Of a stretch of 38,235 bases of DNA, positions 1 to 38,235 are shown one piece after another. The translations under genes were made by a program, and so were the position numbers. Each line of letters starts with the position of its first letter. Position 1 is the stretch's first letter. The stretch lies in IMG/VR virus record IMGVR_UViG_3300002514_000018, positions 28,861 through 67,095 of that record. One strand, given 5' to 3'. Under the pieces are notes generated by a model. It was not told where the DNA came from. It ran no database searches and saw only the letters and a list, made by a program, of their open reading frames with translations. Source of the DNA: a virus.

Positions 1-438
1 CTTTTTAATTTAGACGCCTCACCGAAAAAAAGAGTTCTTTTGGAAGAAAAAGTTGTTGAATTGATGACGACCACCACTGAGTCCAACGAATTAGAAATTC
101 CAGTTCATAACAATTTGGTCTTTAAAAAGTTTATTGAAGGATTTAATAAACAATATGATACTTCATTACTGCGAGAGCAGAAAGAGTTGCTTAATAAATA
201 CATTGTATCATCAGTTGATGAGAATAGTGTCGAGCTTAAATTGTTTGTTAATGAGGAACTCGGTCGGATTAGAGACGTTATAAATACTATCGACGAGAAT
301 AATCTCTTTAAATCTAAAACACAAAAGGTCTTTGACGCCATCGATTCTTTTAAAGAAGTTAAAATAGACTCCGCAGCTATTGAAAAAATACTTCACTTAC
401 AACAACTTGCAGGAGAGATTCAATCTAATGGTAATTAA
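1..438 (+). CDS. Hypothetical protein, 5' end cut by the window
   Basis: The reading frame is open from base 1 to the TAA at 436-438 (145 residues visible), so the true start probably lies upstream; a TTG at 40 is possible but has no convincing ribosome binding site. The visible part is soluble, charged and predicted mostly helical, with no transmembrane segment or catalytic motif I recognise. Its stop lies inside the next gene, which starts at 428, so the two are translationally coupled. In T4 the place before the gp21 protease holds the portal (gp20) and the small core proteins gp67 and gp68; position suggests a head-assembly role, but I see no sequence match to any of them. Confidence 0.7.
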   Translation, partial: LFNLDASPKKRVLLEEKVVELMTTTTESNELEIPVHNNLVFKKFIEGFNKQYDTSLLREQKELLNKYIVSSVDENSVELKLFVNEELGRIRDVINTIDENNLFKSKTQKVFDAIDSFKEVKIDSAAIEKILHLQQLAGEIQSNGN

Positions 439-964
439 GTTTACAGTCAGCGAAGGTCCCAAGGAAAACCCTAATACCGTAACCTTCAAATTAAATGCTC
501 GCAAGACTTTGAACAATGATGTGATGATTTTTGATCATAATGAGATTGATATTATCCTAATGCCAGAAAAAAATAAGATTGTTGCTTTTGCCAAAGACGA
601 AATTAATGAAGAAGTATATGAAGCTCAAGACAGATTGTTTAAATTTTTGTGTTCCAAAGGCGTCATCGCTTTTGATTCTGTGCAGGGAGGTAACATATAC
701 TCCTCTATGGAAGCAGCTATTTTAGAATCTCAAGAACTTAATCCTTACGATACGACGTTGCTTATGATTAATAAATTTATTGAAGCCGAACTTCCACTAA
801 TGGAATTTGAAAAAGCGTGGAACGAGGAAGAGGAAAAAAGGCTTACTGCTCCTGACCCTGAAGATTCAACCGAGTTTGATCCTGAGAAGTATCACGACAG
901 CCGCCAAGGCTCTATTCCTCCTAATGGCCAAGCCTATGGAATCAGCAGCATCTATCGAATCTAG
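428..964 (+). CDS. Hypothetical protein in head-assembly cassette
   Basis: 178 residues, function not recognised. The start is taken as ATG 428 because AGGAGA lies at 411-416 with good spacing; an upstream in-frame TTG at 380 has no such signal. The N-terminal part (about residues 1-75) alternates short strands and charged turns like a small beta domain. The middle is helical, and the C-terminal 45 residues are acidic then Pro/Gly/Ser-rich and probably disordered. It overlaps the preceding gene by 11 bases and ends 8 bases before the next. Position between the presumed portal region and the protease suggests a prohead or virion accessory protein, by inference only. Confidence 0.72.
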   Translation: MVIKFTVSEGPKENPNTVTFKLNARKTLNNDVMIFDHNEIDIILMPEKNKIVAFAKDEINEEVYEAQDRLFKFLCSKGVIAFDSVQGGNIYSSMEAAILESQELNPYDTTLLMINKFIEAELPLMEFEKAWNEEEEKRLTAPDPEDSTEFDPEKYHDSRQGSIPPNGQAYGISSIYRI

Positions 965-972
965 GAAGCGAA

Positions 973-1290
973 TTGGATTTAATCTATTTTATACTTTGCT
1001 CATATGGACTAACACAGATTTTGATTTTCGGATCTATCTTTAATTCCATCCGACCATCCAAGTCTTGGCTGTCTGGATTTGGAAAATTGTTTCATTGTCC
1101 GATGTGTATGGGCTTTTGGGTAGGAGCTTTTCTTTTTGGAATTAATGACTTAACAGAACTATTTAATTTTGATTATAATATCGCTAATGCATTTTTACTA
1201 GGATGCTTGTCATCCGGTTCTGTCTATCTTCTTAGCACACTTGTTAATGACGATGGCATAAAAATTAAAATTTCGGAGATAAACAAATGA
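973..1290 (+). CDS. Small membrane protein with CxxCxGFWVG motif
   Basis: 105 residues from TTG 973, preceded by AGGA at 963-966; no ATG is available near the frame start. Residues 1-24 form a hydrophobic segment. They are followed by a conserved-looking FHCPMCMGFWVG stretch (about residues 41-52) and two more hydrophobic stretches near residues 48-58 and 70-90, so two or three membrane passes are likely. The C-P-M-C-x-G-F-W pattern is known from small membrane proteins of unknown function in bacteria (DUF1360-like) and phages. No role in virion assembly can be read from it. Its stop overlaps the start of a 29-residue reading frame (ATGA). Confidence 0.7.
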   Translation: MDLIYFILCSYGLTQILIFGSIFNSIRPSKSWLSGFGKLFHCPMCMGFWVGAFLFGINDLTELFNFDYNIANAFLLGCLSSGSVYLLSTLVNDDGIKIKISEINK

Positions 1291-1376
1291 GAATAAAAAA
1301 CATTCCTGAAGTAAGACGCTGCTGTAGCGGTAGCATAGCCAAGCAGGAGCGAGTCCTGCGACACATAAGGTTTTAA
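1287..1376 (+). CDS. 29-residue small ORF coupled to its neighbours
   Basis: ATG 1287 overlaps the upstream stop as ATGA, has GGAG at 1275-1278 (8-base spacing), and runs to TAA 1374-1376, five bases before the protease start. The peptide is basic, with a Cys-Cys pair (RCCSGS) followed by a short charged helix. A correctly spaced ribosome binding site, stop-start overlap and filling of an otherwise empty gap argue that it is translated. The short length means chance cannot be excluded. Function unknown; it could simply carry ribosomes to the protease gene. Confidence 0.5.
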   Translation: MRIKNIPEVRRCCSGSIAKQERVLRHIRF

Positions 1377-1380
1377 ACAA

Positions 1381-2031
1381 ATGTCCAAACAACTTTTGCG
1401 AGAATTTTTTGAGCTTTGTCCCGATGGCAACTGTGTCATCGACGTGCTCACTGAAAATGAAAGAAGACGCCTTTCAGAAGGTTCTGTCTTCCTCGTTGGC
1501 GTTTGTCAAAAAGCTGGCACTAAAAATGGCAATGGCCGAGTATACCCAAAGCCAATCCTCAGAAGAGAAATTGAAAACTATCAAAACGCTATTCGTGAAC
1601 GCCGCGCTTTAGGCGAACTCGATCATCCTGACGATTCAGTTATTAATCTTAAAAATGCCTCCCACCTTGTTACCAAAATGTGGTGGGACGGCGACAACGT
1701 AATGGGTAAGATTGAAGTGTTGGACACACCTTCTGGAAGAATCTTAAAAGATCTTTTAAAGTCAGGCGTAAAGCTGGGAATTTCTTCCAGAGGTATGGGC
1801 TCGGTCACAGAATCGATGGGATCCTTGCAAGTCGAAGAAGACTTTCAACTCATTTGTTTCGATATGGTTTCCGAGCCATCAACTCCTGGTGCCTGGTTAA
1901 GTCCCGAGCAAAAAGCACAACTCAAAATGTCAACACCAGTGGCAATGGCAGAAAGCATCGAGAAAAAGTCTCTCACTGCCGAGGAAAAAATCAATTCCGC
2001 ATTGGATGACGCACTAAAAGGTTTGGTATGA
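1381..2031 (+). CDS. 21: Prohead maturation protease, T4 gp21-like
   Basis: 216 residues, close to T4 gp21 (212). It resembles the T4 prohead serine protease family. The conserved His lies in GELDHPDD (about residues 79-86), the Ser in GISSRGMGSV (about 134-143), and an acidic residue in FDMVSEPS, matching the His/Ser/Asp arrangement of herpesvirus-like capsid proteases. The enzyme digests the scaffold and trims the capsid protein after consensus (I/L)xE sites before DNA packaging. It sits directly upstream of scaffold and capsid genes, as in T4. AAGG at 1367-1370 serves as ribosome binding site, and its stop overlaps the next start by four bases (ATGA). Confidence 0.9.
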   Translation: MSKQLLREFFELCPDGNCVIDVLTENERRRLSEGSVFLVGVCQKAGTKNGNGRVYPKPILRREIENYQNAIRERRALGELDHPDDSVINLKNASHLVTKMWWDGDNVMGKIEVLDTPSGRILKDLLKSGVKLGISSRGMGSVTESMGSLQVEEDFQLICFDMVSEPSTPGAWLSPEQKAQLKMSTPVAMAESIEKKSLTAEEKINSALDDALKGLV

Positions 2032-2417
2032 AGGTTTCAGAATTTAAAAAAGTAATTAAGCCTCTGATTAAAGAATGTATTAAGGAGGTGATCTTAGAAG
2101 AAGGCATTCTTTCAAATGTCGTTTCAGAAGTGGCAAAAGGCCTACAGGGCAATTTAGTCACCGAGAATCAGACTGACAAGGCGCGAGAAGAGGAATTACA
2201 ACTCAAAAGAGAAGTTATGGAACAAGAACGGCAAGAGAGGATTAAACGCCTCAACGAGTCTGCGAAGGTAGGGCCTGTGAATGTCTTTGAAGGCACCAAG
2301 CAAGCCCCCGAGAGCAACCAGGCCTCCCCCTTGAGCGGCGTAGCACCTGATGATTCCGGCGTAGATATCTCTGGTATCTTGGGAATCGCTGGTAATAAAT
2401 GGAAACACCTAGTATAA
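2028..2417 (+). CDS. Hypothetical coiled-coil protein, possible prohead core component
   Basis: 129 residues, starting inside the protease stop codon region (ATGA). Residues 1-75 are highly charged and helical, with a Lys/Glu-rich amphipathic start and a strong coiled-coil prediction by eye around residues 45-75 (repeated Glu, Arg, Lys and Gln). The last 50 residues are Gly/Pro/Ser-rich with a hydrophobic end. Small charged helical proteins in this location in T4-like phages (gp67, gp68) are prohead core proteins cleaved by gp21. The position and composition fit, but no specific homology is visible. Confidence 0.7.
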   Translation: MKVSEFKKVIKPLIKECIKEVILEEGILSNVVSEVAKGLQGNLVTENQTDKAREEELQLKREVMEQERQERIKRLNESAKVGPVNVFEGTKQAPESNQASPLSGVAPDDSGVDISGILGIAGNKWKHLV

Positions 2418-2427
2418 AGGAAATAAG

Positions 2428-2625
2428 ATGGCAGGCAAATGTGTCAACGTACAAGTAAAGATATCTGATACTCGTGGAGATTTTAACCGAATGGTCAAAA
2501 GATTCATAAAAAAGGTAAAAAAAGAAAAAATTATAGATACTTATAAAGAAAGGCGTTTCTATGAAAAGCCTTCTGATCGCAAGAGAAGAGAAAAGCGAAG
2601 AGCCCAAAGAACCAAAAGGAGCTAG
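2428..2625 (+). CDS. rpsU: Ribosomal protein bS21 homologue
   Basis: 65 residues, the size of bacterial bS21 (about 70). It shows the family layout: a short N-terminal strand (VQVKI), a helix with the pattern FNRMVKRFIKKVKKE, then RRFYEKPSDRKRREKRRAQR, which corresponds to the RREFYEKP(T/S)xxRKR signature of bS21. bS21 binds the 30S platform near the 16S rRNA 3' end and affects initiation at Shine-Dalgarno sites. Phage-borne bS21 genes are known in several marine phages. Here the gene lies inside the late head cassette, 10 bases after the previous stop and 3 bases before the next start. That suggests expression with structural genes, perhaps to bias ribosomes late in infection (inference). 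Confidence 0.85.
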   Translation: MAGKCVNVQVKISDTRGDFNRMVKRFIKKVKKEKIIDTYKERRFYEKPSDRKRREKRRAQRTKRS

Positions 2626-2628
2626 ACA

Positions 2629-3114
2629 ATGGCAACACAACCCGGCGATGTAAGAGACCTAAAAACTGGAGAATTAATTTATCCAGGCTATCAAAGAGGC
2701 CCCGGCCTTCACAATGCTGCTTCGTATCAAGTAAGCGCCATTCCCTTTCTAACAGGCAACATAACCGCACCAGCAAATGGCACAGGTCTGGTTGCAGAAC
2801 TGCACTTTCCTGCTGTTACTTCTTGGTTCAAAATTGACAACCTCGACCCACTTCACGAGTTGAAGTTCTCTTTTTCTCAAACTGGCTTGGCCTCAAGTAG
2901 TTCTTATGGTGGAAATTATAACATTGTCCAAAGCTCAACAGGCTCTTGGAACACAACAGGACAACTATCATATAAGATTCGGAAAATCTATGTCCAGTCC
3001 AACAACAACCAAGCAGGGTGCAGCCTCCAGATTTCGGCTGGACTGACTCATGTCTTGCACGATTTATCTGCATCAGCAGGGTTAAATTGGTCTGGTTCAG
3101 TGGGCGTTGGTTAG
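2629..3114 (+). CDS. Putative virion structural protein
   Basis: 161 residues, start ATG 2629 with AAGGAG just upstream. The sequence is rich in Ser, Gly, Asn and Thr with alternating hydrophobic residues, typical of a beta-sandwich, and has a Gly/Pro-rich N-terminus. No signal peptide, no Cys clusters and no catalytic motif. A beta-rich protein between protease and scaffold genes could be a capsid decoration or vertex protein, but this is inferred from composition and position only. It is followed by a 74-base gap holding a candidate late promoter. Confidence 0.65.
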   Translation: MATQPGDVRDLKTGELIYPGYQRGPGLHNAASYQVSAIPFLTGNITAPANGTGLVAELHFPAVTSWFKIDNLDPLHELKFSFSQTGLASSSSYGGNYNIVQSSTGSWNTTGQLSYKIRKIYVQSNNNQAGCSLQISAGLTHVLHDLSASAGLNWSGSVGVG

Positions 3115-3152
3115 AAGCATAATGGTAAATTTTCCTTTTTAGACAGTGGTTT

Positions 3153-3160
3153 ACTATTTA
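3153..3160 (+). promoter_or_regulatory. Candidate late promoter motif (ACTATTTA), scaffold-capsid unit
   Basis: ACTATTTA occurs 28 bases before the scaffold start codon, in the only sizeable gap of the head cassette. The same octamer lies ahead of five other structural units in this window (6640, 7098, 9832, 12981, 14798). It is AT-rich like T4-type late promoters (TATAAATA) but is not that sequence read forward. Confidence 0.5.
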
Positions 3161-3188
3161 GTATTAGACAAATTTGGGAGTTTTCATT

Positions 3189-4169
3189 ATGTCTACAATT
3201 TTAGAACAAGCTATCGTTGACGCCGAAGCGTTAAAAGAGGTTGCACTCAAGAACGCAGAGTCAACTATTTTAGAGAAATATTCTGATAAAATAAAAGAAG
3301 CAGTTGAGAATTTATTAGAGCAAGACGAGATGCCAGAAACACAAGAAGAAGGCATCTCTTTAAAGGTTGCGGATCAAATTCCTTTAGCTGCCACAGATGG
3401 TGAGAACGCTTGTCCTTGTCCAGACGAAGACACCGATGTCGAAGTTACAATCGATTTCGATGAACTTCGAAAAGATATGAAAGACGAAGATGAAATTGAT
3501 AATGATGAAATTGAAAGCTCCGAAGAAGCTGCCGAAGAAGTTTTGGGACTTGAAGAGTCTATTGATATTGATATAGATGAAGAAGACCTTGAATCAATCG
3601 TGGAAAAGCTTACCGTAGACATAAAGCCCCAGAAAAATGGCTGGGCCGGATCTGCCTCTCAAGAACACTACGAGTGGTCTGAAAAAGAATTGCTCGCTCT
3701 CGAACAAGACACAGAAGTCAAAGAAGAGCTTGCAGCAATGAGAAAGGCCGTTAAAGCTCTACAACAAGAAAGAAAACAGTTACGACTAAAGAATACAGGC
3801 CTTACAACAAAAATTAAAGAGGTTACTGGAATCTTTAGTGAGTTAAAAGAGAATCTTGCCGAAACTTCACTGATGAATGCAAGACTTCTTTACACAAATA
3901 AAGTTTTGGGTGACGCCTCCTTGAATGAGCGACAAAGAACTAAACTTGTCGAGTCCATTTCCAAAGCTGATTCAGTTGAAGAAGCTAAAGTTATATATGA
4001 AACGCTTCTAAGCACGGTGGGCTCTGCTCCTAAAAAGCAACCAAAATCACTTAGCGAGGCTGTTAATAAGACTACTTCAACGCTACTTCTTTCCCGTAAC
4101 ACGGAAGACAAGAAGTATGATCCTTCTACTGAAAGGTGGAAGATATTAGCAGGACTAAATAAAAAATAA
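3189..4169 (+). CDS. 22: Prohead core scaffolding protein, T4 gp22-like
   Basis: 326 residues from ATG 3189, chosen over an upstream TTG at 3174 because GGAG at 3176-3179 fits the ATG. The protein is highly acidic with Asp/Glu-dense stretches around residues 65-145. A long Lys/Glu/Gln-rich coiled coil follows, ending in NARLLYTNKVLGDASLNERQRTKLVESI, a stretch typical of gp22-family scaffolds in marine T4-like phages. The scaffold fills the prohead and is digested by the gp21 protease; several (I/L)xE sequences are present. It lies immediately upstream of the major capsid gene, as in T4. Confidence 0.85.
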   Translation: MSTILEQAIVDAEALKEVALKNAESTILEKYSDKIKEAVENLLEQDEMPETQEEGISLKVADQIPLAATDGENACPCPDEDTDVEVTIDFDELRKDMKDEDEIDNDEIESSEEAAEEVLGLEESIDIDIDEEDLESIVEKLTVDIKPQKNGWAGSASQEHYEWSEKELLALEQDTEVKEELAAMRKAVKALQQERKQLRLKNTGLTTKIKEVTGIFSELKENLAETSLMNARLLYTNKVLGDASLNERQRTKLVESISKADSVEEAKVIYETLLSTVGSAPKKQPKSLSEAVNKTTSTLLLSRNTEDKKYDPSTERWKILAGLNKK

Positions 4170-4185
4170 TTAAGGAGATTTTACT

Positions 4186-5904
4186 ATGTCTGTTCTACAA
4201 AAATTGACTGAAGGCATCCACGAAAGATCACTTAAGCAGGAAGGAGCCGCACTTATGGATAAGTGGGAAGCTACCGGACTACTTGAGGGACTTGAGGGTG
4301 ACGCTCAGAAAAACGGTATGGCCCGCCTTCTAGAAAACCAGGCCTCTCAGCTTCTTAAAGAAGCATCGTCGATGTCCGCAGGTGATGTCGAGGGATTCGC
4401 CGCAGTTGCTTTCCCACTCGTCCGTCGTGTTTTTGGACAACTTGTTGCCCAAGAGCTTGTTTCGGTTCAACCAATGAGCCTCCCATCGGGACTCATTTTC
4501 TTCTTGGATTTCCAAGCTTCCTCCACAGGCGGCCTCGCTCTTGACGTGAACGAGTCCATCTACGGTGGTGGAGTTGTTGGAGCCGAGCTTACTGGTGGTG
4601 TTACTGATATCACTGAAGCAGGTGGCGGATTCTACATGCTTAACAATGGATATGCTTCCCCGTCGAGTTCTGTCGATGCTGTAGTTTACCCAGAAATTGA
4701 CGCTACAACTGACGCTCACGACCCATCGGTTAATAAGCTTATTCGCTTTGACCCTGATTTGGCTTCGGGTTCTTTTGTTAACGTTCTATCTTTGGACCTG
4801 GGTGCCACCGCTGGCGCTCAAATGAACTGGGACAACCTTATCGCTATCCAGCCTACTGGTGCTGTTGGAGCCACAACTGGTATTTCGATGATTCGTCGTC
4901 TTACTCAGCGTCCTTCCGGTAGTCAATCGAACCGAGTTCGTATTGTTATTCACTGCCCAACGACGTTTACTGCTCGTACTAATGCAACTGACTTTGAAGT
5001 TAGATACCCATTGGTTGATGCTTTTGCCGCAGGTTCCGGCCTCGGATCGGTTGTTGGTACTAACCCTTGGGGACTTGAAGAAGCAGGAGCTACTGCCGCA
5101 GGGTTGACAACCGCTTCTAAAGACTTTATCAAAGAAATTGATATTAAAGTTGATAGTATTGCTGTTACAGCCGTCACTAAGAAGCTCAAGGCTAAGTGGA
5201 CCCCAGAACTTGGTCAGGACTTGAATGCTTACCACAACCTCGACGCCGAAGTTGAGCTTACAAGCATCCTTTCCGAGCAAGTTGCTCTTGAAATTGATCA
5301 AGAGATTCTCGAAGACCTTGTTTCTGGCGCAACTGCTGGTACATACTACTGGTCGCGTTCACCAGGACTTTTCGTTGATCGTACAACTGGTGTTGAAATC
5401 GGTGCTAGCTCTGCTGCTCCTGACTTCACTGGTACAGTTAGCGAATGGTATGAGACTCTTATCGAGACCATCAATGACGTGAGTGCTCAGATTCACCGCA
5501 AGACTCTTCGCGGTGGTGCAAACTTCATCGTTTGTGGCCCTGAGCTTGCCAACGTTCTTGAATTTACTTCCGGCTTCCGTGCCTCTGTTACTGCTGATGA
5601 TAATCGCGGTAATATCGGTGCTGTTAAAGTTGGTAGTCTCTCCAAGAAATTTGATGTTTACGTTGATCCTTACTTCTTACGTAACGTCATTCTTGTTGGC
5701 CGTAAGGGTAGTAGCTTCCTCGAAAGTGGATATGTCTACGCTCCTTATGTACCACTTCAGGTAACACCTACTATCTTCGGAACCGAAGACTTCGTGCCTC
5801 GTAAAGGCGTGATGACTCGTTATGCGAAGAAGATGGTACGTCCTGATATGTACGGTCTTGTTGTTGTACGCGGTCTCCTCGGAGAAGCTGGCGCAACTAG
5901 CTAA
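4186..5904 (+). CDS. 23: Major capsid protein, T4 gp23-like
   Basis: 572 residues (T4 gp23 has 521). The N-terminal 60 residues are a helical pro-region. LKE-A at residues 57-60 fits the gp21 consensus (I/L)xE and lies near the T4 cleavage point (residue 65), so E59/A60 is the likely maturation site. It is followed by the family-typical PLVRRVFGQLVAQELVSVQPM stretch (split here as PLVRRVFGQL and VAQELVSVQPM) and, near the C-terminus, RYAKKMVRPDMYGLVVVRGL. The gene has a strong ribosome binding site (AAGGAG at 4170-4180) and is followed by a strong terminator, consistent with very high expression. Codon choice is noticeably more uniform than in neighbours. Confidence 0.95.
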   Translation: MSVLQKLTEGIHERSLKQEGAALMDKWEATGLLEGLEGDAQKNGMARLLENQASQLLKEASSMSAGDVEGFAAVAFPLVRRVFGQLVAQELVSVQPMSLPSGLIFFLDFQASSTGGLALDVNESIYGGGVVGAELTGGVTDITEAGGGFYMLNNGYASPSSSVDAVVYPEIDATTDAHDPSVNKLIRFDPDLASGSFVNVLSLDLGATAGAQMNWDNLIAIQPTGAVGATTGISMIRRLTQRPSGSQSNRVRIVIHCPTTFTARTNATDFEVRYPLVDAFAAGSGLGSVVGTNPWGLEEAGATAAGLTTASKDFIKEIDIKVDSIAVTAVTKKLKAKWTPELGQDLNAYHNLDAEVELTSILSEQVALEIDQEILEDLVSGATAGTYYWSRSPGLFVDRTTGVEIGASSAAPDFTGTVSEWYETLIETINDVSAQIHRKTLRGGANFIVCGPELANVLEFTSGFRASVTADDNRGNIGAVKVGSLSKKFDVYVDPYFLRNVILVGRKGSSFLESGYVYAPYVPLQVTPTIFGTEDFVPRKGVMTRYAKKMVRPDMYGLVVVRGLLGEAGATS

Positions 5905-5926
5905 TAGACTCTAGGTGCTAAAAAAG

Positions 5927-5959
5927 ACCCCGGTTGTTCATTCAGCCGGGGTTTTCTTT
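5927..5959 (+). terminator. Rho-independent terminator after the capsid gene
   Basis: A 10-bp stem, ACCCCGGTTG (5927-5936) with CAGCCGGGGT (5943-5952), one G-T wobble, a 6-base loop, followed by TTTCTTTT. It lies 22 bases after the capsid stop. Confidence 0.9.
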
Positions 5960-5969
5960 TCCCCGCAGT

Positions 5970-5996
5970 CTATATAAGATGTGGGTTTAACCCACA
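5970..5996 (+). promoter_or_regulatory. Possible variant promoter and small hairpin
   Basis: CTATATAAG (5970-5978) resembles the ACTATTTA late motif with differences. It is followed at once by TGTGGG (5980-5985) paired with CCCACA (5991-5996) around a 5-base loop. As the next gene follows a strong terminator, some promoter is needed here, and this is the best candidate. Confidence 0.3.
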
Positions 5997-6047
5997 ATAG
6001 TTTTTAATATGATTAAAAATGGTATAACCAAGGGAGGATTTTAAACT

Positions 6048-6569
6048 ATGGGAACAAAAAGAGTAGGTCTTGCGAGGACGCAAGCATTAATACAAAACTT
6101 AAAAAGAGAATTACAAATGAACTCTTCAACGCTCACCGATGTGGCCGTGAAGAGACAGGTGGTTGACTTAGATGAAACGACGTATGCACCGACAGCCGCC
6201 GAAAGTGGAACAATATTTACTTTTGACGGTACAGCTTGTACGGTTACATTACCACAGGCCGCGGTAGGCCTGGAGTATACATTCGTTTTTGCTGCATCGG
6301 CAGTGTCTTCAGTTATCACGACTCAAACTGCTGACGGTTTGGCTGGAGCATTGCTCACTACAACTGCGGCAATCAACACCACCAACTTGTCGAATACGAC
6401 AAGCATAGTTGATTCTTGGGCTACAACAATCGATACTCTGACGTTCAATGGAACGACACAGGGCGGATTAGTAGGTAGTAGAATTCATGTAGTTGCAGTA
6501 TCTGCCACTATGTGGCAGGTCTCTGGAATCAACATCGGTTCTGGAACCCTCGTAACTGTAGCTTCTTAG
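6048..6569 (+). CDS. Putative capsid decoration or virion protein
   Basis: 173 residues, ATG 6048 behind a very strong AGGGAGGA. The first 25 residues are a basic helix (KRVGLARTQALIQNLKRELQ). The rest is Thr/Ala/Val/Gly-rich with a strand-turn pattern ending in a repeated-strand region, typical of a phage beta-barrel virion protein. It forms its own transcription unit, isolated by the capsid terminator upstream and a UUCG-loop terminator downstream, which suggests high and separately set expression. A decoration protein is likely from position next to the capsid gene, but there is no recognisable family motif. Confidence 0.65.
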   Translation: MGTKRVGLARTQALIQNLKRELQMNSSTLTDVAVKRQVVDLDETTYAPTAAESGTIFTFDGTACTVTLPQAAVGLEYTFVFAASAVSSVITTQTADGLAGALLTTTAAINTTNLSNTTSIVDSWATTIDTLTFNGTTQGGLVGSRIHVVAVSATMWQVSGINIGSGTLVTVAS

Positions 6570-6603
6570 GACTAGAAGTACAACAATTAAAAACTATGTT
6601 TTG

Positions 6604-6634
6604 CCCCCTTCTTCGGAAGGGGGTTTTTGTTTTT
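6604..6634 (+). terminator. Rho-independent terminator with TTCG tetraloop
   Basis: CCCCCTTC (6604-6611), loop TTCG (6612-6615), GAAGGGGG (6616-6623), then TTTTTGTTTTT. A perfect 8-bp stem closed by C-G around a UUCG tetraloop. Confidence 0.95.
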
Positions 6635-6639
6635 AAGCA

Positions 6640-6647
6640 ACTATTTA
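6640..6647 (+). promoter_or_regulatory. Candidate late promoter motif (ACTATTTA)
   Basis: ACTATTTA begins 6 bases after the T-run of the preceding terminator and ends 20 bases before the next start codon. The terminator-then-motif order recurs at 7054-7105 and 14757-14805. Confidence 0.55.
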
Positions 6648-6667
6648 TACTATACAAGGAGTTTACC

Positions 6668-7030
6668 ATGGGTAAGAAAAAAAGAACAAAGTTTAGCCCA
6701 AAGTTCGCATTCAATCCGGCTAATAGATTCTTCAAAGAAGAAACCACCACTACAACAACACCGGCCACTACGCCAAAGCCTACAGTTAAAAAAACAATTA
6801 CTGAAGCACCGACGACGGCCACAACAACACCAGAGGTCACTGTAACAAATACAACAAAGCCTACAATCGAAAAAACAACCACCGATACAACCACGACGAC
6901 GGTGACTGAAACAATTACGACCCCTAAGACTACTAAAGCTACTAAAACGTCAACAAAACCGCCTACTACTAAGGCAAAAAAGATGACTAGAAGGGCCAAA
7001 AGTACGAAGACAAATTCAAATAAAAAATAA
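6668..7030 (+). CDS. Thr/Lys-rich low-complexity protein
   Basis: 120 residues from ATG 6668 with AAGGAG at 6656-6661. After a basic start (KKKRTKFSPKFAFNPANRFF), residues 25-95 are dominated by Thr with Pro, Lys and Glu, including runs of TTTTTT and repeated TKPT/IEKTTT-like units. The last 30 residues are Lys/Arg/Thr/Ser-rich like a histone H1 tail. No fold or motif is recognisable. It is a single-gene unit between two strong terminators and behind a candidate late promoter, so it is probably an abundant late protein. A DNA-compacting protein or a flexible capsid-surface protein would fit, but neither is demonstrated. Confidence 0.7.
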   Translation: MGKKKRTKFSPKFAFNPANRFFKEETTTTTTPATTPKPTVKKTITEAPTTATTTPEVTVTNTTKPTIEKTTTDTTTTTVTETITTPKTTKATKTSTKPPTTKAKKMTRRAKSTKTNSNKK

Positions 7031-7053
7031 AACTACCGTTTTCCTCCCCTTGA

Positions 7054-7090
7054 AAAACCCTTTGCGCTCAAACGCAAAGGGTTTTCCTTT
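7054..7090 (+). terminator. Rho-independent terminator, 13-bp perfect stem
   Basis: AAAACCCTTTGCG (7054-7066) pairs perfectly with CGCAAAGGGTTTT (7073-7085) around a 6-base loop. The T-run continues to 7090. The A/T flanks would allow it to act in both directions. Confidence 0.95.
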
Positions 7091-7097
7091 ATAAGAA

Positions 7098-7105
7098 ACT
7101 ATTTA
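7098..7105 (+). promoter_or_regulatory. Candidate late promoter motif (ACTATTTA), neck genes
   Basis: The octamer lies 13 bases after a 13-bp terminator stem and ends 22 bases before the ATG of the neck gene at 7128. Confidence 0.55.
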
Positions 7106-7127
7106 GGTTGACAGGAGAACCTCCATA

Positions 7128-8432
7128 ATGGCCTACCCAACTTTGACCCCGTCCAGTCAAACCAGCGCAATAAGATTACCAATTACCGGAACCCTTACAA
7201 CCGCTGCTGCAACTGGATCTTATCCTTTTGGAGTATATGTTAAAACTTCTTCTGCTATGTACGATGCTAATTTTGTATCTGGCGCAGTTGAACAGGTGGC
7301 ATACACTTATAAAAAGCTAGGAGGGGACGTTCTTGATATCGAACTTAAAGAAGAGAATGTATACTCAGCTTATGAAGAGGCGGTTTTAGAATATTCTTAT
7401 ATTCTCAACATTCACCAAGGTAAGAATGTATTGCACAATGTCCTTGGTGATTCCACTGGATCTTTTGATCACCACGGTAATATGCTGCCCGGCCCTTTGT
7501 CGTCCAGCTTAAGCGGAACTCATGTTAATCTTAAGTATCCACGTTTTGATTTCTCGTATTCAAAGAGAATTGGCCAAGCGGTCGCCACCGATGTAAACCT
7601 GGGAGGCACGCAACGCATTTATTCTGGATCTTTCACGGCTTCGGCAGGAGTCCAAGATTATGACCTAGCTCAGATTGTTCAATCTGCTTCAGCTAACGAT
7701 CCACAGGAATCTTTTTACAATCAAGTGGGAGACAATAAGATTACAATTCGCAAGGTCTACTACAAGACACCTCATGCGATGTGGAGGTTCTATGGGTACT
7801 ATGGCGGCATCAATACGGTAGGGAATCTTTCAACTTATGGAATGTACGCTGACGATTCTACGTTTCAAGTGATTCCTGTATGGCAAAACAAGGCCCAAGC
7901 TATGGCCTATGAAGATGCAATTTATACAAGAAATTCTCATTATTCATATGAAATTAGAGACAACCACCTCCGTATTTTCCCGGCTCCGATTCAATCATCG
8001 CCACGCTCTTTTTGGTTTGATTTTACGGTCGATAATGATGCGTGGACTCAAGTCAGTGGATCAACAGGCGTGGATCGAGATATAAGCGGAATTAACAACT
8101 TAGGCACAATGCCGTTTGGAAACGTCCCATATGGGAATATCAACGCAATTGGTAAACAATGGATTCGAAGATTTGCTATCGCATTGTCTAAAGAGATGCT
8201 GGGACAGATTCGCGGCAAGTTTGCGACAATACCAATACCGGGAGAGTCTGTAAACTTAAATGCAAACGAATTGCTTACTCAGGCCAAAGATGAACAGGAC
8301 GGTCTAAGAGAAGAGCTTAAGACAGTTCTTGATGAATTAACGTATGCTAAGCTGGTCCAGCAAGAGGCCGATATGATGCAAAGCTCAAAAGATGCAATGG
8401 AAAAAGTGCCAACTGGCATCTTTGTCGGATAG
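7128..8432 (+). CDS. 13: Neck protein, T4 gp13-like
   Basis: 434 residues (T4 gp13 has 309). Residues 53-86 (VAYTYKKLGGDVLDIELKEE, then ENVYSAYEEAVLEYSYI) match the gp13 N-terminal pattern LRRLGxPxxxVELTxxQIYDCIxxALELY. The central part is Gly/Ser/aromatic-rich and larger than in T4. The C-terminal 80 residues are helical with Leu, Glu and Gln. gp13 with gp14 forms the collar that closes the filled head and docks the tail. The next two genes look like gp14 and gp15, giving the T4 order gp13-gp14-gp15-gp18. Confidence 0.7.
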   Translation: MAYPTLTPSSQTSAIRLPITGTLTTAAATGSYPFGVYVKTSSAMYDANFVSGAVEQVAYTYKKLGGDVLDIELKEENVYSAYEEAVLEYSYILNIHQGKNVLHNVLGDSTGSFDHHGNMLPGPLSSSLSGTHVNLKYPRFDFSYSKRIGQAVATDVNLGGTQRIYSGSFTASAGVQDYDLAQIVQSASANDPQESFYNQVGDNKITIRKVYYKTPHAMWRFYGYYGGINTVGNLSTYGMYADDSTFQVIPVWQNKAQAMAYEDAIYTRNSHYSYEIRDNHLRIFPAPIQSSPRSFWFDFTVDNDAWTQVSGSTGVDRDISGINNLGTMPFGNVPYGNINAIGKQWIRRFAIALSKEMLGQIRGKFATIPIPGESVNLNANELLTQAKDEQDGLREELKTVLDELTYAKLVQQEADMMQSSKDAMEKVPTGIFVG

Positions 8433-8452
8433 ATATATAGGGGACCAGCACA

Positions 8453-8950
8453 ATGTCAAATTCAGATTCGGATAAATGGTCACAGCCTGTACAGCCTCCA
8501 CCGCCTTTGTTTCTTGGACAGAAAGAAAGAAACTTAGTCAAGCAGGTAAACGACGAATTAATTGAACGAGTTATTGGCCAACAGGTGGCTTACTATCCTA
8601 TCAGCGTAGAACATACCAACTTCCATTCGTTATATGGCGAGGCAATAAATAAGACCTTCCTTCCTCCTGTTCGAGTCTACGCTCTTGTTAATTGGGAAGG
8701 GATTGAAACAGGAACCCCAGCCTTCGGCTTGGACAAAAACAGTTCCATTATGATTCATTTCCACAAGAGACGACTAACCGAAGATCAGGACTTGTTTGTC
8801 CGCGAAGGAGACTTTGTGTGTTATGGTGATATTTACTATGAGATTGTCAAACTTGTGGAGCCCCGACAGTTGTTTGGACAAGTTCAACATAAGTTTGAGA
8901 TTTCAGCTAAATGCGTAAGGGCACGCGAGGGATTGTTCGATGGCACGTAA
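8453..8950 (+). CDS. 14: Neck protein, T4 gp14-like
   Basis: 165 residues, shorter than T4 gp14 (256). After a Pro-rich N-terminus comes IGQQVAYYPISVEHTN with a downstream LYGEAINKTF, comparable to the gp14 pattern VECYYVPREYVxxDxxFGEDxxxKF. Then comes FVREGDFVCYGDIYYEIVKL...FGQVQHKFEISAKC, comparable to gp14's PKEGDLIYFPxDxxLFEIxxV...VGQxxxRKITAxKF. gp14 makes the lower ring of the head-to-tail connector. It overlaps the next gene by 11 bases. Confidence 0.65.
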   Translation: MSNSDSDKWSQPVQPPPPLFLGQKERNLVKQVNDELIERVIGQQVAYYPISVEHTNFHSLYGEAINKTFLPPVRVYALVNWEGIETGTPAFGLDKNSSIMIHFHKRRLTEDQDLFVREGDFVCYGDIYYEIVKLVEPRQLFGQVQHKFEISAKCVRAREGLFDGT

Positions 8951-9800
8951 AAAAGACGATTTTGCAGGTATAGATGATCCAAATATTCTGCACGAAGAAA
9001 TTATCATGCCCTCAACCATTGAGAACATAGATTCGTCTCTGTTCGAGTTTGTTAATGATAAATTGGATATCTTTTGCACAACCAACAAGGGATTCGAGAA
9101 GGTTCCAGTGGTATGGGTTTCTGCTGAAAGAGCTTATCAAATAAAGAACGATAAAGGCTTGCGTGACAAAAATGGTTCTTTTATCCTCCCTGTCATTACA
9201 GTGGAGAGAGGGTCAATGGAAAAAAGCTTAACCCGTAAAGGCGGCGTCTTTGGAGGATCTACCGATCCCAATGCCTCCGTGGTGATAGCCCGCCGCATTA
9301 AACAAGATAAGACAAGGAATTTTGCCAACGCTGATGCAAAGCGTTATGACAAACAAAACAATTTTCCTCGTAAAAATAAAAAAGTAGTGTATGAAACGGC
9401 CACTATCCCGCTTCCAACGTACATCGATATCACTTATACGATCGGCATCAGCACACAGTATCAACAACAGTTAAACGAGATAACCACCCCGTTCTTAAAT
9501 GTAGGCCGACCAGTGAATTATTTTACTCTTCGTAAGAACAAGCACACATATGAGGGATTTATAGATTCTGGTTTTGCACTAGACGCTAATATCAGCAATT
9601 TAGGTGAAGAAGAGAGAAAATATGAAACAAAAATTACCATCAAGGTATTGGGGTATTTGATTGGAGATGACAAAAACCAAGAAACGCCTAAAGTCGTATG
9701 GCGACAGAACGCCGTGGACGTGAAAATTGGTCGTGAAAGAGTGATCCTGGGCGATAAGCCTTGGAACATATCTCCAGAAAAACTTAAATATCGTGATTAG
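8940..9800 (+). CDS. 15: Tail terminator / sheath stabiliser, T4 gp15-like
   Basis: 286 residues (T4 gp15 has 272). It carries the gp15-like succession KVPVVWVSAERAY (about residues 53-65), LPVITVER (about 84-91) and IDITYTIGISTQYQQQLNEI (about 161-180), matching gp15's RVPITYASKEHF / LPRINL / IYELSIFTRYEDDMFQIVEQI. gp15 caps the completed tail, stabilises tube and sheath, and binds the neck. It lies between the gp14-like and sheath genes as in T4. Translation probably couples to the upstream gene, whose last codons contain this ATG. Confidence 0.65.
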   Translation: MARKKDDFAGIDDPNILHEEIIMPSTIENIDSSLFEFVNDKLDIFCTTNKGFEKVPVVWVSAERAYQIKNDKGLRDKNGSFILPVITVERGSMEKSLTRKGGVFGGSTDPNASVVIARRIKQDKTRNFANADAKRYDKQNNFPRKNKKVVYETATIPLPTYIDITYTIGISTQYQQQLNEITTPFLNVGRPVNYFTLRKNKHTYEGFIDSGFALDANISNLGEEERKYETKITIKVLGYLIGDDKNQETPKVVWRQNAVDVKIGRERVILGDKPWNISPEKLKYRD

Positions 9801-9811
9801 TTATCAATTAT

Positions 9812-9839
9812 GGAGTTTAGAACTCCCTGTTACTATTTA
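9812..9839 (+). promoter_or_regulatory. Small hairpin followed by candidate late promoter, sheath gene
   Basis: GGAGTT (9812-9817) pairs with AACTCC (9821-9826) around TAG, then ACTATTTA at 9832-9839. The sheath ATG is 58 bases after the motif. The hairpin has no T-run and is a weak terminator at best. Confidence 0.45.
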
Positions 9840-9897
9840 TAAAGGAAATACCTACCATTTTTTAATGGATAATGAATAACCAAGGAGACTTTACAAG

Positions 9898-12800
9898 ATG
9901 TCGGTCAAAAAATACAAGTTTATCTCACCGGGAGTTTTTGTTAAAGAAATTGACAATTCTGCCCTCCCTAAAGAACCAAACAAAATTGGGCCTCTTATTA
10001 TCGGACGCACAAATCGCGGACCAGCAATGAGGCCTGTTCAAATTAATTCCTTTGCGGAATTCGTTGATGTCTTTGGCGCACCAAATCCAGGTGGCCAAGG
10101 ATCAGATGACGTATGGAGAAACAACGCTGTCCTCGCGCCAACGTATGCGGCATACGCTGCTCAAGCGTGGTTGGCCAACAGTTCACCGATTAATGTTATT
10201 CGTCTTTTAGGAAATGAACACACCAACTACACATCCCCTGCGGGAGCAGCCGGATGGATGACAAAGGATTCTGACGGAGCGGAGACTACTGTTGGAATCA
10301 AATACACCGATGGCGGCGCGTATGGCTTATTCTTGATTGCAAGTAGCTCTACCGGCGATGGTGGAGGTCACGTAGCCACAGGTGGTCCTGTGTATAGAGA
10401 CTCGACCCCGGCGACAGGCGCTTTGGCCGCTGTGTTTTATATTAAAGAAGGAGCATTTGAATTGTCTGGCGCTGTTCGGGGTTCCGGCTCCGCAGCCACA
10501 GAGACAACGGCTTCTAACGCTACTCTTTTCCGAACCAACGCAGCAAACTACGAATTTATTGCACAGATCAAAAATAACTCTGGAACGGTTACAGACAAAA
10601 TTACTTTTAACTTCAACAGAGCTTCGGAAAATTACATTCGTAAGGTATTCAACACGAACCCGACATTGACTAACGATGCTGTTACTCCAACAGACTCCAG
10701 AAAAACTTACTGGCTTGGTGAGACCTATGATCGCTGGGTTGCTAACGGAGATGGTGGCATCACATACGGTGGTGTCGGCGGCGGCGCAGCAGCCGGTGAT
10801 GCTTACGGCCTGGTACTTGGACTTGAGCAAACTTCTGACTCTACGACGTTTGTGCAGTGGTCTAATCATCGCTATGGTTCGCAACAAGCTCAGTCTGGCT
10901 GGATTGTTGGCCAGGATCTGGGAGAATACACAGCATTCAATTCCTATGCACTGCCTAAGCTTTTCAAAGTTCACGCTCTCAAAAGCGGCCAGTGGGATAT
11001 GCATAACCTCAAAGTTTCGATCTCCAATATCAAAGTAACGTCGAATAACATTGACGAATATGGCACTTTCGATCTTCTCTTGCGTAACGTAAGTGATACA
11101 GACGGAAGAGTTGAAATTGTAGAACGCTTCCCTAATTGTAACCTAAACCCTAACTCTTCGCAGTATGTTGCTAGAGTGGTTGGTGATAAGTACATTGCTT
11201 TCTCATCGACTGAACGAAGAAACATAGAGTACGGACAATATGATAACAATTCTAAATTTATTCGTATTGAAATGGATCAAGCAGCCGATGAAGGCTCCTT
11301 GGATGCAGCACTGCTTCCATTCGGTTACTACGGGCCTGCAAAATTCACAGGATTCACAGTTATCGGAACAGCTTCAGTAGCCTCCGACTTAGGAACAAAC
11401 TACGAAGGTGGCCCATCTTCAACAACAGCCTTTTCTCAAGTAATGGCTCGCGGTGGTGCGAATATTACTGACTCACACGCCTTCTCATCAGCAGTAACTG
11501 GTGGGTTGATCCAGGTTGGATTTAACAACAATGCCAGCAGAAAAGCTGGCTTCGGAACTGCAACGCACTTCACTGGCTCGTTCCTATTCCCATCTTTGGG
11601 TCTTCGACTCTCTGGCAGCGATGGGGGACTTAAGAGCATCAAGCAGGCTTACTTTGGTCTAGATACAAATCGTGCCGCTTCAAGCAACTTGTTTGCAGGC
11701 GATGTTAAAGATATTGTAAGGCCACTACCAGGCACACTTAACAGCTTTACAAATGCCGCATCGTTGGCTGGAAGCAAAACACTACAGTTTAGTCACATCT
11801 TTACTCTCGACAACGTCCGTCGCGGCGCAGATGGAATTGGTGGACAATACATTTCAGGTTCACGCCGCGCAGGGACTTCCTACACGGCTACAACCGGATC
11901 TTACACTGGCGTTCTTGATGCAGATATCAACAACTTCACTCTCCCGCTTTTCGGTGGATTCGATGGATTCGACATTAACGAAAAAGATCCTTTCCGAAAT
12001 ACAGGTATGGGAACTTCAGCCACAGAGCTTAACAACTATGCTTATAACAGTATTAAAGAAAGTATCGATATCGTATCAGATCCTGAAACGCTTGATATGA
12101 ACGCCGTCGCAATTCCAGGCATATATCAAAGCAAACTAACGCAACACCTCATCGACACTTGTGAAGATAGAGCCGATGCCTTGGCGATTATCGACCTTGA
12201 AGGCGATTATAAACCTGCTGCTGAAAACACTGAGACCTATAAAACCCGCGTGGACAACGCTACGGTAGCAACTACAGTGAATAACTTAAAAGATCGCAAT
12301 TTGGACTCAAGCTATGGTGCGGCATACTTCCCTTGGGTGCAGATTCTTGATCCACTTGCAGACCGGCTGGTTTACACACCACCTTCGGTTGTAGCACTTG
12401 GAACAATCTCGAATTCGCAAAACAAATCCGAACTCTGGTTTGCTCCTGCTGGATTTAACCGAGGTGGATTAACTGGCGGCGCCGCAGGCGTTCCCGTCGT
12501 CGGCATCACACAGAAGCTAACTTCTAAGGATCGTGACACGCTTTATGAAGCTAACATTAACCCGATCGCTAGTTTCCCATCGGAAGGTATTGTGGTCTTC
12601 GGACAGAAGACTCTACAAATCACGCCTTCTGCACTGGACAGGATTAACGTGCGGAGATTGATGATCTTCCTTAAGAAAGAAATTTCTAGAATTGCAAACG
12701 GCATTCTTTTTGATCAAAATGTCCAAGTAACTTGGAACCGCTTCACTGGTAAGGTTGAACCTTTCTTGAGAAGTGTCCAGTCTGGCCTCGGACTCACTGA

Positions 12801-12954
12801 GTACAAGGTTGTTCTTGACAACTCCACTACAACACCAGATTTGATCGATCGGAACATTCTGTACGCGAAAATCTTCTTGAAACCAGCGCGAGCAATTGAA
12901 TACATTGCAATTGATTTCAACATTTCGAACACAGGCGCTGCTTTCGACGACTAA
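9898..12954 (+). CDS. 18: Contractile tail sheath protein, gp18-like, enlarged
   Basis: 1018 residues against 659 in T4. The N-terminus (YKFISPGVFVKEIDNSALP...GPLIIGRTNRGPAMRPVQI) is the classic sheath start. The C-terminal domain (INVRRLMIFLKKEISRIANGI...NRFTGKVEPFLRSV...FNISNTGAAFDD) carries the beta-strand arms that hook neighbouring subunits. The extra length lies mainly between about residues 120 and 620, a Gly/Ser/Thr/Ala-rich beta region probably exposed on the outside of the tail. Sheath contraction drives the tube through the host envelope. It is preceded by AAGGAG and followed by a hairpin and the tube gene. Confidence 0.92.
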   Translation: MSVKKYKFISPGVFVKEIDNSALPKEPNKIGPLIIGRTNRGPAMRPVQINSFAEFVDVFGAPNPGGQGSDDVWRNNAVLAPTYAAYAAQAWLANSSPINVIRLLGNEHTNYTSPAGAAGWMTKDSDGAETTVGIKYTDGGAYGLFLIASSSTGDGGGHVATGGPVYRDSTPATGALAAVFYIKEGAFELSGAVRGSGSAATETTASNATLFRTNAANYEFIAQIKNNSGTVTDKITFNFNRASENYIRKVFNTNPTLTNDAVTPTDSRKTYWLGETYDRWVANGDGGITYGGVGGGAAAGDAYGLVLGLEQTSDSTTFVQWSNHRYGSQQAQSGWIVGQDLGEYTAFNSYALPKLFKVHALKSGQWDMHNLKVSISNIKVTSNNIDEYGTFDLLLRNVSDTDGRVEIVERFPNCNLNPNSSQYVARVVGDKYIAFSSTERRNIEYGQYDNNSKFIRIEMDQAADEGSLDAALLPFGYYGPAKFTGFTVIGTASVASDLGTNYEGGPSSTTAFSQVMARGGANITDSHAFSSAVTGGLIQVGFNNNASRKAGFGTATHFTGSFLFPSLGLRLSGSDGGLKSIKQAYFGLDTNRAASSNLFAGDVKDIVRPLPGTLNSFTNAASLAGSKTLQFSHIFTLDNVRRGADGIGGQYISGSRRAGTSYTATTGSYTGVLDADINNFTLPLFGGFDGFDINEKDPFRNTGMGTSATELNNYAYNSIKESIDIVSDPETLDMNAVAIPGIYQSKLTQHLIDTCEDRADALAIIDLEGDYKPAAENTETYKTRVDNATVATTVNNLKDRNLDSSYGAAYFPWVQILDPLADRLVYTPPSVVALGTISNSQNKSELWFAPAGFNRGGLTGGAAGVPVVGITQKLTSKDRDTLYEANINPIASFPSEGIVVFGQKTLQITPSALDRINVRRLMIFLKKEISRIANGILFDQNVQVTWNRFTGKVEPFLRSVQSGLGLTEYKVVLDNSTTTPDLIDRNILYAKIFLKPARAIEYIAIDFNISNTGAAFDD

Positions 12955-12959
12955 AAGAG

Positions 12960-12988
12960 GGGGACTTTTATAAAGTCCCCACTATTTA
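12960..12988 (+). promoter_or_regulatory. Hairpin directly abutting a candidate late promoter, tube gene
   Basis: GGGGACTTT (12960-12968) pairs perfectly with AAAGTCCCC (12972-12980) around a 3-base loop. ACTATTTA follows with no gap at 12981-12988, 27 bases before the tube ATG. There is no T-run after the stem, so it may reduce rather than stop readthrough from the sheath gene. Confidence 0.55.
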
Positions 12989-13015
12989 CAATACCACTAT
13001 AGGAGAACTATTAAA

Positions 13016-13612
13016 ATGGCATTTTGGTCTGACTCATCTTTAGGAACCCCTGAGCCTAAAAGAAGCTATCGCTGGCTTTTATACTTGGGCGATGTTCCAC
13101 AATGGGTTGTCAAGAAAGTAACGAAGCCTAGCTTCAGTGTTACCGAGGCAACTCACACATATATTAATCATAACTTTTACTATCCCGGCAAGGTGGAATG
13201 GTCTGAAGTCAACGTAACCCTTGTCGATCCAGCTTCTCCTGATGCAGTTCAAACCATGTACAATGTCTTACGAGCTTCGGGTTACACTCCTCCTAGCAGT
13301 CCCAACGATACTCGTACCATTTCTAAGCAAAAAGCTGTTAACGCTTTAGGCCAAGTAAGAATCGTCCAACTCGGTGACACTTTCTCTGATACTAGCGATC
13401 AAGGTGCAATGAGTCAAGGACAGGAATTCGTTGAAGAATGGATTCTTTACAATGCTTGGGTCAAAGAAGCTAAATTTGGCGACTTGGATTACACAAGTGA
13501 TGACTTAGTTGAAATCGAACTAACCCTTCGATATGACTACGCAAAACTTAATGGTGACAACGCTCAATCGCAAGTACCTAATCGTGAAGCTTTTGGCGGC
13601 GCAACAGAATAA
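13016..13612 (+). CDS. 19: Tail tube protein, gp19-like
   Basis: 198 residues (T4 gp19 has 163). The start RSYRWLLYLGDVPQWVVKKVTKPSF and the pattern NHNFYYPGKVEWSEVNVTLVDP are characteristic of the gp19 tube family (PF06841-type), as is the strand-rich C-terminus ELTLRYDYAKLN. It polymerises into the inner tail tube. It follows the sheath gene as in T4, behind its own candidate promoter and AGGAGA ribosome binding site. Confidence 0.9.
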   Translation: MAFWSDSSLGTPEPKRSYRWLLYLGDVPQWVVKKVTKPSFSVTEATHTYINHNFYYPGKVEWSEVNVTLVDPASPDAVQTMYNVLRASGYTPPSSPNDTRTISKQKAVNALGQVRIVQLGDTFSDTSDQGAMSQGQEFVEEWILYNAWVKEAKFGDLDYTSDDLVEIELTLRYDYAKLNGDNAQSQVPNREAFGGATE

Positions 13613-13668
13613 ACAGCTTAACAGTTAAACGTTTGTAGTTTATAATTTCCGAAAACAAGAGAGGTTTT

Positions 13669-14574
13669 ATGTCTAGGAATAATAAAGATCGTATGGGCGG
13701 CCCAACGCCTCCTGACGACACTCCTGCGCCTGCTATTGCAGCAGAAACAGCTACAACAACACCTGCAAGCCCTGGCCCCACTTTGGGCCAAGGATCTGTA
13801 GGATTAAATTTTGTTGTACCTACCGAGTTTGTTGATCTTCCTTCGCAGGGGAAATTTTATGCAACAGACCATCCGCTACACCACCAAGAAACGGTCGAGA
13901 TTCGTCATATGACGGCCAGAGAGGAAGATATCCTAACCTCCAGAACTCTACTTAAAAAAGGTTTGGCTCTGGATCGCCTGATTGAGAGCATTTTGGTCGA
14001 TAAAAAGATTAAAGCAGATACCCTCTTGGTAGGTGATAAGAATAGTATTCTTGTTACATCCCGCATTGTGGCCTATGGCAATGAATATAACACCAAAGTC
14101 ACTTGTCCCAGTTGCTATTCGCAAGTCAATTTCAATTTTGATCTTAATAATCACAAGGTTCGCCCACCTGGCGCTGCCGATGATTTAGAGTTTGAAGCTA
14201 CCGATAACGGCACCTTCAAGGTCACGCTTCCTCGCACCAAAGTGGTGGCCGAGATGCGTATCCTTAACGGAGCCGACGAAAAATGGCTAACTCGTCAAGC
14301 AGAAAAAAAGAAAAAGATGAAGAATGCCACTGAAAGCACCCTGTCAGATCAGATAAGATTGTATACTGTTTCTCTTAATGGTGTTACCGATAAGAAAACA
14401 ATCAATGATTTTGTCAATCATATGCCAGCCGGTGATTCACGCTTTTTAAGGAATGCCTATAACAAGCTCTCTCCTAACCTCGATATGACACAAGATTTTA
14501 GTTGTTATGAATGTGGTTACGACGGAGAATTGGAGGTCCCCTTTACTGCGGAGTTTTTTTGGCCTAAGCAGTGA
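13669..14574 (+). CDS. Baseplate hub assembly protein, T4 gp26/gp51-like
   Basis: 301 residues. After a Pro/Ala/Thr-rich tail of about 45 residues comes FVDLPSQGKFY...VEIRHMTAREEDIL (about residues 54-89), the hallmark of the T4 gp26/gp51 family (DLPSxGxxY...VxIRxMTAxDE). Two pairs, C146-P-S-C149 and C279-Y-E-C282, look like a zinc ribbon. Family members act as chaperones for hub or tape-measure assembly. The gene ends in TTT TTT TGG and is followed 4 bases later by a small reading frame in the +1 frame, an arrangement reminiscent of tail-chaperone frameshift pairs. Confidence 0.75.
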   Translation: MSRNNKDRMGGPTPPDDTPAPAIAAETATTTPASPGPTLGQGSVGLNFVVPTEFVDLPSQGKFYATDHPLHHQETVEIRHMTAREEDILTSRTLLKKGLALDRLIESILVDKKIKADTLLVGDKNSILVTSRIVAYGNEYNTKVTCPSCYSQVNFNFDLNNHKVRPPGAADDLEFEATDNGTFKVTLPRTKVVAEMRILNGADEKWLTRQAEKKKKMKNATESTLSDQIRLYTVSLNGVTDKKTINDFVNHMPAGDSRFLRNAYNKLSPNLDMTQDFSCYECGYDGELEVPFTAEFFWPKQ

Positions 14575-14578
14575 CTAT

Positions 14579-14752
14579 ATGGAGAAGGTTTATGAAATGG
14601 CCTTCTTGATGAAGTATCACGGCTCTTGGAGCTTTACAGAGTTTTACAGCTTGCCTGTGGGACTTAGAAAATGGTTTTTGGAAAGACTTCAGAAGCAATT
14701 TGATGAAGAGAAAAAACAATACCAACAAGCTCGAAGAAAAGCGAAGCGCTAA
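14579..14752 (+). CDS. Small tail-assembly protein, possibly a +1 frameshift extension
   Basis: 57 residues from ATG 14579: KYHGSWSFTEFYSLPVGLRKWFLERLQKQF, then a basic Gln/Lys/Arg tail. I cannot name its family. The spacing (4 bases after the upstream stop) suggests coupled translation. No ribosome binding site is visible upstream of this ATG. The frame is open upstream into the hub-assembly gene, so an in-frame ATG at 14507 or a +1 slip at TTT-TTT-TGG (14554-14562) could also produce it. In many tailed phages the short second reading frame after a tail chaperone is its frameshift product. Confidence 0.65.
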   Translation: MEKVYEMAFLMKYHGSWSFTEFYSLPVGLRKWFLERLQKQFDEEKKQYQQARRKAKR

Positions 14753-14756
14753 TAAA

Positions 14757-14789
14757 AGGCCGGAATCACACATCCGGTCTTTTTTTTTG
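14757..14789 (+). terminator. Rho-independent terminator
   Basis: AGGCCGGA (14757-14764) pairs with TCCGGTCT (14773-14780) with one G-T wobble and an 8-base loop, followed by an unbroken T-run to 14788. Confidence 0.9.
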
Positions 14790-14797
14790 TAAATATA

Positions 14798-14805
14798 ACT
14801 ATTTA
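14798..14805 (+). promoter_or_regulatory. Candidate late promoter motif (ACTATTTA), tape-measure unit
   Basis: The octamer starts 9 bases after a terminator T-run and ends 33 bases before the TTG start at 14839. Confidence 0.55.
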
Positions 14806-14838
14806 TTTTTGTAATCAATACTTTAGGAGGGTTGCCCG

Positions 14839-15180
14839 TTGGAAGAAGTTATTAAAGAAGAAGAATTAACGTCCATTGTTATAGATTTGGGCGCACATCG
14901 GAGAGGAGAACTCACTGAGCAGACTCTTTTCCAATTAGGTGGTCAGATCAAGTGGATGTTGTCTCAAATGTTCAACGGCACTCCTATTGCTGCACAGTTT
15001 CGCGGAACCAAAAGAGAAATCGACGCATTTGGTCGTGCTCTTTACAGAGAAAAAAGGTATATGGACTCATATTTAAAATATGGCCTCAGTGATGCCCGTA
15101 CATTTCGCGACAAAGCACGTCTAGCAAAGTCGATTAAAGGCTTTGAAGGTGCAACTGGCTTAAAATGGCCATTTAAATAG
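14839..15180 (+). CDS. Conserved hypothetical tail-module protein
   Basis: 113 residues starting at TTG 14839; AGGAGG at 14825-14830 (8-base spacing) fixes this start although the codon is rare. The N-terminal 10 residues are acidic. The rest is helical and basic with GQIKWMLSQMFNG...FRGTKREIDAFGRALYREKRYMDSYLKYGLSD and a C-terminal GLKWPF. No transmembrane segment. I do not recognise the family. Its place as the first gene of the tape-measure unit suggests a tail-assembly or baseplate function (inference). Confidence 0.7.
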   Translation: MEEVIKEEELTSIVIDLGAHRRGELTEQTLFQLGGQIKWMLSQMFNGTPIAAQFRGTKREIDAFGRALYREKRYMDSYLKYGLSDARTFRDKARLAKSIKGFEGATGLKWPFK

Positions 15181-15191
15181 GAATCTTTTGA

Positions 15192-18155
15192 ATGTCAGAA
15201 AGGATATTACAGGAAATCTTGAAAGAACTCAAGCGAGGCGGCAAAGGCGGTCGATCTGGAGTTAGAAGCAGTTCTGCATCTGGTATGGATGATGTAGGCG
15301 CTGCCCTCGCTGAGATTGACCCCAAGGCTTGGGCTGAAATCAAGCAGCATCAGGAAGATATAGCTAAACTTTCCAGGGATACTTTGGCCGCCAAGCGTGA
15401 AGAAGCAAAGATTCTTCGCGATATGCAGAACACCGCCTCCGCAAGACAGAAAGAACTTGTTACCGAGCTAACCAATCAGCAGCTTGCCCGCCAAGCCGCC
15501 GAGGATACCCTTGCGCTTGAGCAAGAAAAATACGATTTACTCTTAGAGGAAAACGAGGTAAAGCTTCAGAATGCTGACCTTACTGAAAATGAAAAATTGG
15601 AGATTCAAGTGAATCTTCATCACCAAAAGGAAATTGTCGAAGCAGCAAGGGCAGAAGCCGATGCCCGAGGAGAAGTTGTAGACAAGACAAAACAAGCATC
15701 AGACGCCCTTGACGAGATCACAGAAAGTACAGATGTTATCTTGCAGCAATTAGGATTATCTGGAAAAGCGTATGAGCGAAGTTTCTTTGGTCAAGTTAAA
15801 AAGGCAGGACTCGCCAACGCGGTCAAGCAAACAGGCTTTGCAATAGGACAAGCACTAAAACCTACTAATCTTATGGCAGCAGGCACGACGCAGTTGTGGC
15901 AAGCCACCGTTCAAATGGTGGGAGCGACTGACCGAGCAAAGGCTGGCTTTAACAGAGCAACAGGGGCTGGCGGCAAATTTAATGACGTTATTGATGAAAC
16001 TTACCGTCAAAATACACAAGTCGGTATTTCCATTGAAGATACTGCCGGAGCTTTTCAGGACTTAACTATGGCCTTCGGTGGATTTGCGAAGCTTACTAAC
16101 GAGACTCAAGCAGAGCTTGGCGGACTCGTCGCTGGATTTGAAAGATTGGGCGTATCTGGCGCAACCAGCGTTCAGTTCCTTGATACTTCTGTGAAAGCAT
16201 TAGGAATGTCAGCACCACAAGCAGCAGAAGAGTTGAAAAAAACAGCCTTGGCTGCTGATGAGTTAGGAATTCCAATTGCTAAGTTTACTGCTGATTTGGC
16301 TGCGACTATGCCCAAGCTCGCCGCATTTGGACAAAGAGCCCCCGAGGTTTTTAGAAAAACTGCGGCTGTAGCTGATAAACTTGGCCTATCAACAAGTGAG
16401 CTAGTTGGAGCGATGGATCAATTCACCACTTTCCGTGGCGCAGCCGAAAGCGCTGGTAAGTTAAACGCTATGCTTGGCGGCACAATCAACAGTATGGAAC
16501 TGGTTGCTGCATCTGCTAAAGGCCCCGATGAAGCCCTTAAGGTCTTAAGAAAGGGCGTGGACGCAAGTGGAAAAAGTTTTGAAGATCTTGGTTTCTTTGG
16601 CAAGAAAGCAATTGCTGACTCAATAGGCGTAGATGCTCAGACCGCAGCTAAATTGTTTAGCGGCGAGATCGGCTCTGTAGAAGATGCTCAAAAAGCCGCT
16701 ACAGAAGCAGCTAAGAAGAAGGCAGATCAAGACGAAAGACTTAATGCGATGATAGGGAAAGGCATAGAACTTGGAGAAATGTTTTCCGAGATGTTCAAAA
16801 AGATGACTCCTTTCATTAAGGAAGTTGTTGGCGTTTTAAGGAGCCTTCTTCAACCACTAGCAGAGTTTCTGACGACAAACAAAGAATTAATTCCAATTCT
16901 TATTGCAGCGGTCGCTGCTTTTAAAACTATGAGTGTAATATCAGGAATAATGGGTGCTATCAGTGCATCTTCCACCGCGATGAATATGAGTATGGGTAAG
17001 ACGGCGCTTATGATTGGAGGTATCGCGCTGGCATTTGGTGCTTTATATTATTACTTAGCTGTCCAAAGCAACTCCCCAGTTCTTTATCTGCTTCTTCCAA
17101 TTGTTGCAGCAGGAATGTATGCGATAAGCGTAGCAGCAGGACCACTTACCACCGCTCTTGGCTTCCTAGCGCCTGCTGCCTCTGCCGTTGCACTTCCTTT
17201 AGCTAAAATTGCGCTGTCCGTTGGGTTGATTGGCGGCGCTCTGGGGCTTATGGCGCTTGGATTTTCAGAAATGTTTGAAGCTATTGATATTGAAAAAATG
17301 ATTGCTTTTGTCGGATTTGCAACAGCTTTGGTTCTCGGTGCGAAATTTATGTTAATCGCTGCACTCGGATTAGGCGCAATGGCAATTGGTATGCTCGCTC
17401 TCGGGGTTGCTCTTCTCACGGTAAAAACCGAAGACCTGCAAGCTTTAGGACAAGCGATGGAAGGAATGGGCAAAGCAGCCGAAGCAGGCTCCGCGCCTGT
17501 TACTGAGATGATTAGATTCCTAGATCACCTGGAAGATGTCGCTGATGACATCGATGAAGATGGCCTTGAGGGGATTGCTTCTGTATTTAGAAACATAGCA
17601 AACATTCCTATGCCCGAAGGTGGCGCTGGCGGCATTATGAGCCTTCTAAGCGCCGTTGAAGAAAACTCAGGTGTTATCAACACTATCGTACAATTGACAG
17701 ACGCCATCGAAGACTTAGCATTTGCAATGTCGCTATTAGGTATTTCAGGGCTTGTAGGTGGCCTATCGGTTTCCTATATGTTCGACTCTTTATCGGAGCT
17801 AGAAAACTTAGGACCTGATGCTGTAGCGGCAATCGATGGGACAGTAAGGCTAATAGAGAGCACTGCCGGTCTCGATGTTACTGCTGTTGAACAAGCTGAA
17901 ACGTTGTTGGAAAACGCAGCAGACTTTCTTGATTCTGCTAATGATGCAGCCGAGGCCGGATCACTCCGAGGAGTCTTGGAAAAACTTGCTGGTGCGTTTG
18001 GAGGAGGAGACTCTTCAGGATCTACGCCTTCAGGCGGCACACAACAGCCTGTTGTTTTGGCGATGGATGCAGCAGGTCGAAAGATCTTAGCCAAGGGCAT
18101 TATCGACGATTTAATGCCAGAAATTAATAGAAAACTTGATGCGAGGTTAAACTAA
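15192..18155 (+). CDS. Tail tape measure protein
   Basis: 987 residues. Residues 1-190 are a long Lys/Glu/Gln/Ala-rich coiled coil. The middle (about 200-550) is Ala/Gly-rich and helical. Residues 560-760 contain several long hydrophobic segments (for example LIPILIAAVAAFKTM, LMIGGIALAFGALYYYLAV, FMLIAALGLGAMAIGMLALGV) that could insert in the host membrane on ejection. The C-terminal 200 residues are acidic, then Gly/Ser-rich. This composition, the length, and the position after tube and chaperone genes identify a tape measure (T4 gp29 role) that sets tail length. It abuts the next gene with no spacer. Confidence 0.85.
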   Translation: MSERILQEILKELKRGGKGGRSGVRSSSASGMDDVGAALAEIDPKAWAEIKQHQEDIAKLSRDTLAAKREEAKILRDMQNTASARQKELVTELTNQQLARQAAEDTLALEQEKYDLLLEENEVKLQNADLTENEKLEIQVNLHHQKEIVEAARAEADARGEVVDKTKQASDALDEITESTDVILQQLGLSGKAYERSFFGQVKKAGLANAVKQTGFAIGQALKPTNLMAAGTTQLWQATVQMVGATDRAKAGFNRATGAGGKFNDVIDETYRQNTQVGISIEDTAGAFQDLTMAFGGFAKLTNETQAELGGLVAGFERLGVSGATSVQFLDTSVKALGMSAPQAAEELKKTALAADELGIPIAKFTADLAATMPKLAAFGQRAPEVFRKTAAVADKLGLSTSELVGAMDQFTTFRGAAESAGKLNAMLGGTINSMELVAASAKGPDEALKVLRKGVDASGKSFEDLGFFGKKAIADSIGVDAQTAAKLFSGEIGSVEDAQKAATEAAKKKADQDERLNAMIGKGIELGEMFSEMFKKMTPFIKEVVGVLRSLLQPLAEFLTTNKELIPILIAAVAAFKTMSVISGIMGAISASSTAMNMSMGKTALMIGGIALAFGALYYYLAVQSNSPVLYLLLPIVAAGMYAISVAAGPLTTALGFLAPAASAVALPLAKIALSVGLIGGALGLMALGFSEMFEAIDIEKMIAFVGFATALVLGAKFMLIAALGLGAMAIGMLALGVALLTVKTEDLQALGQAMEGMGKAAEAGSAPVTEMIRFLDHLEDVADDIDEDGLEGIASVFRNIANIPMPEGGAGGIMSLLSAVEENSGVINTIVQLTDAIEDLAFAMSLLGISGLVGGLSVSYMFDSLSELENLGPDAVAAIDGTVRLIESTAGLDVTAVEQAETLLENAADFLDSANDAAEAGSLRGVLEKLAGAFGGGDSSGSTPSGGTQQPVVLAMDAAGRKILAKGIIDDLMPEINRKLDARLN

Positions 18156-18989
18156 ATGTCACTCAAACCACCAGAAATTGTAGACAATGCTTATATTCAA
18201 ATAAGAGATTTAAAGGCCACGAACAACGCCTACAGTGTTGGAGGCCGGTTTAGTTATGTTTCAAAAGATTATTTTTTTCCTGGCTATCTTACAAGTTTTA
18301 GTGATGAATACACATCTAACTTTAACCAGCAGAGTGTATATGGTAGAATGGATCCTATCAACACTTTTCAAAACACACAACGTGTTATTTCACTTTCTTT
18401 TGTTTGTCCGTCAAAAGATGAGGCCGAAGCAGCCTTTTATCTGTCGTCTATTTCGGCCTTGATTCGATCAATGTATCCAAACTATGCTTCCATCGATACC
18501 GATGCTAGTAAGGGAAGAAATACCTCAATTATCACCGCACCTCCTATGTTTGGTATTCGCTTTGGAAATCTTATTCAAGGCGCTTGGCAAGAAAATGCTA
18601 TGCTCAAAGGAGTGATACCCGCGCTAACGTTTACCCCTGTTCTAGAAGACGGAATGTTTATTGGAGATAGTGGCCAATCTTTTGCTGGGGGGAATGTTTC
18701 GACCATGTATCGGCCCAAAACTATTGAAATTAGCTTGACTTTCAATCCTCTTCACGATTTTAATATGGGGTTTGATGAACTAGGAAACGTAAAGGGAGAA
18801 TTTGCTGGATTTCCTTATGAATCAAAAATAGAACAACCTCCCTCTGAAGGAATTGGTGTATTAACAAGTGAAGAATTTAACAGAAGGCAGGCATTAGGGG
18901 CAATGGATCAGCTTGGAGACCTCTTCGGACACGATATTAGAGGTGGATACGAACAGTCGGTTACGAACGACATCCTTGGCATCAGTTAA
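18156..18989 (+). CDS. Baseplate-tail tube initiator or cap, T4 gp54/gp48-like (tentative)
   Basis: 277 residues. The pattern of a strand-rich start, NTQRVISLSFVCPSKDEAEAAFYLSSISALIRSMYPNY, then PPMFGIRFGNLIQG, a VIPALTFTPVLEDGMF stretch, and KTIEISLTFNPLHDFNMGF parallels gp54/gp48. In those proteins a tube-like fold has VISFRMDSEAxNYxxMxxWVxxx followed by xFTGCIPISVSxPELSYDG and FDVTFAYRVM. These proteins cap the baseplate and start the tube. Position directly after the tape measure and before the gp53-like gene agrees. The assignment to gp54 rather than gp48 cannot be settled by eye. Confidence 0.55.
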   Translation: MSLKPPEIVDNAYIQIRDLKATNNAYSVGGRFSYVSKDYFFPGYLTSFSDEYTSNFNQQSVYGRMDPINTFQNTQRVISLSFVCPSKDEAEAAFYLSSISALIRSMYPNYASIDTDASKGRNTSIITAPPMFGIRFGNLIQGAWQENAMLKGVIPALTFTPVLEDGMFIGDSGQSFAGGNVSTMYRPKTIEISLTFNPLHDFNMGFDELGNVKGEFAGFPYESKIEQPPSEGIGVLTSEEFNRRQALGAMDQLGDLFGHDIRGGYEQSVTNDILGIS

Positions 18990-19021
18990 ACTGATACAGA
19001 ATAAATAAAGGAAAACAAACT

Positions 19022-19366
19022 ATGGGTACAGCCGGAAGATATCAATCACGATCTTATTTTTATAATGACGACCCTCTTTATGCTCGTTATTTTGAGGATA
19101 GAGATGTGCCTTATATTAGTATGTACACAACTCCTGTGTTGTACTATCCATCAGTAAGGGAAATGTCTGACTTGGTGGTAGAAACAGTAATATGGAAAGT
19201 CGGGAGTAGCTATCAAAAGCTTGCATCTCAATATTATGGTGATCCAACTTTATGGTGGGTCATCGGATGGTTTAATAAAAAACCAGCAGAATTCATGATG
19301 AAAGTGGGCGAGACAGTTCTTGTCCCGCTTCCTGTTGAAAAGATTTTAGGATATTATGGAGTGTAA
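19022..19366 (+). CDS. 53: Baseplate wedge protein with LysM-like domain, gp53-like
   Basis: 114 residues, shorter than T4 gp53 (196). The second half, VGSSYQKLASQYYGDPTLWWVIGWFNKK...LKVG-type ending KVGETVLVPLP, is a clear LysM-like fold (start-up strand, YGDPxLWWxIxxxN, hydrophobic strand to LxVP). gp53 clamps the wedges around the hub and contains such a domain. The N-terminus is Tyr/Asp-rich. It is preceded by AAAGGAAAAC and ends 3 bases before the hub gene. Confidence 0.7.
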   Translation: MGTAGRYQSRSYFYNDDPLYARYFEDRDVPYISMYTTPVLYYPSVREMSDLVVETVIWKVGSSYQKLASQYYGDPTLWWVIGWFNKKPAEFMMKVGETVLVPLPVEKILGYYGV

Positions 19367-19369
19367 ATA

Positions 19370-22300
19370 ATGTCAACCAACGATACATCTCTAGGCTTCT
19401 TGGGCTTCGATGCTGCATCCGAAGATCCCCCTGACATTAAGGAGATCAAAACCAAACTCGCGGCGAATGCACTTAGGCGAAGAGAGGTCCTCAAAGACCA
19501 AGGCTACGATAGCGTCAGCGACGATTTCAACCTTGCGTTCAAGCAGTCGGTATTCGCTGACCCGCATGATACCAGAAACTTGGGCTCTTCCACTCGCGGC
19601 GAAGAAGCAGTCCTATTATCTTTATATTATAAATTTCCTGATCAACTTGGCAATCCTCGTTCGGGTAACACTAATATTTCTATGGTTATGGGTCAAACAG
19701 AATTGACAGACGCTCAGATAACCGCCCTTGGCGGTGGAAATGGGGGATCAAATTCTGACCCTGGTTATCAAGGCCCCAATTCCGGCCCATACAGAAACTT
19801 TTTTCAAATTAGTAATACAACGGCAACTCAAGTTGATGCTATTGTTAATAAATTTAACGCCAATAGAAACGCCCATTCGCTGCTCAATATTACAACCGGA
19901 GAGGCTTCTAGACTCACTCCTTATATTAAGCTCTACAAATCACAACCTATAGCTGACAACCCCAAAAGCTCCGACCGCAAAATTATCGAATTTCCTTTCA
20001 ACAACCGAGCGTTTGATCTTGAACAAATATATGACAACACGGGAGATTTAAGCTTCAAGGATTTGCTTCTCGACCGTCGTTCGCGAGGGGCCGATGTAGG
20101 AGTTACTAGTGTCAAATGGTCTTTTGAAGGCACTGATCCTATCACGGCCAACAAATTTATCAAGCTAGAAGCTAATATCTTTTTTTCTAATATTGCTGGC
20201 CTTACTCTTCTGCGTGATGCAAAATACGGAGCAGGTAATGCATTTAAATATTCTGATCTAATAGCCCGCCAAGCTGATTTTAATATGCAACCTGGAATCC
20301 ACGCCCAATTGGGCTGGTCTGTCCCTAGTAACAACGAAGCTTTTGAGAATAAAGGCGAGTTAAGAGGAGCTATTTATTTATCTAGGGTTAGCTTAGACTT
20401 AAATTTGATGGCTCACGAATTTTCTTTTAATGACGATGGCAGTTGCGACTTGAAAATTGAATATCAATCTTCTTTGTTTACAACACAAGACCAAAGCGGC
20501 GCTAGTAATCTTCTTACACCGAATATGCAACAGGCACTGCAAAGTCTTAATTGGAAAAAATCTGATGAAGCTAGGTTAAAAAGCATGCGAAGCGACTTGG
20601 CTAGAAAAAATGCTCAACAAAAAAGAATCGGTCGCGACACTTCCGGTCCTGAAGGGAAACTAAAAGTTCTGGAGGAAAAACGGAATGCTTTAAAGACTGC
20701 TGTTATCAGTATGTCAGGAAAACGATTAATAGAAAACATCCAAGCCAGCAAAGCGATAAGGACGCTGAGAATACCACGCGAACTATATTATCCAGAATAT
20801 CAAATATGGGAGATTTTATGTCCAGATCTTAATTATGGCGAGGCTGCGTTCAAAAAATTCAATCTCAAGGGCGACAAAGGAATGGACAATTGGAATGCGA
20901 TATTGACACCGGGCACTTTTGCAGCAATAAACAAAGGTTCGATGACGTATAGTAACAAGCGTCGCCTCAAAGGCGCGATTGATGCCATCAAAGGCCGCGC
21001 AGTTCCCAAGTCAGCCAGGGCAGAAGGGGACAAAGCACCCTCTCTTAAAACGGATGATGTATCGTCCGAAGGAACCTATATTGATCCTTCGGATGGCCCC
21101 CTAGCTAAAGCAGCCCTCGCCGCATTGGCAAAAGAGGGTTTTATGGGTCAAACAGCAATTCTAAATTATCTTTATGTGGGAGACTTGATTGACGCCGCTT
21201 GTGAACTTTTAAAGTCCAATGGGTTAAGAAGAGGGGACGTTGGATTTCCAAACATGGTTTTTGGAACAATGCCGGCTTTTAATCCTTGCGTCGGAGGCGA
21301 CCCATCCTCTCAAGAGCACGCGACCAACAAACTCGTGAATATAGTAAACTTTCCTGTTGATATTGAGACTGCTTTTGAATTTTTAGACAAGAATATCATT
21401 GGAAAAGAGTTAAAAAACTACACTATTTTAGATTTTGTTCATGATATTTTTACACAAATTATTCCCGAAACTCTGCGTAAATTTGATAAGGAATCTGGAA
21501 CTAATTTGCGGTTTGTTCCTAAAATTGAAATTGTTCATGCCAAAGGTCACAATTCTGGTAAAGGAAAAGGTCCTGGCCAAGATGGGTCTATGCATATCAA
21601 AAACCCCTTATCAACAATGCCAGGAGAAAAAGGAAAACCCCTTATGTTCCCTTTATCGAATGCAGACCAAATCATTGGATCGCAAAGCGATCAAAAGTTT
21701 ATGAACGAAGGAGACATCAGAGGTTCTTATACGTTTGTATTGTGCAGAATGGACGTGATTGGCAATGAATGGTTGATGGGATCAAAAGAGCCCAATCAAC
21801 AAAGAGATTTTAATAATGGTGTTTACTGGCTCGCCCTTGCTTCTAGAGATGGTCTGGTAAAAGGGTGGTCTTTTTCAAAAATAGATGCCCCTTACTTAGC
21901 AGAAAGCCGCATAAATGGTCAAGGTGATTTAGGCCGAGACATATCAGGCGGCAACCTCTATAACTTATCTATTGATATGGTTGGCAATAATTTATTCAAG
22001 CCTGGTAGCATTGTTTTTATCGATCCAATGGGCCTCGGTTTCGATAGCGCTTTGGCGGCAGAACTCTACATCGGAGGATATTACACAGTTGTTAAAATCG
22101 ATCACGAGATTACTGATGGTGATTATACAACAACTATGGAACTAGTTTTCCTCAGACACGTTTTTAACAAGAAAGGGTCTGCCCGCCTTGAGCAGGTGGC
22201 CAACGACGCAACTCGACAAACAGCGATCACAGGACCAGCAGTGGACATCAGCGCCGAAACATCTACAATAATGAGAGCAAGTGCCAGCGCCTTCGCAGCA

Positions 22301-22633
22301 GGACGAGTAACGCAAAGTCAGTATCATGAGTTGCTTAGAATATTGGGCTCAGGCGACAGCAACGTCGAAACTCAGGTACAAGAAATCTATTCACAATGGA
22401 AGAAGCAAAACAAAAAAGTAAATGATAAAAAAGCATCGGCTTCCTCCGGCGATGCTTATGAAGATTTTAATGATAAAGAATGGGCCACAGGAACGGGTCA
22501 CAAGAAAACATCCAAGGGTGAACAAAACCTTGTGGAATTGGCCATCCAAGCATATGACGCAGGCCGCCTCAAGCCATATGAAGCAGATATGAACGACGAA
22601 CACTATTTTGTATATTCGTTCGATAGAGAGTAA
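19370..22633 (+). CDS. Large baseplate hub protein (gp27-like C-terminal domain)
   Basis: 1087 residues. The last third holds NLYNLSIDMVGNNLFKPGSIVFIDP...AELYIGGYYTVVKIDHEI..GDYTTTMELVFL, the pattern of hub proteins of the gp27/gpD type (a strand, NPxxKPG-like turn, then GYYxVxxxxHxIxxGxYxTxLxL). A middle region of about residues 380-440 is Lys/Arg-rich coiled coil. The N-terminal third includes VTSVKWSFEGTD...IKLEANIFFSNIAGL, also strand-rich. No lysozyme active-site motif is evident. The C-terminal 180 residues are charged and low-complexity. It is probably the hub, carrying the central spike or fused accessory domains; the exact T4 equivalent is uncertain. Confidence 0.6.
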   Translation: MSTNDTSLGFLGFDAASEDPPDIKEIKTKLAANALRRREVLKDQGYDSVSDDFNLAFKQSVFADPHDTRNLGSSTRGEEAVLLSLYYKFPDQLGNPRSGNTNISMVMGQTELTDAQITALGGGNGGSNSDPGYQGPNSGPYRNFFQISNTTATQVDAIVNKFNANRNAHSLLNITTGEASRLTPYIKLYKSQPIADNPKSSDRKIIEFPFNNRAFDLEQIYDNTGDLSFKDLLLDRRSRGADVGVTSVKWSFEGTDPITANKFIKLEANIFFSNIAGLTLLRDAKYGAGNAFKYSDLIARQADFNMQPGIHAQLGWSVPSNNEAFENKGELRGAIYLSRVSLDLNLMAHEFSFNDDGSCDLKIEYQSSLFTTQDQSGASNLLTPNMQQALQSLNWKKSDEARLKSMRSDLARKNAQQKRIGRDTSGPEGKLKVLEEKRNALKTAVISMSGKRLIENIQASKAIRTLRIPRELYYPEYQIWEILCPDLNYGEAAFKKFNLKGDKGMDNWNAILTPGTFAAINKGSMTYSNKRRLKGAIDAIKGRAVPKSARAEGDKAPSLKTDDVSSEGTYIDPSDGPLAKAALAALAKEGFMGQTAILNYLYVGDLIDAACELLKSNGLRRGDVGFPNMVFGTMPAFNPCVGGDPSSQEHATNKLVNIVNFPVDIETAFEFLDKNIIGKELKNYTILDFVHDIFTQIIPETLRKFDKESGTNLRFVPKIEIVHAKGHNSGKGKGPGQDGSMHIKNPLSTMPGEKGKPLMFPLSNADQIIGSQSDQKFMNEGDIRGSYTFVLCRMDVIGNEWLMGSKEPNQQRDFNNGVYWLALASRDGLVKGWSFSKIDAPYLAESRINGQGDLGRDISGGNLYNLSIDMVGNNLFKPGSIVFIDPMGLGFDSALAAELYIGGYYTVVKIDHEITDGDYTTTMELVFLRHVFNKKGSARLEQVANDATRQTAITGPAVDISAETSTIMRASASAFAAGRVTQSQYHELLRILGSGDSNVETQVQEIYSQWKKQNKKVNDKKASASSGDAYEDFNDKEWATGTGHKKTSKGEQNLVELAIQAYDAGRLKPYEADMNDEHYFVYSFDRE

Positions 22634-22639
22634 AATTAA

Positions 22640-23944
22640 ATGAGCTACGAAAAAAACACATATACAGACAATCCAAACCAACCTTCCCGCAATCCATTTG
22701 TTGACCCTCCTGGCGCTAACGGGACTGAGGGTTCAACTTCTGATTTGTTTGAAGAAAGAAAGTTCTATCGCGACGACGTTTTCAACGAATTTATTCTAGG
22801 AAATGATAACCTCATTGATTATTGGAATAAGGAAAATTTTTATGGTCGCATCAATAAAAAAGGAATGCCAATTATTTGCAACGAAAATGTTTTAAGGGCT
22901 GTAACCTCTGCCCAAGAAGGCTCCAATCCGCTGGCTCTTAATTTTGTTGCTGACGCATTTGATGATATGTCGGATTCTTTTGCTCGTTTAAGGCAACAAG
23001 GAGGAACCTCCGCTGTAAGTGACAGTTCGGTTCTTTATCCGCTCGAAGCGGTCAATGGTTGGCTTTCTGCCCGCGATGCGTATGCAGAATGGATATCAGG
23101 AATTTTTGACGCTTTTGTGAATGGGTATTTGCGAATCGACACTGAGGAAAACAGAAAAGTCGTGGATTTCTCTACTTTTTTGAATGCATTTTACAAGTTT
23201 ACGCAGTTAACCACTGCCGGATCTCCTATAACTTTCTCTACCTTTGTCTTGTCTTCTACTTGCCCTGCCGCTTCTAATGGTATGATAATCGATGTATATG
23301 AAGGCGATTCTGATGATGATTTAAGTAAGTTTTTAGACTGTTTAAGTGACTCTAATTTTGAACTGTACCGAAAATTAGCGCAAAATCATGGATTCTTGGT
23401 GGATAAAAATATTCCTTGGCGCTTGGTGGCCAATCTAAATCATCCTTATATGCTTAAGAAACAAAAGCTTAATGGCTTTTTTGGAGAAAACAACAACTTA
23501 GACCAGATCTTTACTTTTGCTTTCACGCAACCTCACCGAGAAGATATAGATATGCTTCGCATTCATCTGGCTGGATTTTATAATTCTTTTATCGAAACTT
23601 TCCCCGAAGTGCGTCTCCCGGTGGACCAGCGCTGCGGTGGCCGCCGACAAGTAAAGACCAAAATTATTCCACGTAAACCCTTGAAAGATGCCTTTTATTC
23701 TAACGGCTCTTTAAACCCTAATAGCGCTTATATTAAAAATTATGGCGACTTGTTTTGGTTGCGATTTTATGTTTATCTCAAGAGAGCAGAGCTTTCTCGC
23801 GAGGCCATAAGTTTAAAAGAGCTTGACAAATCAGTCAAAACTCTCTATACTTATTACAATATACACGGTTTAACTAAAACAGTTGACTTAATAAATAAAA
23901 AGACCTTTAGTCGAACCACGCTGCGAATTCGCAGGCGCAGTTAA
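22640..23944 (+). CDS. Putative baseplate or virion protein of unknown family
   Basis: 434 residues, ATG 22640, six bases after the hub gene stop. Disordered N-terminus (about 35 residues) then a mostly helical, aromatic-rich domain (FNEFILGNDNLIDYWN, AYAEWISGIFDAFVNGYLRID), and a basic C-terminus ending in Arg repeats. A short Asp-rich stretch lies near residue 222. There is no signal peptide and no enzyme motif. It closes the structural cassette. The tight spacing to the hub gene supports a baseplate role, by position only. Confidence 0.65.
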   Translation: MSYEKNTYTDNPNQPSRNPFVDPPGANGTEGSTSDLFEERKFYRDDVFNEFILGNDNLIDYWNKENFYGRINKKGMPIICNENVLRAVTSAQEGSNPLALNFVADAFDDMSDSFARLRQQGGTSAVSDSSVLYPLEAVNGWLSARDAYAEWISGIFDAFVNGYLRIDTEENRKVVDFSTFLNAFYKFTQLTTAGSPITFSTFVLSSTCPAASNGMIIDVYEGDSDDDLSKFLDCLSDSNFELYRKLAQNHGFLVDKNIPWRLVANLNHPYMLKKQKLNGFFGENNNLDQIFTFAFTQPHREDIDMLRIHLAGFYNSFIETFPEVRLPVDQRCGGRRQVKTKIIPRKPLKDAFYSNGSLNPNSAYIKNYGDLFWLRFYVYLKRAELSREAISLKELDKSVKTLYTYYNIHGLTKTVDLINKKTFSRTTLRIRRRS

Positions 23945-23970
23945 ATCAGTAATAAGTAATACGGTGAAAA

Positions 23971-25155
23971 TTGATATTTCAAACACTGGACTCTAAAAAC
24001 GAATGCGTCGGGTTTTATGTGGATGGTAGGCTGTTCTTTGAAGAGACACCCCACGACTTAACTCATACGTGGTCATATGTTCCATATATCAAAGAACCTG
24101 TCGAGTTCGTGTCTCTTTATACAGAAGGCAAGAGGCTTTCAGAGGTGTGCCCCGAATCCTTGAAAGAGGAATACGAACGATCTGCTAGGAAACTAAAGGG
24201 TTATTTACGATCTCTAGAACTGGCCAGAATTAATCTTAACGAAGTGTGTTTTTACGACTTGATTCCTGAACGTTTCTTGTTGGAATATTATTCGACTCGA
24301 AACAAAATCACCAAGTATGTGTCCGAGACATATGACCGACCTCAAAATTACGATTTTTTGGTGTCTCTTTCCTCGGTCATGCACGATATACGCTATCGCA
24401 AGTTAAACGTGGATTATTCCCAATTCTCCTCGTTTCCCAACAGTGCCAAGACCAAGGCATTTTACAAAAAGCTCAAGAAGACGGCTCCTTATATCACATA
24501 TAATATCTTTGGGACCGTAACAGGCCGCCTCACAGTGAATAAGAAAAGCTTCCCAATTCTTACTTTTCCTAAGAGTTATCGCCGCATCTTGAAGCCGAAT
24601 AACGATCGTTTTGTGGAGTTTGACTACAATGCCGCCGAGCTTCGAACGCTCCTGGCCTTGTCAAATGTTCCACAACCAGAGGGAGACATTCACAAATGGA
24701 TTGTTAAAAACGTTTTTAATAATTCCATTACTCGTGAGGAATCTAAAGTTAAAACATTCGCTTGGCTTTACAACTCTGAAGCTGAGAATTACAAATTACA
24801 GAAGATGTTTGACAAAGAGGCTCTCGTGGATAAATATTGGAGAGATGGCAAGGTTGCCAATCCGTTTGGCCGCGTGATGGAGTGTGAACGCAAAAATGCG
24901 CTCAATTATTTGATTCAGTCCACCACCAGTGATCTATTTCTTTACCAGATGGTCGAGGTTTCTAAATTGTTTGAAGACCGCAAATCCTACATCTCTTTTT
25001 GTATGCACGACTCCTTGGTGATTGACTTCGCTACAGAGGACAAAGATTTAATTTCTGACCTTCATAATCTATTTTCCCAAACGAAATTGGGGTTTTACAA
25101 GACTAACATATCTTTAGGAAGAGATTACGGGACTATGAGAAAAATGGATTTGTAG
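23971..25155 (+). CDS. polA: Family A DNA polymerase (polymerase domain only)
   Basis: 394 residues from TTG 23971; an in-frame TGA at 23965 rules out a longer start. Motifs of Pol I are in order: TGR at 184-186, motif A D218-YNAAELR225, motif B R255-xxx-K259-xxx-F263-xxx-Y267 (R754/K758/F762/Y766 of E. coli Pol I), QSTTSD at 316-321, and motif C H346-D347-S348 with Ser for the usual Glu. Both catalytic Asp are present. The N-terminal 170 residues do not show 3'-5' exonuclease motifs. T4 itself uses a family B polymerase, so this is either a replacement or a second enzyme. A separate 5'-3' exonuclease gene lies at 32870. Confidence 0.85.
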   Translation: MIFQTLDSKNECVGFYVDGRLFFEETPHDLTHTWSYVPYIKEPVEFVSLYTEGKRLSEVCPESLKEEYERSARKLKGYLRSLELARINLNEVCFYDLIPERFLLEYYSTRNKITKYVSETYDRPQNYDFLVSLSSVMHDIRYRKLNVDYSQFSSFPNSAKTKAFYKKLKKTAPYITYNIFGTVTGRLTVNKKSFPILTFPKSYRRILKPNNDRFVEFDYNAAELRTLLALSNVPQPEGDIHKWIVKNVFNNSITREESKVKTFAWLYNSEAENYKLQKMFDKEALVDKYWRDGKVANPFGRVMECERKNALNYLIQSTTSDLFLYQMVEVSKLFEDRKSYISFCMHDSLVIDFATEDKDLISDLHNLFSQTKLGFYKTNISLGRDYGTMRKMDL

Positions 25156-25170
25156 CACTAGTTACAACAT

Positions 25171-27099
25171 ATGGGCGCATTATTAAAAGGGATCATCATC
25201 TTGTCGATCCTCGCAATAACCTCTTGCGGGGATACCATGCTTGCTACGCCTGTGCTAGATATGACCACTGATGTCCCTCAAGCTCAAAACGAGGAACCCA
25301 AGTCAGTGGTCCCTTCTGAGCAGTACAAGCTTGATTGTTATCGTACAGAATATTATTTCTGCCCTGGAGTAAGTGGTCCTTTGTTCCGAGTTGAAGTGTT
25401 GAAGGATATTTGCAAAGATCCGCCAGAAGTTCTATACATTAGTGAATGTGAGGAGTTCTTGGAATGCAACCCCAGTAATTTTCATATGGGCGAAGAACCT
25501 TGCACAACTGATAACGGGTTACCTGGAACCAAAAAGATTTATTGTGACAAGGGACACATCAAAGAAGGTCAATGTGAAACCGACTGCGTGGAAGAAGTTT
25601 GTGACGGCCTCGACAACGACTGCGACGGAGAGATAGACGAAGACCAGCTTAACGCCTGCGGAGAATGTGGCATTGAACCTCTAGACGTGTGCGATGGCGT
25701 TGATAACGATTGCGACGGCGTCGTCGATGAAGATTTAGTTCGGCCTTGTTCCACAATATGTGAAGGCGGCTATGAAACTTGTGTCGAAGGGGATTGGGTT
25801 TCCTGTACTGCCAAACAGCCACAACCCGAAATGTGTGACGGCATCGACAACGATTGTGACGGCCAAATTGATGAAGGTCTGGACTGTCTATGTACCATAC
25901 AACAAATTGGAACTCTTTTTCCTTGCGAAGAATCACCTCTCCTATGCGGTTCAGGATATAAATCTTGCGAATGCAAAAACGCTGATTGTACATCTTTAGG
26001 ATTTACTCCTTGTTATGCCCCTTGCTACTGGATAGATGCTAACGATCCTAATTGCGATATTTATGGCGGCGACCCATTGCCTTATGAAATGTGCAACAAC
26101 CATGATGATAATTGCAATCAACTGGTGGATGAAGACTTATATGATTTTTGTTACACAGGGCCACCTCAGACTCTTAACGTGGGTATTTGCATAGGCGGAT
26201 CAGTAACTTGTAAACAAGGGCAGTGGGGAAATTATACGGATGATGGATATTTTGTCTTAGGATACTGCAAGGGTCAAGTGACTCCATTGCCTGACGACGA
26301 GTGCAATGGAGAAGATGAAGACTGCGATGGAAAAGTGGACCAGGATAAAGAAATGCAGGATACCGACATTTTGTTTATTGTCGATTGGTCTGGATCTATG
26401 GGATCTGAGATAGAAGCCGTTTTGATTGCTCTTAATGAATTCGCCAAGAACTATTCAGATGAAGAAGTTATTCAATGGGGGCTTATAGTTGGTCCCCGCA
26501 CACCTAATGACTGGGGCCAATTAAATTACTTGGAGATTGTAAGCGACCTGGCTTCTTTTGAAGATTTTATGTATAGTTTTTCGTCATTAGACAAAGATTC
26601 TATGAACGGTCAGTTCGAAATGTTGTATGATGCAGTATATCTATCTTTGCTAGACCTTTCATCATCGGAACCTTGGCAGCTTGATGAGTTGACTTGGGCC
26701 ACGATGGTGGGGAACGCGATTAAAGAGTCAAAACCTAAACTGGAAAACTTTAAACTCTCTTGGCGACCTAATGCCAAAAGAGTGCTAATCGTGTTTTCCG
26801 ACGAACACGGACAAACCTATATGCTTCCAAAATCAACAGTCCTTAAAGGAACGTGGAACACCAACGAAGATGGAGTAACACAAGATATATTATTAAATAT
26901 GATTGCAACCGCCCCAGACACCACTATATACACCTTCAGCACGAAGGGCAGCAAAAACTCTTCGATGCCCTACGGAGCAACTGGCTGGGAGCCTCTTTCT
27001 ATAGCTTCCGGTGGTAAGTGGTTTCAATTGCTTCACAGTTCTACTGAGATGTACAACAATCTAATGGAAATTATCGATTCAGAAGTATGTGGCGAATAG
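25171..27099 (+). CDS. Secreted lipoprotein with MopE-type repeats and vWA domain
   Basis: 642 residues. The signal peptide ends in a lipobox (IAITSCG, Cys19), with acidic low-complexity sequence after it. Five Cys/Asp units of the form CDGxDNDCDGxxDED start near residues 144, 174, 222, 308 (degenerate) and 378. These are the MopE/putative metal-binding motif seen in Myxococcota and methanotroph surface proteins, and they probably bind Ca or other divalent metals. A von Willebrand A domain follows, with a MIDAS motif D405-W-S407-G-S409 and a C-terminal IYTFSTKGSK region. Even cysteine spacing suggests disulphides outside the cytoplasm. It is a host-type surface protein in a phage replication cluster, 8 bases before an FtsZ-like gene. 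Function unknown. Confidence 0.85.
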   Translation: MGALLKGIIILSILAITSCGDTMLATPVLDMTTDVPQAQNEEPKSVVPSEQYKLDCYRTEYYFCPGVSGPLFRVEVLKDICKDPPEVLYISECEEFLECNPSNFHMGEEPCTTDNGLPGTKKIYCDKGHIKEGQCETDCVEEVCDGLDNDCDGEIDEDQLNACGECGIEPLDVCDGVDNDCDGVVDEDLVRPCSTICEGGYETCVEGDWVSCTAKQPQPEMCDGIDNDCDGQIDEGLDCLCTIQQIGTLFPCEESPLLCGSGYKSCECKNADCTSLGFTPCYAPCYWIDANDPNCDIYGGDPLPYEMCNNHDDNCNQLVDEDLYDFCYTGPPQTLNVGICIGGSVTCKQGQWGNYTDDGYFVLGYCKGQVTPLPDDECNGEDEDCDGKVDQDKEMQDTDILFIVDWSGSMGSEIEAVLIALNEFAKNYSDEEVIQWGLIVGPRTPNDWGQLNYLEIVSDLASFEDFMYSFSSLDKDSMNGQFEMLYDAVYLSLLDLSSSEPWQLDELTWATMVGNAIKESKPKLENFKLSWRPNAKRVLIVFSDEHGQTYMLPKSTVLKGTWNTNEDGVTQDILLNMIATAPDTTIYTFSTKGSKNSSMPYGATGWEPLSIASGGKWFQLLHSSTEMYNNLMEIIDSEVCGE

Positions 27100-27107
27100 A
27101 GGTTTAA

Positions 27108-27953
27108 ATGGATACTGTTATTGGACTCGGCAGCGCCGGGTGTAATATTGCGGAAAAATTTGCAGACTATCCGCAATATAAGATTATAAAAATAGATTCA
27201 GAGCGACGAGCATTTGATTGGCTTAACAAGGATTTTAAACTAATCCCCAAGCAATCCTCTCCTGAAGCTTATGAGGAACACTGTCCTTTCTTAGATGATA
27301 TGATCGAAGAATCAGGAGAAGATATCCTCTTTATTATAGGAGGAGGCGGCAAAATATCTGGTGCTGCCTTGCGTCTTTTACAACAATTAAGAGAAAAGAA
27401 GATAAGCATCCTGTATATTCAGCCTGATACAGATCTACTGGCCAAGACAGCCAAAATGCAGGAACGTCTGGTATACGGTGTTTTGCAACAATATGCTCGA
27501 TCAGCTATTTTGGAGCGAATATACCTCGTTAAAAATACGGCCATTGAGACCATCCTGGGTGATGTATCTATTACAGAGTATCACGATAAGATTAATGATT
27601 TTTTGGTTTCTGCTATGCATATGACCAACATTTTTGAACACACGGACCCAGTGACATCGAATTTTGAAGACCTTAGCCCGGTTTGTCGCATTTCGACTTT
27701 CGGAATGGTCAATTTAGAGACTGGCGAAGAAAGCTTATTTTTCCCCTTGAAGTTTCCGCGAGAAAAGCTATATTATTATGCAATAAATGAGGAAAGCTTA
27801 AGGGAAGACAAGGCTCTCCATAAAAAGATAGTGCAACAGATAAAATCTAAAATAGATAATAAAGAAATTAGTGTAACTTATGGAATTTATTCCACTGAGT
27901 ATGAGAACGATTACGTCTATTTGGTTTCTAATGCAAGTTTTATTCAAGAATAG
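27108..27953 (+). CDS. FtsZ/tubulin-like GTPase
   Basis: 281 residues. N-terminal VIGLGSAGCNIAEKF (G6-L-G8-S-A-G11-C-N13) fits the FtsZ/tubulin GxGxxGxN nucleotide start. FIIGGGGKISGAALRLLQQL (75-94) fits the glycine-rich T4 loop (GGGTGSG) and its helix. ITEYHDKINDFLVSAMHMTNIF (about 155-176) fits helix H7 (xxxFxxANxVLxxAVxGI). The T4 loop has Lys-Ile for Thr-Gly, and the C-terminal activation domain seems short. Jumbo phages use PhuZ to position DNA, but this protein is not obviously PhuZ. GAGG at 27099-27102 precedes the ATG, suggesting coupling to the lipoprotein gene. Confidence 0.6.
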   Translation: MDTVIGLGSAGCNIAEKFADYPQYKIIKIDSERRAFDWLNKDFKLIPKQSSPEAYEEHCPFLDDMIEESGEDILFIIGGGGKISGAALRLLQQLREKKISILYIQPDTDLLAKTAKMQERLVYGVLQQYARSAILERIYLVKNTAIETILGDVSITEYHDKINDFLVSAMHMTNIFEHTDPVTSNFEDLSPVCRISTFGMVNLETGEESLFFPLKFPREKLYYYAINEESLREDKALHKKIVQQIKSKIDNKEISVTYGIYSTEYENDYVYLVSNASFIQE

Positions 27954-27964
27954 AGAAAATCCTA

Positions 27965-27992
27965 TTGACTCTTAAGTCACAGGCGGTATAAT
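27965..27992 (+). promoter_or_regulatory. Sigma70-like promoter with overlapping palindrome
   Basis: TTGACT (27965-27970), 16-base spacer, TATAAT (27987-27992). The -35 overlaps TGACT-CTTA-AGTCA (27966-27979), a 5-bp inverted repeat that could be an operator. It would start transcription near 28000, about 110 bases before gp32, in the window's largest gap. Confidence 0.65.
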
Positions 27993-28108
27993 ATGTTTAT
28001 TCATGATCGCCAGAGTTACGAAGAATATCGTGATTCGGTGTTTTATTTTATTGAGAAGCTCGGAAAATTTGCTGAGCTTACTTTAGCTAAATTCAAAAGG
28101 AGAATATA

Positions 28109-28852
28109 ATGGCTATTAATATGGACAAAATGAAGCAGAAACTCGAAAATCTGCAAGGAAATGGAAACAAGAAGAGTGCCTTTTGGCGTCCTCAAGACGG
28201 TGAACAAGTGATCCGTATTGTCCCGACCCCAGACGGTGACCCGTTCAAAGAATATTGGTTTCACTATAATTTAGGAAACAACCCCGGCTTTCTTAGCCCA
28301 AAGAAAAACTTTGGTGAGGACTGCCCATTGGACAACTATGTCCGCGATCTCTACCGCAACGGCGACGACGACAGCATTAAGATGGCCAAGAACCTCTCGG
28401 CCCGACAACGCTTCTTCTCCCCAGTGGTTGTTCGCGGAGAAGAAGACCAGGGCGTCCGTATTTGGGGATTCGGAAAGATGGCCTATCAAGAGCTTTTAAA
28501 CCTGGTTCTTAATCCTGATTATGGCGACATTACTGATACCGATGAAGGAACTGATCTGGTTATCAAGTACGGAAAGCCTCCTGGTGCTCAATTCCCTCAG
28601 ACCTCTATCACCCCACGTCGAAAAACTTCCAAGCTTTTTGATGATGATGAAAAGATCTCTGAGGCCTTAACTACCATTCCTGATTTCGATACTGTTTTCG
28701 AAAAGAAATCGCCTCAAGACGTTCAAGGAATGTTGGATGAGTTCATCGCAAGCCAGTTGAGTGACGATGATGTAGAAGAAGTTTCTACGGAAAGTCAAAA
28801 ATATGGTGGAGATGCCATCGACAGTAAATTTGACGAATTGATGCAGGAATAA
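28109..28852 (+). CDS. 32: Single-stranded DNA-binding protein, gp32-like
   Basis: 247 residues. Basic N-terminus (DKMKQKLENLQGN), then FWRPQDGEQVIRIVPTPDGDPFKEYWFHYNLG and FLSPKKNFGEDCPLDNYV, the region that holds the zinc site in T4 gp32 (His64, Cys77, Cys87, Cys90). Here the matching positions read His52, Ser63, Cys72 and Asp75, so two of three Cys ligands are missing. The C-terminal tail is acidic (SDDDVEEV...SKFDELMQE), as needed for partner interaction. It coats ssDNA during replication and recombination. It is driven by its own sigma70-like promoter and AGGAGA, and followed after 8 bases by hairpin element copy 1. Confidence 0.88.
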   Translation: MAINMDKMKQKLENLQGNGNKKSAFWRPQDGEQVIRIVPTPDGDPFKEYWFHYNLGNNPGFLSPKKNFGEDCPLDNYVRDLYRNGDDDSIKMAKNLSARQRFFSPVVVRGEEDQGVRIWGFGKMAYQELLNLVLNPDYGDITDTDEGTDLVIKYGKPPGAQFPQTSITPRRKTSKLFDDDEKISEALTTIPDFDTVFEKKSPQDVQGMLDEFIASQLSDDDVEEVSTESQKYGGDAIDSKFDELMQE

Positions 28853-28860
28853 TAGTCTGT

Positions 28861-28891
28861 CCGCAGGAAGGCATGGGGTTACAGATGCCTT
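28861..28891 (+). repeat. Stop-proximal hairpin element, copy 1
   Basis: Box CCGCAGG (28861-28867), 7-bp stem AAGGCAT (28868-28874) with ATGCCTT (28885-28891), loop GGGGTTACAG. It begins 8 bases after the gp32 stop codon and ends 23 bases before the next ATG. A T-run follows at 28893-28899, so this copy could also terminate transcription. Confidence 0.9.
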
Positions 28892-28914
28892 ATTTTTTTA
28901 AAAAGGAAAGAATA

Positions 28915-29439
28915 ATGATTAAGAAAATTGTATTATGTATGCTGATTATTGGTACTACCATACCTACATACGCTCAAGCGCAGCCTCAACCTCCCCCCGA
29001 TAAGACAGAAAGCGAATGGAAAAGCCGTTATGGCGTCCGCTTTGGTTATTCTTATTTGAACAAGGGAGAACAAGTTGAGAGCCTAAGCAGTCCTCACTCG
29101 TTCCTCTTGGGATATGAAATGCAACAAACCCTGGATGGGGGCGAATGGCTGGACATTTTATTTGTGGAGAATATCTCTGTAGGCGGCTTGGATCAAAGCG
29201 TCTTCTCTCCATCACTTAGCTTGTTGGTGGGTTTTGAATTTGCTGACCGTCTCCAAGTGGCTGTTGGTACAAATATTTCCCCTGTTGATCCCGCCGATGA
29301 CGATAAATATATTCATCTCATTAGCGCGATTGGATACACAGCAGCAGTCGGGCGGTTCAGCCTGCCTATTCACCTTACCTTTATTCCAGATGTAAATGGA
29401 TTTTGGCGATGTGCGGCTACTGCTGGCGTGAACTGGTAA
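28915..29439 (+). CDS. Small exported beta-barrel-like outer membrane protein
   Basis: 174 residues from ATG 28915 (AAAGGA ahead; an earlier in-frame start at 28873 would lie inside the hairpin element). Residues 1-22 are a signal peptide (MIKKIVLCMLIIGTTIPTYAQA). The mature part has alternating hydrophobic residues: VRFGYSYLN, SFLLGYEMQQTL, SLSLLVGFEFADRLQVAVG, and it ends in Trp (AATAGVNW), typical of outer membrane barrels, although it is small (about 8 strands). Barrel proteins of this size in phages could alter the host surface or block superinfection; this is inference. No specific family recognised. Confidence 0.65.
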   Translation: MIKKIVLCMLIIGTTIPTYAQAQPQPPPDKTESEWKSRYGVRFGYSYLNKGEQVESLSSPHSFLLGYEMQQTLDGGEWLDILFVENISVGGLDQSVFSPSLSLLVGFEFADRLQVAVGTNISPVDPADDDKYIHLISAIGYTAAVGRFSLPIHLTFIPDVNGFWRCAATAGVNW

Positions 29440-29447
29440 TTTTAAAA

Positions 29448-29478
29448 CCGCAGGGAGGCACGGGTTTACAGGTGCCTC
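29448..29478 (+). repeat. Stop-proximal hairpin element, copy 2
   Basis: Box CCGCAGG (29448-29454), 7-bp stem GAGGCAC (29455-29461) with GTGCCTC (29472-29478), loop GGGTTTACAG. It starts 8 bases after the upstream stop and ends 28 bases before the FKBP ATG. CTTTTT follows. Confidence 0.9.
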
Positions 29479-29506
29479 GTCTTTTTAAACAAAACAAGGA
29501 TTTTAA

Positions 29507-29944
29507 ATGAGTATGATTAAAGAGGGACATAATGTGAAGGTCCATTATAAAGGCACATTGACTGATGGCACTGAATTTGATAATTCAAAAAGTAGGGGAG
29601 AACCCATTGAATTTCAAGTTGGTACAGGACAGATGATTAAAGGGTTCGATAGCGCTGTTCAGGGAATGGGCCTCGGTGAAGTAAAAACGTTTACCGTCCC
29701 TTCTGGTGAAGCATACGGATCTGTAAATCCCGAAGCTATCAAAGAGTATCCTAAGACTGTCTTCCCACCTGACTTTACTTTCACTGTGGGAGGAATGGTA
29801 CACGGGACAACGCCTACTGGGCAACCTGCAATGGCCACCATTGTTTCACACGCCGACGAGTCTGTGGTCTTAGACCACAATCATCCCTTGGCAGGTGAAG
29901 ACCTCACTTTTGAGGTTGAAGTGATTGAGATCGAGGGCGAATAA
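29507..29944 (+). CDS. FKBP-type peptidyl-prolyl isomerase, SlyD-like
   Basis: 145 residues. Starts VKVHYKGTLTDGTEFDNS (FKBP strand and bulge), then GTGQMIKGFDSAVQGMGLGEVKTFTVPSGEAYG, the FKBP core with Ile and aromatic pocket residues. An insert-in-flap region follows (PKTVFPPDFTFTVGGMVHG...VSHADESVVLDHNHPLAGEDLTFEVEVIEI), which includes the SlyD signature DxNHPLAGxxLxFxVxV. It probably catalyses proline isomerisation and chaperoning in the cytoplasm. There is no metal-binding His-rich tail. It lies between two hairpin elements; the reason for a phage copy is unknown. Confidence 0.88.
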   Translation: MSMIKEGHNVKVHYKGTLTDGTEFDNSKSRGEPIEFQVGTGQMIKGFDSAVQGMGLGEVKTFTVPSGEAYGSVNPEAIKEYPKTVFPPDFTFTVGGMVHGTTPTGQPAMATIVSHADESVVLDHNHPLAGEDLTFEVEVIEIEGE

Positions 29945-29952
29945 CCCTTGAC

Positions 29953-29985
29953 GCGCAGGGAGGGCACGGCGATACAGGTGTCCTC
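29953..29985 (+). repeat. Stop-proximal hairpin element, copy 3
   Basis: Box GCGCAGG (29953-29959), 8-bp stem GAGGGCAC (29960-29967) with GTGTCCTC (29978-29985) including one G-U pair, loop GGCGATACAG. It starts 8 bases after the upstream stop. This is the most diverged copy, yet spacing, loop length and loop end (TACAG) are kept. Confidence 0.85.
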
Positions 29986-29989
29986 CAGG

Positions 29990-30033
29990 TTTAAAGTGCC
30001 TGGATTAAGTCCATATTGGCCCGAAACTTTAAA
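29990..30033 (+). promoter_or_regulatory. Possible folded 5' leader of the ParB-like gene
   Basis: Directly after copy 3, TTTAAAGT (29990-29997) can pair with ACTTTAAA (30026-30033), enclosing GCC/GGC (29998-30000 with 30018-30020) and TGGA/TCCA (30001-30004 with 30010-30013). The leader between copy 3 and the ATG is 79 bases, three times longer than at the other copies. Confidence 0.35.
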
Positions 30034-30064
30034 TTTTGATATTTTAATATAAGGAGAAAATAAA

Positions 30065-30970
30065 ATGTCTGTAGAATTAATCGGGAACGCTATGTTCCCC
30101 GCTGAAGTTAAAGAACTTGGTAAACCTGGATGGTATGGCGAGATTGATGTGAACATCAAAAGTCTTGTCAATCGAGAGACCAAGGCGTCACACGTCAAAA
30201 AGCTACTTAAGAATGGCTTTGACTGGAAAAAGTTTACGCCTCCTCTTATCGCCGTATTTCCTGATAGGAGAGAATATCTTCTAGATGGAGACCATCGCCG
30301 TGCGATGTTTCGCATAACTTTTCCTGATAAAGAAAGCATACCATGCTTTAGAATCGAAGTAGAATCAGAGCAAGAGTATCACAGGCTCTTCGCTCAGATC
30401 AACTGGGAAAGTAGAAAAACGGCGACCAAAGATGAAGTTTTTGTACACAAGGTGCTGGCAGAGGATGCCACCGCCGTTGCAACTGCTTTAGCCTTGAGAC
30501 GGTGTGGGCTTAGTGTTTACGGCTCCCCTGATGAATATGGGACCGTGGGTTGTTCACAAGCCAAGAGAACTACAGTTGGGTCTTTTATAAAGTCCTACAA
30601 GCACGGCGAGTCGAATGTCAGTATGGCAGCAAGCTTGCTAAGCAAAACTTGGGCTGATGATGAAAAGATTCAGGGCGAGTTGTTAGAAGCTGTAGCTATC
30701 TTATTTAAAGTTCACCCTAGCTTCAGTGATGGTTCAAAAATTGAAAAAGATTTCAAGGACTGGTTTTTAAATTATGTTTCAATGCGTACTCAATACGTTG
30801 CAGCAACAGATTATAAAACCAAAGGAGGCCGCATACACCATAAGCACGGTGAGTCTCTGGCTCACGGTATTATTATGGAATACCGCAACTCTAGAGTCCC
30901 TGGCGGATGTACTGTGAACTATAAGCGGAAAATCGTTAAGCTTCGCAATACTGCTGTCCTCTTAGAATAG
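30065..30970 (+). CDS. ParB/sulfiredoxin-fold-like protein of unknown function
   Basis: 301 residues. Residues 60-105 (LIAVFPDRREYLLDGDHRRAMFR...ESIPCFRIEVESEQEYHRLFAQIN) show the pattern of ParB-like nuclease-fold domains: a strand, L(L/I)DGxHR, then a short strand with IPC and an alpha/beta end. The ParB/Srx superfamily (including phage DUF6551-like proteins) binds nucleotides or DNA. A helical C-terminal 180 residues contains no motif I know. AAGGAG at 30052-30057 precedes the ATG. Located between gp32 and uvsX, it may act in replication or in control of these genes, for example at the hairpins around it (speculative). Confidence 0.6.
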   Translation: MSVELIGNAMFPAEVKELGKPGWYGEIDVNIKSLVNRETKASHVKKLLKNGFDWKKFTPPLIAVFPDRREYLLDGDHRRAMFRITFPDKESIPCFRIEVESEQEYHRLFAQINWESRKTATKDEVFVHKVLAEDATAVATALALRRCGLSVYGSPDEYGTVGCSQAKRTTVGSFIKSYKHGESNVSMAASLLSKTWADDEKIQGELLEAVAILFKVHPSFSDGSKIEKDFKDWFLNYVSMRTQYVAATDYKTKGGRIHHKHGESLAHGIIMEYRNSRVPGGCTVNYKRKIVKLRNTAVLLE

Positions 30971-30978
30971 CTTTTTCA

Positions 30979-31008
30979 CCGCAGGGGGGCACGGGTTACA
31001 GGTGCCCC
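30979..31008 (+). repeat. Stop-proximal hairpin element, copy 4
   Basis: Box CCGCAGG (30979-30985), 7-bp stem GGGGCAC (30986-30992) with GTGCCCC (31002-31008), loop GGGTTACAG (9 bases). It starts 8 bases after the upstream stop and ends 23 bases before the uvsX ATG. There is no T-run, so it is not an ordinary terminator. Confidence 0.9.
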
Positions 31009-31031
31009 ATTTCACACACAAAGGATTTAGA

Positions 31032-32138
31032 ATGACCAAAAAAGCAACCAAAATAGGTCGATTAAGCCTAACCGAGATGAGAAACTTAATCAATAAAAAA
31101 GTTGGAATGAACGTCGCACACGACTTGACGAAAGACAATCCCACGGCAGTAAAGCAGTGGATCCCCACTGGCTCCCGCTATTTGGACTCTATCATATGTC
31201 GCGGCAAAAAAGCAGGAATCCCGGTTGGCAAAATTACAGAAATTGCTGGGCTAGAAGGCGCTGGAAAATCTTGGATGGCAGCCCAAGTCGCCACAAGTGC
31301 TCAAAAGATGGGCATTGATGTAGTTTATTTTGATTCTGAATCTGCTATTGACCCTGGTTATTTAGAAAGCTTAGGTGTTGACCTTGACCATTGTTTATAT
31401 GTTCAGGCCACCTCTGTGGAGATGGTTCTTGAAACCATTGAAGAACTTTTAGGATCCAACGAGGGCCAGATGCTCTTTATTTGGGATTCTTTGGCACTGA
31501 CGCCAGCCATCTCAGACGTTGAGGGGGATTTCAATCCTCAATCCTCTATGGCTGTAAAAGCTCGGATCTTGGCTAAAGGGATGTCAAAGTTGACAGTTCC
31601 GATTGCGAACACGCAGTCAACCTTTTTGGTTTTGAATCAGCTTAAAACCAATATTGCTTCTAATCCTGCCCAGAGAATTGAGGTAATGACCAATCCTTGG
31701 GTTACTCCTGGCGGAAAAGCAATGCATTATGCATATTCTTTGCGAATATGGTTGACTGGCCGAAAGTCTAAGTCCTCCTTTATTATGGACGGCGATGACA
31801 GGATTGGTTATCAAGTGCAGGTAAAACTTGAGAAATCACGTTTTGGAACAACAGGGAGAAAATGCCACTTTAACATACTATTTACTGGACAAAAACCTGG
31901 AATCCAAGATGAAGAAAGTTGGTTACACGCCTTAATGGGTTCCGATAACATTGTCCAATCAGGAGCCTGGTACACATTAATGTACAAAGACGGATCATCA
32001 GAAAAATTTCAAAGCAAGACGTGGCCTAAAAAGTTACAAAATGAAAAGTTTCGTCAAAGAGTTCTTGAATTAATGGACGATGAAATCGTCAAAAAGTATG
32101 ACCGAAAAATGGAAAAGGTCGATTCAAAAGGAGAATAA
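31032..32138 (+). CDS. uvsX: UvsX recombinase (RecA family)
   Basis: 368 residues from ATG 31032 with AAGGA at 31021; a GTG at 31002 is inside the hairpin element. Walker A is G73-LEGAGKS80 and Walker B is MLFIWDS (147-153). The catalytic Glu is in DSESAIDP (101-108), and a LNQLKTNI loop after the Walker B matches the RecA L2/switch region. UvsX forms filaments on ssDNA coated by gp32 and drives strand exchange and recombination-dependent replication. The next gene starts 1 base after the stop, with a GGAG ahead of it. Confidence 0.88.
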   Translation: MTKKATKIGRLSLTEMRNLINKKVGMNVAHDLTKDNPTAVKQWIPTGSRYLDSIICRGKKAGIPVGKITEIAGLEGAGKSWMAAQVATSAQKMGIDVVYFDSESAIDPGYLESLGVDLDHCLYVQATSVEMVLETIEELLGSNEGQMLFIWDSLALTPAISDVEGDFNPQSSMAVKARILAKGMSKLTVPIANTQSTFLVLNQLKTNIASNPAQRIEVMTNPWVTPGGKAMHYAYSLRIWLTGRKSKSSFIMDGDDRIGYQVQVKLEKSRFGTTGRKCHFNILFTGQKPGIQDEESWLHALMGSDNIVQSGAWYTLMYKDGSSEKFQSKTWPKKLQNEKFRQRVLELMDDEIVKKYDRKMEKVDSKGE

Positions 32139-32139
32139 A

Positions 32140-32517
32140 ATGAGTGTTTGTGTGTTATATATTATGTTAAGTGGTGGGATCTTTTTGACCCCTGCTTGTC
32201 ATTTGGAAACGGGTGTCGTATACCCTGAAAAGATTGTTTATACGGATGCTATTCCAAGCTCGTATTCATACGTACCCTATCGTATCCCCGCTTATGCGCC
32301 AACGGTAGTATATCGAGATTGGCGTCCACTTCCCAACCGCTACGGAAGGAAATGGCGTCCCAACCGCAAGAACCGTCGTAATATTACAATTAATCGTTAT
32401 TATTACCAGGGAAACCGCACGGTAGTTCGGAAGCCTATCAACAAAGTAAAAGTTGCACGCCCCGTTCCACCAAAGAATAATAAAAAGAAAAAGAAATTTA
32501 AGAAGAAAAAACACTAA
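32140..32517 (+). CDS. Exported basic protein with poly-Lys tail, possible lipoprotein
   Basis: 125 residues from ATG 32140 with AAGGAG at 32128-32133. The N-terminal 20 residues are hydrophobic and end in LTPAC, a signal peptide with an imperfect lipobox (Pro at -2). After this comes a Tyr/Pro-rich part (SSYSYVPYRIPAYAPTVVYRDW), then Arg/Asn-rich repeats (RPNRKNRRN), and a C-terminus of almost only Lys and Asn with K-runs. It looks like a small surface protein that could bind polyanions; no family recognised. It lies inside the recombination gene cluster and, like the vWA lipoprotein and barrel protein, points to remodelling of the cell envelope. Confidence 0.6.
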   Translation: MSVCVLYIMLSGGIFLTPACHLETGVVYPEKIVYTDAIPSSYSYVPYRIPAYAPTVVYRDWRPLPNRYGRKWRPNRKNRRNITINRYYYQGNRTVVRKPINKVKVARPVPPKNNKKKKKFKKKKH

Positions 32518-32527
32518 TTATAGCAAT

Positions 32528-32860
32528 ATGCAATCAATTATTAATCTACGCCGCTTGGTCAAAGAACAACTAGAAGAAGCCGGTCACAAAGCGCTTGTCG
32601 AGATTCATTATGACTCTGAATTCAAAGTCTCAGACATCCTCGACCAAGTCCGTTCACTGTGTGGCATCATCATCGTTAATTCAGAACCATCGGAGAAGAT
32701 AACAGACAGGAAGAACACGGTTTTAACTAAAATCAAGTTCTTTAACACGACTCAACAAATCAAGGTTTATGTCGCGAAACTTGTTGATCAGGCCCTGTCA
32801 ATTGATGGCGTATATGCTTTTAGGATTAAAAAGATTAAAACTCTGACTACCCGAGCCTAA
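32528..32860 (+). CDS. Conserved hypothetical protein in replication cluster
   Basis: 110 residues, ATG 32528, ten bases after the previous stop. Its alpha/beta pattern (LRRLVKEQLEEAGHKALVEIHYDSEFKVSDILDQVRSLCGIIIVNS...LTKIKFFNTTQQIKVYVAKLVDQALSIDGVYAFRIKKI) resembles a small ferredoxin-like fold with repeated beta-alpha-beta units. No motif of known enzymes. It sits between uvsX and the exonuclease in a tight operon, so a replication accessory or regulatory role is plausible. A weak ribosome binding site suggests low or coupled translation. Confidence 0.65.
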   Translation: MQSIINLRRLVKEQLEEAGHKALVEIHYDSEFKVSDILDQVRSLCGIIIVNSEPSEKITDRKNTVLTKIKFFNTTQQIKVYVAKLVDQALSIDGVYAFRIKKIKTLTTRA

Positions 32861-32869
32861 GAGGTTAAA

Positions 32870-33832
32870 GTGAAAAAAGATCGTTGTCTGGTGATAGATA
32901 TGTTTAATATGTTCTATCGTGCGTGGATAGTTGACCCCTCGTTGTCTGTGAATGGACACCCCATCGGAGGACTAAAGGGTTCTTTAAAAATATTACAAAA
33001 GCTTATGAGAGAGACACAGCCCAACAGGGTATTCATATGTTGGGACGGCCCAGGCGGTTCGCAACGTCGTCGCTCAATTAACAAGAATTATAAAGAAGGA
33101 AGAAAACCAGCCAAGGTAAACTGGGATAGTTCGTTCTTATCCCCCGAGGCGAAGGAAGAGAACAGAAAATGGCAACAGATTCGACTGATGGAATATTTTA
33201 ATTCTATGCCTGTGTGCCAACTACTTCTCCCCTCGGTCGAAGCGGATGACATTGTATCTTATGTGGCTAGCTCACCTCATTTGAAGGGTTGGCAGAAAAT
33301 TATCGTTTCAAGCGATAAGGATTTCTTTCAGCTTCTTACTTCGGAGACGATTCTGTATCGCCCGATTCAGAAGCAACTTCTTAATGAGAAGGACATCTTG
33401 ATCAACCACAAGATACACCCTCAGAATATGGCCCTTGCTCGGGCCATTGTAGGAGATAAGAGCGATAATCTTCCTGGGATTGCAGGCGTGGGCCTCACAA
33501 CGGTGGCCAATAGATTTCCTTTCCTATCGGAAGAGAAATCTTACACAGTGAACGACATTGTAAAACATTGTGAAAATGCGAATTCTAAGGCCCGAGCTTA
33601 TTCTAATATCATTGAAGGAGCCGACCTGATAAGAGAGAATTATAAAATGATGCAGTTATACAGCCCCAGCATCAGCGTCCAAGGCAAGCTATACTTGAAA
33701 GAAGCGATCCAAAATTGCGATGTTTCTTTTAACAAGACTGAGATAAAGAAGATGATGATTCAAGATGGGTTCGGAGAGTTTAACTGGATCGATCTTTACC
33801 AGATTTTTAATCGGATTTCGGTTGATAAGTAA
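32870..33832 (+). CDS. rnh: 5'-3' exonuclease / RNase H, FEN family
   Basis: 320 residues from GTG 32870 with GAGG ahead. Metal ligands of PIN/FEN nucleases: D10 in VIDMFNMFYRAW, D59 in FICWDGPGGSQRRR, E124-x-D126-D127 in SVEADDIVSY, D149-x-D151 in VSSDKDFFQLL. The helix-three-turn-helix DNA contact GDKSDNLPGIAGVG is at 195-208. It resembles T4 RNase H, which removes RNA primers and flaps. It complements the polymerase-only family A enzyme at 23971, which lacks nuclease domains. The N-terminal arch contains a basic segment (residues 66-82) for 5'-end binding. Confidence 0.88.
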   Translation: MKKDRCLVIDMFNMFYRAWIVDPSLSVNGHPIGGLKGSLKILQKLMRETQPNRVFICWDGPGGSQRRRSINKNYKEGRKPAKVNWDSSFLSPEAKEENRKWQQIRLMEYFNSMPVCQLLLPSVEADDIVSYVASSPHLKGWQKIIVSSDKDFFQLLTSETILYRPIQKQLLNEKDILINHKIHPQNMALARAIVGDKSDNLPGIAGVGLTTVANRFPFLSEEKSYTVNDIVKHCENANSKARAYSNIIEGADLIRENYKMMQLYSPSISVQGKLYLKEAIQNCDVSFNKTEIKKMMIQDGFGEFNWIDLYQIFNRISVDK

Positions 33833-33850
33833 GAGTCAACTTGCTATAAT
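33822..33850 (+). promoter_or_regulatory. Sigma70-like promoter, helicase operon
   Basis: TTGATA (33822-33827), 17-base spacer, TATAAT (33845-33850) with extended -10 TTGC just before it. It overlaps the 3' end of the exonuclease gene. The identical TTGCTATAAT occurs at 37121-37130. Confidence 0.7.
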
Positions 33851-33873
33851 GGAAAGACACATATGGAACAATA

Positions 33874-35256
33874 ATGCAAAAAGAAAACATAAGTTTCTCT
33901 AAATACGGCAAGAACTTTCAAGAGGTATTAGCCTATCTGATTCTGGAAGATAGGCCATTCTCAGAGCAGATTGAAGAAGTTCTTGACGTTAACTTTTTTG
34001 AGTTGAATTATCTTAAGGTCTTTGTATCGAAGATATTTGAATATCGACAGAAGTATAAGGTTCACCCCACTTCACAAATATTTGACTCTATTATTCGTAC
34101 CGAGCTTGATGATGAGACAGAGGCTACCCGAGAACAGGTGCGTAGATATTTCGCACGATCTATTGTCCGAGCCTCTAACGATAGTGAATACATCAAGAGC
34201 ACTGCTTTAGACTTCTGCAAGAAGCAGAAGCTAAAAGAAGCCATCTTAAAGTCTGTAAACCTCCTTCAGAACTCATCGTATGATGAGATAAGAAAACTTA
34301 TTGACACTGCATTGAATTTGGGTCTCGACAGCGATTATGGCCATGACTTCCAGAAGGACTTTGAGCTTCGCTATGAGCTACGTGCCAGGAATCCTGTATC
34401 GACGGGATGGGAAAAGTTAGACGGACTTACTAAGAATGGAATTGGTAAGGGGGAACTAGGAGTCGTCATCGCGCCAACGGGCGCAGGCAAATCAATGGTC
34501 TTAGCCCATCTTGGATCAGAGGCAGTGAAAGCAGGCCACAACGTGGTTCACTACACACTGGAGCTTTCTGAAGAGGTAACCGGCTTGCGTTATGATAGTT
34601 GCATTAGCGGCGTCCGTCTTGGTGATCTTCACTCTATGAAAGATATGGTATACGATTCCATTAAAGATGTTGAAGGTCGATTAATTATCAAAGAGTACCC
34701 AACTAAGTCTGCAACAGTTAATACTTTGAAGGCTCATATAGAAAAATTACAAAAAAATAATACGAAAATCGGAATGATTATAGTAGATTACGGTGATCTG
34801 CTCAAACCAGTAGGAACTTATAGGGAGAAAAGGAACGAGTTAGAGTCTATTTATGAAGGACTACGTGCTTTAGCACAAGAATTCGAATGTCCCGTGTGGA
34901 CAGCTTCCCAAACCAATAGGTCAGGTTTAAACGCCGAGGTGATCACAATGGAATCCATCTCAGAGGCGTTCAGTAAATGTTTTGTTGCAGATATGATATT
35001 TTCCGTTTCACGTACCATAGAAGACAAGAACACCAATCAAGGCCGCATCTTTGTGGCCAAGAACAGGAACGGCCCTGACGGCCTCGTTTTCCCTATTTTC
35101 ATGGACACATCCAGAGTTAAGATTAAAATATTAGATGCTCCAATCGTTTCTGATGAGAAGAAACCTGTCAACAAGTTTGTAGAGATATATCAGAAGAGCA
35201 AGAAAGATTTTAACACGACTCAACAAGAAGGAAAAAACAAAAATGCTAACCCCTAA
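33874..35256 (+). CDS. 41: Replicative DNA helicase, DnaB/gp41 family
   Basis: 460 residues. The N-terminal 150 residues are a helical DnaB-type domain. Then come STGWEKLDGLTKNGIGKGELGVV and Walker A APTGAGKS (200-207). A H1a-like TLELSEE lies at 228-234, Walker B MIIVDYGDLL with Asp305 at 301-310, and the sensor region ASQTNRSGLNAE at 344-355, all typical of the DnaB superfamily. No primase domain is fused. It unwinds the fork and presumably needs a separate primase elsewhere. ATG 33874 has GGA at 33865-33867 ahead, and its last 14 bases overlap the start of the reductase gene. Confidence 0.88.
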   Translation: MQKENISFSKYGKNFQEVLAYLILEDRPFSEQIEEVLDVNFFELNYLKVFVSKIFEYRQKYKVHPTSQIFDSIIRTELDDETEATREQVRRYFARSIVRASNDSEYIKSTALDFCKKQKLKEAILKSVNLLQNSSYDEIRKLIDTALNLGLDSDYGHDFQKDFELRYELRARNPVSTGWEKLDGLTKNGIGKGELGVVIAPTGAGKSMVLAHLGSEAVKAGHNVVHYTLELSEEVTGLRYDSCISGVRLGDLHSMKDMVYDSIKDVEGRLIIKEYPTKSATVNTLKAHIEKLQKNNTKIGMIIVDYGDLLKPVGTYREKRNELESIYEGLRALAQEFECPVWTASQTNRSGLNAEVITMESISEAFSKCFVADMIFSVSRTIEDKNTNQGRIFVAKNRNGPDGLVFPIFMDTSRVKIKILDAPIVSDEKKPVNKFVEIYQKSKKDFNTTQQEGKNKNANP

Positions 35257-37099
35257 TCAGATCTTATCAGACATCACTGTGCATATGAAATATGCCCGCT
35301 ACCTTCCCAAGAAGGAACGTCGGGAGACGTGGAAAGAACTTGTTAATCGCAACAAGAAGATGCATATTAAGAAATATCCCGAATTGAAGGATGAAATTAA
35401 TGCTGCATACAAGTTCGTTTATGATAAGAAGATTCTGCCATCTATGCGCTCGATGCAGTTTGGAGGAAAACCTATCGAGGTGGCCCCCAATCGTATTTAT
35501 AACTGCGCTTATTTGCCTATCGACGACTGGCATTCCTTCTCAGAAGTTATGTTTCTCCTATTAGGCGGCACAGGCGTAGGGTATTCAGTTCAGAAGCATC
35601 ATGTCGAACAGCTTCCCGAGATTCAAAAGCCAAGTTCAAAGAGATCTAAACGCTACTTGATTGGGGATTCTATTGAAGGATGGGCTGATTCGGTGAAGGC
35701 CCTGGTTCGTACTTACTTCAACGGCGGCTCCAGGTTAAGATTTGATTTTTCTGATATTCGCCCCAAGGGTTCCAGGTTAGTTACTTCTGGAGGCAAAGCC
35801 CCTGGCCCACAGCCTCTCAAAGAATGCTTGTTGAAAATCGAGGGAATACTTGAATCAAAAGAGAACGGCGATAAATTGGAGCCCGTGGAAGTTCACGATA
35901 TTGTATGTCATGTTGCGGACGCTGTACTTGCCGGTGGCATTCGTCGCGCTGCTCTTATTTCTCTTTTTAGTGCCGACGATGAAGAAATGCTCGCTGCAAA
36001 AACGGGTAATTGGTGGGAGAAAAACCCCCAAAGAGGCCGCGCCAACAACTCGATCGTCCTTATGCGCCACCGAATGACTAAAGAATACTTTGCGGAGTTA
36101 TGGGACCGCGTCAAAGCTTCTGGTTGCGGAGAGCCCGGTTTTTATTTAACTAACGATAAAGATTGGGGCACTAATCCTTGCTGTGAAATCGCCCTGCGCC
36201 CTTATCAATTCTGCAACCTTACAGAGGTTAATGTTAGTGATGTAAAAACCCAGGAAGAATATGAAAACCGCGCCAAAGCTGCTGCCTTTGTTGCCACGTT
36301 ACAAGCTGGCTACACGGATTTCCATTATCTGCGAGACATCTGGCAGCGTCACACCGAAAAAGATGGCCTAATTGGCGTCTCTATGACAGGCATCGCATCT
36401 GGTAAAGTCCTGGGCCTCAATATGGGTAAAGCTGCGAGCGTGGTTAAAAAAGAAAACCAACGAGTCGCAAAAATGATTGGCATCAAGGCAGCCAGCCGCA
36501 CAACTTGTGTAAAGCCAGCAGGCACCACATCCCTTACACTCGGAACCTCTAGTGGCATTCATGCGTGGCACAATGACCATTACATTCGACGAATCCGCGT
36601 GGGAAAGAATGAACCTATTTACTCTTATTTGTCGATAAACCATCCAGATTTGGTTGAAGACGAATACTTTCGCCCTCACGACACGGCAGTTATTTCAGTC
36701 CCTCAAAAGGCTCCTGAGAATTCGATTACGCGCCACGAGAGCGCTCTTCAACTTCTAAAACGAGTCAAGGCTGTAAGCCAGGAGTGGATTAAAGCTGGTC
36801 ACCGTCGAGGGCAAAACACTCACAATGTTTCAGCTACCATCTCTATTAAAGAATCCGAATGGATTGATGTAGGTGAGTGGATGTGGGAAAATCGTGATCA
36901 CTACAATGGGCTTTCTGTACTGCCACACGACGGTGGAAGTTATGTGCAAGCTCCTTTTGAAGATTGTTCCTCAGAGAAATATGAGAAGATGGTTGAATCC
37001 CTTCAGGCTGTAGATCTCACTCGCGTTGTCGAGCTAGAAGATAACACAGATCTTAAAAGTGAAGTCGCCTGCGCTGGCGGCAAATGCGAAGTGACATAA
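35243..37099 (+). CDS. nrdJ: Class II (B12-dependent) ribonucleotide reductase, compact monomeric type
   Basis: 618 residues. Matches the Lactobacillus-type monomeric RTPR (739 residues): redox Cys88 in YNCAYLP; N311-P-C313-C-E315 with the thiyl Cys313 and its Asn and Glu partners; Cys324 (FCNLTEVN) 11 residues on, like C408 and C419 in RTPR; and the C-terminal shuttling pair C610/C615 in CAGGKC. It reduces ribonucleoside triphosphates using adenosylcobalamin, so host or environmental vitamin B12 is needed. It is about 120 residues shorter than RTPR. It overlaps the helicase gene by 14 bases and has AAGGAA ahead. Confidence 0.92.
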   Translation: MLTPNQILSDITVHMKYARYLPKKERRETWKELVNRNKKMHIKKYPELKDEINAAYKFVYDKKILPSMRSMQFGGKPIEVAPNRIYNCAYLPIDDWHSFSEVMFLLLGGTGVGYSVQKHHVEQLPEIQKPSSKRSKRYLIGDSIEGWADSVKALVRTYFNGGSRLRFDFSDIRPKGSRLVTSGGKAPGPQPLKECLLKIEGILESKENGDKLEPVEVHDIVCHVADAVLAGGIRRAALISLFSADDEEMLAAKTGNWWEKNPQRGRANNSIVLMRHRMTKEYFAELWDRVKASGCGEPGFYLTNDKDWGTNPCCEIALRPYQFCNLTEVNVSDVKTQEEYENRAKAAAFVATLQAGYTDFHYLRDIWQRHTEKDGLIGVSMTGIASGKVLGLNMGKAASVVKKENQRVAKMIGIKAASRTTCVKPAGTTSLTLGTSSGIHAWHNDHYIRRIRVGKNEPIYSYLSINHPDLVEDEYFRPHDTAVISVPQKAPENSITRHESALQLLKRVKAVSQEWIKAGHRRGQNTHNVSATISIKESEWIDVGEWMWENRDHYNGLSVLPHDGGSYVQAPFEDCSSEKYEKMVESLQAVDLTRVVELEDNTDLKSEVACAGGKCEVT

Positions 37100-37102
37100 A
37101 GC

Positions 37103-37130
37103 TTGACTTAATTCTTTTGGTTGCTATAAT
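37103..37130 (+). promoter_or_regulatory. Sigma70-like promoter with extended -10
   Basis: TTGACT (37103-37108), 16-base spacer, TATAAT (37125-37130) preceded by TTGC. It sits right after the reductase stop. Transcription would begin near 37137, just ahead of AGGAGG. Confidence 0.75.
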
Positions 37131-37159
37131 ATAAAGCATAACAGATCAAGGAGGATCCT

Positions 37160-37411
37160 GTGAGCGAAACAGAAAAGAACAAAGATGATTACATTGTTGA
37201 CTTTATTAAAGCATTTAAGGCCGTAGAAGATGAGATGGAGCCATACAAAGAACATAAGCGTGATCTAAAGAAGAACTATGTAGATAACGGATGGCTGTCG
37301 AAAGATGAACTTCGTTTCGCCGTCAAGGCATATCGAATGTTAAAATCTGACGAAAGTTTTGAACACTTCTCTGAGATCTATGATAAGATTTCTCACACAC
37401 TAGGAAGTTAG
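37160..37411 (+). CDS. Small helical protein, possibly DUF2312/GapR-like
   Basis: 83 residues from GTG 37160 with a perfect AGGAGG at 37150-37155. Pattern: an N-terminal acidic part, then FIKAFKAVEDEMEPYKEHKRDLKKNYVDNGWLSKDELRFAVKAYRML. This resembles the DUF2312/GapR family arrangement (a helix with a Glu/Lys-rich turn, GxD/S, and a second basic helix). GapR proteins bind overtwisted DNA. The resemblance is of layout only. It leads a new unit behind a strong promoter and is followed one base later by the GroES-like gene. Confidence 0.65.
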   Translation: MSETEKNKDDYIVDFIKAFKAVEDEMEPYKEHKRDLKKNYVDNGWLSKDELRFAVKAYRMLKSDESFEHFSEIYDKISHTLGS

Positions 37412-37412
37412 T

Positions 37413-37697
37413 ATGAAGCCAACCCCTTTTAATCGTCACATTCTTGTTTCTAAAGAAGAAACAGAAACGGAGAATAAGAGCCTAGTTCTTGTACCAGAGG
37501 AGTACAAGGAGCAAGAACCTTTTGCTATGGTGCGAGTCATCACAGCATCTCAAGATTGCTCACGGCAGTGGTCTGGTGGCGATCGACTGATTGTCCCCAT
37601 CCACACGATTGAGACTCTTTCTTACGGAGCCGAAAAATATTCCTTAGTTTTAGAGAATCACGTTTTGATGGGGTTTTGTGATAAGACAAAAAAATAA
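37413..37697 (+). CDS. GroES-like co-chaperonin (tentative)
   Basis: 94 residues. Layout of Cpn10: MKPTPFNRHILVSKEE (like IxPLxDRVLVKxxE), a mobile-loop-like polar stretch followed by a strand LVLVPEEY, then AMVRVITASQD, WSGGDRLIVPIHTIE (like VxxGDxVIFxxxxxxE) and YSLVLENHVLMGF (like YxILxExDVLG). T4 supplies its own co-chaperonin gp31 to fold gp23. Here the gene is far from the capsid gene and begins 2 bases after the preceding stop. The mobile-loop hydrophobic anchor (IxL) is not evident, so the call is tentative. Confidence 0.5.
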   Translation: MKPTPFNRHILVSKEETETENKSLVLVPEEYKEQEPFAMVRVITASQDCSRQWSGGDRLIVPIHTIETLSYGAEKYSLVLENHVLMGFCDKTKK

Positions 37698-37700
37698 AGA

Positions 37701-38235
37701 TTGAAGAACTTAAACCGAGCAGCCCTTATCAAATGGGCTTTGTTAAAAGGCAACAACAAGCCCCGTCTAACTAACGACGGGGCTTTAGTTGTTGAAACAG
37801 CGCCTCACACTGGACGCTCCCCTGACGCCAAGTTTATTGTAAAAGATTCCATTACGAAGGATCTGGTAGACTGGGACAACAACCAGAGTGTAAGCGAAGA
37901 AGAATTCGATAAACACGAAGAAGAGTTTATGGATCGTATATCAAATCGAATTCTTTATGAACAGGATTTGTATGCTGGTTATGATCCCGAACATCGCCTT
38001 CCGGTAAGAATTCACACGTCTAAAGCGTGGCATTCCCTGTTCGCACGGAATATGTTTTTTCATCCGAAGTGGAATGAAGTTGACTCATTCGAGCCCGAAT
38101 TTAATGTCTATTCTGTCCCTTCGGCATCCACGAAGCCAAGGGTATTGATCTCTTTTAAAAAGAAGCTCGTTCTCATTAGCGGCACCGATTATGCAGGAGA
38201 AATTAAAAAGAGTGTTTTCACTGTTCTGAATTTCT
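37701..38235 (+). CDS. pckA: ATP-dependent phosphoenolpyruvate carboxykinase, 3' end cut by the window
   Basis: 178 residues visible of about 520-540 expected; frame open to the right edge. Signature stretches of bacterial PckA are in order: GALVVETAPHTGRSPDAKFIV (substrate-binding Arg39, as R65 in E. coli), WDNNQSVSEEEFD, HRLPVRIHTSKAWHSLFARNMFF, and LVLISGTDYAGEIKKSVFTVLNF (Tyr164, Lys169/Lys170, as Y207, K212/K213). The nucleotide loop (GLSGTGKTT) would lie beyond the edge. It converts oxaloacetate and ATP to PEP and CO2. The TTG start, 3 bases after the GroES-like stop, is the only option near the frame start and has a poor ribosome binding site. Confidence 0.85.
   Translation, partial: MKNLNRAALIKWALLKGNNKPRLTNDGALVVETAPHTGRSPDAKFIVKDSITKDLVDWDNNQSVSEEEFDKHEEEFMDRISNRILYEQDLYAGYDPEHRLPVRIHTSKAWHSLFARNMFFHPKWNEVDSFEPEFNVYSVPSASTKPRVLISFKKKLVLISGTDYAGEIKKSVFTVLNF
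37751..37794 (+). repeat. Strong inverted repeat inside the start of pckA
   Basis: CAACAAC (37751-37757) plus AAGCCCCGTC (37758-37767) pairs with GACGGGGCTT (37776-37785) and GTTGTTG (37788-37794): 17 bp in all, with a 2-base bulge and an 8-base loop. It lies within coding codons 17-32 of pckA. It looks like an attenuator, a leftover terminator, or a translation-control hairpin. Confidence 0.8.

Follow-up and report, generated by a model that had tools for sequence, protein, structure and literature searches.

Gene content of the gp32–uvsX interval

The stretch of viral DNA analysed here (the window, 38,235 nucleotides) comes from a 75,057-base IMG/VR record that encodes a tail sheath protein, so the phage is a myovirus. 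The region around its gp32-type gene contains the following features.

27965–27992, forward strand: sigma-70-like promoter, TTGACT-16-TATAAT, upstream of gp32 (consensus match only)
28109–28852, forward strand: gp32-type single-strand DNA-binding protein (SSB) gene (PF08804, E 3e-14; phrog_1192, E 2e-24)
28915–29439, forward strand: putative membrane or secreted protein gene (no family match; inferred start)
29507–29944, forward strand: FKBP-type peptidyl-prolyl isomerase gene (PF00254, E 1e-24)
30065–30970, forward strand: ParB-like/DUF6551-like protein gene (phrog_1033, E 1e-5; PF20188, E 3e-4, below the cut-off)
31032–32138, forward strand: UvsX/RecA-like recombinase gene, which closes the gp32–uvsX interval (phrog_97, E 7e-55)

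For the membrane or secreted protein gene, an alternative, longer reading frame from 28873 would overlap the first of the RNA elements described below. The next forward promoter match as strong as that of gp32 lies at 33822, where a strong sigma-70-like sequence with an extended TG (TTGATA-17-TATAAT, 33822–33850) is found upstream of a DnaB-like helicase gene; a sigma-70-like consensus scan found no good forward match at the four junctions that carry the element.

Ahead of gp32, positions 25171–27099 encode a 642-aa protein in which three MopE-type metal-binding repeats (PF11617) and a weak match to VWA are found, and positions 27108–27953 a 281-aa protein with a weak TrkA_N match. In most loci bearing the element, the gene of the latter is the immediate or nearly immediate upstream neighbour of gp32. 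In relatives, the gp32–uvsX interval repeatedly contains genes of small Thr/Asp-rich lipoproteins, and an FKBP-type prolyl isomerase gene is present in this interval also in loci L007, L013, L042, L101 and L114. The MopE-type repeat protein and the lipoproteins are reminiscent of deltaproteobacteria-like hosts.

Four copies of a hairpin element

A preliminary description of this DNA had reported four related hairpins in the interval, each starting exactly 8 nt past a stop codon. All four are indeed present, with every box at that distance.

28861–28891, forward strand: copy 1, box CCGCAGG, stem AAGGCAT/ATGCCTT, loop GGGGTTACAG, followed by ATTTTTTT; upstream stop TAA, 28850–28852
29448–29478, forward strand: copy 2, box CCGCAGG, stem GAGGCAC/GTGCCTC, loop GGGTTTACAG, followed by GTCTTTTT; upstream stop TAA, 29437–29439
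29953–29985, forward strand: copy 3, G-type box GCGCAGG, 8-bp stem GAGGGCAC/GTGTCCTC, loop GGCGATACAG, a G1:C3 swap; upstream stop TAA, 29942–29944
30979–31008, forward strand: copy 4, box CCGCAGG, stem GGGGCAC/GTGCCCC, loop GGGTTACAG, followed by ATTTCACA; upstream stop TAG, 30968–30970

The 7–8 bp stems form stable, G+C-rich hairpins (minimum free energies of −9.6 to −18.6 kcal/mol), and copy 3 is followed by a second hairpin (CCAGG..CCTGG). After the stops that precede copies 1 and 2, a second in-frame stop comes at once or one codon later (TAATAG; TAATTTTAA). A covariance model built from the four copies matched only those four in the 75-kb record (E 4e-8 to 2e-6), in keeping with the first impression that the window has no clear copy elsewhere.

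A covarying stem and an H-type pseudoknot

The stems had been said to differ always by paired changes, as expected of a selected RNA fold, and a larger sample bears this out. Among 63 distinct sequences, 99.3% of the stem cells are paired and 83 cells show double changes, counts that were matched in 0 of 500 shuffles, and sliding the stem partner by one column brings the pairing down to 54–59%. In an unbiased scan, for which the box and the loop were fixed, A was forbidden at the sixth stem base and the 3′ strand was left free, 75 distinct places were obtained; 61 of them pair at 7/7 positions and the other 14 at 4/7 at most. All 61 fully paired places have C:G instead of A:U as their sixth pair.

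The box and the loop also change together, since copies of the GCGCAGG type have a loop GGC and those of the CCGCAGG type a loop GGG. In the 185 contexts that were parsed, the pair formed by box base 1 with loop base 3 is C:G in 165 and G:C in 20, with no other combination, in a table that is partly selected because two of the contributing scans fixed both positions. Where neither position was fixed, every context with G at box base 1 has C at loop base 3 (copy 3, L065, L077, L088/L127, L118, L128 and L306, the loop of L306 having been parsed by eye and not automatically). Because these two bases covary, the element is an H-type pseudoknot rather than a plain hairpin. Box base 2 did not change in the fixed-length scan, so only one of the two S1 pairs can be tested by covariation. 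An S1 partner slid by one column was rejected, as pairing is then lost in the G-type copies, which fit only the register given here.

Further loop features accompany this pairing. An A at box base 3 goes with an extra loop A in 9 of 11 cases. A larger loop, with the additional bases placed between GGG and the conserved ..ATAG end, is present in 8 copies, with an apparent hairpin in several of them. A possible divergent copy below the sensitivity of the model (L322, 4262–4330; ACCGAT-GGCAGAC-CGGGTTGTGAATA-GTCTGCC) has kept the CC and the loop GGG. The fold, as shown by comparison of the copies, consists of a pairing between CC of the 5′ box and GG of the loop, a 7-bp stem, and conserved GCAGG and UUACAG joining strands; its pairing and loop features favour an RNA over a DNA site.

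Occurrence in viral contigs and databases

A pattern scan of viral contigs gave at least 120 stretches, and among the matches listed, 68 distinct places have the stem according to a script filter; stretches that lack it look like chance matches in coding sequence. Covariance-model searches of the viral contigs yielded 109 copies from 76 sources and then 134 more from 90 sources, for a total of 243 copies in 186 distinct contexts. Since hundreds of copies exist in other viral contigs, the element is far beyond chance. Larger records (57–193 kb) have one to four copies each, mostly clustered.

The Rfam check named in the preliminary description returned no Rfam 15 match at the gathering score in the window, and sub-threshold matches in the region had E values of 3 to 10. 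A blastn search of the cultured phages in INPHARED with the 38-nt consensus found none, and the covariance model had no match in the cultured gp32 phages T4, Syn30, LysYB2, Mel-JY01 and Immuto, each an empty answer of little weight on its own. About 85,000 bacterial and archaeal species genomes gave only 2 matches, by which a host-derived element was rejected, and no description of the motif was found in the open-licence papers searched. The element is described here as a putative new RNA of about 31 nt, strongly conserved and recurrent in uncultivated phages.

A small pseudoknot with invariant joining strands, spread over unrelated phages, could be a riboswitch or the site of a host factor such as a ribosomal protein, RNA polymerase or an RNase. 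Its size is like that of several riboswitch aptamers, and it shares both size and pseudoknot topology with the small H-type riboswitches (SAM/SAH and preQ1 classes). However, these differ from the element by its lack of an Rfam match, and the scarcity of matches in the species genomes implies that the hosts seem not to use it. The neighbouring genes point to no single metabolite, and the 3′ strand of the stem does not co-vary with the downstream Shine–Dalgarno sequence, so that no switch is visible. A switch that sequesters the Shine–Dalgarno sequence was rejected, as duplexes with it had energies no better than permuted ones, whether formed by the stem 3′ strand or by the upstream spacer. We regard this explanation as unlikely; for the riboswitch and the mRNA-processing site suggested at the outset, no specific support has emerged.

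Genes next to the element

To look at position, 80 gp32 loci were retrieved by the gp32 protein and not by the element. The element lies downstream of gp32 in 59 of them, always on the gene strand; it was found in none of the 80 upstream of gp32 or past the uvsX start, and never on the opposite strand. The gene maps follow the layout gp32 – E – (gene – E)n – uvsX – exonuclease – DnaB, where E is the element. The confinement to gp32–uvsX junctions first noticed in the window is found among its relatives as well, and the element is placed almost only between gp32 and uvsX.

Outlying copies do occur, for example in L284 (a 180-kb record), behind a gene judged MoxR-like by eye. In the unrelated phages L088/L127/L261, the element is 3′ of a gene whose 212-aa product, in a model of low confidence (pLDDT 54), matches PrgE (E 6e-5, probability 1.00), an OB-fold SSB (PMC11137577). 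One unrelated phage type carries the element, then, after a gene predicted to encode an SSB-like OB fold. In the L118 group, it lies between the gene of a 440-aa protein and a helicase gene that precedes an SSB gene. Upstream of the element in L248, L255 and L259 is the gene of a 208-aa protein (phrog_4652), with a C-terminal GxGxxxxxGxG stretch (GIGASRRIGFG) that resembles the glycine-rich loop of RAMP (Cas6/Cas7-type) proteins; its low-confidence structure model gave no significant Foldseek/PDB match.

Extra genes inserted between gp32 and uvsX come with copies of the element, and unrelated phages have it too, as would be expected of a feature that acts at the DNA level, namely a mobile hairpin or a recombination site that spreads along with gene cassettes. 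On the other hand, in the mapped loci they lie on the same strand as the genes and mostly just past a stop codon, and a pseudoknot pairing with a G-free tail makes sense for an RNA. We consider such a DNA-level role very unlikely; cassette-wise spread could be the way in which the element travels.

Spacing to the stop codon and the 3′ tail

The 8-nt spacing is local to the window. In 150 of 181 contexts, the stop-to-box distance is 6–15 nt with a mode of 7 (7 nt 38 times, 9 nt 27 times, 10 nt 26 times and 8 nt 21 times), a distribution by which an exact 8-nt rule was rejected, and in relatives it has a sharp lower edge at 6–7 nt. In long intergenic gaps most copies stay near the stop (8/80 nt before and after the element for copy 3, and 7/98 nt for L243), and several copies lie far from the upstream stop and close to the next start. 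The distance from the element to the next start is usually 16–33 nt (median 27), some large values being an artefact of the start-codon rule, which requires a Shine–Dalgarno sequence. Runs of C often make up the spacer that separates stop and box (for example CCCCCCCCCG; L317, L320, L338 and other gp32 loci), perhaps the remnant of a plain G/C hairpin.

From the exact distance, the preliminary description had proposed an RNA that acts on the terminating ribosome, which would be by readthrough, recoding or reinitiation. The spacing in the window and the sharp lower edge in relatives would agree with this, but there is no fixed value, some copies are far from any stop, and the genes before copies 1 and 2 end in double in-frame stops. 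The fixed spacer with an open frame beyond it that a readthrough or recoding pseudoknot would have was not found. This proposal is largely refuted, and we judge it the least probable of all those considered.

Past the element, A occupies position +1 in 83% of copies, G does not exceed 2% from +2 to +7, and U reaches 55–72% at +4 to +7; the whole of +1 to +7 is free of G in 165 of 185 contexts. The +4 to +7 region is where a weak RNA–DNA hybrid matters for intrinsic termination. Nevertheless, many copies would be poor intrinsic terminators, because a T-run of 5 or more is present in only 47 of 185 and copy 3 has none.

Exchange with plain hairpins

Among the 21 gp32 loci without a model match, 14 have a plain hairpin past the stop of gp32. 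These hairpins are mostly strong, and several combine UUCG or GNRA loops with T-runs (for example GGGGGGC-TTCG-GCCCCCC-TTTTTTT); T4 gene 32 likewise has a classical terminator-like hairpin 3′ of it. A further one of the 21 is L322, with its possible divergent copy. When the element label is mapped on an IQ-TREE phylogeny of 70 gp32 proteins, 9 changes are needed, of which well-supported branches force at least 6, and several clades contain the element form and the plain form as sisters. L302 groups with the window (support 95/65, the bootstrap being not fully settled), yet has a plain hairpin. As shown by this comparison, the two forms have replaced each other repeatedly in one slot, and this interchange is our main argument that the element may do the job of the plain hairpin; slot equivalence is a shared place, not a shared activity.

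The element has in common with the T4 gene 32 terminator and the sister plain hairpins its location after the gp32 stop and ahead of the next gene, a GC-rich stem and a U-leaning tail. The latter differ by a plain stem, often a tetraloop, a stronger U-run, and the absence of a conserved box, loop or pseudoknot. The earlier statement that the copies are not simply terminators is supported; plain terminator-like hairpins fill the same slot in sisters. Of the outcomes that had been named as speaking against a new RNA, variable spacing and plain hairpins in the slot did come about, whereas the covariation holds and an Rfam match is absent.

Comparison with the T4 gene 32 operator

The main rival explanation is that the phage SSB binds the element as a translational operator, by analogy with T4 gene 32. 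The SSB would nucleate on the pseudoknot, spread over the unstructured A/U-rich tract and cover the ribosome-binding site of the next gene, and would in this way make uvsX and the further downstream genes respond to free SSB. The T4 gene 32 leader pseudoknot (UGCC-A-GCUAUGA-GGUA-AAGUG-UCAUAGC; PMC3014915, PMC535899; the layout, without an L2, is our own reading) has the H-type layout to which stem covariation and the swap between box base 1 and loop base 3 point in the element, and the T4/T2/RB69 operators also share its CC:GG core, 7-bp second stem, A/U-rich stretch towards the ribosome-binding site, and SSB gene. In addition, the element is linked to an SSB in two unrelated phage types (gp32 and the PrgE-like OB fold), and the next start is usually close.

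In contrast, the T4 leader has an L1 of 1 nt instead of 5 nt, the sequences are unrelated, and the covariance model has no match in T4. The T4/T2/RB69 operator is upstream of gene 32, whereas the element is always downstream of gp32 and in none of the 80 loci in its leader. Moreover, copies in long gaps mostly sit near the upstream stop and not the downstream start, the element is present in phages whose SSBs are not gp32, and it interchanges with plain hairpins. Since the T4 leader shares the layout and SSB genes recur as neighbours, we keep this operator as a possible, if rather unlikely, explanation. A protein-binding operator, for gp32 or the ParB-like protein, had been among the first suggestions, and may still prove right.

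It is similarly tentative to suppose a new class of regulatory RNA, a 31-nt pseudoknot to which a phage factor, either the SSB or a common partner, would bind. It would sense free SSB, set at every junction how strongly the recombination operon downstream of the SSB gene is expressed, and have been taken up in parallel by phages whose SSB families are unrelated.

T4-type phages also have PeSL (promoter-stem-loop) cassettes, in which a stem-loop past the stop codon is followed by an early promoter and which are tied to gene insertions. The element resembles them in its place just past the stop and its link to insertions, but usually only about 16–33 nt separate it from the next start, and no promoter was seen there.

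Proposed role

Taken together, we favour, with a probability of about one half, that the element is a sequence-conserved, pseudoknotted form of the intercistronic terminator-like hairpin, that is, a leaky attenuator or 3′-end element. It is an RNA module of about 31 nt that lies 3′ in the cistrons of phage mRNAs, most of all in that of gp32. Its H-type pseudoknot precedes a 7-nt tract that lacks G and leans towards U, and it is placed roughly where the reach of the terminating ribosome ends. We infer a role in termination or 3′-end protection because T4 gene 32 has a terminator-like hairpin and because of the tail. A leaky intrinsic terminator of this kind would also leave a stable mRNA 3′ end; the SSB would be made in excess over UvsX and over the products of the genes inserted between, while read-through would feed the rest of the operon. 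That successive junctions of the window carry copies with no good promoter match between them counts in favour of the attenuator. Against it, a terminator needs no invariant GCAGG box, UUACAG loop or pseudoknot, and several copies are far from a stop and near the next start. The extra sequence conservation may stem from the tertiary fold of the pseudoknot itself and/or from a binding factor.

The element is a compact, strongly conserved RNA present in more than 100 viral contigs and missing from Rfam and from the five cultured gp32 phages searched. It may represent a pseudoknotted alternative to the ordinary terminator hairpin, with which it exchanges in one genomic slot, and this exchange makes the question of what the knot adds directly testable by a swap. 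The gene 32 pseudoknot of the T4 type was considered possibly the only viral example in translational autoregulation in a 2010 review, which called for the study of diverse T4 relatives (PMC3014915). A widespread pseudoknot is now tied to the same gene, gp32, on its other side.
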